Assembly (NCBI RefSeq): GCF_014200435.1
Contig: NZ_JACHBR010000001.1
Coordinates: 2,542,001 to 2,606,000 of the forward strand
Reading direction: 5' to 3'
DNA: 64,000 nucleotides
Source of the DNA: Sphaerisporangium krabiense
GTDB taxonomy: Bacteria > Actinomycetota > Actinomycetes > Streptosporangiales > Streptosporangiaceae
This document shows, one piece after another, positions 1 through 64,000 of this stretch. The translations under genes were made by a program, and so were the position numbers. The notes beneath the pieces are model-generated. The model had not been told where the DNA came from. It ran no database searches and saw only the letters and a program-made list of their open reading frames with translations. Position 1 is the stretch's first letter. Every line of letters starts with the position of its first letter.

Positions 1-444
1 TCTGGTGACGGCCTTCCCGGGCGCGCGGCTACCCCGGTCCGTGAGACCCGCACTGGGCGCGCCACGGTCTCGGCTCGCGTCGCCACGTCCGGAGCGGATG
101 GGGTGCTCGAAGGTCGGGATGAGGCGGCGCGGGTCGCGGTGGCGGTGGTGGTGGCGTGGCTGTTCGCCACCCCGTACGCGCTGCCCTGGTACGACGGGCT
201 CGGATTCGCCCTGCTCGCGATGGTCATGGCCACCCCGCTGGACGGTTTCATGACCGCTCGCCTCGCCATCCTCTCCCTGGCCTACGTCCCCGCGCGCCAG
301 AAGGAGATGCCCGACGACCTCCAGTGGCTGGTCACCACCTGGCGCGGCCAGATCGTTCCCTGGCTCCTGCTGGCCCTGACGATCACGGTCGGCTGGTGGG
401 CGCTTCGCGCGGGCCGGCGCAGGGCCGGGTCACGCCGAAGGTGA
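1..444 (+). CDS. C-terminal part of a polytopic membrane protein (5' end outside window)
   Basis: Reading frame 1 is open from the first base to the stop at 444, so this is the last ~147 codons of a longer gene. It shows two hydrophobic segments around positions 130-250 (including ATPYALPWYDGLGFALLA) and a final one around 355-410, then an Arg-rich basic tail expected on the cytoplasmic side. The PWY-type motif in a loop recalls lipid-linked-sugar glycosyltransferases of the GT-C fold, and a GT87-type gene lies at 3007, but the fragment is too short to assign. It converges on and overlaps the last ~15 nt of the next gene. The reading frame is well supported; the function is not. Confidence 0.55.
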   Translation, partial: SGDGLPGRAATPVRETRTGRATVSARVATSGADGVLEGRDEAARVAVAVVVAWLFATPYALPWYDGLGFALLAMVMATPLDGFMTARLAILSLAYVPARQKEMPDDLQWLVTTWRGQIVPWLLLALTITVGWWALRAGRRRAGSRRR

Positions 445-2826
445 GGGCTTCGGGCCGTCCGGCGCGGGGCGGGACTCCAGGTGGGCCGCGGCGCTCGCGG
501 GTGTCGAGGGCTGTGGCGCGGGAGTGGCGGTGGAGAGCAGGACCGCGCGCATCGCGGCGGCCAGGGTCAGCGGGACCGCGACGGTGAGGGCCATGGCCGG
601 GATGGCGATGCCGGAGTCGTTGAGCAGGAACCCGGCCAACGCGGTGGTGAGCGAGCCGAACAGCCCCGCGCGCAGCGTGAAGGCCCGCTCGTAGGCCAGG
701 CTCAGCGCGGAGGCGCCCCACCGGGACGGACGCGCGAGGACGAAGTACAGGAACGCCAGCGCCACCAGCGACAGCAGGCTGAGCTGCCAGTTCCCGATCG
801 TGATCCCGAGCATCGCGCCGAGCTTCCGCCCGACCACGGGCAGCGCCTCGCCGTCGATCACCTGCTGGGCGAACGCGCCGAGATGAGTGCGCTGCTCGGC
901 CGGTCGCATACGGTCGGCGAACGCGATCGCCCCGATCAGGAGCAGCCCGGCGCCGCCGACCACCGCCAGCCTGCCGACGGTGATCCTTCGGCCGGCGAGC
1001 AGCATCATGAAGACCGCGAAGCCGAGGACGAACCCGGGCACGCCGCCGAAGTCGGCGCCCCAGCCCGGCCACCCGTCCGCGAAGATCGCCAGCAGCCCGT
1101 ACGCCAGGCAGACGACGAGCGCGAGCCCGCGCCGCCCTCGGGCGATCAGCGCCTGCGCCACCCCTGCCAGCGCGAGGATCGTGCCCGTCGCGTACACGGC
1201 GAACGCGATGTTGCTGAAGCCGTAGAACCGGCCACCGGTCACCGGCTCGTACCCGGTGACGGCGTTGACCTGGAGGCGTGAACCGGTCATCACGTCGGCC
1301 AGCAGGGCGAGCGAGGTGACGCCCGCGACGACGGTGAGGGGGCCGAGGACGTGCCCACGCCACGGCCCGGCGAACGCCAGGGCCGTGAGCAGCGCGGCGA
1401 CGCACATGATCGTGCCGATGAGCGCCGCCATCGGGTGGGAGAAGCTCCACCAGGGGACGAGCTGGGCCAGGAACGTCGACACGGCGACGGCGCCGCCGGC
1501 CACGCCCATGACCTGGGTGGCCACGAGCACGCGCGGCCCGCCCTTGCGTCGGCGGACCGCGAAGGCGGCCACACCGTAGAAGAGCACCTGGACGGCGACG
1601 AACACGGCGAAGAACGGCCCGCGCACCTCGACCAGCACGCGGCTGGCCAGGTCGGCGTCGGCGAGATCGCGCACGGTGTCGGAGACGGTGTCCGGGGCGT
1701 CGCCGCCGGGCCGCCAGGGACGCCCCACGGTGCCGGGGGGCGCGCTCACCTTCAGGGTGTCCAGGACGGTCGTGGTCACGTCGGTGACGGTGACCAAGGC
1801 GTCCTGGCGGGTCGAGTTCGCGGTGAGGTGCCCTTTCCCGTACGGGCGCTCACCGGGAGAGGGCCCGGCCGCGACGGCGACGTGCAGATGCGCGGAGGAC
1901 GAGGCGTCGGACAGCCCCGCCACCAGCACCGTCGCCCCGGACGGGACCTTACCGAGGACCTCTCCGACCCGCCGGTCGGCCTCTTCGACGCCCGCCCGCC
2001 ACGCTTCATCGCCGGGAGCGCCCGGCGTCGCCGCGGGCTGCGGGTGAGGGGTCGAGCTGGGCGGTGCCGCTGTGGTGGAGCCGGTGGCGGTGTCCGTGAT
2101 CGACGCCCGGGCGAGGGAGTCGATGTCGGCGATGACGAGGGTGTACGGCGTGAGGTCGCCGAGGGCGGTGATGCTGTCCGCGTATCGGTCGACTTTTCCT
2201 GACTTGTCGGCGGCGGCGAGGGCGGCGCCGGGACCGGCCGCCGCGACCGTGCCTCCGGCGTCGCGCACGGCCTGCCCGAGCGTGCCGATCGCGGCGCCGT
2301 AGGACGTGGCGGTGTTGAAGGACGCCAGCTCGGCCCACCCGGGCACGGTGGCCGTCCGGCCGTCACCCCCCGCGACCGGAGCGGGCGGAAGCACGCATTC
2401 GGCCTCGGCCGAACCGGCCCGCTGCCCCGCGGAGACCGTCAGCCAGCCCGCGACAGGGCAGGTGCTGGCATGGTCCGGCCGGGGATAGGCCCGGGTCGAC
2501 ATGGACGCCGACGAGCCCTTGCCGACCAGCGCCCACAGATTGGGAGTGCCACTCGCACTGAGATCGGCCCACCGCAGCCCCGGCACACCGATGAGAACGA
2601 CCTGCCCCGACGGACCGGACGACATCATCGGGCCGCCGGGCGCCACTTGGCCGGACGAGAGCATGGGCCCGGAGGAGATGGAGGGCACCACGGGCCCGGA
2701 CGCGCCGAGCGCCTGCGCGTGGGCCGGCGCGGGTCCGAGCATGGCGGTTCCGAGGACGTACCCCAGCGCGCCGATCACTCCCAGCACGAGGGCCAGGACA
2801 CCCCGCGCGACGCCTCGCAGCCCCAC
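430..2826 (-). CDS. Large membrane protein with alkaline-phosphatase-superfamily-like extracytoplasmic domain
   Basis: 798 aa. An N-terminal hydrophobic segment (about residues 8-30) is followed by a Ser/Gly/Pro-rich linker. From about residue 75 an extracytoplasmic domain begins (GQVVLIGVPGLRW, later PRPDHAST and a terminal AHLHVAVAAGP-like strand) that resembles the fold region of alkaline-phosphatase/sulfatase-superfamily proteins. The C-terminal half, from about residue 400, has roughly ten membrane segments (for example VLFYGVAAFAV and LLIGAIAFA). Such proteins are conserved in actinobacteria without an assigned role; an envelope function is inferred. The next gene, at 3007, is divergent across a 180-bp gap. 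The start ATG at 2826 precedes a good signal-anchor. Confidence 0.7.
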   Translation of the reverse strand: MGLRGVARGVLALVLGVIGALGYVLGTAMLGPAPAHAQALGASGPVVPSISSGPMLSSGQVAPGGPMMSSGPSGQVVLIGVPGLRWADLSASGTPNLWALVGKGSSASMSTRAYPRPDHASTCPVAGWLTVSAGQRAGSAEAECVLPPAPVAGGDGRTATVPGWAELASFNTATSYGAAIGTLGQAVRDAGGTVAAAGPGAALAAADKSGKVDRYADSITALGDLTPYTLVIADIDSLARASITDTATGSTTAAPPSSTPHPQPAATPGAPGDEAWRAGVEEADRRVGEVLGKVPSGATVLVAGLSDASSSAHLHVAVAAGPSPGERPYGKGHLTANSTRQDALVTVTDVTTTVLDTLKVSAPPGTVGRPWRPGGDAPDTVSDTVRDLADADLASRVLVEVRGPFFAVFVAVQVLFYGVAAFAVRRRKGGPRVLVATQVMGVAGGAVAVSTFLAQLVPWWSFSHPMAALIGTIMCVAALLTALAFAGPWRGHVLGPLTVVAGVTSLALLADVMTGSRLQVNAVTGYEPVTGGRFYGFSNIAFAVYATGTILALAGVAQALIARGRRGLALVVCLAYGLLAIFADGWPGWGADFGGVPGFVLGFAVFMMLLAGRRITVGRLAVVGGAGLLLIGAIAFADRMRPAEQRTHLGAFAQQVIDGEALPVVGRKLGAMLGITIGNWQLSLLSLVALAFLYFVLARPSRWGASALSLAYERAFTLRAGLFGSLTTALAGFLLNDSGIAIPAMALTVAVPLTLAAAMRAVLLSTATPAPQPSTPASAAAHLESRPAPDGPKPSPSA

Positions 2827-3006
2827 CGGAACCCCCCTTCCAGCTCTGACGCTTCGCTCCTGGCAACCCTAGCCACACCCCGGAGAGCCCGATCCATCTC
2901 GCGACGCTTCTGTGGACGACCGCCGGCCGTCCACCCGTGGTCCTGATGGGCACAAGCCGGTCGGAGGGAAGCCGGTGGCACGGGGCAGGCGGTAGCCTGC
3001 CAGGTC

Positions 3007-4449
3007 GTGAGCACTGGTGAGATGCCCGAGGACGGCGTGCCCCGCCGTGCCCGCCCTGCCGCCGGACGCGGCTCCGCGCCCGCCGCCGGATCCGAGGGTG
3101 TCGCCGGCGCGGACCGTGAGGCGTCCGGCGCGCGCCGGCCGTGGTGGGCCTGGGTGGTGGCGGCGGTGGTCGTCGGGGTGGCGGCCGTGCCGTTGGTGCG
3201 TTATTGGATGACGAATCCGGCGGATCAGCGGCTGGTGGATCTGGACGTCTACCGCAGCGGGGGCGAGAGCGTCCTGCGTGGGCTTCCCGTCTACGACATG
3301 ATCACCCCGGCGCCGCAGTTGCTGCCGTTCACCTACCCGCCGATCGCCGCGCTCCTGGCGGCGCCGCTGGCCGCGATGTCCTGGCCGGTGGCGCAGTGGG
3401 TGTGGACGGCGGGCGTGCTCGTGTGCCTGGCCGTGACGGTCTGGTTCTGCTTCCGCGAGCCGCTCGCGCGGGCGGCGCGGCCGGCCTGGGCGTCGCCGCT
3501 GCTGTTCGGCCTGGTGACGGTGGCCTGCCTGTACATGATGCCGATCAGGGACCAGTTCCGGTTCGGCCAGGTGGACGTCCTGCTGGTGATGCTGTGCGCC
3601 GTCGACTGCCTGGCCCGCAGGCCCTGGTGGCCGCGCGGCATGCTGATCGGCCTGGCCACGGCGGTCAAGCTCACCCCCGGCGTCTTCCTCATCTACCTGC
3701 TGATCACCGGCTTCGGCAAGGACGCCGCCCCCGAGCAGCGGCGCGCGTTCTTCATGGCCGCCTTCACCGCGGCGATGCTCACGTTGGTCCCCTTCCTGGT
3801 GATTCCGCAGGACGCCGCGAGCTTCTGGTTCTCCGCCCTGCTCGACTCCGAGCGGCTCGGCGCCAACGCGGCCACCACCAACCAGTCGATCCGCGGCATG
3901 CTTCTGCGCCTCTACCTGCCGGGGTGGCTGACCGCGCTGCTGTGGCTGGCCGCCGCCGGTCTGGTCGCCTGGTACGGCTTCCGTCACGCCCGCGGGGCGC
4001 TCCTGCGCGGGGACCGGATGACCGCGGTGGCGCTGACCGGCCTGATGGCCGTCCTGATCTCCCCGGTCGCCTGGATCCACCACCTCGCCTGGCTGGTCAT
4101 CACGCTGGCGGCCCTCGCCCTGAGGTACGAGACGGGACGTCCGAAACCCGGCCGGGCGCGGTGGGCGCCGTTGGCCGTCGCGGTGGCCGTCTGGCTCTAC
4201 TACGTGGTGCCCATCCCGTGGTGGGGGGTCTCGCTGCGGGCGGCGGAGATCCCTGTCCTCAGCCCCGTGGTCGGCCGGATCGTCCAGGACGCCTTCGGGC
4301 TGGGGGCGATCGCGCTGGTGTGGCTTCTGACCCGGCGTCCGGCTCGGGGCGACGCCGGACGTCTCGCCGCGCCCGTGCCGGTGACGCCGGAGACACGGCA
4401 CGGGGCGAACCGCATATATGAAGGGCGGCAGGTCGCGGAGGGCCGGTAG
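3007..4449 (+). CDS. GT87-family (DUF2029) polyprenol-phosphate-mannose mannosyltransferase-like membrane protein
   Basis: 480 aa with about ten membrane segments, starting at GTG. The luminal/periplasmic motif DLDVYRSGGESVLRGLPVYD (about residues 79-98) is the hallmark of GT87 (DUF2029) proteins, which in actinobacteria transfer mannose or arabinose from polyprenyl-phosphate donors to cell-envelope glycolipids. A Pro/Ala/Arg-rich cytoplasmic leader of about 40 residues precedes the first membrane helix. The gene ends 9 bp before pheA, so it may be co-transcribed with it, although no functional link is evident. The family is secure; donor and acceptor are unknown. Confidence 0.85.
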   Translation: MSTGEMPEDGVPRRARPAAGRGSAPAAGSEGVAGADREASGARRPWWAWVVAAVVVGVAAVPLVRYWMTNPADQRLVDLDVYRSGGESVLRGLPVYDMITPAPQLLPFTYPPIAALLAAPLAAMSWPVAQWVWTAGVLVCLAVTVWFCFREPLARAARPAWASPLLFGLVTVACLYMMPIRDQFRFGQVDVLLVMLCAVDCLARRPWWPRGMLIGLATAVKLTPGVFLIYLLITGFGKDAAPEQRRAFFMAAFTAAMLTLVPFLVIPQDAASFWFSALLDSERLGANAATTNQSIRGMLLRLYLPGWLTALLWLAAAGLVAWYGFRHARGALLRGDRMTAVALTGLMAVLISPVAWIHHLAWLVITLAALALRYETGRPKPGRARWAPLAVAVAVWLYYVVPIPWWGVSLRAAEIPVLSPVVGRIVQDAFGLGAIALVWLLTRRPARGDAGRLAAPVPVTPETRHGANRIYEGRQVAEGR

Positions 4450-4458
4450 CCTTTTGGT

Positions 4459-5379
4459 ATGCCGAAACTCGCCTACCTGGGGCCGGAGGGCACCTTCTGC
4501 GAGGCCGCCCTGCGTATTCTCGCGCCCGACGCCGAGCGCCTGCCCTGCGCCAGCGTGACGGCCGCGCTCGACGCCGCGCGGTCCGGTGAGGCCGACGGGG
4601 CGGTCGTCCCGCTGGAGAACTCCGTCGAGGGCGCGATCACCGTCACGCTGGACGAGCTGGCCTGGGGCCGGCCGTTGCTGATCAGCGCCGAGCTCCTGCT
4701 GCCCGTCGAGTTCTCCCTGCTCGTACGGCCCGGCACCGAGATCCCGCACATCAAGCGCGTCTACACCCACCCGGCGGCGATCACCCAGTGCCGCAACTAT
4801 CTGGCGCGCGAGCTGCCCGACGCCGTGGTCGTCGCCGCGCCGTCCACGGCCGCCGCCGCCCAGGAGGTCTCCACGCCGGGCTCGCCGTACGACGCGGCGA
4901 TCGCCCCGGCCATCGCGGGCGAGCACTACAACCTGACCGAGCTGGCCTCCGGCATCGGCGACCGGGACGACACGGTGACGCGCTTCATCCGCGTCTCGCC
5001 CCCCGGCCCGCTGCCCGAGCCCACCGGCGCCGACCGCACCTCGCTGGTGGCCTTCCTCCGGGACGATCACCCGGGTGCGCTCCTGGAGATGCTGAACGAG
5101 TTCGCCGTCCGCGGGGTCAACCTGACCCGCATCGAGTCGCGCCCCACGGGCGACGGCATCGGGCGCTATTTCTTCCACTTCGACGCCGAGGGTCACGTGG
5201 CCGAGGCCCGGGTGGGGGACGCCCTTTCCGGCCTGCACCGCCTCTCGGACGAGGTGCGTTTCCTGGGCAGCTACCCGCGCGCCGACCGGGTCTCGCCCGA
5301 GCTCAAGCGGGGCACCACCGGCGCCGACTTCGCCGAGGCCGCCGAATGGCTCGCCCGCGTCCGCGCCGGTCGCGCCTGA
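4459..5379 (+). CDS. pheA: Prephenate dehydratase
   Basis: 306 aa, the normal length for a stand-alone prephenate dehydratase. The catalytic domain runs from LAYLGPEGTFCEAAL at the N-terminus to about residue 185 and contains the Thr-Arg-Phe motif (DTVTRFIRV, about 170-178) needed for decarboxylation and dehydration of prephenate to phenylpyruvate in phenylalanine synthesis. A C-terminal ACT domain begins near residue 194 (SLVAFLRDDHPGALLEML) and keeps the IESRP motif that binds phenylalanine, so feedback inhibition is expected. ATG start at 4459. serS follows 54 bp downstream in the same direction. Confidence 0.97.
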   Translation: MPKLAYLGPEGTFCEAALRILAPDAERLPCASVTAALDAARSGEADGAVVPLENSVEGAITVTLDELAWGRPLLISAELLLPVEFSLLVRPGTEIPHIKRVYTHPAAITQCRNYLARELPDAVVVAAPSTAAAAQEVSTPGSPYDAAIAPAIAGEHYNLTELASGIGDRDDTVTRFIRVSPPGPLPEPTGADRTSLVAFLRDDHPGALLEMLNEFAVRGVNLTRIESRPTGDGIGRYFFHFDAEGHVAEARVGDALSGLHRLSDEVRFLGSYPRADRVSPELKRGTTGADFAEAAEWLARVRAGRA

Positions 5380-5433
5380 TCGGTACCGGATTGGACGCGC
5401 GAGCCGCGGCCGGACATCGGTAGCCTTTGTTAC

Positions 5434-6696
5434 GTGATTGACCTGCGTACCCTTCGTGAGGACCCCGACCGGCTACGGGCGTCGCAGCGTGCCCGCGGTG
5501 AGGACGACTCTGTCGTCGACACGCTGCTCGACCTGGACGAGCGCCGCCGCAGTGCGCTGAGCGGCTTCGAGGCGCTGCGCGCCGAGCAGAAGAGCGTCGG
5601 CAAGTCGGTCTCCGTGTCCTCCGGCGACGAGCGCGCGGCGCTCCTCGCGCGGGCCAAAGAGCTGGCCGCGGAGGTCAAGGGCGCCGAGGCCGAGGCGGAG
5701 AAGCTCGCCAAGCGGCTGGACGAGCTGATGATGTCGGTGCCCAACTTCGTCGAGGAGGGCGCCCCGATCGGCGGCGAGGACGATTACGTCGTCCTCGAAG
5801 AGGTCGGCGAGAAGCCCGCCTTCGACTTCACCCCGCGCGACCACCTGGAGCTCGGCGAGATGCTCGGGGCGATCGACACCGAGCGGGGCGCCAAGGTGTC
5901 CGGCGCGCGGTTCTACTTCCTGAAGGGCGTCGGCGCCCGGCTGCAGCTCGGCCTGCTGAACATGGCGATGCAGCACGCGATCGAGGCCGGGTTCACGCCC
6001 ATGATCACGCCGGTGCTGCTCAAGCCGGAGGCCATGGCGGGCACGGGCTTCCTCGGCTCGCACGCCTCGGAGGTGTACCGGCTGGAGGCCGACGATCTCT
6101 ACCTGGTGGGCACCTCGGAGGCCCCCATGGCGGCCTACCACTGGGACGAGATCCTGGACGGCAGGTCGCTCCCGCTGCGGTACGCGGGGTGGTCGTCCTG
6201 CTTCCGGCGGGAGGCCGGCTCGTACGGCAAGGACACCCGGGGCATCATCCGGGTCCACCAGTTCGACAAGGTGGAGATGTTCTCCTACTGCCGCCCCGAG
6301 GACTCCCGCGAGGAGCACGCGCGGCTGCTGGCCTGGGAGAAGGAGATGCTGGGCAAGGCCGAGCTGCCGTACCGCGTCATCGACACGGCGGCGGGCGACC
6401 TCGGCAGCAGCGCGGCCAGGAAGTTCGACTGCGAGGCGTGGCTGCCGACGCAGAACCGCTATCTGGAGCTGACCTCGACCTCGAACTGCACCGAGTTCCA
6501 GGCCCGGCGGCTGGCCGTGCGGTACAGGGACACCGACGAGAAGCCCCGGCACGTCGCCACCCTCAACGGCACCCTGGCGACCACACGATGGATCGTGGCG
6601 ATCCTGGAGAACCACCAGCAGGCGGACGGTTCGGTCGTGGTGCCGAAGGCTCTGCGGCCGTTTGTGGGCCTCGACGTGCTCGAACCCGTGAAGTAA
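5434..6696 (+). CDS. serS: Seryl-tRNA synthetase
   Basis: 420 aa, typical for bacterial SerRS, with a GTG start ([18 protein letters not shown]). The N-terminal helical arm (about residues 30-100), which contacts the long variable arm of tRNA-Ser, is followed by a class II catalytic core. Motif 2 is visible as [20 protein letters not shown] (about 255-274) and motif 3 as [18 protein letters not shown] (about 377-394). It charges serine onto tRNA-Ser; two tRNA-Ser genes occur in this window at 11960 and 23752. A strong hairpin terminator follows the stop codon directly. Confidence 0.98.
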
Positions 6697-6705
6697 AGCT
6701 GCACA

Positions 6706-6746
6706 AAGTAAGCCCCTTATCACCATGCGGAGTAAGGGGCTTACTT
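6706..6746 (+). terminator. Intrinsic terminator-like hairpin after serS
   Basis: Perfect 14-bp inverted repeat (arms 6706-6719 and 6733-6746, core AAGCCCCTTA/TAAGGGGCTT) with a 13-nt loop, starting 10 bp after the serS stop. No long T-run follows, which is usual for actinobacterial terminators. Confidence 0.8.
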
Positions 6747-6796
6747 ATGCGCTATCTGTCACCTATGTCCGCTTTGTCAGGACCCCTATATGACAC

Positions 6797-6828
6797 GAAG
6801 GCGGGATTCCCCTGGGAATCCCGCCTTC
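6797..6828 (-). terminator. Intrinsic terminator-like hairpin after the cold-shock gene
   Basis: Perfect 14-bp inverted repeat (6797-6810 and 6815-6828) closing on a 4-nt loop, extended outward by TGACAC/GTGTCA. It begins 14 bp downstream of the stop of the leftward cold-shock gene. With the serS hairpin it forms a back-to-back terminator pair insulating two convergent genes. Confidence 0.8.
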
Positions 6829-6841
6829 TGTGTGTCAGTGG

Positions 6842-7045
6842 TCAGAGAGCGCGGACCTGCGACGCCTGCGGGCCCTTCTGGCCCTGCGTCACCTCGAACT
6901 CGACCCGCTGTCCGTCCTCAAGGCTGCGGTAGCCGCTGCCGACGATCTCGGAGAAGTGCACGAAGACATCCGGCGCCTCGCCGTCCGGGGCGATGAAACC
7001 GTACCCCTTCTCCGCGTTGAACCACTTGACCGTTCCCTGAGCCAT
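6842..7045 (-). CDS. cspA: Cold-shock protein (CspA family)
   Basis: 67 aa, the standard single-domain cold-shock protein. RNP1 is KGYGFI (about residues 14-19) and RNP2 is VFVHF (about 27-31), the aromatic strands that bind single-stranded RNA and DNA. It should act as an RNA chaperone and transcription antiterminator in the cytoplasm. A GGGAGAG ribosome site precedes the ATG. The 235-bp divergent gap to the next gene leaves room for the long structured 5' leader common in csp genes. Confidence 0.96.
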
Positions 7046-7280
7046 TAAAGCTCTCCCTGCAATTGATCTTGGGGTTCACACCGCGCGAACCCCGGGTTGT
7101 GTCGCACAGCTTCCCGGGGCCGCTCAGACAGTCAAGCTGGTTCTGCACATCGGGTTCAGCTAATACAACGCCACCACATCTAACACCATCGGAGCGCCTT
7201 TGTTCCCACTCACGGCCAGATTCTTTTACTCCCAGGGCTGACGGCGGCGCACCCCGGCACAGGGCAAACTAGAGCTTGTT

Positions 7281-8090
7281 ATGGTCAGCCCCCGACTCGT
7301 CGCCACCGACCTGGACGGCACCGCCCTCCGGTCGGACGGCACCGTCTCCCCACGCACGGCCGCCGCGTTCGCCCGCGTCGAGCAGGCCGGCGCGATCCTC
7401 GTGTTCGTCACCGGCAGGCCCCCGAGGTGGATCGGCGAGGTGGCGGAGGCCGTCCGGTACCAGGGGCTCGCCATCTGCGCCAACGGCGCGCTCGTCTACG
7501 ACCTGCACACCGAGCGCGTCGTCGAGTCCCACCTCATCGGCCCGGAGGTCCTCTCCGAGACGGTGACCCGCCTGCGCCGCCGCCTCCCCGACCTGACCTT
7601 CTCGGTGGAGTACGAGCGCGGCTTCGCCCACGAGGCCGGGTTCGGCCTGCGCCGGTGGGACGCGCCCGAGGGGGCGGCGCCGCGCGTGGGCCCCTCCACG
7701 CTGATCTCGGAACCCTGCGCCAAGCTGCTGGCCTTCCACCAGAGCATGGACCCCGACGCCCTGCATGTGCTCGTCAACGACCTCGTCGGCGATCTCGTGA
7801 CGGCCACCCGCTCCAGCGGCAGGGCGTTGATCGAGATGAGCGCGCGGGGGGTGACCAAGGCGTCGGCGCTGGCCGCGCTCGCCCGGCACCATCTGCTCGG
7901 GCCCCGCGAGGTCGTGGCGTTCGGGGACATGCCCAACGACCTGCCCATGCTCGCCTGGGCCGGCACCTCGTACGCGGTGGCCAACGCCCACCCGGACGTC
8001 CTCGCCGCCGTCACCCACGTGACGGCGGCCAACGACGAGGACGGGGTGGCCGTGGTCCTGGAGGAGCTGTTCGACCGGCGGCCGGCCTGA
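7281..8090 (+). CDS. Cof-type HAD-superfamily phosphatase
   Basis: 269 aa. Motif I is DLDGT (residues 9-13) with the nucleophile and acid/base aspartates, motif II is FVTGR (about 42-46), motif III is the Lys of RGVTKAS (about 193), and motif IV is GDMPNDLPML (about 214-223). The large C2B cap between motifs II and III places it in the Cof/YbiV group, which dephosphorylates sugar phosphates, nucleotides or vitamin intermediates. The substrate cannot be read from sequence. ATG at 7281; it converges on bpa. Confidence 0.9.
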   Translation: MVSPRLVATDLDGTALRSDGTVSPRTAAAFARVEQAGAILVFVTGRPPRWIGEVAEAVRYQGLAICANGALVYDLHTERVVESHLIGPEVLSETVTRLRRRLPDLTFSVEYERGFAHEAGFGLRRWDAPEGAAPRVGPSTLISEPCAKLLAFHQSMDPDALHVLVNDLVGDLVTATRSSGRALIEMSARGVTKASALAALARHHLLGPREVVAFGDMPNDLPMLAWAGTSYAVANAHPDVLAAVTHVTAANDEDGVAVVLEELFDRRPA

Positions 8091-8217
8091 TCCGGGCGGG
8101 CGTGACCGGGGACGGCTCACGGGGCCGCTGAGATCGTCCACGACGGCCTCACGGGCCCAGGGTGAACACGTAAGCCCCGCGAATATCTTCACGCGCCCCT
8201 GGGGCGCGCAGAGACGC

Positions 8218-8739
8218 CTACAGGTAAGGCCCGGGGGCGCGATGGACCTGATCTTCCTTGGTGCCGCCGGGGAGGGCGCGCCGCATCTGCTCGAGCTGGG
8301 CCCTGGCGGCCATCTGCTGGGCGAACAGCGTGGTCTGGATGCCATGGAACAGGCCCTCCAGCCAGCCGACGAGCTGGGCGTGGGCCACCCTCAGCTCCGC
8401 CTCGCTGGGCGTGTGGCCGTCGTCGCCGTCGGTGAACGGCAAGGACAGGCGTTCGAGCTCGTCGACCAGCTCCGGCGCCAGGCCGTCCTCCAGCTCCTTG
8501 ATGGAACTCTGGTGGATCTCCTTGAGGCGCTTGCGGCTGGCCTCGTCCAGGGGAGCCGCGCGGACCTCCTCCAGGAGCTGGCGGATCATGCTCCCGATGC
8601 GCATGACCTTCGCCGGCTGCTCCACCAACTCGGCGACCGAGCGTTCCTCCGGCTTCCCGTCGTCCCCCTCGACCGTGAGGCCGTTCGGCCCCACCACGAC
8701 GATCTGCGGGGTGCTCTCCTCAGCATTCATGACATTCAA
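8218..8739 (-). CDS. bpa: Bacterial proteasome activator Bpa/PafE
   Basis: 173 aa. The central four-helix region (about residues 35-150, with MIRQLLEEVRAAPLDEAS and HAQLVGWLEGLFHGIQTTLF) matches the Bpa/PafE family, which forms dodecameric rings on the 20S proteasome and feeds it unfolded substrates without ATP or Pup. The C-terminus ends in GPYL, corresponding to the GQYL motif that docks into the proteasome alpha ring. This implies a proteasome-bearing actinobacterium. It lies 6 bp downstream of the oxidoreductase gene and is probably co-transcribed with it. A GC-rich palindrome at 8192-8208, just past its stop, may terminate transcription. Confidence 0.92.
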   Translation of the reverse strand: MNVMNAEESTPQIVVVGPNGLTVEGDDGKPEERSVAELVEQPAKVMRIGSMIRQLLEEVRAAPLDEASRKRLKEIHQSSIKELEDGLAPELVDELERLSLPFTDGDDGHTPSEAELRVAHAQLVGWLEGLFHGIQTTLFAQQMAARAQLEQMRRALPGGTKEDQVHRAPGPYL

Positions 8740-8745
8740 CCTAGC

Positions 8746-9702
8746 TCACCTGGTCAACAGGACTTTCCCGATGTGCTCCCCGGATTCGAGCATCCGATGG
8801 GCTTCCCCCGCCTGCGCCATGGGAACCGTGGCGTGGATCACAGGGCGGATCGCGCCGGCCGCGACGAGCGGCCACACGTTCTGCTCCACCCCGCGGACGA
8901 TCGCGCCCTTCTCCGGAACGGGACGGCTGCGCAGCGCCGCCGCGTGGATCGCCGCCCGCTTGGCCAGCAGCGCGCCGAGATCGAGCTCGCCCTTGGCGCC
9001 GCCCTGGAGGCCGATCACCACCAGCCGCCCTCCGGTGTTCAGCACCGAGACGTTCTTACGGAGATACTTCGCCCCGATGATGTCGAGGACGACGTCGGCG
9101 CGCGCCTTTTCGGCGAAGTCCTCCTCGCGGTAGTTGATCGCCTCGTCTGCGCCGAGCTCGCGGCAGCGCGCGACCTTCGCGGCCGTGCCGGCGGTCGCGA
9201 TCACATGGGCGCCGAACGCCTTGGCCAGCTGAATGGCGAACGTGCCGATCCCGCTGGCGCCGCCGTGCACGAGAAGCGTCTCGCCGCGCCGCAGACGCGC
9301 CGTCATGAAGACGTTCGACCACACCGTGCACGCCACCTCGGGCAGCGAGGCGGCCTCGACGGTGGTGACGCCCTCGGGAACGCGCGTGACCTGCTCCCAC
9401 GGCACCGCGACCTTCTCCGCGTACCCTCCCCCGGCCAGCAGGGCGCACACCTCGTCCCCCGGGGAGAACCCCTCGACGTCCGCCCCGACCTCGGAGACCA
9501 CGCCGGAGCACTCCATGCCGGGGATCTCGGACGCCCCGCGGGGAGGCGCGTAGTTCCCCTGGCGCTGCAGCAGGTCGGCGCGGTTGACGCCCGCGGCGGT
9601 CACGTCGATGACCACCTCGCCCGGCTCGGGACGGGGATCGGGCACCTCACGCCACTCCAGCACCTCGGGGCCGCCGGGCTCGGAAATAAGGATCGCGTGC
9701 AT
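8746..9702 (-). CDS. NAD(P)H:quinone oxidoreductase, zinc-independent MDR family
   Basis: 318 aa. A GroES-like domain (residues 1-120, GVNRADLLQRQGNYAPP) is followed by a Rossmann domain with the nucleotide motif HGGASGIGTFAIQLAKAFGA (about 145-164). The PIG3/QOR-type signatures and lack of structural Zn cysteines place it among quinone or enone reductases using NADPH. It is cytoplasmic. It heads the leftward pair with bpa; the 114-bp gap upstream is shared divergently with the MinD-like gene. Confidence 0.9.
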   Translation of the reverse strand: MHAILISEPGGPEVLEWREVPDPRPEPGEVVIDVTAAGVNRADLLQRQGNYAPPRGASEIPGMECSGVVSEVGADVEGFSPGDEVCALLAGGGYAEKVAVPWEQVTRVPEGVTTVEAASLPEVACTVWSNVFMTARLRRGETLLVHGGASGIGTFAIQLAKAFGAHVIATAGTAAKVARCRELGADEAINYREEDFAEKARADVVLDIIGAKYLRKNVSVLNTGGRLVVIGLQGGAKGELDLGALLAKRAAIHAAALRSRPVPEKGAIVRGVEQNVWPLVAAGAIRPVIHATVPMAQAGEAHRMLESGEHIGKVLLTR

Positions 9703-9816
9703 GCGACCAAACTATCCGGGTAGCCAACTCGGCGGTTGACCGCGTTCGGCGCGATGGCCAGCGGTAATCTTCAATCAATTTGCTGCCCCTTTAGTCCAGT
9801 CCCGAGGGGGAACACG

Positions 9817-11946
9817 GTGGCAAGACACGATCGTGAGGATCCTCATTCCCTTGAGGAGCAACTCGCCTGGCTGGACGCCATCAAGGAGAACGAGGAGGCG
9901 GCCCCCGCCCCGGTGACGGTCACCGTGGAGGAGTCCGTCGCGTCGTCGCCGTACCCCAAGGACCCGTGGTCACACGTTCCCGCGGAGGTCGCGCCCGCGT
10001 CCTCTCCGTTGTTCCGCGCCGCCGGGGACCCCGCGCACGGCGCGGCGCGGCCCGAGGAGCCGGCGGAGCGGAGTCAGGCGGACACGACCGAGATCCGCCC
10101 GTCCGTCCTGAACGCGCTCGACCGCTGGGCTCCGGCCACCTCCCCGGGGCCCGCGCCCGCCGCGTCCGGGCACGTTGCCGTCTCGCCCCCCTCGCCCCCC
10201 TCGCCGCCCCCACCGGCCTCTTCGGCTCCGCCGGCCGCGTCCGCCGCGCCCGCCGAGACGTCCACGGGTGACGACACCGACCACTTCTCGTTCGGCTCCC
10301 TCGCCGATCCGCCCAAGACGGGCGCCTCGGGGTGGCTCTCCCTGCCGCCGGTCACGGGCGGCGACAAGACGGTCCCGCAGCCGGAACCGGAGCCCGATCC
10401 CGAGCCCGTACGCGGCTGGCTGGAAGCCGCGCTGCCCGCCACGGAGCCCGGCGAGCCCGACCCCGAGCAGGAGCGCTTCAACGCGTTCGCCGCGGGCACG
10501 GGCGTGGCCGGAGGCGGCGCCGACACCGAGGACATCGTGGTCTCCCGCGTGGAGCACCCGCTGTACGAGCGGGCGGCGGAGCCGGTGACCGGGCCGGTGA
10601 GCGGGCCGGTGACGGGGCCGCAACAGCCGCCCCAAGCCGCGCCGACGCCCCGCCCCGAGCCCGTCCAGGCCCGTACGTCGCCCCCCGCCGAGACCGCCCC
10701 TCCGCGCATCACGCCCCCGGCGGAGACCAATCCGCCTCACATCTCCCCTCCCGCGGAGACCGCCCCGCCTCGTGCGGCGCCGGTGACCGAGGCTCCCCAG
10801 CCGGCCGCCGAGCCCGCCCCGGCCCGTACGGCGGCGGCCTCGTCCCCCGCCGCCGAGCCCGCGGCCGAGGAGAAGCCGGCCGAGGAGCGCGAGCCCTACC
10901 GGCCGCGCCGCCGCCAGACGCAGAACCCCGACGAGTTCAAGCCCGCCTTCGCCGCCCCCGCGCGCCAGCCCCGGGGCGCGAAGGGCGCGGCGGCCGCGGC
11001 GACGGGCGCCCGGCCGACCGCCGACAGCCTGGACCCGGTGTCCCTGCTGCGCGGCCGCAGGAACTCGCCGGCCAGCGGCTGGCGCAAGGTCGTCTACAAG
11101 GCGTCCGCCGGCCTGATCAAGCCGGGGGAGTCCCCGGAGGTGCGGCGGCGGCGCGAGCTGGTCACGCGGGCCCGCACGCCCGTCGTCACCGGGCACCACC
11201 GGGTCGCCGTCCTCAGCCTGAAGGGCGGCGTGGGCAAGACCACGACGACCGTGGGGCTCGGCGCCACGCTCGCCTCGATACGGGGCGACCGGGTGATCGC
11301 CGTCGACGCCAACCCCGACCGGGGCACGCTGTCGGACAAGGTCGAGCTGGAGACGTCCGCCACCGTGCGCGACCTGCTCAACGAGCGTCAGCAGATCAAG
11401 AGGTACGTGGACATCCGCGCCTTCACCTCGCAGGCGCCCTCGCGTCTGGAGATCCTGGCCTCCGACCGCGACCCGTCGGTGTCGGAGGCGTTCAGCTCCG
11501 GCGACTACCAGGCCGTCGCGCAGGTGCTGGAGAACTTCTACTCGATCTGCATCACCGACTGCGGCACCGGCCTGCTCCACTCGGCGATGTCGGGGGTGCT
11601 GGGCCTGGCCGACCAGCTCGTGCTGGTCAGCTCGCCGTCGGTGGACGGCGCGAGGGCGGCGTCGGCGACGCTCGACTGGCTGGAGGCCCACCACTACGCC
11701 GGCCTGGTGAAGGCCGCGACCGTCGTGCTCTGCAGCGTGCGGCCGCGTTCGAAGTCGACGGTGGACCTGGACAAGCTGGAGTCGCACTTCGCGGCCCGGT
11801 GCCGCGCGGTGGTCCGCGTGCCCTACGATCCCCACCTGGAGGAGGGCGCGGAGATCGACCTCGACCGCCTGCAGCCGGCCACGCGTCAGGCGTACCTGTC
11901 GCTGGCGGCGTCCGTGGGCGACGGGTTCGGCGGCGCGCACGGGTGA
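9817..11946 (+). CDS. MinD/ParA-like ATPase with long disordered Pro/Glu-rich N-terminus
   Basis: 709 aa from GTG 9817, chosen because GAGGGGG sits at 9804-9810; an in-frame ATG at 9736 has no such site. Residues ~25-430 are low-complexity, rich in Pro, Ala and Glu, with repeats of the type PPAETAPPRI. The C-terminal ~250 residues are a deviant Walker A ATPase: LSLKGGVGKTTTT near residue 467, DANPDRGTLSD, and ITDCGTGLL as the Walker B-like strand. Such fusions in actinobacteria resemble the EspI/MinD proteins linked to ESX secretion, but no secretion genes are nearby. It may position a membrane or polar complex; the partner is unknown. Confidence 0.8.
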   Translation: MARHDREDPHSLEEQLAWLDAIKENEEAAPAPVTVTVEESVASSPYPKDPWSHVPAEVAPASSPLFRAAGDPAHGAARPEEPAERSQADTTEIRPSVLNALDRWAPATSPGPAPAASGHVAVSPPSPPSPPPPASSAPPAASAAPAETSTGDDTDHFSFGSLADPPKTGASGWLSLPPVTGGDKTVPQPEPEPDPEPVRGWLEAALPATEPGEPDPEQERFNAFAAGTGVAGGGADTEDIVVSRVEHPLYERAAEPVTGPVSGPVTGPQQPPQAAPTPRPEPVQARTSPPAETAPPRITPPAETNPPHISPPAETAPPRAAPVTEAPQPAAEPAPARTAAASSPAAEPAAEEKPAEEREPYRPRRRQTQNPDEFKPAFAAPARQPRGAKGAAAAATGARPTADSLDPVSLLRGRRNSPASGWRKVVYKASAGLIKPGESPEVRRRRELVTRARTPVVTGHHRVAVLSLKGGVGKTTTTVGLGATLASIRGDRVIAVDANPDRGTLSDKVELETSATVRDLLNERQQIKRYVDIRAFTSQAPSRLEILASDRDPSVSEAFSSGDYQAVAQVLENFYSICITDCGTGLLHSAMSGVLGLADQLVLVSSPSVDGARAASATLDWLEAHHYAGLVKAATVVLCSVRPRSKSTVDLDKLESHFAARCRAVVRVPYDPHLEEGAEIDLDRLQPATRQAYLSLAASVGDGFGGAHG

Positions 11947-11959
11947 CGCCGCCGTGAGG

Positions 11960-12049
11960 TGGCGGAGGGTGTGGGATTCGAACCCACGAGGCCGTCGCCG
12001 ACCTGGCCGCTTTCAAGGCGGCTGCACTCGTCCACTATGCGAACCCTCC
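11960..12049 (-). tRNA. tRNA-Ser (anticodon UGA)
   Basis: On the minus strand a class II tRNA folds: acceptor GGAGGGT/ACCCTCC, anticodon stem-loop GCCGC-CTTGAAA-GCGGC with anticodon TGA, a long variable arm, and T-loop GGTTCGAATCC. A G discriminator and encoded CCA (11960-11962) complete it. It decodes UCA. Confidence 0.95.
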
Positions 12050-12151
12050 CGGTGCGACATCAACCATAGCGGTGCCGGATGGACGATCGCGCGCGACCAC
12101 CGGACCATAAGATCGAAAAGACCCCTGCGTCCGGGCGCGGCGTTCCGCCGA

Positions 12152-12868
12152 TCACTCGTACGGCTCGCCGGGCTGGCTCACCTTGGCGACGCGGGTGGCC
12201 TTCATCTCGGGGGCGACGGTGCCCTTGGGAAGCCGGTCGTACGGGGTGGGCACCCACGTTCCCGTCACCTCGACCCAGGTGTCCGCGCGCGGCGCCGCCG
12301 CGCCGAGGACGGCGACCTTCAACGGGAAGGCGTCGGCCGCGCAGCACCGTAGCTGCATGCGCGTGAGGTACCACTGGCCCTTCTTCTTGGACGGCACCAC
12401 GAAGCCGACCAGCTTCACCGGCCGGTCTCTGAGCGACTGACGCGGGTCGCCCCACGCCCGGCCGATGAACTCCCCGAGCGGCATCGCGGTCGCCGTGCCC
12501 GGCGTGAGCGCGGCGTACTCACCGGCGGGCGTGGGGCGCGGCGGGGGAGTCTGCTCGCGCTCGGCGGCGTAGGAGCCGAGCGGGGGCGGCGATATCAGGA
12601 AGATCGCGATGACCGGCAGACACAGCAGCCATGCCACCCACGGGCCGTGACCGTGGCCGTCCTGGCCGGCGTCCTTGGCGGGGTACGGCCTGCGCCACTC
12701 CTTGGCGACGCCGAGCACGCCGAGCAGCAGGATCACCAGACCGGCGGCCACGAGGAGCGGCCGGAAGCCCGGCTTGACGTAGTTCACGTAGATGTCCGAG
12801 AGGGCGGACACGCGCAGGACCGCCCCGCCGAGCAGCGTCAGGACCAGGCCCTGGGCCATGCGGTTCAC
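12152..12868 (-). CDS. TIGR03943-family putative permease-associated membrane protein
   Basis: 238 aa from GTG 12868, which overlaps the TGA of the upstream permease gene by 4 nt (GTGA), showing translational coupling. The first half has three hydrophobic segments (LTLLGGAVLRVSALSDIYVNY, LLVAAGLVILLLGVLGVA, WVAWLLCLPVIAIFLIS). The second half is an extracytoplasmic domain with KLVGFVVP, RMQLRCCAADAFPLKV and VTGTWVPT, typical of TIGR03943 proteins. These co-occur with UPF0718 permeases and are suspected to move metal ions or small ligands; the CC pair may bind metal. An open frame continues upstream to 13831 but is a shadow of the permease. Confidence 0.85.
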   Translation of the reverse strand: MNRMAQGLVLTLLGGAVLRVSALSDIYVNYVKPGFRPLLVAAGLVILLLGVLGVAKEWRRPYPAKDAGQDGHGHGPWVAWLLCLPVIAIFLISPPPLGSYAAEREQTPPPRPTPAGEYAALTPGTATAMPLGEFIGRAWGDPRQSLRDRPVKLVGFVVPSKKKGQWYLTRMQLRCCAADAFPLKVAVLGAAAPRADTWVEVTGTWVPTPYDRLPKGTVAPEMKATRVAKVSQPGEPYE

Positions 12869-13893
12869 AGCAGCACCCATCCCACGAGCAGGCTCACCCC
12901 GATGGCCAGGACGAAGGTCAGCGGCACGAACCGCGCGGCGAACGCACGCCCGAACGTGCCCGCCTGGAGCGCGATCAGCTTCAGGTCCACCATAGGGCCG
13001 ACGACCAGGAACGCCAGCTTGGCCGTGGGGGAGAACGTCGACAGGGACGCCGCCACGAACGCGTCCGCCTCCGAGCAGATCGACAGGAGCACCGCCAGCG
13101 ACGCGAGCACGAGGACCGACAGCACCGGGACGTCGCCCACCGCGGCGAGCCACGAGCGGGGGACCACCACGTTCAGCGTGGCCGCGGTCAGCGCCCCGAC
13201 GACCAGGAAGCCCCCGGCGTGCAGGATGTCGTGCCGCATCGCCGACAGGAAGGCCGACGCCCGCGACTCTCCGGGCACGGGCGCGCGGTCCGGGATCCGC
13301 AGCCAGCCGGGACGGCCGAGCCACTGCCACGCCCATCCGGCGAGGACCGCGACGGCGAGGGAGGCGGCGAACCTGGCCAGGACCATGACCGGCTGTCCCG
13401 GGAAGGCCACGGCCGTGGCGACCAGCACGACGGGGTTGATGGCGGGGGACGCCAGCAGGAAGGCGAGGGCGGCGGACGGGGTGACCCCGCGGGCCATCAG
13501 GCCGGAGGCCACCGGCACCGAGGCGCACTCGCATCCGGGCAGCACGAGACCCGCCGCGCCCGCCACGGGGACCGCGGCGTACGGGCGCCGCGGCAGCGCG
13601 CGGGTCCAGAAGGACGGCGGCACGAACACCGTGATCGCCGCGGACAGCGCGACGCCGAGGACCAGGAACGGGACGGCCTGCACGCAGATGGCCACGAAGA
13701 TCGTGGACCAGGTGCGCAGGGCGGGCGCGGTGAGGTGCGGGGCGAGGATCAGGTTGCCGATCAACAGGAACCCCACCAGGGCCGCGAACACCCAAGGGAT
13801 GACCTGTGCCTCGGGGGCTCGCCGTCCCCATGACGGCGGGGGAACCGGACTGTCGGGATCGGCGGTCCAGTCAAGTGTGGTTCGGTCGCTCAT
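12865..13893 (-). CDS. UPF0718/YraQ-family permease
   Basis: 342 aa with about eight membrane helices in two homologous halves. It has the family motifs GCECASVPVASGLMARG (about 124-140) and LLSICSEADAFVAAS (about 266-280), the latter around a conserved Cys-Ser-Glu-Ala-Asp. Relatives (PF03773) are predicted permeases, often with a TIGR03943 partner as here. The substrate is not established for most members; some are linked to arsenic or other metals. ATG at 13893. Confidence 0.88.
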   Translation of the reverse strand: MSDRTTLDWTADPDSPVPPPSWGRRAPEAQVIPWVFAALVGFLLIGNLILAPHLTAPALRTWSTIFVAICVQAVPFLVLGVALSAAITVFVPPSFWTRALPRRPYAAVPVAGAAGLVLPGCECASVPVASGLMARGVTPSAALAFLLASPAINPVVLVATAVAFPGQPVMVLARFAASLAVAVLAGWAWQWLGRPGWLRIPDRAPVPGESRASAFLSAMRHDILHAGGFLVVGALTAATLNVVVPRSWLAAVGDVPVLSVLVLASLAVLLSICSEADAFVAASLSTFSPTAKLAFLVVGPMVDLKLIALQAGTFGRAFAARFVPLTFVLAIGVSLLVGWVLL

Positions 13894-13980
13894 ATAGGTT
13901 TCGGGAGCTATTTCCTGATATTTGAGGTTACGAGGCCGAGAGATCCACCGTGGGGTTCGACTTTCTGAACGCTACACCCG

Positions 13981-14886
13981 TCACCTTGGTCGCACTTGCC
14001 CAAGTAGCCAACGGGGACCCGTGACCTCCGCGCCCAGGTCCGTGACCCGGCGGCGTAGCTCACGGTCGGCGGTGACCACCAGCACCCGCTCCCACGGCCG
14101 CGAGCCGCGTATCTCACGCACCGTGTCCACGATCGTGTCGTCGCCGCTGCCCGGGGCGGAGACGGTCGTCACCGGCCCGTCGGAGCGGACGTCCCTTGCC
14201 TGCCCCTCGACCACCATGATCATCCGGGGGTGCCAGCGCGCCGGCGCGGGGAAGCCGTCCGGAGGGCTCAGGCCCCGCCTCGCCAGCTCCTCGATCCGCA
14301 GGAGCAGCCGCCGCGTCGCCCCGGCCCTGTCACGCCACCACCCGTGCTCGCCCCCGGCGCCCAGGATGTTCGCGGCGTCCAGGACCACCGTGGACGGCGG
14401 CAGCGTGCGCCTGATCACCGGCCACGTCTCGGCGAACCCCGGATGCAGCGTCCCGCCCTCGTCGCCCCCGACCTCGTCGGCGGGCAGCCACCGCAGGTCG
14501 GTGCTCTCGTCGTTGGCCGGAGAGGCCGGGAACAGCGCGTCCGCCTCCGCGATCACGGTCTGGAACGCCCAGCCGCCGTGGTCGTCGGTGTGGACGCCGA
14601 GGACGCGCAGGACGTCCGCCTGGAGCGCCGCCTCCTCAAGAGCCTCGCGCATCGCGCCCGTGACGGCGTCCTCGTGGCTGTCGAGCGCGCCGCCGGGCAG
14701 CCCCCACGTGCCGCCGTGGTGGCTCCAGAGCGCGCGCTTCTGCATGAGGACGTGCGGGATGCCGACCGCGTCGAAATGAACCGCCAGCAGGCCCGAGGCC
14801 CCGTGCACGCCCCAGTGCCGGTGCCCGCGCCGGCACAGCGCCCAGCCGTCCCCGTCCTTCGCCGCCATCCCTCCATCCTGCCTCAA
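13981..14886 (-). CDS. NUDIX hydrolase fused to a NYN/PIN-like nuclease domain
   Basis: 301 aa. The N-terminal NUDIX domain (about residues 25-150) carries GGALDSHEDAVTGAMREALE followed by EAAL, an acceptable Nudix box with a slightly altered end. The C-terminal part (about 165-300) has the acidic pattern STVVLDAANILGAG, GSGDDTIVDTVREI and VLVVTADRELRRRVTDLGAEV, matching YacP/NYN-type RNases that use clustered aspartates to bind metal. The fusion suggests nucleotide or RNA-end processing, but no substrate can be given. It is a single gene transcribed leftward. Confidence 0.82.
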   Translation of the reverse strand: MRQDGGMAAKDGDGWALCRRGHRHWGVHGASGLLAVHFDAVGIPHVLMQKRALWSHHGGTWGLPGGALDSHEDAVTGAMREALEEAALQADVLRVLGVHTDDHGGWAFQTVIAEADALFPASPANDESTDLRWLPADEVGGDEGGTLHPGFAETWPVIRRTLPPSTVVLDAANILGAGGEHGWWRDRAGATRRLLLRIEELARRGLSPPDGFPAPARWHPRMIMVVEGQARDVRSDGPVTTVSAPGSGDDTIVDTVREIRGSRPWERVLVVTADRELRRRVTDLGAEVTGPRWLLGQVRPR

Positions 14887-15008
14887 CGGCCCGGACAGGC
14901 CCTCCCTGCCTTCCCCGCGGTCACGGTGACCTCAAGAGGCCATTCACTCTCGGTAATCACTCTGTAACAATGAGTCGCGAACGGCCCTCCGAGAGAAAGG
15001 CATCTCCC

Positions 15009-15395
15009 TTGAAGGCACACCTCGCCGCCCTCGCCCTCGCCGCTACCGCTCTCCTCCCCGTCGGCGCCGCGACCGCGCACGCCGACGCGACCGGCCCCCG
15101 GATCATCAGCATCCCCGCGGGCCAGACGCACTGCCCGTCCGGGTACGTCTGCCTGTTCCGCGACTACGACTACCAGGGCGGCGGCTACGGCTTCGCCTCC
15201 GGCTCCTCGATCGGCTTCCTCGGCGACATCGGCTTCAACGACGTCATGTCCTCGTGGGCCAACGACTCCGGCATCCGCTACTGCTGGTACGTGGACGCCA
15301 ACTTCGAGGGCGACGGCCACGAAATGAAGCCCGGCTACCGAGTGAACGTCCTCCCCCAGGAGAACGACCAGGCATCCTCCCTGCGCCCCTGCTGA
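15009..15395 (+). CDS. Secreted peptidase-inhibitor I36 / beta-gamma-crystallin-like protein
   Basis: 128 aa from TTG 15009, preferred because GAGAGAAAGG lies at 14990-14999; an in-frame ATG at 14970 would add 13 residues ahead of the signal peptide and lacks a ribosome site. Signal peptide LKAHLAALALAATALLPVGA with an AHA-type cleavage site. The mature part has CPSGYVCLFRDYDYQGGGYG and a second Greek-key-like half with WYVDANFEGDGHEM. It has four cysteines, likely in disulfides, and is exported. I36 members inhibit metalloproteases, but inhibition cannot be inferred from fold alone. Confidence 0.8.
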   Translation: MKAHLAALALAATALLPVGAATAHADATGPRIISIPAGQTHCPSGYVCLFRDYDYQGGGYGFASGSSIGFLGDIGFNDVMSSWANDSGIRYCWYVDANFEGDGHEMKPGYRVNVLPQENDQASSLRPC

Positions 15396-15427
15396 CCTCC
15401 CTCGGCCGGCGGACCTGACCCGCACCG

Positions 15428-15460
15428 GAACGCCTCCGCGACCCCATCGCGGAGGCGTTC
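15428..15460. terminator. Bidirectional terminator hairpin
   Basis: Perfect 13-bp inverted repeat (15428-15440 and 15448-15460, GAACGCCTCCGCG) with a 7-nt loop, midway between the ends of two convergent genes (stops at 15395 and 15513). Confidence 0.8.
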
Positions 15461-15512
15461 TCCGCCTCACCACCACCGGCGAGGCGCTCGGTCACCGCCA
15501 CGTCGAGGTGTC

Positions 15513-16280
15513 TCAGCCGCCGCCCTTGGCGAAGTGCTGGTAGTCCTTGGCGCCGTTGAAGTAGCCGCCCCATTGCCAGCCGTACTTCTCGAACAGGCGG
15601 ACCACGCGGTCGTCCGGGTTGATGACGCCGGGCTTGTGCAGGGGCCGGCGGGCGAAGGGCTTGGCGTTGGCGTGGGAGACCGAGCCGTCCGGCTCCACCC
15701 ACGGGTTCTCGCGTGGGTCGATGTCGATGGCCTTGCCGTAGGAGTGCTTGGACCAGCTGCTGGAGCCGGCGACCCTGCGGCAGTTGAACGCGGACGTGTT
15801 GTCGGCCTCGATGGAGTCGAAGTCGCTGCCCTTGTACTTGTCGATCGGCTCCATGCGGGCGATCGGGAAGCGCCAGTCGTAGAGCTTTCCGAAGATGGCG
15901 GTCACGTCGTCGGTGACGGCCTTGTTGACGATCAGCTCGCCGGTGTGGGCCTTGTCGTCGAAACCCCAGTAGGTCATCGTGACCTTGCGCAGGTCGTCGG
16001 GCCCGACCGGGCATCCTTCGCGCCATGACCCCTTGAGCATGGCGGCCGTGACCTCGGACACCTTGGACGAGAACGCGGGCGGGCCGGGGCTCGGCGTCTC
16101 CTCCGGCGGGGCCGGGGAGGACGGCGGTGCGGACGGCGAGGAGGGAGTCGCGCTGACCGGCGCGGCGGTGGCGCTCGATGGCGCGGGGGTCGCGCCGGTG
16201 TCGGCGGCCCCGCACGCCGCGGCGGAGGCGCACGCCAATATGAGAACGCCCAGGTGGCGAAGCTTTGGTTTCTCGGGCAT
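15513..16280 (-). CDS. Lipoprotein M15-family D-alanyl-D-alanine carboxypeptidase-like peptidase
   Basis: 255 aa from ATG 16280. It begins MPEKPKLRHLGVLILACAS, a lipoprotein-type signal with Cys after SAAA, then a Ser/Pro/Thr-rich linker of about 50 residues. The catalytic domain contains SKHSYGKAIDIDP (about residues 180-192), the S-x-H-x(6)-D zinc motif of M15, and GWQWGGYFNGAKDYQHF with the third zinc His. It should cleave D-Ala-D-Ala or peptidoglycan cross-links outside the membrane. An open frame continues upstream to 16433 but lacks signal-like sequence. Confidence 0.85.
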   Translation of the reverse strand: MPEKPKLRHLGVLILACASAAACGAADTGATPAPSSATAAPVSATPSSPSAPPSSPAPPEETPSPGPPAFSSKVSEVTAAMLKGSWREGCPVGPDDLRKVTMTYWGFDDKAHTGELIVNKAVTDDVTAIFGKLYDWRFPIARMEPIDKYKGSDFDSIEADNTSAFNCRRVAGSSSWSKHSYGKAIDIDPRENPWVEPDGSVSHANAKPFARRPLHKPGVINPDDRVVRLFEKYGWQWGGYFNGAKDYQHFAKGGG

Positions 16281-16628
16281 GCACAACAGTAAGGCCTTCG
16301 TGACCCCGGCCGTGACGGAATCGTGATGTCGCTGGTCGAGTGCCGTGCGGGGCGGCGATGCCGGATCTCTGTCGCAGGTTTTACTCGAACCGGCTCGCGC
16401 ACGTGTTCGACTCCGCGCTACAGTCTTGGGCACTGGATCGAACGAGCGTTCGGGCCGAGGGTTTCCTGGTGAGGGGTGGTGCGCCCGATGGCAGTGCTGG
16501 CGGTGCCTCCCGCGCCCCCGCGACCGGCGTCCCTCGCCGCCCGCGCGACGCGTCGCGGCGCGACACGCCGTAGCCCTATCTACGGAAATCTAGGACGCCC
16601 TCTATATCCGGTCATAAAGTCCGAGAGC
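16281..16628. other. Intergenic region upstream of the AAA ATPase gene
   Basis: 348 bp with no convincing gene. It holds a TACGGAAATCTAGG motif at 16581-16594, which recurs downstream of the ATPase gene, and an AT-richer segment at 16600-16620, so the ATPase promoter probably lies here. Confidence 0.5.
16580..16594. promoter_or_regulatory. CTACGGAAATCTAGG motif, copy 1
   Basis: 35 bp upstream of the ATPase start. The core CGGAAATCTAG recurs exactly at 17955-17965, and the variant CGGCTTTCTAG occurs at 17860-17870. A regulator site is inferred. Confidence 0.4.
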
Positions 16629-17810
16629 GTGGACCCCGTGCGCAATCCCTACGCCCCCGGTGCGGGGCAGCGCCCTCCAGAGCTCGCCGGGCGCGATCGT
16701 GAGCTGCAGCAGTTCGAGGTCGTGCTTGAGCGCGTGGCCCGTGGCCGGCCCGAGCGCAGCATGGTCCTCACCGGGCTGCGCGGTGTCGGCAAGACCGTGC
16801 TGCTCAACACCTTCAAGTCCATGGCGATGCAGCGTCTGTGGGGTACGGGCAAGATCGAGGCCCGTCCCGAGCAGTCGATCCGCCGTCCCGTCGCCGCCGC
16901 GATGCACATGGCGATCCGCGAGCTGGCCCCGCGCCACCGCGCGCCCGAGCGCATCGAAGAGTTCCTCGGCGTCCTGAAGGCCTTCGCGATGCGCGATCCC
17001 GCGGCGGCCAAGGGCACGTCCCACTGGTCGCCGGCCATCGACGTCCCCGCGACCCGCGGCAGGGCCGACTCCGGCGATCTCGAGATCGATCTCACCGAGC
17101 TGTTCGTCGACGCCGCCTCGGTGGCGACCGACCTCGGCGTCGGCGTCGCCCTCTTCATCGACGAGATGCAGGACGTCCAGCCGCCCGACATCTCGGCCCT
17201 GTGCGCCGCGTGTCACGAGCTGTCCCAGAGCGGCGGCCCGCTGATCGTCGTCGGCGCGGGCCTGCCGCATCTGCCGAGCGTGCTGAGCGCGAGCAAGAGC
17301 TACTCCGAGCGCCTCTTCCGGTACGCCCGCATCGACCGCCTCGACCGCGACGCGGCCGATCTGGCGCTGATCGCGCCGGCCGAGCGCGAAGAGGTCGAGT
17401 TCACGCCCGAGGCGCTCGACGCGCTGTACGAGGCCGCCGACGGTTACCCGTACTTCGTCCAGGCGTACGGCAAGGTCGCCTGGGACGTCGCACCCAGGTC
17501 GCCGATCACCGTGGAAGACGTCAAGGTCGCCTCGCCCGAGGCCGAGGAGGAGCTCGCGGTCGGCTTCTTCGGCAGCCGGTACGAGCGCGCCACTCCCGCC
17601 GAGCGCGAGTACATGCACGCCATGGCCTCCGTCGGGGACGAGCCCGTGCCGACCTCCGAGGTGGCCGAGCGGCTCGGCCGCAAGCCGTCCAGCTTGTCTC
17701 CCGCCCGCGACAGCCTCATCAAGAAAGGGTTGATCTTCAGCGCCGAGCGCGGCCTGATCGCCTTCACGGTGCCGCACTTCGGGAGGTTCCTCCGGGCGCA
17801 GCCCTTGTAG
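16629..17810 (+). CDS. AAA/ORC-type ATP-binding protein
   Basis: 393 aa from GTG 16629 (VDPVRNPYAPGAGQRPPELAGRDREL). The frame is open back to 16476 but only with shadow-like Pro/Arg sequence. Walker A is GLRGVGKT (about 47-54), Walker B ALFIDEMQD (about 172-180), and a sensor-type VVGAGLPHLP follows. A winged-helix C-terminus is suggested by SEVAERLGRKPSSLSPARDSLIKKGLIF. The layout matches Orc1/Cdc6-like or MalT-like AAA ATPases found as orphans in actinobacteria. A DNA-related role is likely. Repeated TCTAG motifs flank the gene. Confidence 0.8.
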   Translation: MDPVRNPYAPGAGQRPPELAGRDRELQQFEVVLERVARGRPERSMVLTGLRGVGKTVLLNTFKSMAMQRLWGTGKIEARPEQSIRRPVAAAMHMAIRELAPRHRAPERIEEFLGVLKAFAMRDPAAAKGTSHWSPAIDVPATRGRADSGDLEIDLTELFVDAASVATDLGVGVALFIDEMQDVQPPDISALCAACHELSQSGGPLIVVGAGLPHLPSVLSASKSYSERLFRYARIDRLDRDAADLALIAPAEREEVEFTPEALDALYEAADGYPYFVQAYGKVAWDVAPRSPITVEDVKVASPEAEEELAVGFFGSRYERATPAEREYMHAMASVGDEPVPTSEVAERLGRKPSSLSPARDSLIKKGLIFSAERGLIAFTVPHFGRFLRAQPL

Positions 17811-17852
17811 GGGGCGTCCGGCCGGCACGGCTCCGTCCGTGCCGCCATCGAC

Positions 17853-17896
17853 CTCTCTACGGCTTTCTAGAGGGGAAGCTAGAGAGCCGTAGAGAG
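17853..17896. repeat. Long interrupted inverted repeat after the ATPase gene
   Basis: Arms CTCTCTACGGCT (17853-17864) and AGCCGTAGAGAG (17885-17896) pair perfectly, with an inner TCTAG/CTAGA pair (17866-17870, 17879-17883). It could be a terminator, but it shares the CTACGG...TCTAG sequence with the motif upstream of the gene, which favours a protein-binding site. Confidence 0.6.
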
Positions 17897-17952
17897 TTGA
17901 ATGCACGGTGCCGGGTGGCCGCCCCCGCCGCCCGGCACCGTGCTCTGACCTC

Positions 17953-17975
17953 TTCGGAAATCTAGGGCTTTCTAG
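17953..17975. promoter_or_regulatory. Double TCTAG motif before the MauE stop
   Basis: TTCGGAAATCTAGG and GGGCTTTCTAG stand in tandem at 17953-17975. Both halves repeat sequence seen at 16580 and 17860. Confidence 0.4.
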
Positions 17976-18802
17976 TGTCCGGCCGATACTCCGATAGATT
18001 CGCGAATAGGTCCTGTCCCTTCCTGCTCGACCACCGCGACGCGTATCGGCGGCCGCCGTCCGGTCAGGTACACCGCGAACACCACGTCCGCCCCGGCCCC
18101 CGAGGCCGCGCGCGCCGGGTAGACGAAGAACCGCCAGCACAGCTCCCGCCAGCTGTCCGACGGCTCCTCCGCGACGAGCATGCCCTGGTGGGACCGCCAT
18201 TCGCCGCTGGACCTCAGGCGGGCCAGCGCCTTCGGGGCCGCGATGGACCGCTGCTCGCACGGCGCCCTGTACCGCACGCGCGCGAGGCCCTCCTCCATCT
18301 CGGGGGACAGGATCGCGAGGAGCACGAGACCGGCGCCGAAGGCCGTCACCGTGTCCCACGAGGGCGACAGCAGGTCGCTCCCGGTCACGGGCACGAGCGC
18401 GACGAGCACGGCCGCGCCGGTGAGCACCGCCGCCCTGCCGATCGACCGCAGGCCCACGGGACTGCCGCTGGCCTCGCCGAAGCAGCCGCACCCGACGTCC
18501 GGCCTGCGGCGGCGCAGCTCCCACAGCACGTAGGTCGCCACCGAGAAGAACGTGACCGTCCCCCAGCGGGGCAGCGGGCTGGACGTGAGGAGCAGGCTGG
18601 CCGCGAGCACCCCTTCGACCACGGCGCAGAAGATCATCATGGGCGTGCGCCATCGTTCGGGGACGAGGACTCCCGGGCCGAGCCGGGCGAGCGCCCCGGG
18701 CTCGGCGTCGGAGCCGGCGGTCGCGGCCTTGGCGACACCTCCGAGGATCAGGAGCGGCACGACCAGCGCGAGCGCGGCGGTGGCGAGGGATTCAAGCTCC
18801 AT
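17972..18802 (-). CDS. MauE/DoxX-like redox-associated membrane protein
   Basis: 276 aa. The first ~160 residues have four to five membrane helices and the motif DVGCGCFGEASGSP (about residues 100-113), characteristic of MauE-type proteins related to the DsbB/DoxX fold, which support disulfide formation in exported partners such as the small subunit of methylamine dehydrogenase. The remaining ~110 residues form a soluble, Arg-rich C-terminal domain not found in typical MauE. The gene starts 3 bp after a gene for a Cys-rich protein, a likely redox client or partner. No thioredoxin gene is adjacent. Confidence 0.75.
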   Translation of the reverse strand: MELESLATAALALVVPLLILGGVAKAATAGSDAEPGALARLGPGVLVPERWRTPMMIFCAVVEGVLAASLLLTSSPLPRWGTVTFFSVATYVLWELRRRRPDVGCGCFGEASGSPVGLRSIGRAAVLTGAAVLVALVPVTGSDLLSPSWDTVTAFGAGLVLLAILSPEMEEGLARVRYRAPCEQRSIAAPKALARLRSSGEWRSHQGMLVAEEPSDSWRELCWRFFVYPARAASGAGADVVFAVYLTGRRPPIRVAVVEQEGTGPIRESIGVSAGH

Positions 18803-18805
18803 GGG

Positions 18806-19744
18806 TCACCCCAATCCGACACGGGCGTTGAAGCATCCGTTGGTGAGATCTCCCCCGAGCTCGACGAAGGACACCGGCGACAGTTCGACGATCCGCCCCC
18901 GCGGTGACGTGCCACATTCCACGCATCGGTCGCAGAACCGGCCCGCGACGCACCCGCAGGCCACGATCGGCAGCACCGCCGCCCGGCTTTCACAGACATT
19001 GCCGACATAAAGCATTGAGCCAAGCGACAGGAATGGCAATCCCGTACAGGACACCCCCGCGTCGTCGCACGCGGAATCGGCACGTTCCAACATCGGGTAC
19101 GCGGCCCCGGCCTCCCCCTCGTCGAAGGCGTCCGACCACGCCGCGGCGCCCGAGATCTTCGACTGCACGCCGCTGTACGCGGGCGGGGGAGCAGGGACGG
19201 CCGTCGCCCGGTACGGGGGCTGCGAGGTCGCCGGAAGGTAGGCGACGGTGACGCCCTCCACGCGGGTGCCGATGGCGTCGAAAAGGTAGCCCGGCTCCAG
19301 TTGCGGATGGCGGACGGCGATGCGGCCGGACGCGCCGTAGGGGATCACGACCTCCCGCTTGCCCCGATGGGGCCCGCAGTCCAGCTCGATCGTCCGATCT
19401 CTGCCCGCCTTGCCCACCGAGACGATCACGCCCGTGACCCGGGTGACGTCACCCCACAGCCGGTCGGCGACGCGTCCGGACTGCCGGGCGCGGATGACCA
19501 CGCGGCTGCCCACGGGCAGATCGGCCGGCGCCACGGTGCCGCCGCGCCAAGCCGTCGCCCACGGCGCGATCACCAGGCGCTCCCGCGCGCCCTCGGGGTT
19601 CTCGATGACGACGAGATGCGGGCTGATGTCGAGGATCTCACCGGTGACCGCGGTGAGCACGGGGATCTCCTGGTCGGCCTGCGGCGGCACCAGGCTGCGG
19701 CCGAGTGCCGCGGATGCCAGCGCGTGGCGACGCTCCACTCCCAT
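18806..19744 (-). CDS. Uncharacterised protein with cysteine-rich C-terminus, paired with MauE
   Basis: 312 aa, not recognised. Residues ~30-160 look like two small beta-barrel segments (LTAVTGEILDISPHLVVIEN, GSRVVIRARQSG, VTGVIVSVGKAGRDRTIELD). Residues ~230-312 are cysteine-rich: ACDDAGVSC, NVCESR, VACGCVAGRFCDRCVECG and a final NGCF. The 3-bp spacing to the MauE-type gene downstream indicates one transcript and suggests that the C-terminal cysteines are oxidised or metallated with MauE help. No signal peptide or membrane segment is evident, so cellular location is unclear. Confidence 0.65.
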   Translation of the reverse strand: MGVERRHALASAALGRSLVPPQADQEIPVLTAVTGEILDISPHLVVIENPEGARERLVIAPWATAWRGGTVAPADLPVGSRVVIRARQSGRVADRLWGDVTRVTGVIVSVGKAGRDRTIELDCGPHRGKREVVIPYGASGRIAVRHPQLEPGYLFDAIGTRVEGVTVAYLPATSQPPYRATAVPAPPPAYSGVQSKISGAAAWSDAFDEGEAGAAYPMLERADSACDDAGVSCTGLPFLSLGSMLYVGNVCESRAAVLPIVACGCVAGRFCDRCVECGTSPRGRIVELSPVSFVELGGDLTNGCFNARVGLG

Positions 19745-20039
19745 GGGGCCCTCCCCAGATGCGGCGGCGAGTCACCTAGATGCCCGCTAGCGTCACATGC
19801 TTTGCCGGGGGCAGCGCTGCCGGCGGGGCGAATATTTCCTCCCCGGTGGGCGCGCGTAGCAAATTACCCACCCTCGGAGGAACGACTCGCCGTCCCGGCC
19901 TGCCGTACGACTGTAACGATCTTTGCATTCGGTGGGGCGAAACCTGGATGAAGGTTCAGCCGCATTATGGCCTCCGGCTGCGATTCTGACCACGAGAACC
20001 GAACAAATCATGCCCCTTCGTCACGGCACCGGTGATCGC

Positions 20040-20570
20040 ATGAGCGGTAAGGACGAGGAGTTCCGCGAGTTCGTGGTCGCGCGCGGCCCGGCACTGCTGC
20101 GCGCCGCCTACCACCTGACCGGCCAGCCCGCCGACGCCGAGGACCTGCTCCAGGCCGCCCTCGCCAAGACCTACCTCGCCTGGGACCGCATCAACGACCG
20201 GGCCTCGCTGGACGGGTACGTCCGCCGTGCGATGGTCAACATCAACATCTCCTGGTGGCGGCGCAGGAAGCTGGAGGAGTACCCCTCCGAGGACCTGCCC
20301 GAGGCCCCGGCGCGCGAGGGCCCGACCCCCGGCGAGATCCACGAGCTGCTGGAACAGGCGATCGACCGTCTTCCGGCGCGGCAGCGCACCGCGATCCTGC
20401 TCCGTTACTACGAGGACATGAGCGAGACCGAGATCGCCAGCACGCTCGGCATCAGCATCGGCACCGTCAAGAGCACGGTCTCGCGCGCGATGGCGAAGCT
20501 GCGCGGCGACCTCGTCGTGGTCCGTCCCTGCGCACCCGAGAAGCGACCCCAGTTGGGTTCCGCACGCTGA
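20040..20570 (+). CDS. SigE-family (group 4) RNA polymerase sigma factor
   Basis: 176 aa from ATG 20040; the frame is open further upstream but family members start with the DEEFREFV segment seen here. Region 2 is LLRAAYHLTGQPADAEDLLQ and following, with AWDRI. Region 4 is LPARQRTAILLRYYEDMSET followed by an IASTLGISIGTVKST helix-turn-helix. This SigE subclass is abundant in streptomycetes and relatives and usually lacks a neighbouring anti-sigma gene, as here. It is followed 58 bp later by the acyl-CoA ligase gene. Confidence 0.88.
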   Translation: MSGKDEEFREFVVARGPALLRAAYHLTGQPADAEDLLQAALAKTYLAWDRINDRASLDGYVRRAMVNINISWWRRRKLEEYPSEDLPEAPAREGPTPGEIHELLEQAIDRLPARQRTAILLRYYEDMSETEIASTLGISIGTVKSTVSRAMAKLRGDLVVVRPCAPEKRPQLGSAR

Positions 20571-20628
20571 GCGAGCGCTTGTCGCCGTCGCGGGCCGCGC
20601 TCACACTCAAGAGGCGGAGGTGGCGCCC

Positions 20629-22204
<1,576 letters not shown>

Positions 22205-22224
<20 letters not shown>

Positions 22225-22699
22225 CCTCTCCCGGCACCTCAGCGCCCGCCGTGGCGCAGGGCCGTACGACGTCGCGGAGGATCCGCAGGGTGTCGAGCAG
22301 CGTTTCGAGCTGCGCGGGGCTCAGGAGCCCGGTGAACCACGTCTCGATGTCCTCCAGGTGCCGGGGCACGACGACCTCCAGCCGCTCCACTCCGGCGTCC
22401 GTGAGCGTCGCGTAGGACGCCCTGCGGTCGCTCGCGCAGGCCACGCGGCGCACCAGGCCCTCGCGTTCGAGCCGGTCCACGACGCGCGTCACCCCGCTGG
22501 TCGACAGCGACGTCTGCGCCGCCAGGTCGCTCATGCGGAGCTGGCGCTCGGGAGACCGGGCGAGACGGATCAAGGTCTCGAAGTCGACCCCGGACAGCCC
22601 GGCGGCGGTGAAGGCGGGGGTCATCTTGCCCACGAGGCCGGCGTGGACCTCCATGAGGAGACCGAACGCGGTGAGTTTGGCGTCGTCTGATGGGATCAC
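22205..22699 (-). CDS. MarR-family transcriptional regulator
   Basis: 164 aa with the winged-helix core: LIRLARSPERQLRMSDLAAQ, TSLSTSGVTRVVDRLEREGL and the wing VRRVACASDRRASYATLTDAG. MarR dimers usually repress a divergent gene and release DNA on ligand binding. The divergent neighbour is yceI, 102 bp away, and paired TAGTTGACG/CGTCAACTA half-sites lie between. Regulation of yceI is therefore probable. ATG at 22699. Confidence 0.9.
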
Positions 22700-22719
22700 G
22701 GGACCAGTCTAGACGACGA

Positions 22720-22783
22720 TAGTTGACGCACGGAATATTCCTCATGTAGAAATCTGTTGCCGCAGACATCCGCTCGTCAACTA
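22720..22783 (+). promoter_or_regulatory. yceI promoter with flanking MarR-like half-sites
   Basis: TTGACG (22723-22728) and TAGAAA (22747-22752) stand 18 bp apart as a plausible -35/-10 pair. TAGTTGACG (22720-22728) and CGTCAACTA (22775-22783) form a 9-bp inverted repeat around the presumed start site, overlapping the -35. Confidence 0.5.
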
Positions 22784-22801
22784 CCAACGGAGATGGACAC
22801 C

Positions 22802-23365
22802 ATGAGCACTCGCGCCTGGGAAGGCATCGCGATCCCCGAGTCCGGCACCTTCGACCTCGACGCCGCGCACAGCATCGTGGGCTTCACGGCGAAGCACATG
22901 ATGGTGACCAAGGTCCGCGGGCGGTTCCAGGACTTCACCGGCAGCGTCACGATCGCGGAGAACCCGCTCGAATCGTCGGCCGAGCTCACGATCCGCACCG
23001 CCAGCATCGACACCGGCAGCACCGACCGCGACAACCACCTCCGCAGCGAGGACTTCCTGGCGGTCGACAAGTTCCCCGAGCTGACCTTCCGCAGCGCCCG
23101 GGTCGTCGAGCACTCCGGCGACGACTTCACCGTCGTGGGCGACCTCACCATCCGCGACGTCACCAAGCAGGTCACGCTCAAGGTGGAGTACGGCGGCGCC
23201 GGCACCAACCCGTGGGGCGCCGAGGTCTTCGGCTTCTCCATCGAGACCGAGATCGACCGCGAGGACTTCGGCCTGACCTGGAACGTCGCCCTGGAGACCG
23301 GCGGCGTCCTCGTCAGCAAGAAGGTCAAGATCGAGGTAGAAGGCCAGGCCACCCGCCGCGCCTGA
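22802..23365 (+). CDS. YceI-family lipocalin-like protein
   Basis: 187 aa. The eight-stranded barrel pattern is clear: TFDLDAAHSIVGFTAKHMMV, VRGRFQDFTGSV, AELTIRTASIDTG, RDNHLRSEDFLAVDKFPELT, and LTIRDVTKQVTLKVEY. YceI proteins bind polyisoprenoids or other amphiphiles. No signal peptide is present, as usual for the actinobacterial forms. Start ATG 22802 is favoured over ATG 22793 by the GGAG at 22789-22792. It is divergent from a MarR gene likely to control it. Confidence 0.92.
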   Translation: MSTRAWEGIAIPESGTFDLDAAHSIVGFTAKHMMVTKVRGRFQDFTGSVTIAENPLESSAELTIRTASIDTGSTDRDNHLRSEDFLAVDKFPELTFRSARVVEHSGDDFTVVGDLTIRDVTKQVTLKVEYGGAGTNPWGAEVFGFSIETEIDREDFGLTWNVALETGGVLVSKKVKIEVEGQATRRA

Positions 23366-23679
23366 CCGGCTCCTCGGCCGCCCGCGCCTCACCGGCCCTG
23401 CGGCACGTACCGGGCACCCCGTGTCCCGCGGCGCGCACCCCGGGCCGCCAGGCACCCCCGTGTCCCGGCGGGCCGCCGGGCTCCCTGCCCCCGGCGGCCC
23501 GCCGCCGTCCACAACCCTCCTCGGCCAGCCGGATCACCACCCGATCTCCGCTCGTTCCCGGACGTACACAGCGTGTCCACAGCCTGTGGACACAGGGTGT
23601 GGAAACCCGGACGACCCCGCCCCACGGCACCCACACGCGCCCGCCGGCGGACATGATTGACCACAACGGCGGATCCACT
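23366..23679. other. Intergenic region with DnaA-box-like palindrome
   Basis: No coding pattern is convincing. GTGTCCACA (23573-23581) and TGTGGACAC (23585-23593) form a perfect 9-bp palindrome on a 3-nt centre, each half one base from the actinobacterial DnaA box TTGTCCACA. A further GTCCACAA lies at 23507-23514. The function is unproven. Confidence 0.4.
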
Positions 23680-23708
23680 TTGCCGCCCGGCATCAAGGCC
23701 GGTACTCT
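23680..23708 (+). promoter_or_regulatory. Promoter of tRNA-Ser(GCU)
   Basis: TTGCCG (23680-23685), a 17-bp spacer and TACTCT (23703-23708) lie 44 bp before the tRNA, matching a vegetative sigma-70-type promoter. Confidence 0.55.
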
Positions 23709-23751
23709 GTGCTGAGCCAGTCGGCGGTACAGACACCCGCCCGGCTGACGA

Positions 23752-23841
23752 GGAGGCTTCGCCTAGTCAGGTCTATGGCGCCGCACTGCTAATGCGGTTT
23801 GGGTCTACAGCCCATCCGGGGTTCAAATCCCCGAGCCTCCG
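23752..23841 (+). tRNA. tRNA-Ser (anticodon GCU), AICE attachment gene
   Basis: Class II tRNA: acceptor GGAGGCT/AGCCTCC, anticodon stem-loop CCGCA-CTGCTAA-TGCGG with anticodon GCT, long variable arm, T-loop GGTTCAAATCC and discriminator G. CCA is not encoded. Its 3' half, from the anticodon loop, is the left copy of a 58-bp repeat found again at 42655. The gene was therefore rebuilt by the integrated element. Confidence 0.96.
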
Positions 23842-23843
23842 CA
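23786..23843 (+). repeat. attL core
   Basis: 58 bp identical to 42655-42712, running from the anticodon loop to two bases past the tRNA 3' end. It is the crossover region for the integrase. Confidence 0.9.
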
Positions 23844-23849
23844 GTTCAG

Positions 23850-23884
23850 AGGCCCTCTCTCGAATATCGAGCGAGGGCCTTTTT
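23850..23884 (+). terminator. tRNA terminator supplied by the element
   Basis: Hairpin AGGCCCTC...GAGGGCCT with an inner CTCG/CGAG pair, then TTTT. It stands just past attL and so belongs to the element, mimicking the chromosomal terminator that is now at 42719. Confidence 0.75.
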
Positions 23885-23902
23885 GATCTCTGTTTCGGGT
23901 CA

Positions 23903-23922
23903 TAGTTGCAGTTCTAGTTGCA
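23903..23922 (+). repeat. Putative integrase arm site, left
   Basis: TAGTTGCAGTTCTAGTTGCA, identical to 42550-42569 in the same orientation and made of two AGTTGCA units. It lies 59 bp inside attL. Confidence 0.6.
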
Positions 23923-23937
23923 TTTGCCTGCCAGGGC

Positions 23938-25287
23938 TCATCCATCACCCCAGAGAGCAGACCCCATGCGCTCACTCGCGTCCCGCATCAGCGAGCCCGC
24001 AACGTGGGTGTACCGCTGTGTCGTGGTCACCCGCGCGTGCCCAAGGATCTCCTGAACGACACGGATGTGTACGCCCTGCTCTACCAGGAGCGTACCCGCG
24101 GTATGCCGCGCGTCATGGAGCCGAGCGTCTCGAACACCGGCCTGCTTGAGAATGGCCTTCCACATCTTGTAGTCCTCGCTCCGCTCCATCGGCCTGCCCC
24201 GTTGCGTTGCGAAGACCAGGTCATGATCCTCCCAGAGGTCGCCGGCCTTCTCCCTTTCCGCCGCCTGCCACTCGCGATGGGCTTGCAGGATGGGCAGCAA
24301 CTCAGGCGGACATTGCAGGGTGAGCCGATGCTTACCCTTGCGTTGCCGAAAGACCAGGCCGCCCCCGCGCCGCTTCGGACAGCGCTCCGCATGACCGGTG
24401 CACTCTTTCGGACATGTACGGGTCGGGCACACATGACCCCGCTCCTTACATCCCTCAGGGCAATCCTTCTTGTGCTTGTGCTCACCACACCGCTTCTTGC
24501 ACGGCCAGCGGTGCCACTCCCCGCCGCAGGCATGGGAATCGTCACAGCCATGCTCCCAGGGGCGGCGCTGAACCTGATACCACGCCTTGATCACGCCCGA
24601 ATCGAGATCGACGAAGGACCAGCGAAGCCCGAGCGCTTCCCCCTGCCGGATACCGAGCGACAGGGCGACCGACCACCGAGCCCCGTTACGTCTCGTCTTC
24701 GCGACCTCCAGAATCCTCCGCGCCTCCTCACGGGTCAGCGCATCAATATCTGGATCGTTCGCCACTGGCGCGTCGACCATCGTCGCGACGTTCGTGGTGA
24801 TCTTCCTTCGTCGTACAGCGATCTTCAACGCTCGCGACAGAATCCGATGGATCTTCAGCACAGTGCTTGAGGAGAGCCCACGCTCCAGCATGGTCGCGTA
24901 CGCCTGGTCCAGGTGTTCAGGCCCCAGCTTGTCGAGTCGGTGACGACCGAGCAGGGGGATGATCCAGTGTCGCGTCTTAGACCGGTAGTCCTCCAATGTG
25001 CGCGGTGCCATCTTGTCCGACGCGACGAGCCGCTTACAGATGACGTCGAGATACTCGGTCATCCACTCCGTGACCGTGGGTACACGGCCGGGTTTGCCGA
25101 CATGGCCGGTCTCGCGCTTGCCTTCCAGTTCCTGGACCTTGCGCGTAACCTCCGTTTCCGTCTTCGCCATGCGGTGCCGGCGATCGGGCGAGCCGTCCGG
25201 CTTAGTGCCGACCACGACCCACCCATGCCAATATCCATCGTTGCCGAAATAGATGGACGAGCGACCGTTGGGCTTCCGAGCACCCAT
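23938..25287 (-). CDS. int: AICE site-specific tyrosine integrase
   Basis: 449 aa. A SAM-like core-binding domain (about residues 70-165) is followed by the catalytic domain. R214 sits in SLGIRQGEALGLRW, H391-x-x-R394 in RLHDARHTAGTLL, H417 in LGHARVTTTQRYTH, and Y426 is the nucleophile. Between the first and second motifs, residues 248-303 form an insertion with ten cysteines and many histidines, probably zinc-binding. It integrates and, with Xis, excises the element at tRNA-Ser. Its ATG overlaps the xis stop by one base, and it lies next to attL as is usual. Confidence 0.95.
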   Translation of the reverse strand: MGARKPNGRSSIYFGNDGYWHGWVVVGTKPDGSPDRRHRMAKTETEVTRKVQELEGKRETGHVGKPGRVPTVTEWMTEYLDVICKRLVASDKMAPRTLEDYRSKTRHWIIPLLGRHRLDKLGPEHLDQAYATMLERGLSSSTVLKIHRILSRALKIAVRRRKITTNVATMVDAPVANDPDIDALTREEARRILEVAKTRRNGARWSVALSLGIRQGEALGLRWSFVDLDSGVIKAWYQVQRRPWEHGCDDSHACGGEWHRWPCKKRCGEHKHKKDCPEGCKERGHVCPTRTCPKECTGHAERCPKRRGGGLVFRQRKGKHRLTLQCPPELLPILQAHREWQAAEREKAGDLWEDHDLVFATQRGRPMERSEDYKMWKAILKQAGVRDARLHDARHTAGTLLVEQGVHIRVVQEILGHARVTTTQRYTHVAGSLMRDASERMGSALWGDG

Positions 25288-25493
25288 CAGGCCACCTCGC
25301 GATGCGCGAGACCGGCCGCGGCCTCCAGAGCGCGCGCGAACTCGACAAGCGCCCAGGCAGGGACGAGCCGGTATCCCTCACGCTTGATCGACTGGAGTTC
25401 GCCGGTCTTGATGAGTCGGAATACGGCTGTGCGGCTCATGCCCAGCGAATCAGCCGCCTCCTTGGGACGGTAGAACAGTTTGTCCACGTTCAC
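25287..25493 (-). CDS. xis: Excisionase / AlpA-like helix-turn-helix protein
   Basis: 68 aa from GTG 25493, which overlaps the rep TGA (GTGA). The sequence FYRPKEAADSLGMSRTAVFR followed by LIKTGELQSIKREGYRLVP is the winged helix of the MerR/excisionase (helix_turn_helix_17) type. It binds near the att site and steers the integrase toward excision. Gene order rep-xis-int with stop/start overlaps is that of pSAM2. Confidence 0.9.
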   Translation of the reverse strand: MNVDKLFYRPKEAADSLGMSRTAVFRLIKTGELQSIKREGYRLVPAWALVEFARALEAAAGLAHREVA

Positions 25494-27175
25494 GCCGCCT
25501 CTCTGGTTGCCGAAAGATCTTCGAGGGGTTGCCCGCTCGCTCTGGCTTGGGCTTGTTTGAGTGCCGCGCGCCATTGGTGGCGTTTGGCGAGTTCGTCGAG
25601 GAGTCGTTTGGCGCGGGGAGGTACGCCGCGATCGGTGGAGGTGACCGGGTGCCAGGTGTAGCGGTACGGGTCGAGGGGGTCGGTCTGGTCGTGGGTTGCC
25701 GGTAGGCCGAGTTCGGCGAGTTGTTCCAGGACCCAGGCGCGGCGGTCTTGTTTGTGTTCGGCGAGGGTCTTGCCGGACCACTTGCGGGAGACCAGGACGC
25801 GGCGTCCGGCGTAGCCGAGGTGTTCGGGCTTGTGGGCCTTGCCCCGGCAGGCCCCGGGCCGCATCCCCGCTTTGGCGTTCTTGGGCTGGATGCCGTAGCG
25901 GAGCCAGTTGGGGCAGGTCGGTGCGCACGGTTCGTATCGCAGGACCGCCATGAGCCGTTCCACGTGCGCCCGCTGAGCGTCGGTGGTGGGCTCGTGGCAC
26001 TCGGTGAGTGACTTGGTGAGGTACTTGGTCAGGTAGTGCAGGCCCAGGTCCGCGCCGGGGGATCCGGCCATGACGCCCTTGACGTCGACCTGTGGCCCCA
26101 GTCGCACGACGTGCAAGGGTTGGGCATCTTCGTCGGCGTCGAGTTGGTCGAGAGCCTGTTCCCAAGTGGGCAGCACTTCGCCTGTGGCGGGGTCGAGGTA
26201 GTCGCCGGCCTGCCCGTCGTTGCGCTCGGTGGCGTGCTGGTCGTCGCCCCAGACCGGGAGGTGTTCGCCCTCGAAACGCACCGTGTCGCAGGACGGCCAC
26301 CAGACTTGGTGGTAGGTGGCCGCGGCTACGGCCTTGACCTCAGTACGTGGCATGGTGCCTCGCACGGCCATGTGCAGGTGCGGCGCGAGACGCTTATGCG
26401 GTTCGACGGTGGCGAAGTACTGCACCTCATACCCGGCCACCCGGCGTAGGTTCTGCACGAACCGATCCACCAGCTTGGGGAAGTGGATCGCATCCCGCGC
26501 GGCCCGCACGTAGTCGTACGTCGAGGGATCGACCGGGGTGCCGTCCGGGCGGACCTTGCCGTAGCTGTCGCAGGTCAGGGTGATGAACAGCGACGGCCGG
26601 TAGACGCGCCCGTCCGGTGCGGTGAAGGTGCTTCCCACGGTGCGGTTCTCGCGCTGCCGCTTGGGCAGATCCGGAGCGTCCTGCCGGCGACGAGTCGAGC
26701 GCGACCGGCGAGGCTTACCCTCACCCGGCAGGATGTGGCCCCGCACGCCGGACTCGGCGAGCTGGTCATCCAGGGTGGTGATGGCCTCGTCCCAGGCGGC
26801 CAGGTCGGCGCCGTCCTGTTCGGCCATCTCGCGTTGTGCTTCGGCGTCGGCGCGTTCTTCGACGAGCCGGAGTTGTCGGTCGGTGGGTGGGTTGGGTTCG
26901 GCGACCGGTTCGGCCTCCAGGTGCCAGCCCTCCCGGCATTGGGCCTTGCGGAGTTGCACGACCCGGGTGGCGCACGGTTCGCACTTGGTCGCCAGCGTGG
27001 CGCCGCAGGGGATGTTGACGTACTCGACCCTGCCCGTGAGGGTGTCGGTGCGCTTGAGCACGACCGGGCGGATGCAGACCCCGTTGACCTTGCACGCCTC
27101 TTCGATCACGTCCAGGGCCAGGGGCATGGCCGCGCGCACGGCCCGGGGAAGGGAACGATCGTCCGGGTGGGTCAC
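25490..27175 (-). CDS. RepSA-like rolling-circle replication initiator
   Basis: 561 aa. It holds the Rep motifs FITLTCDSYG (about residues 190-199), the HUH metal motif in APHLHMAVRG (about 263-272) and the tyrosine motif LHYLTKYLTKSL (about 380-391). A Cys-rich N-terminal zinc knuckle is also visible (CGATLATKCEPCATRV). It nicks a double-strand origin and starts rolling-circle replication of the excised circle. It overlaps the translocase gene by 4 nt and xis by 4 nt, so the block is a single operon. Confidence 0.92.
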   Translation of the reverse strand: MTHPDDRSLPRAVRAAMPLALDVIEEACKVNGVCIRPVVLKRTDTLTGRVEYVNIPCGATLATKCEPCATRVVQLRKAQCREGWHLEAEPVAEPNPPTDRQLRLVEERADAEAQREMAEQDGADLAAWDEAITTLDDQLAESGVRGHILPGEGKPRRSRSTRRRQDAPDLPKRQRENRTVGSTFTAPDGRVYRPSLFITLTCDSYGKVRPDGTPVDPSTYDYVRAARDAIHFPKLVDRFVQNLRRVAGYEVQYFATVEPHKRLAPHLHMAVRGTMPRTEVKAVAAATYHQVWWPSCDTVRFEGEHLPVWGDDQHATERNDGQAGDYLDPATGEVLPTWEQALDQLDADEDAQPLHVVRLGPQVDVKGVMAGSPGADLGLHYLTKYLTKSLTECHEPTTDAQRAHVERLMAVLRYEPCAPTCPNWLRYGIQPKNAKAGMRPGACRGKAHKPEHLGYAGRRVLVSRKWSGKTLAEHKQDRRAWVLEQLAELGLPATHDQTDPLDPYRYTWHPVTSTDRGVPPRAKRLLDELAKRHQWRAALKQAQARASGQPLEDLSATREAA

Positions 27176-28596
27176 CGGGCCTCACCCGTCCCGGCGTACT
27201 CGGCGACCATGGCGCGGATGTCGGAGTCGGAGACGTAGGCGGCGCGGACCCGAACCGGTTCGGGGGAGGCTTCCAGCCGCACGTATCCGATGCCGGCCCC
27301 GGTGGCCGGGTTGGGGGAGATCTGGTCGGCCAGCGCGCCACGGTCGCGCGCCCCGTCGCCGAGGACGAGGTCAACTTGTGCGGGTTCGTCGAGCCGTAGC
27401 GCGATCTTGTCGGGGAACAGGTTCCGGATCGACAGGATCTCTTTGCGTGGGTCCTGCAACGCGGCCAGCACCCCGACGCCCACAGCACGGCCTTGGGTGG
27501 TGAGGGTGGCCAGCGCGGCCGTGATGCGTTCACGGCATTTGCGGTCGGTCTGGTAGGCGGTTAGGAATGCCACCTCATCCACCACGACCAGGATGAACGG
27601 GTCATCGACGGTGGGTGTGTGGTTTCGCTGGACTCCGGCGAAGCGGCCCGCACGTTCTTGCATGACCTTGACCGCCGCTTCGAGCAGGTCGGCACAGGCA
27701 CCGGGGTCGGCGGCATACCGGTCCCCGAACAAGGCCCGCCCGTACGACAGTTCCATGAGCTTGGGATCAAGCGCCCAGATCTCGACCAGTCCGGCGTGCT
27801 GCGCGGGGAGTAGGCCGCGGATTGCCGACCAGAGCCATGAGCCCTTGCCTGCACCGGTCGCGCCGGCCACCAGGACGTGAGTTCCGTGCAGCTTGAGCAG
27901 GTAGGCCGAGCCGTCTTCCCGCACGCCGACCGGGACCGCCGACACCTGCACGTCCCCCGTGATGGGCAGCGCGGGAATCGGCGAGGCTAGTACGTCACGC
28001 CGAGGGAAGACCAGGGTCACACGGCCGGGCTTGGCCGAGACGACTCGGCATTCGTAACCGGTGAAGCCGTGCGCGAGATTGTCGGTTCGGTCCTGCCAGT
28101 CGGTAACCGATTGCCCCGACAGCATCTTGACCGCGACCACATCGGCGGTCGGTGTGCAGGTGACCTTGAGCAGGCGGGGCAGGTACTCGCGTCCGCCGAT
28201 GTGCTTGGCCAGGCCGGAGACGGCCATGACCGGTTGCCAGTGCCGCCGGTAGTTCCACATCCACCGCCACCACGCCCGAAGCCGGAGCCCGATCCAGGCG
28301 GTGAAGGACACCGGTTCGGCCAGCCGCCATCCGGCAGGCGCCGAGACGGTCGCGACGACGGCCACCAAGGCGACGCGCCAGCCGCATAACGCTCCCAGCG
28401 CGATGGGAGCGAGGACGGCCAGGCAGGCGAGGGGGTGCCGCCACACCATACGGAACAGGCCCACGGTCGCGCGGAAGGAGATCACGGCGATGGTGAAGAC
28501 GGCCGGGGTCTTGACCACCGTGGGGCGGAACACCAGGGAGTCGGGGGCGGTGGAGACGATGTCGCGGGTGTAGTCGCCGGGGAGTTTGCGCAGCAT
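27172..28596 (-). CDS. FtsK/SpoIIIE-type conjugal DNA translocase (TraSA-like)
   Basis: 474 aa from ATG 28596, with AGAGGCGA as ribosome site. The frame stays open to 29139 but only as a shadow of the upstream genes. Two or three membrane helices at about residues 40-110 (IAVISFRATVGLF, LAVLAPIALGALCGW) are followed by the motor domain with Walker A GATGAGKGSW (about 247-256) and Walker B LVVVDEVAF (about 336-344). Such hexameric pumps move double-stranded AICE DNA between mycelial cells. Confidence 0.92.
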   Translation of the reverse strand: MLRKLPGDYTRDIVSTAPDSLVFRPTVVKTPAVFTIAVISFRATVGLFRMVWRHPLACLAVLAPIALGALCGWRVALVAVVATVSAPAGWRLAEPVSFTAWIGLRLRAWWRWMWNYRRHWQPVMAVSGLAKHIGGREYLPRLLKVTCTPTADVVAVKMLSGQSVTDWQDRTDNLAHGFTGYECRVVSAKPGRVTLVFPRRDVLASPIPALPITGDVQVSAVPVGVREDGSAYLLKLHGTHVLVAGATGAGKGSWLWSAIRGLLPAQHAGLVEIWALDPKLMELSYGRALFGDRYAADPGACADLLEAAVKVMQERAGRFAGVQRNHTPTVDDPFILVVVDEVAFLTAYQTDRKCRERITAALATLTTQGRAVGVGVLAALQDPRKEILSIRNLFPDKIALRLDEPAQVDLVLGDGARDRGALADQISPNPATGAGIGYVRLEASPEPVRVRAAYVSDSDIRAMVAEYAGTGEAR

Positions 28597-28694
28597 AAAC
28601 TGATCGCCTCTTCTCGGGATCTGGACTGTCGTGGGGAGAGGTAGTGCGGGGGCCGCCGGAAGTTGCCGCTTCCAGCGGCCCCACCCGAAACCGG

Positions 28695-29033
28695 TCAGGC
28701 CGCCTTGCCGGGTGCCGCCGTGTCGTCGTGCGCGGTCTCGTCGATGACCTGCCGGGCGTGCTGGTCGCGCCAGCGCTCGCAGTCGGTCAGGAACCGCGCC
28801 GCAGCGTCGAACAGCGCCCGCGCAAAGGTCACGTGCGCGTCGGTGACCTTGGTGGCCTGCGTGGTGCCGATGTTGATCTGCGCGTCGCCGTAGTCGATGC
28901 CGATGAAGGCGTGCGGGTCGTCCCCGGCCGGGTAGTAGCGGACGCTCGCGCGCTCGTCGGGGTAGATGCTGACCCCAACGCGAGCGGTCTCCCCGGGGTG
29001 CATGCTGATCGTGGTGTAGCTGTAGCCGCTCAC
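28695..29033 (-). CDS. Small conserved AICE protein, paralogue of the next upstream gene
   Basis: 112 aa, unrecognised. The segment VTDAHVTFARALFDAAARFL aligns with DDASVTFARELANQARTF of the adjacent gene at 29030, so the two are diverged duplicates. Beta-rich N-terminal half, helical C-terminal half, no signal or membrane segment. It overlaps the upstream gene by 4 nt and lies 98 bp before the translocase gene, so a transfer- or maintenance-related role is inferred from position only. Confidence 0.65.
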   Translation of the reverse strand: MSGYSYTTISMHPGETARVGVSIYPDERASVRYYPAGDDPHAFIGIDYGDAQINIGTTQATKVTDAHVTFARALFDAAARFLTDCERWRDQHARQVIDETAHDDTAAPGKAA

Positions 29034-29320
29034 GCGGTACCTCCCTGTGCCTGGTGAAGTCGTATCTGGCGCATGGTGAGGCCCTGGTGTAGGCGCTCGA
29101 CCTCTTCGGCGAAGGTGCGCGCCTGGTTAGCCAGCTCACGGGCGAAGGTCACCGAGGCGTCGTCGATCCGGTTGGCGTGCAGGGTCACCTTCATGACCGT
29201 GTTCCCGGCCGCGACCTCGAAGACCGGCGTGCGGTGCGGGTAGGTGAAGCACGCCGACCGGCCGCGTCCGTCCACATGCAGGGTCGTGGTCTGCCAGGGC
29301 CCGTTGACCGGTCTGCCCAT
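29030..29320 (-). CDS. Small conserved AICE protein
   Basis: 96 aa, unrecognised. It shares the VTFAREL...AR helix pattern with the protein encoded at 28695, preceded by beta strands (TTTLHVDGRGRSACFTY, GNTVMKVTLHANRIDDA). One-base stop/start contact with the 29320 gene and a 4-nt overlap with the next indicate one operon running into tra and rep. Confidence 0.65.
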   Translation of the reverse strand: MGRPVNGPWQTTTLHVDGRGRSACFTYPHRTPVFEVAAGNTVMKVTLHANRIDDASVTFARELANQARTFAEEVERLHQGLTMRQIRLHQAQGGTA

Positions 29321-29748
29321 CAGGCGGCATCCCTCGCGACGTCCTTACCGGCCGCGGCAGATCGGGCCGGGGCGCTACCCGAGGCACGGGGCGCGCGCAT
29401 CTCGCGGGCCTTGATCGAGTAGGCGATGCGCTGCCCGTTCTGCCAGGGGGTGACGGTCATACCGTCGAACTCCACGGGGATGAACGGCAGCCCCTGAAGC
29501 GGTGCCGGCGGGACCGGTTGAACCGGGGAGGTGACCTTGACCTTGAGCGTCTTGTCCCGCGCGTCGGGGGCGCAGTCCAGGACGGTGATCTGCCAGAGGA
29601 AGTCACCGGTGTCCTTGTCGCGCGCCCACACCGGCTTGCCGGGGGTAGAGGCTTCGAAGTCCTTGACCTGCTCGACCTCGCCCACCATGTAACAGCCGGA
29701 GGGGAACACCTCGGCGAACTCGACGCGGAACGTTCGGGGGATAGCCAC
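29320..29748 (-). CDS. Conserved AICE protein at the head of the transfer operon
   Basis: 142 aa from GTG 29748, preceded by AGGAGAAG. An in-frame ATG at 29805 lies upstream of that site and inside the promoter region. The protein has VAIPRTFRVEFAEVFPSGCY, VWARDKDTGDFLWQITVLD, a Pro-rich loop and a basic Ala/Arg-rich tail. Position suggests a transfer or replication accessory role, perhaps the activator role of Pra in pSAM2, but no similarity to Pra can be shown from here. Confidence 0.65.
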   Translation of the reverse strand: MAIPRTFRVEFAEVFPSGCYMVGEVEQVKDFEASTPGKPVWARDKDTGDFLWQITVLDCAPDARDKTLKVKVTSPVQPVPPAPLQGLPFIPVEFDGMTVTPWQNGQRIAYSIKAREMRAPRASGSAPARSAAAGKDVARDAA

Positions 29749-29775
29749 GTGCTTCTCCTGTTGTGTTGTCGGTAA

Positions 29776-29822
29776 CTCGTACTGTCGACTATACGTCAGT
29801 CTCACCTACTCGTCTATACGAG
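29776..29822 (-). promoter_or_regulatory. Promoter/operator region of the AICE transfer operon
   Basis: CTCGTCTATACGAG (29809-29822) is a 5-bp-arm palindrome. Nearby CGTACTGTCGACTATACG (29778-29795) is a second imperfect palindrome holding a TATAGT -10-like hexamer on the minus strand. Both lie upstream of the 29748 start and are plausible targets of the GntR repressor encoded at 29909. Confidence 0.45.
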
Positions 29823-29872
29823 TTAGATCGTGCTCCGAGAGGTTTGGTGCTAAGTGTTATTGCGTAGAGTAT

Positions 29873-29889
29873 CGATAACGCTGTTATCG
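29873..29889. repeat. CGATAAC/GTTATCG palindrome
   Basis: 7-bp perfect arms on a 3-nt centre, 19 bp past the GntR stop. It may be a weak terminator or another operator. Confidence 0.35.
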
Positions 29890-29908
29890 CCATGTAAACG
29901 GCGCAGCA

Positions 29909-30646
29909 TCAAAGTGAGTAGCTGTCTTCGAGCTCGTGCATCGTGCCCGGAAGCGCTATGTCCACTACTAGGGCCAACCGGCCAGTGCCATCGAACGTCC
30001 GAGCTAGGACCCCCAGTACGGCGGCTGACTTGCCGAGCGCGAACACCTCGATCTCATGCGGCAGCGGATGACGTGCGGCCAGCCGCTGCACCACGTGGTC
30101 AAAGCGCAGCCCCTTGATGCTCTGGAAGTGCTGACGTACGTTCACCGTCAACGGCTGCTTGCGGCCTAGGTCGGTACCTTCGGCCAGCTCGATGGGGCAC
30201 CAGAAGGTGACCAGCTCGCATGGCTCGTCAGCCTCGCTGAGCAGGACGCGGCGCATGACGGCCGGGGTGCCTTCCGGTAGTTCGAACAACGCCGCCACGT
30301 TCGCCGGCGCCGGATGGGTTCCGGCAGCGATGACCACCGCACCCTCGACGGCCTCGACCCGATCCAGCACCGCCCGACCCGGCCGGGAGGAATCCCCCTC
30401 GCTGACTGGAGGCACAGCCTTCACAAACGATCCCCTGCCATGCTCGCGATCGATGAACCCGCGAAGCTGCAAGGTCTGAAGCGCCCGCACCACCGTAGGG
30501 CGGCTGACGGCGAACTCACGAACCAGCGCGGTTTCCGAAGGCAACTGCGAGCCGGGGGGATAGGTCCCGTCCGCGATCCTCTGCCGGATGGCCGTCACGA
30601 TCTGCGCGTACTTCGGCGGCGCGTACTGCTCATCGGAAACCGACAT
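29909..30646 (-). CDS. GntR/HutC-family regulator (KorSA-like)
   Basis: 245 aa from ATG 30646; the frame is open upstream to 30835 without a ribosome site. The winged helix is YPPGSQLPSETALVREFAVS followed by RPTVVRALQTLQLRGF, and a UTRA ligand domain follows (PAVMRRVLLSEADEPCELVT, then ALVVDIALPG near the end). In pSAM2 the GntR protein KorSA silences transfer and pra. This gene sits just upstream of the transfer operon, whose promoter contains palindromes, fitting the same role. Confidence 0.88.
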   Translation of the reverse strand: MSVSDEQYAPPKYAQIVTAIRQRIADGTYPPGSQLPSETALVREFAVSRPTVVRALQTLQLRGFIDREHGRGSFVKAVPPVSEGDSSRPGRAVLDRVEAVEGAVVIAAGTHPAPANVAALFELPEGTPAVMRRVLLSEADEPCELVTFWCPIELAEGTDLGRKQPLTVNVRQHFQSIKGLRFDHVVQRLAARHPLPHEIEVFALGKSAAVLGVLARTFDGTGRLALVVDIALPGTMHELEDSYSL

Positions 30647-30729
30647 CACAAGAACCCCACTACTCGACTTGTCGTCAGCATAGGGGGGTGACCAGGCTGT
30701 ATAGCTGATCACCCCCTTGATCATCTTCT

Positions 30730-30993
30730 TTATTGGGGAGGACGGGCCGGCCGCACATCCATGACCAAGGACCGCTGTTCCAGGTCGGTTTCCGCGGCCA
30801 GGTGGTCGGCCAGCTCCGTAAGCGTGCTCCCACACCGCACATTGGACAGTCCGCGACCAAGCGCGCGGGCCGAGACGTTGTGACGACGTACGGCGATCCA
30901 GCCACCCCCGGACGAGTCCAGCAGTTCCCAGCGCCGACCGTATTTGGCGATCAACGCTGTCAGCAGTGCCGACTCAGCGCCGCTCGCTGTCAT
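30730..30993 (-). CDS. Small AICE protein of unknown function
   Basis: 87 aa from ATG 30993, which lies inside the end of the preceding reading frame (20-nt overlap). It has a coherent composition: LLTALIAKYGRRWELLDSSG, GWIAVRRHNVSARALGRGLS and LTELADHLAAETDLEQRSL. The frame itself is open upstream to 31344, giving a 204-aa alternative, but the middle of that version is Ser/Arg/Thr-rich and reads as a shadow of the other frame. Confidence 0.5.
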   Translation of the reverse strand: MTASGAESALLTALIAKYGRRWELLDSSGGGWIAVRRHNVSARALGRGLSNVRCGSTLTELADHLAAETDLEQRSLVMDVRPARPPQ

Positions 30994-31344
30994 CGTCCGA
31001 GGGGATGCCGACGAGGTCTCGCATCGAGTGGATTCGCTCAGCCGCCGAGTCCGAGTCCTCCATGTCCCCGACACCGACATGGCCAGGTGGAGTGAATAAG
31101 AAGTGCGGCGGTCGTCCGATGCGCTGGCCAACCGTGATCGTGGCCACCAGGCGCGCGCCGACCCGAACTTCCATGTACGGCGCGCCGTGTAGATCCGTGC
31201 CCCGTACTTGACCCTCATCAACAGCCGTACCCGCTCGACGATCAAGAAGCGCGCGTGGGGCAGGTACATGCTGTCTCGTAGTCCGATCAGGGCGTCACGC
31301 TGAGCAGTGGCCCGACGCTGGCCGATCTCGTCCGGCTCTGTCAT
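30974..31344 (-). pseudogene. Hypothetical AICE gene, apparently frameshifted near 31190
   Basis: From ATG 31344 (ATGA overlap with the upstream gene) the frame gives natural-looking sequence up to MRVKYGARI (near 31190). The natural-looking sequence then continues in the -1 frame: TDLHGAPYMEVRVGARLVA, VGQRIGRPPHFLFTPPG, down to SDDDSERR and a stop at 30974. A single -1 shift would join both into one protein of about 123 aa. Function unknown. It could instead be two overlapping genes, but the second lacks a good start. Confidence 0.45.
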
Positions 31345-31658
31345 GACGCCCGGCCCATCTCCGTCGTGGTCTCCGCCTCACGCATCAGCTCGCGCAATCC
31401 GTCCGGGGTACGCGCCGCGACGCAGGGCGGGTTGGCCGTGCCGGTGAGGGTGCTCGCGTAGAACAGCCGCTCATAAACGGCGTACCAGATCAGCCACCCC
31501 GGTTCGTGTTGGTCGAGCTGAGCCGCCTGCGCTCTGGCCGCAGGGTCGAACACCCGCCGGGTAACGGTTCTGGGCCGGTAGCCCTCACCGTGCCGTCCCG
31601 ATACCCGCCGGGCCGACCGGTCGCCGTTGTGTCGTTCCGGAAGCCGCCACGCCTTCAC
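31341..31658 (-). CDS. Small conserved AICE protein
   Basis: 105 aa. The N-terminus is basic, then PGWLIWYAVYERLFYASTLT and a helical tail (GLRELMREAETTTEM). It overlaps the neighbours by 4 nt at both ends, so it is part of a tight leftward operon starting after the operator pair at 31880. Not recognised as a named family. Confidence 0.65.
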   Translation of the reverse strand: MKAWRLPERHNGDRSARRVSGRHGEGYRPRTVTRRVFDPAARAQAAQLDQHEPGWLIWYAVYERLFYASTLTGTANPPCVAARTPDGLRELMREAETTTEMGRAS

Positions 31659-31825
31659 GACGTCGGCCCTTCAGCGGCCGAGGACCCACCGCGCCAGCAG
31701 GTGGAGCACGGCTCACGAACCCGGCGAGCCGAAGCGTTGCCACCTGGTACGGCGAGCAGGCCGCGCCGATGGCTCACGTACTTCCAGCCGCGTCCCTCGC
31801 ACGACTCGCAATCATCAGTTGCCAT
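31655..31825 (-). CDS. Small zinc-ribbon-like protein
   Basis: 56 aa from ATG 31825 (MATDDCESCEGRGWKYVSHR); an ATG at 31861 would add 12 residues. Two CxxC pairs (CESC and CSTC) spaced by about 30 residues and the CEGRG element resemble a DnaJ-type zinc finger, common in small AICE and phage proteins. It is the first gene of the operon below the two operator palindromes. Confidence 0.6.
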   Translation of the reverse strand: MATDDCESCEGRGWKYVSHRRGLLAVPGGNASARRVREPCSTCWRGGSSAAEGPTS

Positions 31826-31879
31826 AAGACAGGACTCCGCCCGATCAGATGCGTTGACCATCCAGTCACTTAGGCGTCT

Positions 31880-31895
31880 ACTCGCCTAGAGGAGT
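31880..31895. promoter_or_regulatory. Operator 2 (imperfect palindrome)
   Basis: ACTCGCCTAGAGGAGT differs at two positions from the perfect palindrome at 31916-31931. The 36-bp centre-to-centre spacing puts both on nearly the same DNA face. Confidence 0.6.
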
Positions 31896-31915
31896 GCTTG
31901 GCACAGTCATTTATG

Positions 31916-31931
31916 ACTCCTCTAGAGGAGT
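31916..31931. promoter_or_regulatory. Operator 1 (perfect 16-bp palindrome)
   Basis: ACTCCTCTAGAGGAGT, between the stop of the GntR gene and the start of the small-gene operon. GntR/HutC sites have this form. Confidence 0.65.
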
Positions 31932-31941
31932 TCGTCAAGCC

Positions 31942-32751
31942 CTACCGAGCAGGCAGTTCGTACGACAGCACGTAGGCGTCACTCGACATCACCGTGTCGC
32001 ACACCTCTACAGCCTTACCGCCCGTCGTATACGCCGTCCTGACCAGGTGAAACACCGGAACACCGGGCGCGAGCTTGAGCGCCCGCATCTCATCACGCAG
32101 CGGCATACGCGACCGGATCTCCTCCACGAAGTGATCGAGTCGGTGCCCCAACTCCTCTAGCCGGGCGTAGATCCCGCCCGGCCCACTGTCGGTCTCAGCG
32201 ATCCGCGTACCGCGAGCGATCTCAGCCGGAATGTAGGACACCGCCGTCTCAACCGGCTGACCGTTGATCAGATAACGGCGAGAGCGACGGATCACCAAGT
32301 CCGCGGCGGTGAGCCCGAGCAACTCGGCCACGCTCGCGGAAGGCGCCTCCTCCGTGATCTTTATCGAGTCCACGGTCGGCCTGCCGCCAGCCCCCTCGGT
32401 CTCCGCGATGAACGCGGCCTTGCCCTGCTCGCGATGACGACGCGCAAACCGATCCGAAGCCAGCCGCCGCACCGGAGGATGCGAACGGACGAAGACACCA
32501 CGCCCATGCTCCGCGACCGTCAGCCCCTCACCCTGGAGGACCTGGAGAGCGTTGCGGATGGTCATCCTCGCGACGCCGTAGTGTTGCATGAGCTGAGCTT
32601 CCGAGGGCACTTTCTCACCCTCGGCCAAGACGCCTTGCTCGATCGCGTCCCGGATGTGATCGGCGATCTGCCGGAACACGGCCCGATCGCTGGTCGGGTC
32701 CAGATCCGGCAACGGCAGCTCGGCCACGACCCGACTCCTCAACTCGTACAT
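31942..32751 (-). CDS. GntR/HutC-family regulator with UTRA domain
   Basis: 269 aa. Winged helix KVPSEAQLMQHYGVARMTIR followed by NALQVLQGEGL, then a UTRA domain with VIRRSRRYLINGQPVETAVS and PVFHLVRTAYTTGGKAVEV. The ATG at 32751 lies inside GTACATACGTGTAC, so translation may start at or near the transcript 5' end and be self-controlled. It is divergent from the NUDIX gene. Perfect palindromes just past its stop suggest that it also controls the small-gene operon. Confidence 0.88.
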   Translation of the reverse strand: MYELRSRVVAELPLPDLDPTSDRAVFRQIADHIRDAIEQGVLAEGEKVPSEAQLMQHYGVARMTIRNALQVLQGEGLTVAEHGRGVFVRSHPPVRRLASDRFARRHREQGKAAFIAETEGAGGRPTVDSIKITEEAPSASVAELLGLTAADLVIRRSRRYLINGQPVETAVSYIPAEIARGTRIAETDSGPGGIYARLEELGHRLDHFVEEIRSRMPLRDEMRALKLAPGVPVFHLVRTAYTTGGKAVEVCDTVMSSDAYVLSYELPAR

Positions 32752-32759
32752 ACGTGTAC
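32746..32759. promoter_or_regulatory. GTACATACGTGTAC palindrome between GntR and NUDIX genes
   Basis: A 14-bp near-palindrome overlapping the GntR start codon in the 52-bp divergent gap; a candidate shared operator. Confidence 0.45.
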
Positions 32760-32803
32760 TACGGTCTTGAGGATAGCGACCTGCACGGCCGGAGGTAATC
32801 CCA

Positions 32804-33232
32804 ATGGATCACCAGAACACGCACTCAGTCAGCGTGGCAGGCGTGATCATCGACGACCAAGGCCGCGCCCTCCTCACCCAACGCCGCGACAACGGCCACT
32901 GGGAAGCCCCCGGCGGAGTCCTCGAACGCGACGAGGACATCATCACCGGCCTACTCCGCGAAGTCCGCGAAGAAACCGGCCTCGACGTCGAACCCGTCAC
33001 CCTCACCGGCATCTACAAGAACATGACCCGCGGCATCGTCGCCTTGGTCTTCCGTTGCAAGGTCATCGGCGGCCACCTCACCGAAACCGACGAGACTCGC
33101 TCATTCCGCTGGGTCGCCTCGGACGAAGTACGTACCCTCGCATCCGAGGCATTCGCCGTCCGCGTCCTGGACGCCCTGCGCAACGACCCGACGCCGGCCA
33201 TCCGCCACCACGACGGCACCCACCTGCTCTAG
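32804..33232 (+). CDS. NUDIX hydrolase, Pif-like candidate
   Basis: 142 aa with CGGAGGTAAT before the ATG. The Nudix box is complete: GGVLERDEDIITGLLREVRE then ETGLDV (about residues 37-62), so it should hydrolyse a nucleoside diphosphate derivative. In pSAM2 the Nudix protein Pif provides conjugal immunity against re-entry of the element. The position beside a GntR gene fits that role, but activity is inferred. Its stop codon is the insertion point of the IS at 33232: TAG is now formed by TA of the target and G of the IS, replacing an ancestral TAA. Confidence 0.85.
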   Translation: MDHQNTHSVSVAGVIIDDQGRALLTQRRDNGHWEAPGGVLERDEDIITGLLREVREETGLDVEPVTLTGIYKNMTRGIVALVFRCKVIGGHLTETDETRSFRWVASDEVRTLASEAFAVRVLDALRNDPTPAIRHHDGTHLL

Positions 33233-34117
33233 AGCGTGTCTGACATTTCGAGCTGGCGGAGCCAGAGCATCAGGCAGCCGATGGTGGCGCCGGCCAGGTA
33301 GCGGCTGGCGAGCTTGTCGAACCGGGTGGCGATGGCCCGCCACTGCTTGAGCTTGCCGAAGCAGCGTTCCACCAGGTTGCGCTCCTTGTACGCCTCGGCG
33401 TCGAAGGCATAGGGACGGCCTCCGCGGCCGCCTTTACGCCTGCGGTTGGCGAGCTGGTCCCTGCGCTCGGGGATGACCGCCTGGATGCCACGCCTGCGCA
33501 GGTAGGTGCGGATCTTCCGGGAGGAGTAGTCCTTGTCTGCGATCAGGCGATCGGGACGGGTGCGCGGCCGTCCCGGCCCAATACGCGCAAGCCGCCGCCC
33601 GGCCATGACAGCCTCGAACGCCGAGCAGTCCACCACATTGCCGCCGGTCACATGCAACCTCATCGGAAGCCCGCGGGCCTCGGTGATCAGATGCAGCTTG
33701 GTGGTCAGCCCTCCCCGGGACCGGCCGAGCGCCCGCCGCCTTTGCGATCGCTTCGTATCGATCGTCCCGCCGTCGTCCCCTTTTACGCGCGCCAGGGTGC
33801 TGGTGAGCACGAGCGATGGTGGAGTCGATACTCACACTCCACTCCACATTGCCCACCGAGTCGTCCGTGACCCGCAGCTGCTCCAGAAGCCGAGCCCAGG
33901 TGCCGTCACCGTCCCACCGCTTGAACCGCTCGTAGCATGTCTGCCAGGGCCCAAACCGCTTCGGGATGTCCCGCCAGGGCGCTCCGGTCCGCAATCGCCA
34001 CAAGATCCCATCGATCACCTGGCGATGCCCACGCCACGGACGACCACGACCATCCGTGGCCGGCAGTAACGGCTCGATCCGCTGTCAGGCCCTATCGGTC
34101 AGCTCACCACGTCGCAC
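33229..34117 (-). pseudogene. IS5-family transposase, nonsense and frameshift
   Basis: From GTG 34117 the frame reads LTDRA-stop-QRIEPLLPATDG; relatives have Trp where TGA stands at 34085-34087. The first part continues as VIDGILWRLRTGAPWRDIPK, FGPWQTCYERFKRWDGDGTW and SIDSTIARAHQH (DDE strand). The second part is in the +1 frame after an AAAAGGGG run at 33777-33784: ALGRSRGGLTTKLHLI, RLIADKDYSSRKIRTYLRRR and ERCFGKLKQWRAIATRFDK with the final catalytic Glu. Frameshifting is normal in this group, but the nonsense codon suggests an inactive copy. The stop TAG is completed by flanking bases. Confidence 0.8.
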
Positions 34118-34177
34118 CACCAACGATCATGAACGATCATTCAACCGCAGCAGCGTGATCATTTGTCAGACACGCTC
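33232..34177 (-). mobile_element. IS5-family insertion sequence (IS427-like), 946 bp
   Basis: Terminal inverted repeats GAGCGTGTCTGACA (33232-33245) and its complement (34164-34177) are perfect over 14 bp. The flanking dinucleotide TA is duplicated (33230-33231 and 34178-34179). The transposase reads leftward and is broken. It is inserted between the NUDIX gene and the defence cargo. Confidence 0.88.
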
Positions 34178-34794
34178 TAAGCCAGCACCGGGCGATCTCT
34201 CGCACCCGTAGCGCGGATCTTTGCCGAATTGTTCTCTTAGGTATCAAGGCGGCGGCGCGGCGCGCCGCCGCGCCCCGGCCCTGCGCCCGCCCGCCGTCCG
34301 GGCGTGCGGCCTGGGGGCCGGTCCCGGCCGGCGCGGGACTCCGGGCCGCCCGCCGCACACCTGCCCCGCCGTACGGACCCACGGGTCAGCGCGGGGTTGT
34401 CGCGCCGCCGCACAGATACAGCCCTCACGATCGCCACAGCATGGCTGGTCATGGTGCGCGGCTGGGGGCGATCGGGGATCCGTGCTTCGTGCCTCAGCAC
34501 GGCTCGGCGAATGGGAAGGTTACGGTCTTTTCCAGCTGCGCAGCTGTAGCCAGGACATGGCCTAGGCAGCCCGCGGTCCCGGCTAGGTGCCCTTTCGATG
34601 GAAGGTGTGATCGCTCTATGTGGCAATGAGATCAATGATGGCGACGTGGAAAACACTCAACGCCCTGACCTCTAGGAAATGATTTTACGGCAAACATCAT
34701 ACCCTTGAACTGCGCAAACGTCAGTTGCCAGGCTGTCTCGACGCCCATAGCTTACGTGTCCCCGAACCCCTGCTGCCTCCCTCGGCGGACACAC

Positions 34795-34989
34795 ATGAAC
34801 GGTGGCGTCTATGTCGCCTTGGCCTTGTGCATTGGCATCGTCGCGGGTCTGGTGGCGGGAAGGGCCTCCCCCGAAGCGTCGATAACGCCACGAGGAGGCA
34901 CGGATAACGATCAAGGTGTCAAGCATCAAGCGAGGCCAGAGTGTCAACCATCAAGCGAGACAGGACAGCGGGCCCCAGCCATCCGGTGA
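34795..34989 (+). CDS. Possible small membrane protein or remnant
   Basis: 64 codons from ATG 34795: MNGGVYVALALCIGIVAGLV gives one clear membrane helix, then GRASPEASITPRGGT, and after that a sequence without pattern. Short actinobacterial membrane proteins begin similarly and continue with a second helix that is missing here, so this may be a decayed fragment. No ribosome site stands out. Confidence 0.3.
   Translation: MNGGVYVALALCIGIVAGLVAGRASPEASITPRGGTDNDQGVKHQARPECQPSSETGQRAPAIR
34916..34961 (+). repeat. Two-copy tandem repeat (25-bp period)
   Basis: GTGTCAAGCATCAAGCGAGG at 34916 and GTGTCAACCATCAAGCGAGA at 34941. Confidence 0.5.
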
Positions 34990-35178
34990 GAACTTTCGTT
35001 ACGGTTTCGAAGCGGTCCGCTCCGCGGCCTGCTGCCAACTGTCCGCCGAAGCAGGCGTGCGGCCAGTTCCGTCAGGTCCTGCCCCGGCGGACAGCCGCCG
35101 GTATCTACAAAGTGACAGATTCAGGCTTTGGCGCCACAATAAGATCCTTCTCTCGTCGACTTATACAGGGGAAGTTTG

Positions 35179-35895
35179 GTGCCGACAGCCCGCCCGGACG
35201 AAAACGATCTTCAGGTTCCACGCGCGACCCGTCTAATCAGAGAGGAGATAGCCAAGTTCTTGGCCTCGGAAGACCCGAACAACCCGTCGAGCAAGCTGGG
35301 CAAAGCGAAGGCCGCTATATATGCTTTCTATGATTACGATGGCGAGCCAATCTATGTGGGCCAGACTTCAGAGGGCGTTTCTTCTCGAATTGGACGCCAT
35401 CTGACAGGGCAACGATCTGACGCGGTTGCAAAATTCGTTCTAGATCCGTTCGAGGTCGCTGAAATCCAGGTCTGGACGATACATGGGATCATCGTACCAG
35501 GAATGTCAACCAGCGAGAAAAGGGCTTTGCTCAACCGCTATGAGTCGACCGTATACCAGGAGCTCCGCAATCAAGCACGTTTCCGGGCTATCTTGAACGA
35601 GGCCGTTCCTGCGGAAATTCCTCCGGTAGAGCTTCCGGATTCTATTCGCGGGCGAATAATTCCCGACGAGCTTTGGGGCGATAGGAGGCATTCTGATGTT
35701 CGAATCGCACGGAGGGCTAACCATGTAGCTCGCTTGTCTCAACTTATCAGTGAGCGCCAGCCTAGTTCTGGGCTGCGACGAACCCTTCATCTTCAGACCC
35801 AACGCCTGGAATGGCTGAGCAACAAGCGCCTTGAAGACCTAAAAATCCCTCGATACCACCAAGAAGGAGAACAAACCGAAATTGAAGACGATTAG
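35179..35895 (+). CDS. GIY-YIG family nuclease (candidate restriction endonuclease)
   Basis: 238 aa from GTG 35179, with AGGGGAAG at 35167-35174. The GIY-YIG core spans about residues 45-95: IYAFYDYDGEPIYVGQTSEG then SSRIGRHLTGQ with the catalytic Arg, and a Glu in NRYESTVYQELRN. The C-terminal ~100 residues are basic and probably bind DNA. Beside Vsr and a C5 methyltransferase, the likely role is the cutting subunit of a type II restriction-modification system. GIY-YIG restriction enzymes such as Eco29kI are known, but assignment to that family is not secure. Base composition is much less GC-biased than the backbone. Confidence 0.78.
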   Translation: MPTARPDENDLQVPRATRLIREEIAKFLASEDPNNPSSKLGKAKAAIYAFYDYDGEPIYVGQTSEGVSSRIGRHLTGQRSDAVAKFVLDPFEVAEIQVWTIHGIIVPGMSTSEKRALLNRYESTVYQELRNQARFRAILNEAVPAEIPPVELPDSIRGRIIPDELWGDRRHSDVRIARRANHVARLSQLISERQPSSGLRRTLHLQTQRLEWLSNKRLEDLKIPRYHQEGEQTEIEDD

Positions 35896-35921
35896 TAGAG
35901 TGAAGCCCGGCACTTGTCTAT

Positions 35922-36341
35922 TTATCGTCCCTTAACGGCATCTCTCACTCGCTCGGCAGCTAGCTGAGGGTCTTCGTGCTCCCAAATGCGAATTACCAGC
36001 CAACCTGCTTCCCGTAACCTTTGGTCGGTGTCGGCATCTCGCTTCCTGTTGCGCTCTACCTTTTCAGACCAATAGCTGCCGTTTCTCACTGCCCGGGTAT
36101 GATGTTCGGGGCAACCATGCCAGAAGCATCCGTCCAGGAAGACAGCGACCTTCGCCCGCGTGAACACAAGATCCGCTGTGCGGCGAAGATCAGAAACGGG
36201 TCGCGCCGACACCCGATACCTCACCCCCAACCGATGCACAGCCCGTCGAAGGGCTAGTTCGGGCTTAGTGTCGCGGCTCTTGTTCGCCTGCATGCTCGCC
36301 CTGCTTGCCGCAGTTGAGGCCCATGATGTCGTGTCTGGCAC
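35922..36341 (-). CDS. vsr: Very short patch repair endonuclease Vsr
   Basis: 139 aa. SMQANKSRDTKPELALRRAV is the conserved N-terminal helix; TADLVFTRAKVAVFLDGCFW followed by HGCPEHH holds the catalytic Asp and His of the Vsr (PD-D/ExK-like) fold. It nicks 5' of T in T:G mismatches that arise when 5-methylcytosine deaminates, protecting methylated sites. It stands divergently beside the cytosine methyltransferase that creates those sites. Confidence 0.93.
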   Translation of the reverse strand: MPDTTSWASTAASRASMQANKSRDTKPELALRRAVHRLGVRYRVSARPVSDLRRTADLVFTRAKVAVFLDGCFWHGCPEHHTRAVRNGSYWSEKVERNRKRDADTDQRLREAGWLVIRIWEHEDPQLAAERVRDAVKGR

Positions 36342-36431
36342 AGTGTGACACTAGCGCGCCGCGCGCGAACTAGAAGACAGAGGTGGGGACAACCTGCACT
36401 CACGTTCCATCCGTGTCTTAGTATCAGGGGC

Positions 36432-37643
36432 GTGACTCAAGCAGCGGTTCAGCACCCGTCCGCCTCCACAACCTCAGAACAGGCCAAGGCAGGAGAGGAA
36501 GCCACGTCCCCGACGGTGGCCGAGTTCTTCGCGGGGATCGGACTGGCACGCATGGGTCTTGAACGGGCCGGCTTCCGAGTTGTCTGGGCCAATGACATAG
36601 AGGAAACCAAACGAGAAACGTATCTCGGCCACTTCAAGGATTCACACAGCAAGGAGCACTACAAACTCGCGGACATCGCAGATATCGCCCAAGACCCCTC
36701 CGGAGAAAACTTTCCTCCTGTAGTCAGCCTGGCATGGGCATCGTTCCCTTGCACTGACCTGTCACTCGCTGGCGACCGGAGAGGCTTGGCCGGAAAGCAT
36801 TCCAGGACCTTTTGGCATTTTACCGACATCCTCGAACGATCTGAAGATCTGCCCCCAGTCGTTGCTATTGAGAATGTTAACGGGTTCGCTACGAGCCATC
36901 GAGGTGCCGACCTAAGGGCCGCAGTCAAAAGGTTGGGTGATCTCGGGTACTGGGTTGACGTCCTGACTCTAGATGCGCGTAGCTGGGTGCCTCAGTCTCG
37001 GCCCCGCCTGTTCTTGGTCGCCTCTCTCAAGAAGGCAATACAAGAAGTAGAGCGTGACTACACTCTGAGGCCGCATTGGCTCGATCATGTATTTGACGAC
37101 TCCAATCTTCGGACACAGCGTGCCTTCATCCCCTCCCCCCCTCTTCACAAGACCACAGGCTGGACGGAACTTGTAGAGGAAATACCGATCGAAAATAAGA
37201 TCTGGTGGAACGAAGAACGAACCGCGAAGTTCATCGAGCAGCTTTCTGAAATACAGCTTAAGAGAGTATCCTCTTTGCAGGAAACCGGCTTGATCCACTA
37301 TAGGACTGCCTATCGTAGAACCCGTGACGGGAAGCCGGCGTGGGAGATTCGCGCAGACGATATCGCTGGCTGCCTTCGAACGGCTCGTGGTGGATCCTCT
37401 AAGCAGGCCGTTGTGCGAATGGAGAGGGGTACGCTACACGTTCGATGGATGACTCGTCTTGAATATGCCCGCCTTATGGGTGCGGGCGAATACACTGTTC
37501 CCGAGCGCGATAGTCAGGCAGTCATGGGTTTCGGCGATGCTGTCTGTGTGGACGCCGTCGAATGGCTAGCCAAGAATTACCTTGAGCCTCTTCTCAAAGG
37601 TGACCTACTCATCGAAGGTGTGGAAACAACACCCGCTCTCTAA
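36432..37643 (+). CDS. C5-cytosine DNA methyltransferase
   Basis: 403 aa from GTG 36432 (AGGGG at 36426); the frame is open to 36345 without a site. Motif I is EFFAGIGLARMGLERAGF (about residues 31-48), motif IV SFPCTDLSLAG with the catalytic Cys (about 104), motif VI AIENVNGFA (about 146), motif VIII QSRPRLFLV, and motifs IX-X appear near the end (RLEYARLMG, MGFGDAVCVDAVEWLA). It methylates cytosine C5 in a specific sequence and thereby protects DNA from its cognate nuclease; the GIY-YIG or HNH protein is the candidate. Confidence 0.95.
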   Translation: MTQAAVQHPSASTTSEQAKAGEEATSPTVAEFFAGIGLARMGLERAGFRVVWANDIEETKRETYLGHFKDSHSKEHYKLADIADIAQDPSGENFPPVVSLAWASFPCTDLSLAGDRRGLAGKHSRTFWHFTDILERSEDLPPVVAIENVNGFATSHRGADLRAAVKRLGDLGYWVDVLTLDARSWVPQSRPRLFLVASLKKAIQEVERDYTLRPHWLDHVFDDSNLRTQRAFIPSPPLHKTTGWTELVEEIPIENKIWWNEERTAKFIEQLSEIQLKRVSSLQETGLIHYRTAYRRTRDGKPAWEIRADDIAGCLRTARGGSSKQAVVRMERGTLHVRWMTRLEYARLMGAGEYTVPERDSQAVMGFGDAVCVDAVEWLAKNYLEPLLKGDLLIEGVETTPAL

Positions 37644-38438
37644 TATATTCGGCCCTTCCGGTGGTCATACCTTGGTTGCTGTAGGTGGGCTCTGCTGAAC
37701 GTAGGGAGGCTACGGCACTGACTAAGAAGAGCACGGGCCGCCTTGGTGTCGAGGACTGCTGCCGGCAGCCGTGAGTGGGGCAGGCTAGGCGGCGGATCCG
37801 CACTACGATCAGTACACGGCGGGCTGCGCTCGTGATAGCTAGAACGCGGGCCGTGTTAGCTCCGCAGCACGGCAGGCGACGCCTTCGTCCGGTGCCCGAA
37901 CCCCATATCCGGAGTTGCTCGCCTTCGCCCGTCACGTCCTCCACGATGAGTGGAGATAACCCGGAAAATACCGTACATAAAAGATCATCTACACCAAGTA
38001 CGACTCAGCGTGACGCCGTGACACCCAATGTCGCCACCGAATTGGAGACAGAGCCGAAGACCGTACAGTCCCCATGGCAACGCTGTGGCAGGGAGCTCAC
38101 AGCCTCCTCCCACTCCGAACTTTTTCGATCATGCCAAGGAAACTGCAAATCCGACCAGCAACCATGACACAACCAGGAACTCTCGTGAGCGTAGATGGAC
38201 CTGACGGAGATAGGGAGCGCGCGCCCTTCATGGCAGAGGACGCTGGAAGTCGCTAGCAATCGGCGCGATGGTCGTCATCTTGCTCATGCTTCTCGGTAGA
38301 TGTAGCAGTCAGGGCACTCACTGGGGTGAAGGAGAGTCCTGTGACAACGTGAGCGTCGAGCTTGCGGTTGTGGTTAAGTTCTGACCGGCATCTGTCGAGG
38401 TGGTGACAGATGACTAGAGGACCGATACTGCAGTACCT
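37644..38438. other. Intergenic stretch with possible transposase remnant
   Basis: 795 bp without an intact gene. A minus-strand fragment at 37700-37944 resembles the N-terminal zinc-finger part of an ISL3 transposase. 37950-38438 shows no coding pattern. Confidence 0.45.
37700..37944 (-). pseudogene. Possible ISL3-family transposase fragment
   Basis: The minus-strand frame contains VLIVVRIRRLACPTHGCRQQ, which resembles the V-R-x-R-R-(F/L)-x-C-x(4)-C segment at the start of ISL3 transposases, preceded by a degenerate CCGANTARV in place of CPxCG. No start, catalytic domain or terminal repeat is seen. Confidence 0.3.
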
Positions 38439-39395
38439 TTAGTTGGCTCGGTAGACGGCCGATCGATGCCAGGCGTAGTACTTCTCGCGTTTTTTGTTCC
38501 ACCAGGGCGTTGCTCGGCCAGCGAGCCGGGCTTGCACGTGTGAGGCCAGCGCAGAGCCATGAGCCGTTGACGGGCTGATCATCAGTTGTCCTCCAGTGGC
38601 AACCGAGACAAGACCTTCTTCGTAGAGAGCGTCACAGCCTAAGAGGCACGTAAGCATTCCAATGTTGGCAAGGTCTCTGCGTTCTTCGTCTGTGCAGTCC
38701 TTGCGCCTCTTGATGTGCGCGGCGATGAGGAGTCTGGGCGGCAGGTCCAGTCCGCACAGAGCACAGGTGCCCAAGGAAGAACCGGGTGGCATCAGGAGCA
38801 GTCGGAGGTTGGCTTGTTCGCCTCGTTGAGGAACCAAGCCTATGCGCTCAAGGGCGCCCTCGAAGGTGGTTGGGGGGTGCTGCGCTGCCGTGGGCGAAGT
38901 CGGCTTGTAAGCCATAGTGGGAAGCAGATCGACGATGGAGGGCGCAGCGAGATCCGCTTCGAGGAGGGCGGCATCGGCAGGGGTGTAGCCAGGCACCTTC
39001 AGATGCAGCCTGATGCGTTTATTCCGGTTTCCGTCCGAAGACCGCCCGATATGCCGTTGCCCGCGTTTCAGTTTCTGAAAGACCTCGCTTGTACCTGGCT
39101 CATCCAGCAACCGGATTGGTACGTCCAAGAGCCTTCGCTCAGACTCCGGCACGTTCGCCTTCTGCGTGGTCTTCGAATCCACCATCGCGTCCAGGAGGAG
39201 AGCGTCCATGTCGCGTAGTCGGCTGAGAAGCAGCACGAGAGCCGCATTGTAGTCGGAGTTCCGCGGCCGGCCTTGGGGGGCGTCCTTCCCCGGCCTGCCG
39301 CCCCCGCTTTCCAGAACCAGGGCCAGACCTTCTCCGTCTGACTCAATCGAGTAGGCGGCATTCAGGATCTTGCCACGATCATCACTGGGACGCAT
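38439..39395 (-). CDS. HNH endonuclease with unknown N-terminal domain
   Basis: 318 aa. Residues 211-265 are a treble-clef HNH domain: CALCGLDLPPRLLIAAHIKR followed by DLANIGMLTCLLGCDALYEE, with the CxxC zinc pair, the catalytic His of AAH and an Asn; the third position is GCD rather than the usual NHH. The first ~200 residues (GRPRNSDYNAALVLLLSRLR, SERRLLDVPIRLLD, NKRIRLHLKVPGYTPADAAL) are not recognised and may read modified or specific DNA. It lies opposite AIPR within the defence cargo. It could be a type II or a modification-dependent type IV enzyme. Confidence 0.82.
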   Translation of the reverse strand: MRPSDDRGKILNAAYSIESDGEGLALVLESGGGRPGKDAPQGRPRNSDYNAALVLLLSRLRDMDALLLDAMVDSKTTQKANVPESERRLLDVPIRLLDEPGTSEVFQKLKRGQRHIGRSSDGNRNKRIRLHLKVPGYTPADAALLEADLAAPSIVDLLPTMAYKPTSPTAAQHPPTTFEGALERIGLVPQRGEQANLRLLLMPPGSSLGTCALCGLDLPPRLLIAAHIKRRKDCTDEERRDLANIGMLTCLLGCDALYEEGLVSVATGGQLMISPSTAHGSALASHVQARLAGRATPWWNKKREKYYAWHRSAVYRAN

Positions 39396-39895
39396 GAACC
39401 CACCATGTCACACCTGCCGGATACAGCGATGTGGGCATGCAATGACAGATTGCTAAGGCCGAGGCCTTGACTGGCAGTGATGGCAGTCGATGTGAAGATT
39501 TCGGCGCTGCGCCCGGTCCAGTTAGCAGCCGCCCCGTGGACGATCTTGTTTGCCCACCATTACAGTACTAGAGACTGTTGCTATCACAAGCCGATTGATC
39601 GAGCCTGAAGCGGGAGCTCGTGATCTCTAACCCCCTCGGGCGTGAGTGCTCGCCGGCGACGAACACCTCTGTCGCACCGTTCCGACCGGTAGAGCAGACC
39701 GCTTCACTCGTGTGCTGGCTCCTGGCTGGTGGCAGTGAGATTTGTTGCGGGTGCGGCGTTCGAGCAGGCAGGAGGAGGTCTGGTTGCGGGCGATTACCGT
39801 AGTTTGCGCTACATCATTGAATCGCGCCGTCCAAGCCGTGCGGCTATGGCACAATGGTGCGGGAACCGAGGACAACGGGATAAGTGGGAGAAGAA
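39396..39895. other. Divergent gap between HNH and AIPR genes
   Basis: 500 bp with no gene. GAGTGCTCGCCGGCGACGAA at 39644 and the following ~20 bp resemble the left part of the hairpin at 42229, suggesting a shared element. A GGGAGAAG ribosome site for AIPR ends the region. Confidence 0.4.
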
Positions 39896-41635
39896 ATGGT
39901 CGCGCCAATTCCAGAGCAAGTAGTACTCAAGTCTCTCTTCGATGAATTCTGTGCAAATGAGTATCCCGGAGAAAAAGTCGATGATGTCTTTGAGATTTAC
40001 GGATCATCACAGATTTTGAAGCCGAGAGAAATCTCGCCGGATGAGCTTTCTGCTGGAATTGTGGATGGCGAAAAAGATGGTGGAATCGATAGTTTTTTTG
40101 TCTTCTTGAATGGTGCTCTTCTAAGTCCCGATGATCCCGTTCTTACGCCAGGCGACCCTTCGGTGAAGAAGATCGGTCATCGTCCACTTGTTGAAGTTTT
40201 CCTGATTCAGTCAAGGAACACAGATAAATGGAGCGAGTCGGTCTGGGGGAATCTTCTTTCTTCCCTGGATGTTCTCCTCGATCTGAGTACTCAGGACAGC
40301 GAGATGGAGGAGTTCTACAACGTAGCGGTCATCGAGAGTACAGGAATCTTGAGGCGTGCAGTAACGTCTCTTGCTGGCAAGTTCCCTCGAATCAAATTTA
40401 ATCTTTTTTATGTGACGCGGGCACCCGAGGAGAACATCTCCGCAACCTTGAAAATGCGCGCCGCTCAGGTTGAGCAGCGCGTTGAGAGTAAGCTAACTAC
40501 TGGCTCTAAGGTGAGCGCTACTCATGTCGGGGCGCAAGGGCTGTATAAAATAGCTGGAGAGGACTTTGGTCAGCCCGCAAAGCTTGAATTTCGTAACCTG
40601 ATTCGGGAGAAGAGCTCTTACTTGGGTGTGGTTACACTCCGGAGTTACCTGGATTTCGTGCGGTCAGACCAAGGGAAGCTTCGAGATGAGCTCTTCGATT
40701 CGAACGTTCGAGATTTCGAGGGCGATAATTCGGTTAACGAAGCGATCGGGTCGACTCTGGCAACGGATGACGATGCCGAGTTCTGGTGGCTGAATAACGG
40801 TGTAACCGTACTAGGGACAGAGGTCGATGGGCCGCAGAACACGCTTACGGTCTCGCAGCCACTCATAGTGAACGGACTACAAACGACTCACGTTCTCGAC
40901 GAGGCTGAAAGATCTGGAACGCTAAATCCTTCGCGACTTGAGGATGGAATAGTCGTACGCGTCATCGAATCAGATGATGAAGACACTCGCGATAAGGTAA
41001 TTGCGGGCACCAATAGACAAACTCGGGTGCCGACCGTTTCCCTCTATGCAACCCAGCCTCTCCAGCGCGATATTGAACGTTATCTACTTGCTCACAACTG
41101 GTATTACGAGCGCCGCAAGAACCGCTACAAAAATCAGGGAAAGCCCGCCAAGAGGAGGATCACTATGAACCTCTTGGCGCAGGCGATGATTACATTGATG
41201 TTGGGTCAACCGGATACGGCACGTGCGCGGCCCTCCACTGCACTAGGTCGTGTGGCCGGATACGCATCGGTATTCCCTGAGGATTTGAATGTTAAGGCCT
41301 ACTTGACAGCCGTGGAAATTATCAAAGCGGTGGACGACTTTCTCAGAACGGATGCCGCAAAAGAATTATTGGACGAGTACAGTAACACTCGCTTCTATGT
41401 GGCGGTCGGATACGAGATTTTGGCGCTAGGAATCAAGAACCCAAAGCAGATCCATTTCAAAGAAAACTATCATCGCCTTACCGCTCCGCTTGACATGGCG
41501 GTCGCCGGGAAGGCGTTGACGATCCTTGCCTTGACTGCCGACTCGTATCAGAAAAAGTTCTCCAAATTGTCGCGAGATTCCATATTTAAGAGCGTAGAAT
41601 TTCGCGATCTCTACTTCGATGCGCTTGTGGAGTAA
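39896..41635 (+). CDS. AIPR-family (abortive infection phage resistance) protein
   Basis: 579 aa from ATG 39896 with GGGAGAAG at 39885-39892. The N-terminal part has IVDGEKDGGIDSFFVFLNG and VEVFLIQSRNTDKWSESVW, which resembles a PD-(D/E)xK nuclease core (D-G-G-I-D, then Q-S/K). The AIPR signature follows: DAEFWWLNNGVTVLG (about residues 293-307) and QPLIVNGLQTTHVLDE (about 321-336), then AGTNRQTRVPTVSLYATQPL. PF10592 members occur in phage abortive-infection and restriction loci. A nuclease that kills or arrests the infected cell is likely. Codon use is markedly less GC-rich than the chromosome. Confidence 0.88.
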   Translation: MVAPIPEQVVLKSLFDEFCANEYPGEKVDDVFEIYGSSQILKPREISPDELSAGIVDGEKDGGIDSFFVFLNGALLSPDDPVLTPGDPSVKKIGHRPLVEVFLIQSRNTDKWSESVWGNLLSSLDVLLDLSTQDSEMEEFYNVAVIESTGILRRAVTSLAGKFPRIKFNLFYVTRAPEENISATLKMRAAQVEQRVESKLTTGSKVSATHVGAQGLYKIAGEDFGQPAKLEFRNLIREKSSYLGVVTLRSYLDFVRSDQGKLRDELFDSNVRDFEGDNSVNEAIGSTLATDDDAEFWWLNNGVTVLGTEVDGPQNTLTVSQPLIVNGLQTTHVLDEAERSGTLNPSRLEDGIVVRVIESDDEDTRDKVIAGTNRQTRVPTVSLYATQPLQRDIERYLLAHNWYYERRKNRYKNQGKPAKRRITMNLLAQAMITLMLGQPDTARARPSTALGRVAGYASVFPEDLNVKAYLTAVEIIKAVDDFLRTDAAKELLDEYSNTRFYVAVGYEILALGIKNPKQIHFKENYHRLTAPLDMAVAGKALTILALTADSYQKKFSKLSRDSIFKSVEFRDLYFDALVE

Positions 41636-42549
41636 TAGTTGTGAGGCTGGCCATGACTCTAGGATGATCGGTCCACCGAAGTCCAAGAGAGCGCTGTAGC
41701 GGCGCATGAGGATGAAGTCCATACGTCCGATGGCCAGACGGCCGAGACGCCCTGCGCCCTGACCGTTAGTACTCTATCGGTCTTCGATCCCTACGGTGCG
41801 ATTGCAGAAGTCGTGAGCCAGTCGAGAAGCTCCTCCGGGGCGTCGAGCCGATGGAGAGCGCTAAGCTTATTTCAGGACCGAGCATCTGGACTTCCTGGAC
41901 CTTCCCATCAAGCGGAGAGCTTGGGGTGAACGTGACGATCTATGGTCACTGACGGACGGCTGCCTTGTTGAGCCACCCAGCATTCAGCTATCCGGGTACT
42001 AGACGATTGTGGTTGGCTGCGGAATGGCCTCGGGTGAGTGACAACCGAGGCCGACAAGAGCGGACGCTGCCGGACATGGGGGAAGCTCCGGCGCTGGCTA
42101 AGGGGAGCGTCGGGTCTGCTGGGGATCTCGGTTCAGATGCTTCGCATCGAAGAAGTACGGCTGCTGCTGAGGTCAGCCGGCTGAGCGAGCTCGAAGCGGG
42201 GGGCTCGGGATCCCCAGCTCCCGCGGAGCCGGAGTGCTCGTCCGCGCGAATCCCTCTGTCACACTGTCCCGCCGTTCGCGCGGACGAGCACTCCGGAACG
42301 GCCGGGCTGCTCGCTTGTCGACACGACCTCTTGCCCACACAGGGGTGGGCGGCTCGTTGCGGGCGGCAGGGGTGGCATGGCGGATGTCCAAGTCAGGGAG
42401 GAAGCCGCGTGCAATTAGCCAGGGCGGGCAGGGGCCAGTCGGGGTAACTCGCGGACGGAGTGGTTCGCAGGTCGGATACGCAGCGCGAGGAGGGCCGCTC
42501 ATCGGAGCCTGCGCGTCATCGGCGTCGTGCCGTTCCCGCAGCTGCTCCC
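41636..42549. other. Hairpin-rich non-coding region before attR
   Basis: No convincing gene in 914 bp; the open frames lack ribosome sites and coding bias. Several perfect inverted repeats cluster at 42136-42350, including one of 22 bp. A replication origin or transfer (clt) locus is possible. Confidence 0.45.
42229..42296. repeat. 22-bp perfect inverted repeat (large hairpin)
   Basis: Arms 42229-42250 and 42275-42296 (beginning CCGGAGTGCTCGTCCGCGCG) are exact complements around a 24-nt loop. Smaller hairpins flank it: GATGC/GCATC at 42136-42148, TCAGCCGGCTGA at 42173-42184, and GCCCAC/GTGGGC just after 42330. Confidence 0.75.
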
Positions 42550-42569
42550 TAGTTGCAGTTCTAGTTGCA
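42550..42569 (+). repeat. Putative integrase arm site, right
   Basis: TAGTTGCAGTTCTAGTTGCA, identical to 23903-23922, 85 bp inside attR. Confidence 0.6.
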
Positions 42570-42654
42570 ATCCAGCGCCGTCCTACTTTGTTTCAGGCGG
42601 ACCGGACAGGCCTGTTGATCCAGGTTGAACGGATCTGTACGGCCGAGATCCGAG

Positions 42655-42712
42655 CTGCTAATGCGGTTTGGGTCTACAGCCCATCCGGGGTTCAAATCCC
42701 CGAGCCTCCGCA
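42655..42712 (+). repeat. attR core (tRNA-Ser 3' half)
   Basis: 58 bp identical to attL at 23786-23843. It is only the 3' half of the tRNA, so no functional tRNA is made here. Confidence 0.9.
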
Positions 42713-42718
42713 CCTCAG

Positions 42719-42752
42719 AGGCCCTTTCGCCGTAATCGCGAAGGGGCCTTTC
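42719..42752 (+). terminator. Original chromosomal terminator of tRNA-Ser(GCU)
   Basis: Hairpin AGGCCCTTTCGC/GCGAAGGGGCCT, one G-U pair, followed by TTT. The element has separated it from its tRNA. Confidence 0.7.
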
Positions 42753-42813
42753 TGCTGCACTGAAAGATCCACCACGGGAATGCCGGACCATTGCCGGTCC
42801 ATCCGGCAGACGA

Positions 42814-42918
42814 TCACGCCGAGCCGACCGCCTTACGACGCCCGGGAATCATCGCCACCGTGGCCTCCGCCGCGCGGGCCGGCGCGTCGAACCGCTCGGA
42901 GACGTACTCCTCCCGCAT
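42814..42918 (-). CDS. Possible 34-aa peptide or truncated gene behind a strong promoter
   Basis: ATG 42918 opens MREEYVSERFDAPARAAEAT then VAMIPGRRKAVGSA and stops at 42814. It begins 21 bp after a near-consensus promoter on the same strand. No ribosome site is obvious and no family is recognised; it may be the 5' stub of a lost gene. Little else can be said. Confidence 0.25.
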   Translation of the reverse strand: MREEYVSERFDAPARAAEATVAMIPGRRKAVGSA

Positions 42919-42938
42919 CCGAGGCAATCGGCATCCCT

Positions 42939-42967
42939 ATACTATTTTAGTGACGCTTCGTAGTCAA
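42939..42967 (-). promoter_or_regulatory. Near-consensus promoter directed toward attR
   Basis: On the minus strand TTGACT, a 17-bp spacer and TAGTAT. It sits in an AT-rich island in otherwise GC-rich DNA, between the AA10-like gene and attR. Confidence 0.5.
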
Positions 42968-43101
42968 TCATGTACTCCTAGTAGGGTACGGTGACCTCAT
43001 GCTCCTGCATGGATGAGGCGACTCCTTTGTGCCGTTCGCCTCGTCCCGCCGCGAGCAGACATCACCGGTGCCCGGCGCACCGGCGGCGAGCGGAGAGAAA
43101 A
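42968..43101. other. Leader of the AA10-like gene
   Basis: No gene; GAGAGAAAA at 43093-43101 is the ribosome site for ATG 43102. No hydrophobic signal sequence can be read in any frame here. Confidence 0.5.
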
Positions 43102-43710
43102 ATGGCCATGGAAGATGTAGACGTCGCTCCCAGGCATGGGCGGGTAACGCATCCACGTTCTCGTGCGGACATCGAGTTCAATAGCGGCTGGCTGGCCAAC
43201 GCGCTGGAAGGGGGCAAGTTCTTCCCGGCGACCCGGATCGGGCTGACCGACCCGGACGTGCCGACGGATGTTCCCAGCGGACCCAAGCCGGTACCGCCGG
43301 ACGGGCAGATCGCCAGTGGCGGAAGCGAGCCGGAGGCGGTCAGGCTTGATGAGGTGCGCGACTGGCCGAAGGTCGATCTGCGCTCGGGGGCTGAGGTTCC
43401 GTTCCAGTGGAGCTTCTCGGCCAAGCACAAGACGCGCCGTTACAACTACTTCGTGACCAAGGAAGGCTGGGACCCCCAGGCGCCGCTGAGCCGCGACCAG
43501 TTCGAGCCCGAGCCGTTCGCGACCTACAAGCCCTACGGCGACATCCCGCAGTGGGAGATGCCGGACGCCAGCCAGGACCCGCACCTGGACAAGCCGCACA
43601 CGATCAGGCTGCCGGAGCGCTCCGGCTACCACGTGATCCTCGGCGTGTGGGAGGTCGCCGACACCGGCCACGCCTTCTACCAGGTCATCGACGGCAACTT
43701 CACTCAGTAG
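43102..43710 (+). CDS. AA10 LPMO / chitin-binding-like protein without a signal peptide
   Basis: 202 aa. HGRVTHPRSRADIEF (from residue 13), DWPKVDLRSGAEVPFQWSFS, AKHKTRRYNYFVTKEGWDP, ERSGYHVILGVWEVADTGHAFYQVID: the order and spacing match AA10 lytic polysaccharide monooxygenases, with candidate copper ligands His13 and the His of AKHKTRR, and the axial-side Phe/Tyr. However, MAMEDVDVAPR precedes His13 with no signal peptide, so the N-terminal amino-histidine brace needs another cleavage or is not formed. Copper oxidation of chitin or cellulose is therefore uncertain. Confidence 0.72.
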   Translation: MAMEDVDVAPRHGRVTHPRSRADIEFNSGWLANALEGGKFFPATRIGLTDPDVPTDVPSGPKPVPPDGQIASGGSEPEAVRLDEVRDWPKVDLRSGAEVPFQWSFSAKHKTRRYNYFVTKEGWDPQAPLSRDQFEPEPFATYKPYGDIPQWEMPDASQDPHLDKPHTIRLPERSGYHVILGVWEVADTGHAFYQVIDGNFTQ

Positions 43711-44017
43711 AGCACGCCTGGGCCAGCCACCTGCCGGCCGGTCTTCTTCCCGGCCGGCCGGAAGGAGACCGGCGGCCTCGCGGCGTTCGGTGGCGGCGAT
43801 CCCGTCGACGTAGCGTCCGGCGCGCCGTTCCCGCCCGTACTCGGCGGCCGCGGCCAGGACCGCGAACATGAAGGGAAGAAATCGACCGGGAACGCGCGGA
43901 CGCACTGGCCGCGCTGGAGCAGGCGCGCGCCGCCGTGTCGGCCGCGCCAAGGCCCGCCTCAGCCGGGCTTGCTAAGCCGAGGTCGAGATGGTTGGCCATG
44001 CTTGGCGCGGGCCGGGA
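43711..44017. other. Intergenic region with possible recombinase remnant
   Basis: 307 bp. A GC-rich inverted repeat (CCGGCCGG) around 43733-43760 could terminate the AA10-like gene. The minus strand 43726-43872 carries a decayed serine-recombinase-like segment. Confidence 0.4.
43726..43872 (-). pseudogene. Possible serine recombinase (resolvase/invertase) fragment
   Basis: The minus-strand frame reads FMFAVLAAAAEYGRERRAGR then YVDGIAATERREAAG, resembling the resolvase helix E region (x-x-LAAxAEfERxLIxERTxxGlAAAR). No start, catalytic Ser domain or HTH is present. Confidence 0.3.
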
Positions 44018-45064
44018 TCAGCCGTCCGGGTCCTTTGGAGTCGCCTCCACGATGGACAGGACGGTACCGGTGGGGACGACGCGGGACAGCTGTAGATCGG
44101 CCGCCTCGAAAAGCCGAGAGAACTCCTGCGCCGTGCGCTCACGACCGACCAGGGAAGCCATCAGCAGAAGGTCGACGAGCTTCGCCTGGTGCGGGGCGTT
44201 GCCGGGGGGAACGACCGCGTCGATGACCAGGATCCGCCCGCCCGGCCGCATCGCCGTACGGCAGTTGCGCAGAATGGTCACGCACTGGTCGTCGTCCCAG
44301 TCGTGCAGGATGCGCTTCAGCAGGTAGACGTCCCCTTTGGGGACCTCGGTGAAGAAGTCCCCCACGGCCGGTTCCCAGCGGCCACCGGTCTCCGTCACGT
44401 CCAGCAGGTGGTGTCGCAGGACGTGCTCGGCGTCGAAGAGCACACCCCGCAGGCCGCCCCTACGGCCCAGCACCGCCAGCAGCAGCCCGCCCTGGCCGCC
44501 GCCGACGTCGACGACGACGCCCGAGTCGGGAAATTCGTAGGCCGCGGCGATCGGCGCGTTCTCCTGGGCGGACATGGCCGCCATCCCATGGTGGAAGATG
44601 GCCGCCGTCGCCTGATCTTGTGCGAAATGGTCGAAGAACGGCATGCCGAAGATGTCGTCGAACGCTGGGCCGCCCCGCTGCAGGCAGCGTTCCATCTCGC
44701 CGGCGGGCCGCCACATCGACTGGTCCGTGAGCATCAGTACGGCCGACCGCGCGGACAGGGGCGCGTCCGTGCGCAGCGCGTCCCCCGTAGGCGTGAGGCG
44801 GAACCGGCCGTCGTCCAACTCCTCGAAGATCCCGCGGGTCGCCGACACCCGCAGGGCCCGGTACAGGCTCTGTGTGTCGACACCCGTAAGCCGGGCCAGG
44901 TCTTCGACGGTACGCGGACCGTCCGCGAGATGATCTGCCACGCCGGTCGCGGCCATGGCCCGCAGGGCGGCGGGGTAATAGAACATGAGCGCTTCGTCGA
45001 TCAGGAAGGACGCCGACGCCCGGCCGTCGGCGGGCGCGCTGTCCTGTTCGTGGCGGCCTTCCAT
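44018..45064 (-). CDS. SAM-dependent O-methyltransferase, plant-type (family 2)
   Basis: 348 aa from ATG 45064, preceded by GGGAGG. A dimerisation winged helix at the N-terminus (ADHLADGPRTVEDLARLTGV, then DTQSLYRALR) is followed by the Rossmann domain: VVVDVGGGQGGLLLAVLGRR (about residues 187-206), ILHDWDDDQCVTILRNC, and RILVIDAVVPPGNAPHQAKL. The catalytic His is in LHDWDD. Relatives methylate hydroxyls on polyketide or aromatic products. No biosynthetic cluster is adjacent, so the substrate is unknown. Confidence 0.88.
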   Translation of the reverse strand: MEGRHEQDSAPADGRASASFLIDEALMFYYPAALRAMAATGVADHLADGPRTVEDLARLTGVDTQSLYRALRVSATRGIFEELDDGRFRLTPTGDALRTDAPLSARSAVLMLTDQSMWRPAGEMERCLQRGGPAFDDIFGMPFFDHFAQDQATAAIFHHGMAAMSAQENAPIAAAYEFPDSGVVVDVGGGQGGLLLAVLGRRGGLRGVLFDAEHVLRHHLLDVTETGGRWEPAVGDFFTEVPKGDVYLLKRILHDWDDDQCVTILRNCRTAMRPGGRILVIDAVVPPGNAPHQAKLVDLLLMASLVGRERTAQEFSRLFEAADLQLSRVVPTGTVLSIVEATPKDPDG

Positions 45065-45687
45065 CGAGGTGCCTCCCTTGGTGGGATCCGCGTGCTCTTC
45101 GCCGGCGCGACGGAGCACGCCGTCCGCCGATTCTGCGGTGTGGGACCTCGTTCGAGCCTAGGGGCCCGCCGGATTCTCGACCATTGGTCCAGGGGGCGAT
45201 ATCCGGCTGCACCGTGAGTGAGCATAGTGTCGCGCGCGTCACCGACCCGGTCGGCCGGTTCCGCGCGTTCACTGCGATCCGCCGCACAGGGGACGGCATC
45301 GTCAGGCCACGGTGAGCTGTTAGCCGACCCGCCTGATCTTTTGCCGCTGTCTTGACCATGTCTATGATTCCGGTGCCTGCGGGCTGGGTTGAAAGGAAGG
45401 GGTACTGGGGTGACGTAAATCAAGCGCACCATCTATCCCGTATTACCGCCGACCGGAAACTGATCGAGCGGCCCGGCCGTCGCTCACGTGGTGGAATGAT
45501 CGACCGCCGAACGCCACATCGGCGCCACCGGCCGGCTCACCTGATCGCTTCTTGTCTGCGAGCCGTTGACCGTGCATACCCCTATCCCATCGACGGGTTC
45601 CGCGGTCGGCTCGCGCTTTCCGGTCCGGCCTATCAAAAGGCATGCTGCGCCGTTATCGATTCGGCCGCGTGACATCGGGAGGACGTT
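45065..45687. other. Divergent intergenic region
   Basis: 623 bp with no gene that has a ribosome site or coding bias. It must hold the promoters of the methyltransferase (left) and the TCD1-STAND pair (right). Confidence 0.45.
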
Positions 45688-46041
45688 ATGAGTGATCGTC
45701 TTGTGCGCACGGTGGAGGTGCCGGTAGGCGGGGACGAGATCGTCCGTGTGCAGATCCGCGAAGTGGACGAAACGCTCGTTCGGGTGGGCAGAGGCGACCG
45801 CCCCATAGTGCGGGCCCAACGATCGCTCGGGCAGATGCTGGACACCGTTCGCCCCGTGGCCGAGAGCTTTGTCACCCGGTTTCAGGACCTCGCCAACGCG
45901 CCGGACGAGATCGTGCTGGAGTTCGGGGTCTCGCTGTCGGCCGAAGCGGACATCGTCATCGCGAGCACGGCGACCGAGGCCAACTTCTCGGTGAGCCTGA
46001 CGTGGAAACGCGGCGAGAGGCCGGGCGCGACCGGCGAGTGA
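45688..46041 (+). CDS. Trypsin-co-occurring domain (TCD1, CU044_2847) protein
   Basis: 117 aa with GGGAGGA before the ATG. EVPVGGDEIVRVQIREVDET, RAQRSLGQMLDTVRPVAESF and EIVLEFGVSLSAEADIVIAS match the small TCD1 family, which occurs next to trypsin-STAND proteins in actinobacterial conflict systems. It probably binds or is processed by the protease domain of its neighbour. The 45-bp gap and same direction indicate one operon. Confidence 0.85.
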   Translation: MSDRLVRTVEVPVGGDEIVRVQIREVDETLVRVGRGDRPIVRAQRSLGQMLDTVRPVAESFVTRFQDLANAPDEIVLEFGVSLSAEADIVIASTATEANFSVSLTWKRGERPGATGE

Positions 46042-46086
46042 CCGGCAGGGGGGATTCGGTCCGGCCTGAGGTGCGGAGGAGACCAG

Positions 46087-49000
46087 ATGGCGCAGACGGC
46101 ACGGACCTGGTCGGGCAGCCCGGACGAGGCCATCGCCGCAGCGGTCGTCCAGGTCAGGGGACAGCACGGCGCGCTGGGGGGCGCGGGCTTTCTCATCACC
46201 CCGGACCTGGTGCTGACCTGCGCCCACGTGGTGTCGGACGCGCTGGAGAAGTCCCGGTGGGAACCCGTGGCCACGGGGACGCCGGTCATGGTGGAGTTCC
46301 CGCTGCGGGAGTCGCCGAACGGCGGTGACGGACGGCGGACGTGGCACGCCATGGTCGAGGACTGGGTGCCGATCAGGGCCGAGCGGACCGGCGACATCGC
46401 CGTCCTCCGGCTGCCCGAGCCCGTCCCCGGCACCCGCCCGCTCCCCATGGCCGACCCCGACAGGGTGCAGGGCGGCGAGGTGCGGGCGGTGGGATTCCCC
46501 CGTGACGCGCCGGGCGGGACCTGGTTCGACGGCAGGATCAGCGGCGCGACGGGCGAGGGCTGGATGGAGCTGTCGAGGGCCAGCGGACAGACCGTCCACG
46601 TCAAGCCCGGTTTCAGCGGCAGTCCCGTCTGGCACAACGGGCTGAGCGCGGTGGTCGGCCTGCTGGTGGCCGCGCAGCCGGCGGGCGACGCCCAGCAGGC
46701 TTACGCGCTGCGCACGCGGACCATCGTGCGGGAGATTCCCGGACTCGGCCCCGTCATCCGCCCGCCCTCCCCTTTCCGCGGCCTGAAGCCCTACGAGGAA
46801 GGCGACGCCGACCTCTTCTTCGGGCGCGAGGAGGACATCGCCGACGTCGTCACGGCCCTGCGCGGGGCGCGCACCGTGACCGTCTACGGACCTTCGGGCT
46901 GTGGCAAGTCCTCCCTGGCCCTGGCCGGCGTGGTGCCCCGGATGCGGGCGGACGGACACGAGGTGCTGGCGTTCAACGCGGGGTTGATCTCCTCCATGCG
47001 GGCCGCGCTGGCCACCGAGCTGTACGAGGCCGTCCGGTCCGGGCGGTACGGGCCCGCGCGTGCGGACGGCGCCGATCAGGTCGAGGCATGGCTCGCGGGC
47101 AAGGGGTTCGCCGACACGCTGCACCGTGTCCGGGGGACGATGTCCGGCGATCTGCTCGTCGTCCTCGACCAGGCGGAAGGGCTCCTGAACCGTACCCAAG
47201 CGGAGATCGACGAACTCGCCGACCTGCTGTTCCCACGGCACCGCCCGATCGGCGGGGTACGGATTCTGGTCACGTTGCGTTCCGACCTGATGGACCCGGT
47301 TCTGAGACACCCGCGCCTGGGGCCCGCGTTGCTCGGCGGAACGACGTTGCCGCTCGCGCCCATGTCCGGCGAGCAGTTGGAGGAGGTGATCGTCAAACCC
47401 GTCGAGCGGCTCGCGGCCGTGGCCTACGAACCGGGGCTGACCCGGCGCATCCTGGACGACGCGGGCGGCGAGCCGGGCATCCTCCCGCTGCTGGGTTTCG
47501 TGCTGCAGCAGTTGTGGGAACAGCAGGACGGCGGCTACCTGCGGAACGCGGCCTACGAAGAGATGCAGGGCGTGTCCGGCGCGCTGAGACACCACGCCGA
47601 GCAGGCATGGCACGATCGGGTCGACGGCGAGCCGGGCACGGAGGGGGCGGCGCGGCGGCTGCTCACCAAACTGGTGCGGATGCTGCCCGGCAGCCAGATC
47701 GTGCTGCGCCGCAGGCTCACCCGGGACGAGGTGGACGAGACACAGTGGGAGCTCGTGCGGGCGTTCGCCGAGCGGCGGCTGCTGGTATTGCACGGCGGCG
47801 AGGGCGAACCGGAGAGCGCGGAACTGGCCCATGAGGCGCTGATCACGGCATGGCCCGCGCTGCGGGACCAGGTGGCGGCGGACAGGAAGTTCCTGGCCGG
47901 GAGGGCGGAGCTGGCCCATGACCTGCAGCGCTGGCAGCACGGCGCGCAGTCCGCGGGCCTCCTGCCGACCAGGGGAGAACTGCAGGCGATCGACCAATGG
48001 CTGGGCGGGCGTGAGCGCGAACTGGCCGAAGAGGAACGTGAGTTCCTGGCCGCGGCCCGCCGGCGGATCCGGAAGCTACGACGGCGTACCCGCGCGGCGC
48101 ATACCGCGGTGGCCATGGTGCTCGCACTGATCGTGGCCCTGGTCGGGTTTCTCGTCAACCAGATGCGGGTCAGCGCGGAGCGGGCGGACGAGAGCAGGTC
48201 ACGCGCGCTGGCCGGTTCCACAGGGGAGATGGCCGAGGAGGACCCTGGGCTCGCGGCCCTGGCGGCCATCGCCGCGTACGACATCGCGCCGACGCAGGAG
48301 GCCCGTAACGCGCTGTTGCAGCAATACGATCGGCTCAAGGACGTCGCCTGGATGCTGACGGGCTCCGAGGGGCCGATCCTGGACACCGCGATGAGCGCCG
48401 ACGGCACAGTGACGCTGGCCTCCTCCGAGCGCGGCCGCGCGACCCTGTTCATCCGCCAGGCCGGCGGCAGGGTCCTGCGCGAGCATCTCGGTCCCGCAGG
48501 CAGGTCGCTCTTCCCGCTGGTCAGCAGGGACGGCCGGCGCATCGCCTACATGCTGGAGGGGGACGACTCCATAACCTGGCACGATGTGCGTTACACGGCG
48601 CACGACATCGTTGTAGGACCAGCACATCGGCTGCGCGGCGCCGCATTCCGGGCATATATGTCGGGAGGACGGGTCGGTAGCTTCGACATCGTCGCCTTCT
48701 CACCGGGTGCGGATCGGATCGCCACGGTGGCGTTCGACGGACGGTTGCGGGTGTGGGACCTGGCGACACAGCGGCTCCAGGAGCTGCCGGGTCGTCTCCC
48801 TGCCTTGCGGCAGGTGTGGTTCGGCTCGGATGAGAACACGCTCGTGGCCGCGCGGCGGGACCGTGGAAACTCCCTGGTGTCCCTTGATCTCCGCACCGGC
48901 GACGTGCGGGAACTGGAAGATCCCCACAACGGCTCAACGTGGGGTGCGATGGACGCCGAGGTATCGGCGGACGGAAGCATCCTGGCGGTCTGCCGTGAGT

Positions 49001-50382
49001 CGTTCAAGCCACACGATAAACCGGTCTATCGGATCGTCCGCGTGTCCGACGGGCGGGAGTTGGTCCGCTACGCCGTGCCCTCGGACTCCTACGCCAGTTG
49101 CCGGCGCCCCGCCATCGACCTGACAGGCGAGCACGTCGCGATCGGTGACGTAGCCGGTCAGTGGCTGGTTTTCGACACTCGGTCGGGCGCGCCCCCCAAA
49201 CGGTTCATCGGTCCTGAATTCACCTCCGGCCAGGTCGGTCCCCTGCTCGGCACGCCGAGCGACCTCATAGTGGTTCACACTGACGAGATCGGCGTGACCG
49301 GCTGGAGAATCTCCGCGGACGGCGGATTGCGGGCGTTGAGCCCGCCGGAACTACTCGACCGAGGTCGCACCATGGTCGTCCGCCTCGGAAAAGACGGCGG
49401 CAAGGTCGATGACCGGCTGGCGGTCATCGAGACCGAAGGGCAAGGAAGAACGCTCGCCGAGGTCCGCTTCGCCCCCATACCCTCCGACCCGAATCTGCTG
49501 TTGACCGTCAACCGTGCCGAGACGCTAGTTGCTGATATGGCCGACCGCAACAAGTTCGTGATCTACGATCTTCCGCGACTGCGCAAGGTGACCGAGATCA
49601 CCACCCGTATGCCCCCGGTGCGCAAGGATGGGAAACACGAACAGGTGGAGTCCTTCTTCCTCACCGGTGAGGAACTGGTCACGGTCTCCGGAAGTGTGAT
49701 CGAACACTGGAACGCTCGCGATGGCCGCCGCCTGTCCGATCCACTCGACATTCACGATCTTTACCCTGATCTCAAGGGATTCTCTGTTCAGCGGCATTAC
49801 AAGCCGGGATATGTGCAGATCACCAACGCGGGCGACCATACCCTGCGCGCCGTTCGGCTGGCGGCCCGCGCGGAGAATCCGGATCTGCGGATCCGCCTCG
49901 GAATCGACGCGGCCACCGCATGGGTCGAGCCCAGCGGTCGCTACGCCATCGTGCTGACCCAGAAGCAGATGATCGAGCTGTGGTCGGTGCAGGACCGTCT
50001 GCGACCGCGGAAGCTCCTGCCTGCCACCGGACCGTTGTCCGCGGATGAGTCGAAGTTAGGGATCTTTTCAGATGGCGGATCGGAGAGTGCCGGATTCTTC
50101 CTGGCCTATGGGCGCTCCGTGCGCTTCATGAGAGTGACCGGCTCCGGTGATGTCGACGTGGCCTCCTACGTTTTCTCCGGCCGGCAGATCTTCGTAGCGT
50201 CGACTGAGGACGGGAAGGCCCTGCTGAGGAGACGCACGTCCGGAGGCGTTGTAGATCTGTTCCGGCTCGATCCTGACGTATGGAAATCTCACCTGTGCGA
50301 TGTTTTCGGACGCGACCTCACCGAGGAGGAACGCCGCGGCCAGCTCCGGGGCGTGCCGGACGTCATATGCCCACCCCGGTGA
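46087..50382 (+). CDS. Trypsin-like protease / nSTAND1 NTPase / WD40-like conflict protein
   Basis: 1431 aa. The protease triad is visible as His in LTCAHVV (about residue 43), Asp in DIAVLRLPE (about 103) and Ser in GFSGSPVWH (about 178). The nSTAND1 NTPase begins at FRGLKPYEEGDADLFFGRE (about 231), with Walker A GPSGCGKSSLALAG (about 267) and Walker B LLVVLDQAEG (about 355). A membrane helix AVAMVLALIVALVGFLVNQ (about 674) is followed by ~700 residues of degenerate WD40-type repeats (for example RLRVWDLATQRLQELPG). The architecture implies sensing by the propeller, NTP-driven oligomerisation and proteolysis as effector, as proposed for counter-invader STAND systems. Confidence 0.9.
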   Translation: MAQTARTWSGSPDEAIAAAVVQVRGQHGALGGAGFLITPDLVLTCAHVVSDALEKSRWEPVATGTPVMVEFPLRESPNGGDGRRTWHAMVEDWVPIRAERTGDIAVLRLPEPVPGTRPLPMADPDRVQGGEVRAVGFPRDAPGGTWFDGRISGATGEGWMELSRASGQTVHVKPGFSGSPVWHNGLSAVVGLLVAAQPAGDAQQAYALRTRTIVREIPGLGPVIRPPSPFRGLKPYEEGDADLFFGREEDIADVVTALRGARTVTVYGPSGCGKSSLALAGVVPRMRADGHEVLAFNAGLISSMRAALATELYEAVRSGRYGPARADGADQVEAWLAGKGFADTLHRVRGTMSGDLLVVLDQAEGLLNRTQAEIDELADLLFPRHRPIGGVRILVTLRSDLMDPVLRHPRLGPALLGGTTLPLAPMSGEQLEEVIVKPVERLAAVAYEPGLTRRILDDAGGEPGILPLLGFVLQQLWEQQDGGYLRNAAYEEMQGVSGALRHHAEQAWHDRVDGEPGTEGAARRLLTKLVRMLPGSQIVLRRRLTRDEVDETQWELVRAFAERRLLVLHGGEGEPESAELAHEALITAWPALRDQVAADRKFLAGRAELAHDLQRWQHGAQSAGLLPTRGELQAIDQWLGGRERELAEEEREFLAAARRRIRKLRRRTRAAHTAVAMVLALIVALVGFLVNQMRVSAERADESRSRALAGSTGEMAEEDPGLAALAAIAAYDIAPTQEARNALLQQYDRLKDVAWMLTGSEGPILDTAMSADGTVTLASSERGRATLFIRQAGGRVLREHLGPAGRSLFPLVSRDGRRIAYMLEGDDSITWHDVRYTAHDIVVGPAHRLRGAAFRAYMSGGRVGSFDIVAFSPGADRIATVAFDGRLRVWDLATQRLQELPGRLPALRQVWFGSDENTLVAARRDRGNSLVSLDLRTGDVRELEDPHNGSTWGAMDAEVSADGSILAVCRESFKPHDKPVYRIVRVSDGRELVRYAVPSDSYASCRRPAIDLTGEHVAIGDVAGQWLVFDTRSGAPPKRFIGPEFTSGQVGPLLGTPSDLIVVHTDEIGVTGWRISADGGLRALSPPELLDRGRTMVVRLGKDGGKVDDRLAVIETEGQGRTLAEVRFAPIPSDPNLLLTVNRAETLVADMADRNKFVIYDLPRLRKVTEITTRMPPVRKDGKHEQVESFFLTGEELVTVSGSVIEHWNARDGRRLSDPLDIHDLYPDLKGFSVQRHYKPGYVQITNAGDHTLRAVRLAARAENPDLRIRLGIDAATAWVEPSGRYAIVLTQKQMIELWSVQDRLRPRKLLPATGPLSADESKLGIFSDGGSESAGFFLAYGRSVRFMRVTGSGDVDVASYVFSGRQIFVASTEDGKALLRRRTSGGVVDLFRLDPDVWKSHLCDVFGRDLTEEERRGQLRGVPDVICPPR

Positions 50383-50400
50383 ACGACCTCGGCGCATGAG

Positions 50401-51384
50401 CTACAACCGACGCAGCGCCTGCATGGCCTCCTTCTCGATGCGTGAGAGATCGTGGAGGATGGCGCCGGCCTGGTCGAGGTATCCCGTGTCGCTGCTTTCT
50501 CCCGCCTTTGCGATCAACGTGGACACGTCCGTCCACAAGGTGGCGGCTTCGGCGTACAGCCTGTGGCCGGTGCGCAGGTCGTCGTCGTCGATCAGCCGGG
50601 TGCATTCGTCGAGGAAGTCGCGGTAGAGGGCGCGGAACAGGGCGCCGCCGGTGCCGCCCTTCTCCATGAGGAGGGCGGCCTGGGGGAGGTCCTGCTGCGG
50701 ATCGTCGGCGCGTGGCAGCCATTCGGGCACCTGTTCGCCGGCCTTCTCGATGCCGCGGTGGCCCAGGTTCGCGATGGGGGCGGCGAGGAAGGCATCGGCG
50801 CAGTGTCTGATGGCGGGGATGATCTGCTCCTGCCAGGGGAGCGGGTGCGCGGGCAGGGTGATGGTGAAGGACCGGTGCCTGGCGGTCATCGGGCCGCGCT
50901 CCGCCCGCGCCTTGGCGAGGGCGGCCCGGCTGGTGCGCACCGCTCCTCCCTGCTGGTCGGTGTCCACGAGGTGGACGTCGTGCTCGTCGTAGCCGTACAT
51001 GGCGACGACATGGCCGCCGAAGTGCACCTTGGAGCGGAAATAGTCCAGGTGGTACGAGTCCAGTTGGAGGCCGACCGGCCGGCCGGCGTCGATGGGGGCG
51101 GCCGCGTTCTCCCACGCCTTACGGGGTGAGGTGGTCTCCTTGGTCGTCAACGTCAGCCCCAGCCTTGCGGCCAGGTTTCTGGTGAGCTCGAAAGGCTTGA
51201 CGCGGCCTCCGAGGAAGGGGAACGCCATGCCCTTGCCGTCCCAATAGACGAAGGACAACCCCGAGCCCAGCCCGAACAGCATGGGCTCGGACAGATCGAG
51301 CCCCTCATGCCGCAGCAGCACCCCCAGCGCGGTCGTCTCGCAGTGCTGCGTGCCGCGGGCCTCGCTGTCCTTCACGATGGTCAT
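50401..51384 (-). CDS. BtrH N-terminal domain / DUF4872 protein
   Basis: 327 aa. The N-terminal papain-like segment starts with TQHCETTALGVLLRHEGLDL (Cys about residue 15) and continues SEPMLFGLGSGLSFVYW; the His is in KVHFGGHVVAMYGYDEHDVH and the Asp in LVDTD. A helical DUF4872 region follows (about 190-320). BtrH transfers an acyl group from ACP to aminoglycoside in butirosin synthesis, but stand-alone relatives are functionally unknown. It converges on the STAND gene with an 18-bp gap. Confidence 0.8.
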   Translation of the reverse strand: MTIVKDSEARGTQHCETTALGVLLRHEGLDLSEPMLFGLGSGLSFVYWDGKGMAFPFLGGRVKPFELTRNLAARLGLTLTTKETTSPRKAWENAAAPIDAGRPVGLQLDSYHLDYFRSKVHFGGHVVAMYGYDEHDVHLVDTDQQGGAVRTSRAALAKARAERGPMTARHRSFTITLPAHPLPWQEQIIPAIRHCADAFLAAPIANLGHRGIEKAGEQVPEWLPRADDPQQDLPQAALLMEKGGTGGALFRALYRDFLDECTRLIDDDDLRTGHRLYAEAATLWTDVSTLIAKAGESSDTGYLDQAGAILHDLSRIEKEAMQALRRL

Positions 51385-51559
51385 GCGTCGCTCTCCTCAT
51401 ACCGCCGCGGCGAACGGCCCCGCACCGTCACCATCCCTGAGACCTCCGAGATCAACCCTGGGGGTCGCCAGGAGCAGCATGGGGCCTCCCACAGTAGGAG
51501 ACTCCAGGGCAGCGGGGCACCGGGGCAACCTGGCAGCCGCGGCCCCTGACGGCGGGCCG

Positions 51560-52912
51560 TCACGAACAGGGGGGCAGCGTGGGCAGGGGTTGTGCGGTGG
51601 TTTGGATGGAGGCGGCGGGGGTGGTGGGGCGCCATTCGATGAGGAGGACGGTGGCATCGTCGGCCAGGGTCGCGCCCGCTTCTTCGCTGAACAGGTCGTG
51701 GACCAGGCGGCGCAGCGCCTCGGGGGCGGACATCCCGGCCGCGGTGGTCCGGATGATGGTGTCGGCCAGCCGGTCCAATCCGAACAGCTCGCCCTCGGGG
51801 GTGCGTGCCTCGGTGACGCCGTCGGTGTAGCAGAGGATGCGGTCGCCCGGTTGCAGGGTCTCGTGGTGGACGTGTGGCCTGGCGCCGCCCAGCAGCCCCA
51901 TGGGCGGGTCGGGCGAGCCGGACAGCTCCTTGACCACTCTTTCCCGCCGGAGCAGGAGCGGGGGCGGGTGGCCGCAGTTGACCCACTCCAACTGGCCGGT
52001 CAGGGTCTGCAGGTTCAGCAGCAGGCCGGTCATGAAGCGCCAGTCCGAGGAATGTTCGCGGATCGCGCCGTCGGCGAGCATGGCGATGTCGGTCAGGTCG
52101 CCGCCGGCACGGCGGGTGCTGCGGCAGGACGCCAGCCCCACGGCCGCCACCAGCCCGGCCATCAGATCGTGCCCGGCGGCGTCGAACAGCGAGACGTGGA
52201 CCAGGCGGTTCATGATGGAGAAATCATAGGCGTCCCCGCCGAGCCGGTAGACGGGCTCGGCCGCGGCGCAGATCACCACGTCCTGGGTGGCGAAGGTCTG
52301 ACCGGGTATGAACGCCCAGACCATCTCGGCCGACAGCCGCATCGGCTCGCGGCGGCGCAACTGGTTGAACACGTCGCTGTAGACGCCGTGGCTGACCACC
52401 AGCAACGCCACGACGCCGGCGAGCAGCTGACACCGTTGCAGCACCTGCTCGTCCAGGTGCTCGACGGTCAGTTCCAGCACGCCCAACCGGACGTTGCCGT
52501 CCACCAGCGGCAGCCACATCCGGTGCCGGTGCGCCGGCTCCCCCACCCGGATCAGCTCGCCGGCGGCCTGGTTGTCCTCGGCCGTCACCACGGTCAGCTT
52601 CCGGTAGGCCAGCCCGGCCACCGTGCCCTCGATCCGCACCACACCGGGCTCCCGCTGCTCGGCGAATCCCGGATCGTCCAGGTCAGGCGCGAAACCCGCG
52701 GGGTCATCGCCGCCCGCCTCCGGGGGCAGCGGCACCAGGACCCTCTCCTGCAGATCCGCCAGGTACACCACCACATGCCGGATCCCCAGCGGCCCGGCAT
52801 GGTCGGTGATCACATCGGCGAGCCGGGCGGGCGGCTGGCTCCGTGCCACCCGCAGCAGCTCGGCCAGCACTTGTTCTCCTACCGACAGATCGGCAGATGC
52901 GTCGCCGTTCAT
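51560..52912 (-). CDS. SpoIIE-type PP2C serine phosphatase with N-terminal GAF-like domain
   Basis: 450 aa from ATG 52912; the frame opens upstream to 53035 without a site. The N-terminal ~200 residues form a sensor-like domain (LGIRHVVVYLADLQERVLVP, RMWLPLVDGNVRLGVLELTV). The phosphatase domain has GGDAYDFSIMNRLVHVSLFD (about 246-265) and AGHDLMAGL, the metal-binding acids, GHPPPLLLR, and DRILCYTDGVTEAR. It likely regulates an anti-sigma or anti-anti-sigma factor, but none is encoded nearby. Confidence 0.88.
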   Translation of the reverse strand: MNGDASADLSVGEQVLAELLRVARSQPPARLADVITDHAGPLGIRHVVVYLADLQERVLVPLPPEAGGDDPAGFAPDLDDPGFAEQREPGVVRIEGTVAGLAYRKLTVVTAEDNQAAGELIRVGEPAHRHRMWLPLVDGNVRLGVLELTVEHLDEQVLQRCQLLAGVVALLVVSHGVYSDVFNQLRRREPMRLSAEMVWAFIPGQTFATQDVVICAAAEPVYRLGGDAYDFSIMNRLVHVSLFDAAGHDLMAGLVAAVGLASCRSTRRAGGDLTDIAMLADGAIREHSSDWRFMTGLLLNLQTLTGQLEWVNCGHPPPLLLRRERVVKELSGSPDPPMGLLGGARPHVHHETLQPGDRILCYTDGVTEARTPEGELFGLDRLADTIIRTTAAGMSAPEALRRLVHDLFSEEAGATLADDATVLLIEWRPTTPAASIQTTAQPLPTLPPCS

Positions 52913-53087
52913 GACCTTGACCCGTAACCCGCTCGATACGGCCGCCGTCCTGCGTCCTGTCCCACCGCAGTTCGGAGCCGTCTGCCCACTACGGTTGATA
53001 CCCGCCAAGCTCCGCACCAACAATCGCCGGCCCAACGGATACGCCTCTGACCTGGGGGCTCGCCCAACTCGCCGGCGTCGTCAGAGG

Positions 53088-53621
53088 TCAGGACAGGGTG
53101 TCCTTGATCGCGATCTGGCCGTCCTGGATGACGAACTTCTGGTTGGTGTTGTTGAAGTCGCACCGCCACAGGTACACCTGGGTGCCGTTGCCGCGGCCGT
53201 TGGTGGCGTCCAGGCACAGCGGGTCGGCCGAACCGAGCGTGGACTTGAGCATGATCAGGTTTCTCCTGATGACCCAGAGCTGGTTGGCGTTGCTCACGCA
53301 CTGCCACTGGTAGACCCGGGTGCCGTTGGCTCGGCCGTTGGAGGAGTCCAGACACGTCACCTGGCTCTTGCCGATGGTGTCCTCCACCTTCACGAGGCCG
53401 TCCTCGACGACGAACTTCTGGTTGGTGTTGTTGCCGTCGCACTGCCACTGGTACATCAGGACGCCGTTGCCGCGGTTGTTGCTGACGTCGACGCACATCG
53501 CGGTCGAGACCTGGCTGACGGGGCCGGGGGGCTCGTGGGCGGAGGCCACCGCGGGCAGGGGGGCGACCGCGCCCAGGGCGGTGGAGATGACGGCGGTGGC
53601 CAGCAGATGGCGAGCGAGCAT
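53088..53621 (-). CDS. Secreted ricin-type beta-trefoil lectin
   Basis: 177 aa. Signal peptide MLARHLLATAVISTALGAVA with cleavage near AVASA. Three trefoil repeats follow, each with Cys-x-Asp and a Q-x-W/R-type strand: MCVDVSNNRGNGVLMYQWQC, TCLDSSNGRANGTRVYQWQC and LCLDATNGRGNGTQVYLWRC. Repeat 2 lacks some of the ligand Asn/Gln context. It should bind galactose- or xylan-like sugars outside the cell. No catalytic domain is attached. Confidence 0.92.
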   Translation of the reverse strand: MLARHLLATAVISTALGAVAPLPAVASAHEPPGPVSQVSTAMCVDVSNNRGNGVLMYQWQCDGNNTNQKFVVEDGLVKVEDTIGKSQVTCLDSSNGRANGTRVYQWQCVSNANQLWVIRRNLIMLKSTLGSADPLCLDATNGRGNGTQVYLWRCDFNNTNQKFVIQDGQIAIKDTLS

Positions 53622-53686
53622 GGCGGCCTCTCAGGGTAATTGATCAAGACATAGGCACCCTGTCACAGCGAGCCGTCATCGATCAA

Positions 53687-54526
53687 TCACTGTCCGTGAT
53701 CGTGTCCGCGTGCTGCCCGCGGCTGCGACCGGGGGCTGGTCCGAGGTCGCGTGGGCGGTGGCGTGAGGAGGCGGCGCAGGGCGAGCGGGGTGTGGCCCAG
53801 GTGTTCGCGGACGGTGCGGGTCAGGTGGGCCTGGTCGGCGAATCCGAGTTCGGCGGCGAGGGCGGCGAGGCCGGTGTCGCCCTCTTCTAGCCGGTCCATG
53901 GCCCGGGCGACGCGGACCCGGTTGCGGTAGCGGGTGAGCGACACGCCGACCTGCTGGGAGAACACCCGGCTCAGCCGGTACGGCGAGACCCGCAACGCCG
54001 CGGCCAGCGAGCACAGCCGCGCCCCCTCCGGCACTCCGTCGATGATCGCCGCGCGGGCCGCCGTGGCGAGGGCCCGGTGGTCGGGCCTCGGCCGCTCGGC
54101 CGGCGGCGGGGAGGTCAGCGCGACGAGACCGAGCAGTTCCTCCGTCAGCGCGTAGTCGATGTCGCCGCCCTCCGCGGCGGCGAGGACCCGGCGGTGGGCC
54201 AGGTCTAGGCGGGCGTCGACGTACACGCTCCCCCTGCCGGTGCGCCCGTCCCAGAGCGAGGGGGCGAAGCCCACCGAGGTGCAGACGTCGCCGCCGGCCG
54301 GATGGGCGAACCGCTCCTCCTCGCCCGGCGCGCCCAGATAGCCCATCGTGGGATCCAGGTCGGCGTCGGCGCCGTCGGCCCGCCGCCGGAACCGGCCGCG
54401 TCGTACGAGCACGAGGCGGTGGCCGTCGTGCGCCTCCGGCGCCGACCAGCGGGTGTGGTCGGCGCGGCAGGCCACCGTGCTCACGGTGAACTCGGGCCGG
54501 GCGGCGAGGGTGACGGCTGACAACAC
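53687..54526 (-). CDS. AraC-family transcriptional regulator
   Basis: 279 aa from GTG 54526; an in-frame TTG at 54568 is less likely. The N-terminal cupin-like sensor (HRLVLVRRGRFRRRADG) precedes a C-terminal double HTH: LCSLAAALRVSPYRLSRVFS and LAALAAELGFADQAHLTRTV with REHLGHTPLALRR. It is divergent from the VOC gene across 114 bp and probably controls it. Confidence 0.87.
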   Translation of the reverse strand: MLSAVTLAARPEFTVSTVACRADHTRWSAPEAHDGHRLVLVRRGRFRRRADGADADLDPTMGYLGAPGEEERFAHPAGGDVCTSVGFAPSLWDGRTGRGSVYVDARLDLAHRRVLAAAEGGDIDYALTEELLGLVALTSPPPAERPRPDHRALATAARAAIIDGVPEGARLCSLAAALRVSPYRLSRVFSQQVGVSLTRYRNRVRVARAMDRLEEGDTGLAALAAELGFADQAHLTRTVREHLGHTPLALRRLLTPPPTRPRTSPRSQPRAARGHDHGQ

Positions 54527-54640
54527 GCCGCCGAGCGTACGCGGGGGGTACGACGAAACGGCCCGCAAGAATCTTCAAGACCCCGCGATGCCCGGGGGCG
54601 GATGCTGGGCGGGCAAACGACAGCAAGGGAGTCGATCGAC

Positions 54641-55000
54641 ATGTCCGTCCAGGCAGAGCTCACCGCGATCATCATCGACTGCGCCGCCCCGAAGGCGCTG
54701 GCGCGGTTCTATCAGGACGTCACCGGCTGGCAGATCACCCACAGTGACGACGACTCCGCCTACCTGGGAGAGGGGCCGTTCCAGCTCGCCTTCCAGCGGG
54801 TCGACGGCTACCGGGGGCCGGGCTGGCCGGACGCCGCCAAGCACGCCCACCTCGATTTCAAGGTCGCCGACATCGCCCAGGCCGTCGAGCGACTGCTCGC
54901 CGCCGGCGCGACCAAGCCCGAGTTCCAGCCCGGCGGCGAGGACTGGACCGTCCTCGCGGACCCTGAGGGGCACCTGTTCTGCCTGGCCGCGAGCGACTGA
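54641..55000 (+). CDS. VOC-superfamily (glyoxalase-like) protein
   Basis: 119 aa from ATG 54641. Two beta-alpha-beta-beta-beta modules: LTAIIIDCAAPKALARFYQD with YLGEGPFQLAFQRVDGYRGP, and HAHLDFKVADIAQAVERLLA with WTVLADPEGHLFCLA. The His of KHAHLDF and the Glu of DPEGHLF are typical metal ligands. Substrate unknown; single-domain members are often resistance or catabolic enzymes. An open frame continues far upstream and downstream but belongs to other genes. Confidence 0.88.
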   Translation: MSVQAELTAIIIDCAAPKALARFYQDVTGWQITHSDDDSAYLGEGPFQLAFQRVDGYRGPGWPDAAKHAHLDFKVADIAQAVERLLAAGATKPEFQPGGEDWTVLADPEGHLFCLAASD

Positions 55001-55016
55001 CCGTCCCCGCCGCGCC

Positions 55017-57497
55017 TCACGGGGTGAGGACGGGGTCCTGCCGTGCGGCGTGCTCCAGGAAGGCGCGGACCTCCTCCGTCTCCGGAACGCCGAGATCCCC
55101 GTAGAGGGTCGTCGCCTCTCCGGCAAGGTCGCCGACCTCGCGGCGCAGCGCGAGGGCGAGGTCGAGATGGCGCCGGGCCTCCTCCGGACGGCCGGTGCGG
55201 TCGAGCACGAGGGCGAGCACGCCGAGCGCCTGCGCCTCGCCCCAGGTGTCGCCGCCGGTCCGGGTGAGGTCGAGCGCCTGCCTGAGGTGTCGCTCCGCCT
55301 GGGCGTCCTGCCGCCGGCGCAGGGCCACGTTGCCGAGGGCGAGCAGCGCGCGGGCCCGTTCGCACGCCTCCTCGCACACGTCGAGGGCCTGGCGCGCGTG
55401 CTCCTGCGCCGGCTCGTCCTCGCCGAGCCGCCAGTAGGTCCACGCCAGGTCGCTGAGCGCCCGCCCCTGGACCTCGCGGTCGCCGAGCTTGCGGCTGCGC
55501 TGGAGCGCCAGGGTGTGCAGCGTGAGGGCGTCGTCGTGGTGCGCCTGCCGGTCGAGGAAGGGCCGCATGGCCAGGGCCAGCAGGCCGAGGCAGATCTCGG
55601 GCCCGTGGACGGCGGTCGCGATGATGTTGGCGCGCTCGGCGTCGAGCCAGGCGATCGCCTCCGCGGCGTCGCGGATGGGGGCGACGGGGGTGGCGGGCTG
55701 GGGGATGCCCTCCCGCTGGCCGACGCTGTGCGGGAAGAGCCGGTCCATCGCCGCGCGGGAGCGGTGCAGGTAGTAGGCGAGCAGCCGCATGACGGCGCCG
55801 TCGTCCTCGGCGATCGAGCGGGCGTGCTCGCGCAGCAGGTCGTGGAAGGTGTACCGGCCGGGTTCGAGCTGCAGGAGCATGTGGGCGTCGAGGAGCCCTT
55901 CGAGGAGCTCCTCGGCCTCCTCCTCCGGGATCCCGGCCAGCGCCGCGGCGCCGCACGGGTCGATGTCGCGGCCGGGCACCAGCCCGAGCAGGCGGAACAT
56001 GCGCTGCTCGTCCTCGTCGAGCTGCTCGTAGGAGAGGGCGAAGGCGGCGGACACCCCGTCCAACAGCCGGCGATGGTCGCGCAGCCGGCCCGCCAGGTAG
56101 GACACGGTCCAGCGCGGGCGGTGCTGGAGGCGGGCGGCGGACATCCGGATGGCGAGCGGGAGGCGCCCGCACAGGCCCAGCACCTCGCGTACGGCGTCCG
56201 GTTCCCGGCGCGCGCGTTCGCCCACGATCCGTCCGAACAGCTCGGCGGCGTCCTCCTCGCCCAGCAGGTCGACCGACAGCGCGTGGGCGCCGTCCAGGTC
56301 GACCAGACGCCGCCTGCTGGTGACCAGCATGAGCGTGTCGGAGCGTCCCGGCAGCAGCGGACGCACGTGGTCGGCGTCGCGGACGTTGTCCAGGACGGCG
56401 AGCACGCGGCGGTCGGCCAGCTCGGCCCGCCACAGGGCGCTCCGCTCGGCCGGCGTGACCGGGATGCGGTCGGCGGGCACGCCGAGCTGGCGGAGGAGGG
56501 CCTCCAGCGCGGCGGCGGCGTCGATCGGCTCCCGGCCCGCGGTGTGGGCCTGCAGGTCGAGGAAGAGCCGGCCGTCCGGGTAGCGGGCGGCCAGCCGGTG
56601 GGCGACGTGGACGGCGAGCGTGGTCTTGCCGATCCCGGCCATGCCGTCGATCGTGACGACCGCAGGCCCGTGGTGGTCGTCCACGAGCCGCTCCAGCTCG
56701 GCGGTCCGTCCGGAGAAGTCGGGAATGTCGTAAGGCAGGAAGGTGGAGCGACGCGGCGGGCCGGGTACCGCCGGTGCGGGGCCGGCCAGGCGCAGGGCCG
56801 GGTCGTCGGCCAGGACCGCCCGTTCCAGCGCGGTGAAGGCGTGCCCGGGATCAAGGCCCTGCTCGTCCGCCAGGGCCGTACGGTACGAACGGGCCGCCGC
56901 CAGCGCGTCGGCCTGCCGCCCCGCCCGGTGCAGGGCCAGCACGAGGTGGCCGTTCAGCTTCTCGCGCAGCGGGTCGAGGGTCACCTGCGCGGCGAGCTCG
57001 TCGAGCAGCTCGCCGTGCCGTCCGGCGGCCAGCTCGCCCTCCACCAGGCGCTCGTACGCCGACAGCCGCCGGTCGTTCCACAGCTCCCGGACACCGGTGA
57101 CGTAGTGCGCGTGCACGTCCTCCAGCGCCTCGCCGCCCCACAGATCCAGGGCTTCACGCAGCTCGCCGGCGGCCACCAGATCGGTGAACTCCTGCGCGTC
57201 GACCTGTCCGGGCTCCGGCCGCGCCACGTAGCCGCCGGCGCGTGTCTCCAGGAGCCCTCCCGCTCCCGCGCCACGCAGCACCTTGCGGATCGCGGTGATC
57301 GAGGCATGGATCTGCGAGCGGGCGGTGTCGGGCCGGTCGTGGCCCCACATCGCGTCGATCAGCCGCTCGATGCTGATCACCCGGCCGGCGTTGAGCAGCA
57401 GGTAGGCCAGCACGGCCCGGTGACGTGGGGCGATACCCGTCAGCGGCGCGCCGTCGACGGTCATCTGGACGGGGCCGAGCAGGGTGAAGCGCGGCAT
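55017..57497 (-). CDS. SARP/AfsR-type regulator (BTAD, NB-ARC, TPR)
   Basis: 826 aa from ATG 57497, with GGGGGG as ribosome site; an upstream open frame to 58088 is a shadow. The DNA-binding domain (FTLLGPVQMTVDGAPLTGIA, then RHRAVLAYLLLNAG) is followed by the BTAD helices to about residue 245, NB-ARC with P-loop TIDGMAGIGKTTLAVH (about 281), and C-terminal TPRs (RALSDLAWTYWRLGEDEPAQ, LGVLALVLDRTGRPEEARRH). Such proteins activate secondary metabolism or stress genes in response to ATP/ADP state. It is divergent from the AhpD-like gene 108 bp away. Confidence 0.92.
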   Translation of the reverse strand: MPRFTLLGPVQMTVDGAPLTGIAPRHRAVLAYLLLNAGRVISIERLIDAMWGHDRPDTARSQIHASITAIRKVLRGAGAGGLLETRAGGYVARPEPGQVDAQEFTDLVAAGELREALDLWGGEALEDVHAHYVTGVRELWNDRRLSAYERLVEGELAAGRHGELLDELAAQVTLDPLREKLNGHLVLALHRAGRQADALAAARSYRTALADEQGLDPGHAFTALERAVLADDPALRLAGPAPAVPGPPRRSTFLPYDIPDFSGRTAELERLVDDHHGPAVVTIDGMAGIGKTTLAVHVAHRLAARYPDGRLFLDLQAHTAGREPIDAAAALEALLRQLGVPADRIPVTPAERSALWRAELADRRVLAVLDNVRDADHVRPLLPGRSDTLMLVTSRRRLVDLDGAHALSVDLLGEEDAAELFGRIVGERARREPDAVREVLGLCGRLPLAIRMSAARLQHRPRWTVSYLAGRLRDHRRLLDGVSAAFALSYEQLDEDEQRMFRLLGLVPGRDIDPCGAAALAGIPEEEAEELLEGLLDAHMLLQLEPGRYTFHDLLREHARSIAEDDGAVMRLLAYYLHRSRAAMDRLFPHSVGQREGIPQPATPVAPIRDAAEAIAWLDAERANIIATAVHGPEICLGLLALAMRPFLDRQAHHDDALTLHTLALQRSRKLGDREVQGRALSDLAWTYWRLGEDEPAQEHARQALDVCEEACERARALLALGNVALRRRQDAQAERHLRQALDLTRTGGDTWGEAQALGVLALVLDRTGRPEEARRHLDLALALRREVGDLAGEATTLYGDLGVPETEEVRAFLEHAARQDPVLTP

Positions 57498-57605
57498 CGT
57501 CCCCCCATCACCGTCGCATCGTGCGCGCATAGCGAATGTATCAATCCGGACAACCACTCTGTTCTCACACGAAGTTCGCGCAAGACCCCAGACGGAGGAC
57601 ACACC

Positions 57606-58058
57606 ATGGAAGCCCGGATGAAGAACCCCGCCACGATCATCCCCGCCGCGCTGAAGCCGATCCAGGAACTGATGAAGGCCGCGCACTCGCAGGGGCTCCC
57701 CCAGGAGCTCATGGAGATGATCCACCTGCGGGTCAGCCAGATCAACGGCTGCAGCTTCTGCGTCGACGCCGGCCTGAAGGGGCTGCGCAAGCTCGGCGCG
57801 AGCGACGAACGCATCGGCCTGGTCGCCGCCTGGCGCGAAACCCCCTACTACACCGACGCCGAACGGGCCGCGCTGGCGCTGGCCGAGGCCGCGACCCGGC
57901 TGGCCGACCGCACCGACGCCGTCCCCGACGACGTCTGGAACGACGCCGCCGACCACTTCGACGAGCGGCAGCTCGCCTCGATCCTGCTGATGACCGCCGT
58001 CACGAACCTCTTCAACCGACTGAACGCCCCGATCCGCCAGGTCGCAGGAGCGTGGTAA
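57606..58058 (+). CDS. Carboxymuconolactone decarboxylase / AhpD-like protein
   Basis: 150 aa. MIHLRVSQINGCSFCVDAGL contains the CxxC of AhpD-type alkylhydroperoxidases (CSFC, about residues 53-56) with the following conserved region LKGLRKLGASDERIGLVAAW. The C-terminal helix ends LLMTAVTNLFNRLNAP. It probably reduces peroxides as part of a thiol relay. Its divergent position suggests control by the SARP protein. Confidence 0.9.
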   Translation: MEARMKNPATIIPAALKPIQELMKAAHSQGLPQELMEMIHLRVSQINGCSFCVDAGLKGLRKLGASDERIGLVAAWRETPYYTDAERAALALAEAATRLADRTDAVPDDVWNDAADHFDERQLASILLMTAVTNLFNRLNAPIRQVAGAW

Positions 58059-58074
58059 GCCCTTCGCGGGACGC

Positions 58075-58986
58075 TCACCGGCCGCCACCCCCGCCGGGCA
58101 CGGGCTCGATCACCGTCCCGGGGTGGTCCGGGACGGGAGGCGACGCGCCGGTGACGCGAGTGAGGGCGAGCTTGGCCTCGTCCTCACTGCCGGGAACCGC
58201 CGTGTAGATGATGATCTTGAGGTCGGTGTCCGCGTCGGAGAGCACGTCGCAGTCGATGGTGATGTCGCCGACCTGCGGATGCCGGATCGTCTTGCGGTCC
58301 TCCGCGTGATGGCCGACCGCGCCGGAGTGCCACAGCGCGGCGAAGCGCGGGTTGCCGTCCAGCGTCCGGCGGATCAGCCCGCTCAGGCGCGGGTCGCCGG
58401 GGTAGCGGCCCGACGCGCGGCGCAGGTCGGCGACGATGGCCCGGTCGGACGCCTCCAGCTTCTCGGAGATGACGGGCCATCCCGCGAGACCTCCGCGGTC
58501 GGAGGCGACCGGGAACCGCGCGCGCACCAGGTTCCGGTCCTCCGGCGCGACCCCGGAAGGGTCGCCGAGCAGCGCCGCCCAGCCGCGGCTCCACCACAGC
58601 AGCCGCCAGTCGGCGGCGAACACGGCGACCGGCGCGTCCCCGAGCCGGGTGAGCACACGCTGGATCCCGGGCGGGATGTGGTCGCCGATCAGGCCGCTTC
58701 GGGGCGGCTGCAGGCCGGCGAGCCGGTAGAGGTGGTCGCGCTCCGCGCCGGTGAGCTGCAACGCGCGGGCCAGCGCGGCGGCGACCTGGGCCGACGGCGT
58801 GGTCGCCCGGCCCTGTTCGAGCCGTACGACGTAGTCGACGGAGACGCCCGCGAGGTCGGCGAGCTCCTCGCGGCGCAGGCCGGAGGTACGGCGAACCCGC
58901 CCGGCGGGCAGGCCGACCGCCGCCGGGGAGAGCCGGTCGCGCCAGGCGCGGATCGTCGCGCCCAGGCTCGTCTCGTGCGTGGTCAT
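58075..58986 (-). CDS. XRE-family regulator with MmyB-like ligand domain
   Basis: 303 aa. HTH at the N-terminus (VRRTSGLRREELADLAGVSV then DYVVRLEQGR, residues ~30-60), followed by the MmyB PAS-like domain (PVAVFAADWRLLWWSRGWAA, FAALWHSGAVGHHAEDRKTI, VGDITIDCDVLSDADTDLKI). Actinobacterial members usually repress a divergent oxidoreductase, and an SDR gene starts 101 bp away. Confidence 0.92.
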   Translation of the reverse strand: MTTHETSLGATIRAWRDRLSPAAVGLPAGRVRRTSGLRREELADLAGVSVDYVVRLEQGRATTPSAQVAAALARALQLTGAERDHLYRLAGLQPPRSGLIGDHIPPGIQRVLTRLGDAPVAVFAADWRLLWWSRGWAALLGDPSGVAPEDRNLVRARFPVASDRGGLAGWPVISEKLEASDRAIVADLRRASGRYPGDPRLSGLIRRTLDGNPRFAALWHSGAVGHHAEDRKTIRHPQVGDITIDCDVLSDADTDLKIIIYTAVPGSEDEAKLALTRVTGASPPVPDHPGTVIEPVPGGGGGR

Positions 58987-59087
58987 GCCCTCATTCTGCG
59001 CCGACGGCGCGACGCCAAGGTGGTACCAGCGGTCCTACCGGCGGAGTCTCCCTGGTTGTCCGCGCCCCGGGCGCCGATGCTCGCCTC

Positions 59088-59783
59088 ATGACCATCACCT
59101 TCATCACCGGCGCCAACAAGGGCCTCGGTTTCGAGACCGCCCGCCGCCTCCGCGACCTCGGCCACACCGTCCTCCTCGGCGCCCGCGACCCCGGACGCGG
59201 ACGGGCGGCGGCCGGCGAGCTCGGCGTGCGCTTCGTACGGATCGACGTCACCGACGACGCGTCCGTCGCCGCCGCGGCGGCCGACGTCGCCGCGCACGAG
59301 GGCCGCGTCGACGTCCTCGTCAACAACGCCGGCATCATCGGCCGGCGCCTGCCCGCCGAGGAGCTGACCGGGGACGTCGCCGCCGAGGTCTTCCAGACCA
59401 ACGTCGTGGGCATCGTCCGGGTGACCGGCGCCTTCCTGCCCCTTCTGCGCCGGTCGGAGCGCCCGGCGATCATCAACGTGAGCAGCGGCATGGGGTCGTT
59501 CGCGCTGACCCACGACCCCGACCGCGTGGAGTCGAAGGTCGTCTCACCGCTGTACGCGCCCTCGAAGGCCGCGGTGACGATGCTCACGACGCAGTACGCC
59601 AAGGCGCTGCCCGGAATCCGGGTCAACGCCGCCGACCCCGGCTACACCGCGACCGACCTCAACGGGCACAGCGGCACCCAGACCGTGACCGAGGGCACCG
59701 ACGCGATCGTCACGCTGGCGACCGAAGGGACGGACGCGGGCACGGGCCGCTTCATCGACCGCTTCGGGCCGATGCGCTGGTGA
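59088..59783 (+). CDS. Short-chain dehydrogenase/reductase
   Basis: 231 aa. The TGANKGLGFETAR nucleotide motif (residues 7-19), NNAG (about 81-84), the Ser of INVSSGMGS and the YAPSKAA Tyr-x3-Lys (about 162-168) are all present. It is a classical SDR using NAD(P)H. ATG at 59088. Substrate unknown; probable control by the divergent XRE regulator. Confidence 0.93.
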   Translation: MTITFITGANKGLGFETARRLRDLGHTVLLGARDPGRGRAAAGELGVRFVRIDVTDDASVAAAAADVAAHEGRVDVLVNNAGIIGRRLPAEELTGDVAAEVFQTNVVGIVRVTGAFLPLLRRSERPAIINVSSGMGSFALTHDPDRVESKVVSPLYAPSKAAVTMLTTQYAKALPGIRVNAADPGYTATDLNGHSGTQTVTEGTDAIVTLATEGTDAGTGRFIDRFGPMRW

Positions 59784-59798
59784 CCGCCGCGCCGGTGC

Positions 59799-60191
59799 CT
59801 ACGCGCCGGCGGGCAGCTCGCCGATCAACGCGACCTGTTCGCCGGTCCGCGGGCAGAACCAGGCCGCCCGGCCGTTCTCCGCCTTGGCGGTCAAGGGGTG
59901 GGAGTCAGGGTGTGCCGGACAATGCGGCCATACCGCCGGCAGCCTCGCCGACCACAGCGCTTCCACCGCCCATTCCTGCGCCTGATCGGCGAGCCAGGCC
60001 GTCTGCTCGGCCGGATCCGCGCCGAGCGTCACCGAGACGCCCTGCCCGCTGCCGCCGGGCTCGTACAGCATGACGCCCGCCAGTCCGTCCCAATAGAGCT
60101 CGGAAGGCTCGCGGATGTCGAAGGGCACCACGCAGGTCGTCCGCAGATCCCGGAGCACCGGTTCCAATGCCGCCGCGAGTTCCTCATGCAC
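59799..60191 (-). CDS. Conserved hypothetical protein
   Basis: 130 aa from GTG 60191 (VHEELAAALEPVLRDLRTTC); upstream open frame to 60626 is not coding-like. It has WYDGL-like SELYWDGLAGVMLYEPGG, EQTAWLADQAQEWAVEALWS and a C-terminal HPLTAKAENGRAAWFCPRTG with a possible zinc ligand set (C-P-H, H-P, C-P). The family is common in actinobacteria and has no assigned role. Confidence 0.7.
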   Translation of the reverse strand: MHEELAAALEPVLRDLRTTCVVPFDIREPSELYWDGLAGVMLYEPGGSGQGVSVTLGADPAEQTAWLADQAQEWAVEALWSARLPAVWPHCPAHPDSHPLTAKAENGRAAWFCPRTGEQVALIGELPAGA

Positions 60192-60816
60192 GTCACCATC
60201 GTAGGCCGGGCGGTGGCAGAAAAACTGCGCTATATGGCAGCCCCGGCGCTTTCCTGGAGTCGGAGCGCGGGTGAGAATCCTTGAGAACGCGGACATCGCG
60301 TCGATCCCTGAAGGCGGAAGGGAGAACATGACGCTGATTCGGCGAAGGTGAACCGATACGACCGAGCAGGGTGGCCGGCGCACGGTTCCGGATACGGGGC
60401 CGACGACGGGCGCGTGGTCGCGGGGGCGATCACGACGGCGCGTTGCCGCCGGTCGATGTCCGGGGAGAACGGGGTGTACTGACGAGGTTCGGCGCCGACG
60501 GAGGGCTGTGCGGGCGCCGGGCTCCGAGATCGAGCCGATTCTGACGCGGGCGAGCACGCCGGCGTCTTTCGCGTACCGGAAAACGGCGGCGGCCGCATGC
60601 GAAACGCGTCGTCGCTGAACCGGCATGCCCGGCGGAGTGGATTTTCCGGGCTCCCGCGGCCGGTTTTCCGATTCCTTTCACGACGAACGCCGTCGTGCCG
60701 TGGAAACGGTGCGGCGTGCCCTTTCTCGACGGACGGTCACGGGCGCACGCCCGTCCGTCCGGCGGGTTTCCGATGCTTTCCGAGCCAACCCGGAAACAGA
60801 CGAAGGAGAAGGTCTC
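60192..60816. other. Long leader region of the Cys-rich peptide operon
   Basis: 625 bp with no gene supported by a ribosome site. It should contain the promoter of the rightward peptide operon and that of the leftward gene. Confidence 0.45.
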
Positions 60817-61026
60817 ATGACCCGCTTGCTGACCACGTTCGGCGACCGGCTGCTCACGATGGTGGCCCCGCGCGCCGAGGCGGCCGCCGACCCGACGTAC
60901 CTGCAGTGCCAGTGCTGGGACTGCGTGCTCTGGCAGAGGGTCTGCGGCCCGAGCGGCTGCGGAAACTGGTACCCCATCGGCCAGTGCTACGTCGACTGCT
61001 ACATCGAGCGGCCCTGGACCTGCTGA
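60817..61026 (+). CDS. Cysteine-rich peptide precursor (8 Cys, 69 aa)
   Basis: 69 aa from ATG 60817, with AGGAGAAGG at 60804-60812. The leader-like N-terminus MTRLLTTFGDRLLTMVAPRA is followed by EAAADPTYLQCQCWDCVLWQ, then RVCGPSGCGNWYPIGQCYVD and CYIERPWTC. The last 40 residues have eight cysteines and four tryptophans, so four disulfides are possible. No hydrophobic signal peptide is present, so the ABC exporter at 62224 is the likely route out. Followed by MauE, a MauD/TlpA-like protein and that exporter. A new disulfide-rich or crosslinked peptide is inferred; no named family is recognised. Confidence 0.72.
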   Translation: MTRLLTTFGDRLLTMVAPRAEAAADPTYLQCQCWDCVLWQRVCGPSGCGNWYPIGQCYVDCYIERPWTC

Positions 61027-61083
61027 GCAAGCGTCCCGCTCGACACCGAAGACGGCTCCCTTGTTCCGACGGAGGAGGACTCC

Positions 61084-61644
61084 GTGCTCGCATATGTCGC
61101 CTTATGCTGCCGCGTACTGCTCGCGGTCGTGTTCGTCGCCGCCGCCGCGACCAAGGTGCGCGGACGCCGTGACCTGGAGGAGTTCCGCGCGGCCGTGCGC
61201 GGGTTCGGCGTCACGGCCCGGTGGAGTTCCGCCGTGGCCGGCGTGGTCATCGCCCTGGAGTCCGCCGCCGCGGCCGCCATGCTCGTCGACGCCGTCGCGC
61301 CGGCGGGCCTCGGCCTGGCGGCGGGGCTCCTGGCGGCCTTCACGGCCGCGATCGTCTCCGCCCTTCGCAAGGGCACCCCGGCGAACTGCCGGTGTTTCGG
61401 CGCGTCCGCGCGTCCGCTCGGCACGCGGCACGTCGTACGCAACGGAATTCTCCTGCTCGTCGCGGTCGCGGGAGCCGTGACAACGGCGGGCGTGCGCGTG
61501 ACCGCGGACGCGCGGGAGCTCGCCCCGTCGGTCCTCGCCGGGTTCGTCGCCGTCGTCCTCGCGCTGCTGGTGATCGCCTACGACGACCTGGCGTCCCTGG
61601 CGCACCCGCGCGGCGCGAGAGCCGTCCAGAACGCGAACCGATGA
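61084..61644 (+). CDS. MauE-family membrane protein
   Basis: 186 aa with four to five membrane helices (VALCCRVLLAVVFVAAAATK, SSAVAGVVIALESAAAAAML, LGLAAGLLAAFTAAIVSALR) and the motif TPANCRCFGASARPLGT (about residues 99-115), the MauE/DoxX signature. MauE and MauD are needed for disulfide formation in the periplasmic methylamine dehydrogenase small subunit. Here the partner is presumably the Cys-rich peptide encoded 57 bp upstream. GGAGGA precedes the start (GTG 61084). Confidence 0.85.
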   Translation: MLAYVALCCRVLLAVVFVAAAATKVRGRRDLEEFRAAVRGFGVTARWSSAVAGVVIALESAAAAAMLVDAVAPAGLGLAAGLLAAFTAAIVSALRKGTPANCRCFGASARPLGTRHVVRNGILLLVAVAGAVTTAGVRVTADARELAPSVLAGFVAVVLALLVIAYDDLASLAHPRGARAVQNANR

Positions 61645-61672
61645 GATCCGCCGAGGTAAGGAGCCTGATCCG

Positions 61673-62224
61673 ATGAGTTCGGTACTGATCGCCGCGGTCG
61701 TGGTCGTCGGCGTTCTCGGGGTGCTCAACCTGCTCCTGCTGTCCGCCGTGCTGCGCCGGTTGCGCGAGTACGACGAGAAGTGGACGCGGGCGGGCCTGGA
61801 CCGCATCGTGGAGCGGAAGACGGGGCCGCGACCGGGAGAACGCGTCACCGACTTCGCCGCGACGACGATCGACGGCGCCGAGGTCTCCCTCGAGGCGTTG
61901 CCGGGACCGTTGCTGACCGGCTTCTTCTCCACCGGATGCCCCTCCTGCCGCGAGGAGATCCCCGGCTTCGTCCGGCACGCCGCGGACCTGCCGGGCGGCC
62001 GGGCCCAGAGCCTGGTCGTCGTCTCGGGCACGCGCGAGCAGGCGGCCGACATCATCGACGCGGTGCGCGAGGTGGCCCGCGTGGTGGTCGAGCCGCAGGA
62101 CGGCCCGGTGGCGACCGCGTTCGGCGTGCACGGCTCGCCCACCTTCGTCCTGCTCGACCAGGACGGGACCGTCCGCAAGGGCGCGGTCAGCGTCCGCGAG
62201 CTGCTCGCCCCGGCCGCGGTCTGA
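61673..62224 (+). CDS. MauD/TlpA-like membrane-anchored thioredoxin
   Basis: 183 aa. N-terminal anchor VLIAAVVVVGVLGVLNLLLL, then a redoxin domain with FFSTGCPSCREEIPGF (Cys89 and Cys92, a CPSC active site) and GVHGSPTFVLLDQDG with the cis-Pro loop. It should exchange disulfides with exported substrates. Its stop overlaps the ABC gene start (TGATG), so the two are translationally coupled. Confidence 0.9.
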   Translation: MSSVLIAAVVVVGVLGVLNLLLLSAVLRRLREYDEKWTRAGLDRIVERKTGPRPGERVTDFAATTIDGAEVSLEALPGPLLTGFFSTGCPSCREEIPGFVRHAADLPGGRAQSLVVVSGTREQAADIIDAVREVARVVVEPQDGPVATAFGVHGSPTFVLLDQDGTVRKGAVSVRELLAPAAV

Positions 62225-64000
62225 TGACCGGTCCCGCGAGGGGAGGACACGGCGGCGACGCGCCGTGGCGGGAACGCCTCGCCGCCGCGCTGGGCATCGC
62301 CTGGCACGCCCGGCCGGCGCTGCTGTTCGCCTACCTGGCCACCGCGATCGCCGGCGGCGCCACGCCCGTCGGCGTCGCGTGGCTGACCAAGCTCGTGCTC
62401 GACGAACTGGCACGGCGTGAGCGCATCGGCTGGCTCGTCGGCGAGGCCGTGCTGCTGGGCCTTCTCGGGCTGACGGCGGCCACGGTGCCGCAACTCTCCC
62501 GGTACGTCCAGGCGGAACTGGGCCGGGCCACCCGCCTTCGCGCGCAGGAACGGCTCTACGAGGCGCTGTCCCGGCTCCAGGGCCTGGCGCGGTTCGACGA
62601 CCCGGCGTTCTTCGACCGTATCGGCCTCGCCCAGCAGGCGAGCGGGATGGCGCCGCAGATGGTCCTGGAGGCGTCGCTCGGCGGGCTGCGTGCGGCGGTC
62701 ACCATGGCGGGTTTCCTCGGCTCGCTGCTCGCGGTGCGCCCGGCGATGGCCGCGGTCGTGCTGGTGTCCGCCATCCCCGCCGTGGCGGCCGAACTGGCGC
62801 TGAGCGGGAAGCGCGGGCAGATGCTGTGGACGACCAGCCCGATGGCGCGCCGTCAGATGTTCTACTCCCAGCTCATGACCGACAGGACCGCGGCCAAGGA
62901 GATCCGCCTGTTCGGCCTCGGCGACTTCCTGCGGCTGCGGATGCTCGCGGAGCTGCGCTCCCTGCACGGCGAGGAGCGCCGTATGGACCGGCGGGTGTTC
63001 GGCGTCCAGGTCGGCCTCGCGGCCCTGACGGCGCTGGTCTCGGGCGCCGGCCTGGTGTGGGGCGTCCTGCTGGCCCGCGCGGGCGAGCTGACCCCCGGCG
63101 ACGTGATCGTCTTCGTGGCGGCGGTCGCGGGCGTCCAGGCCGGGCTGTCGGGGCTGGTCACGCAGCTCGCGAGCGGGCACCAGGCGTTGCTCAGGTTCGG
63201 CCACTTCGTCGACCTGCTCAAGGCCGCCCCCGACCTCGCCACGCCGCTCGCGCCGGCGCCGGCCAGGCCGCTGCGTGACGCGATCGAGCTGAGGGACGTC
63301 TGGTTCCGCTACGGCGACGACCAGCCGTGGGTGCTGCGCGGCGTCGACCTGCGCGTCCCCCGCGGCGGGCTGGTGGCCGTGGTGGGGCTGAACGGCGCCG
63401 GCAAGAGCACCTTGGTGAAGCTGCTCTGCCGGCTGTACGAGCCGACCCGCGGTTCGATCACCTGGGACGGCGTGGACATCCGCGACATCCCGGTCGCCGA
63501 CCTGCGTGCGCGGATCGGCGCCGTCTTCCAGGACCACATGAACTACGACCTCAGCGCCGCCGAGAACATCGGCGTCGGCGACCTCGCCGCGCTCCGGGAC
63601 CGCGACCGCGTCCGCGCCGCCGCCGCCTCCGCCGAGGTCCACGAGACCATCACCGGCCTGCCCTACGGATACGACACGCTGCTCAGCCGCATGTTCTTCA
63701 TGAACTCCCCCTCCGACGGGGAGAAGGCCGGGGTGACGCTGTCGGGCGGGCAATGGCAGAGGATCGCCCTGGCCCGCGGCCTCCTGCGCGCACGGCCCGA
63801 CCTGCTGATCCTGGACGAGCCCAGCTCGGGCCTGGACGCGGAGGCTGAGCACACCGTTCACCGGCGGCTCGCCGAACACCGCCGAGGAACGACGGGCGTC
63901 GTCATCTCGCACCGGCTGAACGCCGTACGTCCCGCCGACCACATCGTCGTCCTGGACGGCGGCCGGATCACCGAGGAGGGCACCCACGAGGAGCTGATGG
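62224..64000 (+). CDS. ABC exporter, fused permease and ATPase (3' end outside window)
   Basis: At least 592 codons from ATG 62224. The first ~330 residues hold a six-helix ABC-type exporter domain (LLFAYLATAIAGGATPVGVA, VTMAGFLGSLLAVRPAMAAV). The ATPase domain shows Walker A VGLNGAGKSTLVKLL (about residues 386-400), ABC signature LSGGQWQRIALARG (about 506-519), Walker B LLILDEPSSGLD (about 526-537) and the H-loop ISHRLN. No peptidase C39 domain is present, so leader removal would need another enzyme. It is coupled to the thioredoxin gene and is the likely exporter of the Cys-rich peptide. Confidence 0.93.
   Translation, partial: MTGPARGGHGGDAPWRERLAAALGIAWHARPALLFAYLATAIAGGATPVGVAWLTKLVLDELARRERIGWLVGEAVLLGLLGLTAATVPQLSRYVQAELGRATRLRAQERLYEALSRLQGLARFDDPAFFDRIGLAQQASGMAPQMVLEASLGGLRAAVTMAGFLGSLLAVRPAMAAVVLVSAIPAVAAELALSGKRGQMLWTTSPMARRQMFYSQLMTDRTAAKEIRLFGLGDFLRLRMLAELRSLHGEERRMDRRVFGVQVGLAALTALVSGAGLVWGVLLARAGELTPGDVIVFVAAVAGVQAGLSGLVTQLASGHQALLRFGHFVDLLKAAPDLATPLAPAPARPLRDAIELRDVWFRYGDDQPWVLRGVDLRVPRGGLVAVVGLNGAGKSTLVKLLCRLYEPTRGSITWDGVDIRDIPVADLRARIGAVFQDHMNYDLSAAENIGVGDLAALRDRDRVRAAAASAEVHETITGLPYGYDTLLSRMFFMNSPSDGEKAGVTLSGGQWQRIALARGLLRARPDLLILDEPSSGLDAEAEHTVHRRLAEHRRGTTGVVISHRLNAVRPADHIVVLDGGRITEEGTHEELM

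What the first reader, a model, noticed from the sequence alone, without database searches (positions are those of the whole stretch)
60817..64000. Candidate undescribed disulfide-rich peptide system with MauE/MauD-type maturation
A 69-aa precursor with eight cysteines and four tryptophans is followed, in one tight operon, by a MauE-type membrane protein, a MauD/TlpA-like CPSC thioredoxin and a fused ABC exporter. MauE/MauD are known for oxidising the small subunit of methylamine dehydrogenase, but the enzyme's other subunits are absent. A peptide with its own disulfide-forming and export machinery is inferred.
Basis: partly seen in the sequence, partly recalled or inferred. Interest (0 to 1): 0.8.

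Follow-up and report, generated by a model that had tools for sequence, protein, structure and literature searches.

The report
Secreted disulfide-rich peptide with maturation operon
This operon encodes a small cysteine-rich peptide with its own apparent disulfide-forming, export and trimming proteins; dozens of actinomycete genomes carry similar sets with ever-changing peptides, so it looks like a large, untested family of natural disulfide-rich peptides.

Summary
The 69-aa precursor (60817-61026, 8 Cys) heads an operon of a MauE homologue, a TlpA/MauD-like CPSC thioredoxin and a half-size ABC exporter.

A peptide profile run over 395 actinomycete genomes gave 54 hits at E<=1e-3; 52 lie in the same MauE/MauD/ABC/S26 cassette (46 of 48 without the profile's own members). 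Conversely, 29 of 30 loci chosen by MauE alone carry such a peptide. Of 77 distinct precursors, 74 have an even number of core cysteines. They share a short, non-Sec leader (L-x2-LGDRLL-x3-VP-x3-AxA) ending in a signal-peptidase site, while the cores have diverged to chance-level similarity outside cysteine. The genome holds about five cassettes and no methylamine dehydrogenase subunits.

Best reading: a disulfide-rich RiPP/bacteriocin-type peptide, oxidised by MauE/MauD, exported by the ABC protein and trimmed by the S26 peptidase. Charge bias suggests oxidation before export. decRiPPter (2020) had flagged MauE clusters with precursors of at least 8 Cys in Streptomyces; I found no characterised member. 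Trp crosslinks are not supported.

The parts
60803..60808 (+). Ribosome-binding site (AAGGAG) of the precursor gene
   Evidence: Sequence
60817..61026 (+). Precursor peptide gene, 69 aa, 8 Cys
   Evidence: orthologue with all 8 Cys in register in L037; best hit of the family profile in its genome
60817..60888 (+). Leader MTRLLTTFGDRLLTMVAPRAEAAA (24 aa): family motif L-x2-[LF][GAS]DR[LMI]L-x3-[VA]P-x3-AxA, predicted S26 cut after residue 24
   Evidence: Aligned with 72 distinct precursors: D at -8 in 65, R at -7 in 62; script-placed site has Ala at -3 in 61 and at -1 in 70. The script put the window's cut one residue earlier; residue 24 is chosen by alignment with L037 (PRAEATA|DPTY)
60889..61023 (+). 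Core DPTYLQCQCWDCVLWQRVCGPSGCGNWYPIGQCYVDCYIERPWTC (45 aa, 8 Cys, net charge -2)
   Evidence: no Pfam, NCBIfam or PDB relative
61084..61644 (+). MauE homologue, 186 aa, about five membrane helices, CRCFG motif at 61387-61395 (its two Cys codons)
   Evidence: PF07291 E 8e-26; 34.5% identical to Paracoccus MauE over 139 aa, family profile E 2e-22; CxCFG in 68 of 69 family MauE
61673..62224 (+). TlpA/MauD-like membrane-anchored thioredoxin, 183 aa, CPSC at 61937-61948
   Evidence: PF00578 E 7e-11, PF08534; 28.6% identical to Paracoccus MauD over 189 aa; CxxC in 75 of 77 family members
62224..64000 (+). ABC exporter, membrane and ATPase parts fused, 617 aa, no C39 peptidase domain; runs 77 bases past the window and is followed by an S26 signal peptidase I (contig C1:2606116-2606592, outside the window)
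   Evidence: PF00005 E 1.7e-29; full ORF and S26 gene in L006 4224-6077 and 6116-6592; S26: PF10502 E 6e-17, TIGR02227 59.3 bits against cut-off 47

Best explanation
The locus is a complete gene set for a secreted, disulfide-rich peptide of the RiPP/bacteriocin type. The 69-aa precursor has a 24-aa amphipathic leader that is not a Sec signal, and a 45-aa core. MauE and the MauD-like thioredoxin form a membrane redox pair that oxidises the eight core cysteines to four disulfides. The ABC half-transporter, as a homodimer, exports the peptide with its leader. The dedicated S26 signal peptidase cuts the leader outside the membrane after A-x-A, releasing DPTYLQ...PWTC with a loss of 8 Da. Shown by sequence: gene content, tight operon, family-wide co-occurrence, even cysteine counts, conserved leader with AxA, variable core. 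Inferred: the redox step, its order, the substrate of the transporter and of the peptidase. The side of oxidation is uncertain; charge distribution favours the cytoplasmic face, i.e. before export (about 0.55). The product is probably an antagonistic or signalling specialised metabolite (about 0.5 for antimicrobial); this rests on the fast-changing core, many cassettes per genome and frequent SARP regulators only.
For: Co-occurrence: 52 of 54 peptide-profile hits at E<=1e-3 in 395 genomes lie in cassettes holding MauE and/or MauD with other cassette genes (46 of 48 without profile members). Conversely, 29 of 30 MauE-selected loci have such a peptide. Disulfides: 74 of 77 distinct precursors have an even cysteine count (43 with 6, 25 with 8, 4 with 10, one each with 12 and 4), P about 5e-19, or 58 of 61 after stricter removal of similar ones. 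Leader/core: leader positions 43% identical on average, core non-Cys residues 25% against 23% in shuffles. In L038 the machinery is 57-73% identical to the window's but the core is unrelated. Cleavage: AxA at the leader end; S26 peptidase above the SPase I cut-off; G-x-SM-x-P present in 70 of 70. Not Sec-like: mean best 10-residue hydropathy of the leader 0.96. Regulation: SARP-like genes in 35 of 71 loci against 41 in 8.5 Mb of the own genome, about 5% expected. Redox pair: homologous to the MauE/MauD of Paracoccus with CxCF and CxxC kept.
Against: No product, mass or mutant is available. In the lasso peptides sviceucin and MS-271 the DoxX and thioredoxin-like genes proved dispensable for disulfides, the latter mattering for export of sviceucin (PMC9266682), so the redox pair might act otherwise here. 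Three precursors have 7 or 9 cysteines. Some cassettes show no MauE nearby (L089, L104), and one peptide has neither redox gene but another type of ABC system (L095). AlphaFold gave no usable model of the peptide (pLDDT 48.7).
Confidence: 0.78

Rival explanations
1. Same system, but oxidation happens outside: the ABC protein exports the reduced precursor, and MauE/MauD with active sites on the outer face oxidise it there, as DsbA-type proteins do.
For: TlpA/DsbE-type thioredoxin domains are usually extracytoplasmic (established knowledge); the staphylococcal TMcin is oxidised at the membrane by a DsbA-family protein of its own cluster (PMC13252029).
Against: In 77 of 77 MauD homologues the positive charges follow the membrane helix (mean K+R 3.61 after, 0.09 before), and the CxCFG loop of MauE carries net +4.9. 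Both put the cysteines inside by the positive-inside rule. Genuine Paracoccus MauE and MauD share the layout, and MauA bears a twin-arginine-like signal, as for export in the folded state.
Confidence: 0.4
2. The peptide is a small subunit of an unknown dehydrogenase and matures to a tryptophylquinone cofactor, as MauA does.
For: MauE and MauD homology; the peptide is rich in Cys and Trp.
Against: No MauA or MauB in the genome, with working controls; no similarity of the peptide to MauA beyond chance (blastp E 5.3); Trp not conserved in the family; cores too variable for a conserved enzyme subunit.
Confidence: 0.03
3. The peptide is a metal-binding, metallothionein-like or metallophore peptide exported in the thiol form, and the thioredoxin keeps it reduced.
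For: Many cysteines; if MauD faces the cytoplasm it might act as a reductase; DoxX-like HvfX occurs in Cu-binding RiPP clusters (weak hit, 13.9 bits against cut-off 80).
Against: Strong even-number bias of cysteines; no MNIO-type enzyme noticed in the cassettes; spacings too variable for a common metal site.
Confidence: 0.07
4. Cysteines are crosslinked otherwise (thioether to aromatic or other residues) by an enzyme encoded elsewhere, and MauE/MauD serve only export.
For: The thioredoxin-like gene of sviceucin mattered for export, not for disulfides (PMC9266682); cores are rich in Tyr/Trp (aromatic fraction 0.144).
Against: No radical SAM, P450, YcaO or lanthionine enzyme was noticed regularly in the cassettes; thioethers would not demand even cysteine numbers.
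Confidence: 0.06

Closest known systems
decRiPPter MauE/MauD candidate RiPP families of Streptomyces (Kloosterman et al. 2020, PMC7794033)
   Same: mauE (one family also mauD), precursor with at least 8 Cys, transporter, peptidase and regulator nearby; rest of the mau cluster absent; predicted RiPP
   Different: Only listed there: no leader motif, AxA site, signal peptidase role, parity or wider distribution reported in the passages read. Its precursor table could not be read here, so identity of families is unproven.
Methylamine utilisation cluster, MauE/MauD (Paracoccus denitrificans)
   Same: Homologous MauE with CxCF and homologous MauD with CxxC, next to a cysteine-rich small protein (MauA); same charge layout around the membrane helices
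   Different: MauA is a large enzyme's subunit with a twin-arginine-like signal; no ABC exporter or S26 peptidase; the peptide here is not a MauA homologue
Class I lasso peptides with DoxX/thioredoxin genes (sviceucin, MS-271, humidimycin)
   Same: Actinomycete peptide cluster with a DoxX-family membrane protein, a thioredoxin-like CxxC protein and ABC exporters; disulfides in the product
   Different: Lasso peptides need a B1/B2 protease and a C cyclase, and have 4 Cys in about 21 residues; none of that here
TMcin (Staphylococcus)
   Same: Cluster-encoded leader protease, thiol oxidoreductase and ABC exporter for a disulfide-bearing peptide
   Different: One disulfide, transmembrane peptide, DsbA-type oxidase, S2P-type protease
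Cinnamycin-type lanthipeptides
   Same: Actinomycete precursor whose leader ends in an AxA motif (AFA or AYA) proposed to be cut by signal peptidase I (PMC12837462)
   Different: General signal peptidase, lanthionine chemistry

Membership tests
Methylamine dehydrogenase (Mau) system | Small subunit MauA (PF02975) and large subunit MauB (PF06433) | tested here: not met
   Absent from the window's genome; both models ring in Paracoccus; peptide has no Pfam hit
Methylamine dehydrogenase (Mau) system | MauE | tested here: met
   PF07291 91.2 bits against cut-off 27; homology to Paracoccus MauE
Methylamine dehydrogenase (Mau) system | MauD equivalog (TIGR02661) | tested here: not met
   21.4 bits against cut-off 188.6; a distant homologue only
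decRiPPter mauE candidate RiPP families | mauE homologue, with or without mauD, beside a precursor of at least 8 Cys; other mau genes absent | tested here: met
decRiPPter mauE candidate RiPP families | Precursor sequence similarity to the listed families | not testable with these tools
   Supplementary tables not available
RiPP (general) | Leader/core precursor, conserved leader, variable core, beside maturation and export genes | tested here: met
RiPP (general) | Post-translationally modified product detected | not testable with these tools
   Needs mass spectrometry
Double-glycine bacteriocins with C39 (PCAT) exporters | GG cleavage site and C39 peptidase domain on the ABC protein | tested here: not met
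   AxA site instead; no C39 domain in the full ABC protein
Class I lasso peptides | Lasso cyclase (C) and B1/B2 leader protease | tested here: not met
   None recognised in the operon or its neighbours
Sec-secreted cysteine-rich proteins | Sec signal peptide with hydrophobic core | tested here: inconclusive
   Leader best 10-residue hydropathy 0.92 here, mean 0.96 in the family, low for a signal peptide; no dedicated predictor was available
Known disulfide-rich folds (defensins, knottins) | Profile or sequence match | tested here: not met
   No Pfam, NCBIfam or PDB sequence match

The most novel reading that the evidence does not exclude
MauE/MauD-type pairs are membrane oxidases whose active sites face the cytoplasm: they install three to six disulfides in a precursor before an ABC transporter exports it as a pre-folded peptide. 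The same would hold for MauA, which carries a twin-arginine-like signal. This would be a dedicated cytoplasm-facing disulfide-forming system in actinobacteria, serving a large uncharacterised family of disulfide-rich RiPPs.
Probability: 0.35. Interest if true: 0.85.

Novelty: new variant of a known kind. Interest (0 to 1): 0.62.

Why it matters
Disulfide-rich peptides (defensins, conotoxins, cyclotides) are well known from animals and plants, but dedicated bacterial pathways for making them are few. This family would supply a genetically compact one, with at least 77 distinct cores on a shared leader: a ready library for antibiotics or signalling molecules and a tool for making disulfide-rich peptides. 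It also makes the old question of what MauE and MauD do, and on which side of the membrane, testable in a small peptide instead of a quinone enzyme. The leader motif plus the four-gene cassette gives a simple rule for genome-mining tools.

Tried and rejected
The peptide as a lone query finds only its own genome plus chance matches: the four weak hits (L002-L005) lie in unrelated neighbourhoods without the cassette and were rejected; the family appears only through MauE neighbours or a profile. AlphaFold models of the peptide (48.7) and of MauE (53.9) are too poor for a fold search. Weak profile hits between E 0.001 and 0.01 are mostly chance: 5 of 8 have no cassette. A quinone-type (Trp crosslink) product was considered and rejected. 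PADLOC hits of the ABC protein are generic ATPase similarity. Promoter and terminator scans were empty. The first controls for Mau subunits did not ring and were repeated with Paracoccus. Literature searches for a characterised member returned only decRiPPter; subscription papers and supplements were not covered.
Full report
Observation. The ORF at 60817-61026 codes for MTRLLTTFGDRLLTMVAPRAEAAADPTYLQCQCWDCVLWQRVCGPSGCGNWYPIGQCYVDCYIERPWTC, with AAGGAG eight bases before the start. It is the only one of 473 ORFs of 40 aa or more in the window with eight cysteines in its last 45 residues. It is followed by a MauE homologue (PF07291, E 8e-26), a thioredoxin of the AhpC-TSA/Redoxin type with CPSC, and an ABC protein whose start overlaps the thioredoxin stop. 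The window cuts the ABC gene 77 bases before its end. In the genome (L006) a 158-aa signal peptidase I follows at once (PF10502 E 6e-17; TIGR02227 59.3 bits against a cut-off of 47), and the next gene is on the other strand. The operon is therefore peptide, MauE, MauD-like, ABC, S26.

Family. MauE as query gives matches in 124 of 251 genomes of the same taxonomic family. Two are close (59 and 57% identity) and share the whole operon. L037 has two tandem precursors, one 58% identical with all eight cysteines in register. L038 has machinery 57-73% identical to the window's, but a precursor in which only the leader is alike and the core is unrelated. The other MauE loci show the same cassette in shuffled gene orders, with precursors of 6 to 12 cysteines. 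Of 30 loci chosen by MauE alone, 29 carry such a peptide; the exception is L040.

Independent test from the peptide side. A profile of 20 precursors was run over 395 genomes of the class. It gave 54 hits at E<=1e-3. I fetched or mapped all of them; 52 sit with MauE and/or MauD and other cassette genes. The exceptions are L088 (no partner within about 5 kb) and L095 (S26 gene plus a MacB/FtsX-like ABC system). Leaving out the six hits that were profile members, it is 46 of 48. MauE occurs only a few times per genome of about 8 Mb, so chance neighbourhood would be well under a few per cent. A phylum-wide sample of 396 genomes gave only the own genome and one member of that second family. The own genome carries about five cassettes with seven precursors: contig positions 342k (two), 2602817, 4235807, 5821663, 5825554 and 5828682.

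Precursor anatomy. In 72 distinct precursors aligned on the leader, D stands at -8 (relative to the conserved P) in 65, R at -7 in 62, and L or V at -5 in 66. By the script's site placement, the residue before the proposed cut is Ala in 70 and the third before it Ala in 61, the consensus of signal peptidase I. A few automatic placements are off by a residue; for the window I take the cut after residue 24, by alignment with L037. The leader is amphipathic and weakly hydrophobic (best 10-residue hydropathy 0.92 here, mean 0.96), unlike a Sec signal. Leader positions average 43% identity between random pairs; core residues other than cysteine 25%, against 23% after shuffling. Core cysteine numbers over 77 distinct precursors are 6 (43), 8 (25), 10 (4), 7 (2), 12, 4 and 9 (1 each): 74 even, binomial P 5e-19, or 58 of 61 even after stricter thinning, P 1.6e-14. 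Related sequences are not fully independent, so these P values are indicative. Evenness is what disulfides demand and what thioethers or metal sites do not. Average core charge is +1.6, but the window's is -2, so it is not a typical cationic antimicrobial.

Machinery. The MauE homologues keep CxCFG in 68 of 69 and the MauD-like proteins a CxxC in 75 of 77. Against the genuine proteins of Paracoccus denitrificans (L154), the window's MauE is 34.5% identical over 139 aa (family profile E 2e-22) and the thioredoxin 28.6% over 189 aa; the peptide does not match MauA. So the redox pair is homologous to MauE/MauD while the substrate is not. MauA and MauB are absent from the genome, with working positive controls. 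The ABC protein has no C39 protease domain, which leaves the S26 enzyme as the natural leader protease.

Topology. By the positive-inside rule, the thioredoxin domain of MauD lies in the cytoplasm in all 77 homologues (K+R 0.09 before and 3.61 after the helix), and the CxC loop of MauE lies on the same side (net +4.9; first loop +4.1; the hairpin between, +0.15). The Paracoccus proteins look the same, and MauA has a twin-arginine-like signal (TSRRSVIGKLG), as for export in the folded state. This suggests oxidation before export. It is an inference from charge alone and runs against the usual place of such thioredoxins.

Mechanism, committed. Precursor made; leader recognised; cysteines oxidised by MauE/MauD, probably at the cytoplasmic face (0.55); export by the ABC homodimer; S26 cut after AxA; release of a 45-aa peptide with four disulfides. 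Gene content, homology, parity, leader and AxA are shown; each biochemical step is inferred. Role: SARP-like regulators lie in 35 of 71 loci against about 5% expected from 41 such genes in 8.5 Mb (a different search method, so approximate). With many cassettes per genome and free-running cores, this fits a specialised metabolite used against or towards neighbours. No immunity gene was recognised.

Comparison with the literature. decRiPPter (PMC7794033) reported three Streptomyces candidate families with mauE, one with mauD, precursors with at least 8 Cys, and argued for RiPP maturation. That is prior art for the idea. Its supplement could not be read, and the open library returned no later characterised example. 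Class I lasso clusters hold a DoxX/thioredoxin pair (SviE/SviF), where deletion did not abolish disulfides. AxA-ended leaders cut by signal peptidase have been proposed for cinnamycin-type peptides. Hence 'new variant of a known kind'.

Right on the main point and on the absence of the enzyme. Not supported: Trp crosslinks (two of four Trp lost in L037). Missing: the S26 peptidase, the leader motif and the family.

Noticed in passing
G000:C1:335000-352000 (L152 7055-7537): Fifth cassette of the same genome with two tandem precursors that have 7 and 9 cysteines, i.e. odd numbers, and a shortened leader; possibly dimers or a free thiol.
   Followed up: partly
L037 6763-6966: Tandem paralogue of the window's peptide with 7 cysteines beside the 8-Cys orthologue; possibly a two-peptide product.
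   Followed up: no
L095 1050-5358; compare L121 and L145: Variant: precursor with S26 peptidase but a MacB/FtsX-like ABC system in place of MauE/MauD and the usual exporter; the related precursor of L121 still has MauE and MauD.
   Followed up: no
L103 and L153: Cassette variant with two different MauD-like thioredoxins, one on each side of the precursor.
   Followed up: no
L154 3105-4878 (Paracoccus denitrificans mau cluster): Genuine MauE and MauD also show charge patterns that place their cysteines on the cytoplasmic side, and MauA has a twin-arginine-like signal; the usual extracytoplasmic placement may deserve a test.
   Followed up: partly
L006 13546-17939 (about 7 kb past the operon): Run of minus-strand genes with a peptidoglycan amidase-like protein and tail-like proteins, probably a prophage or phage-tail-like cluster; not analysed.
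   Followed up: no
window 55017-57800, minus strand: SARP/AfsR-type regulator 3-6 kb upstream of the precursor; such regulators lie near half of the cassettes, but here unrelated genes lie between, so the link is uncertain.
   Followed up: partly
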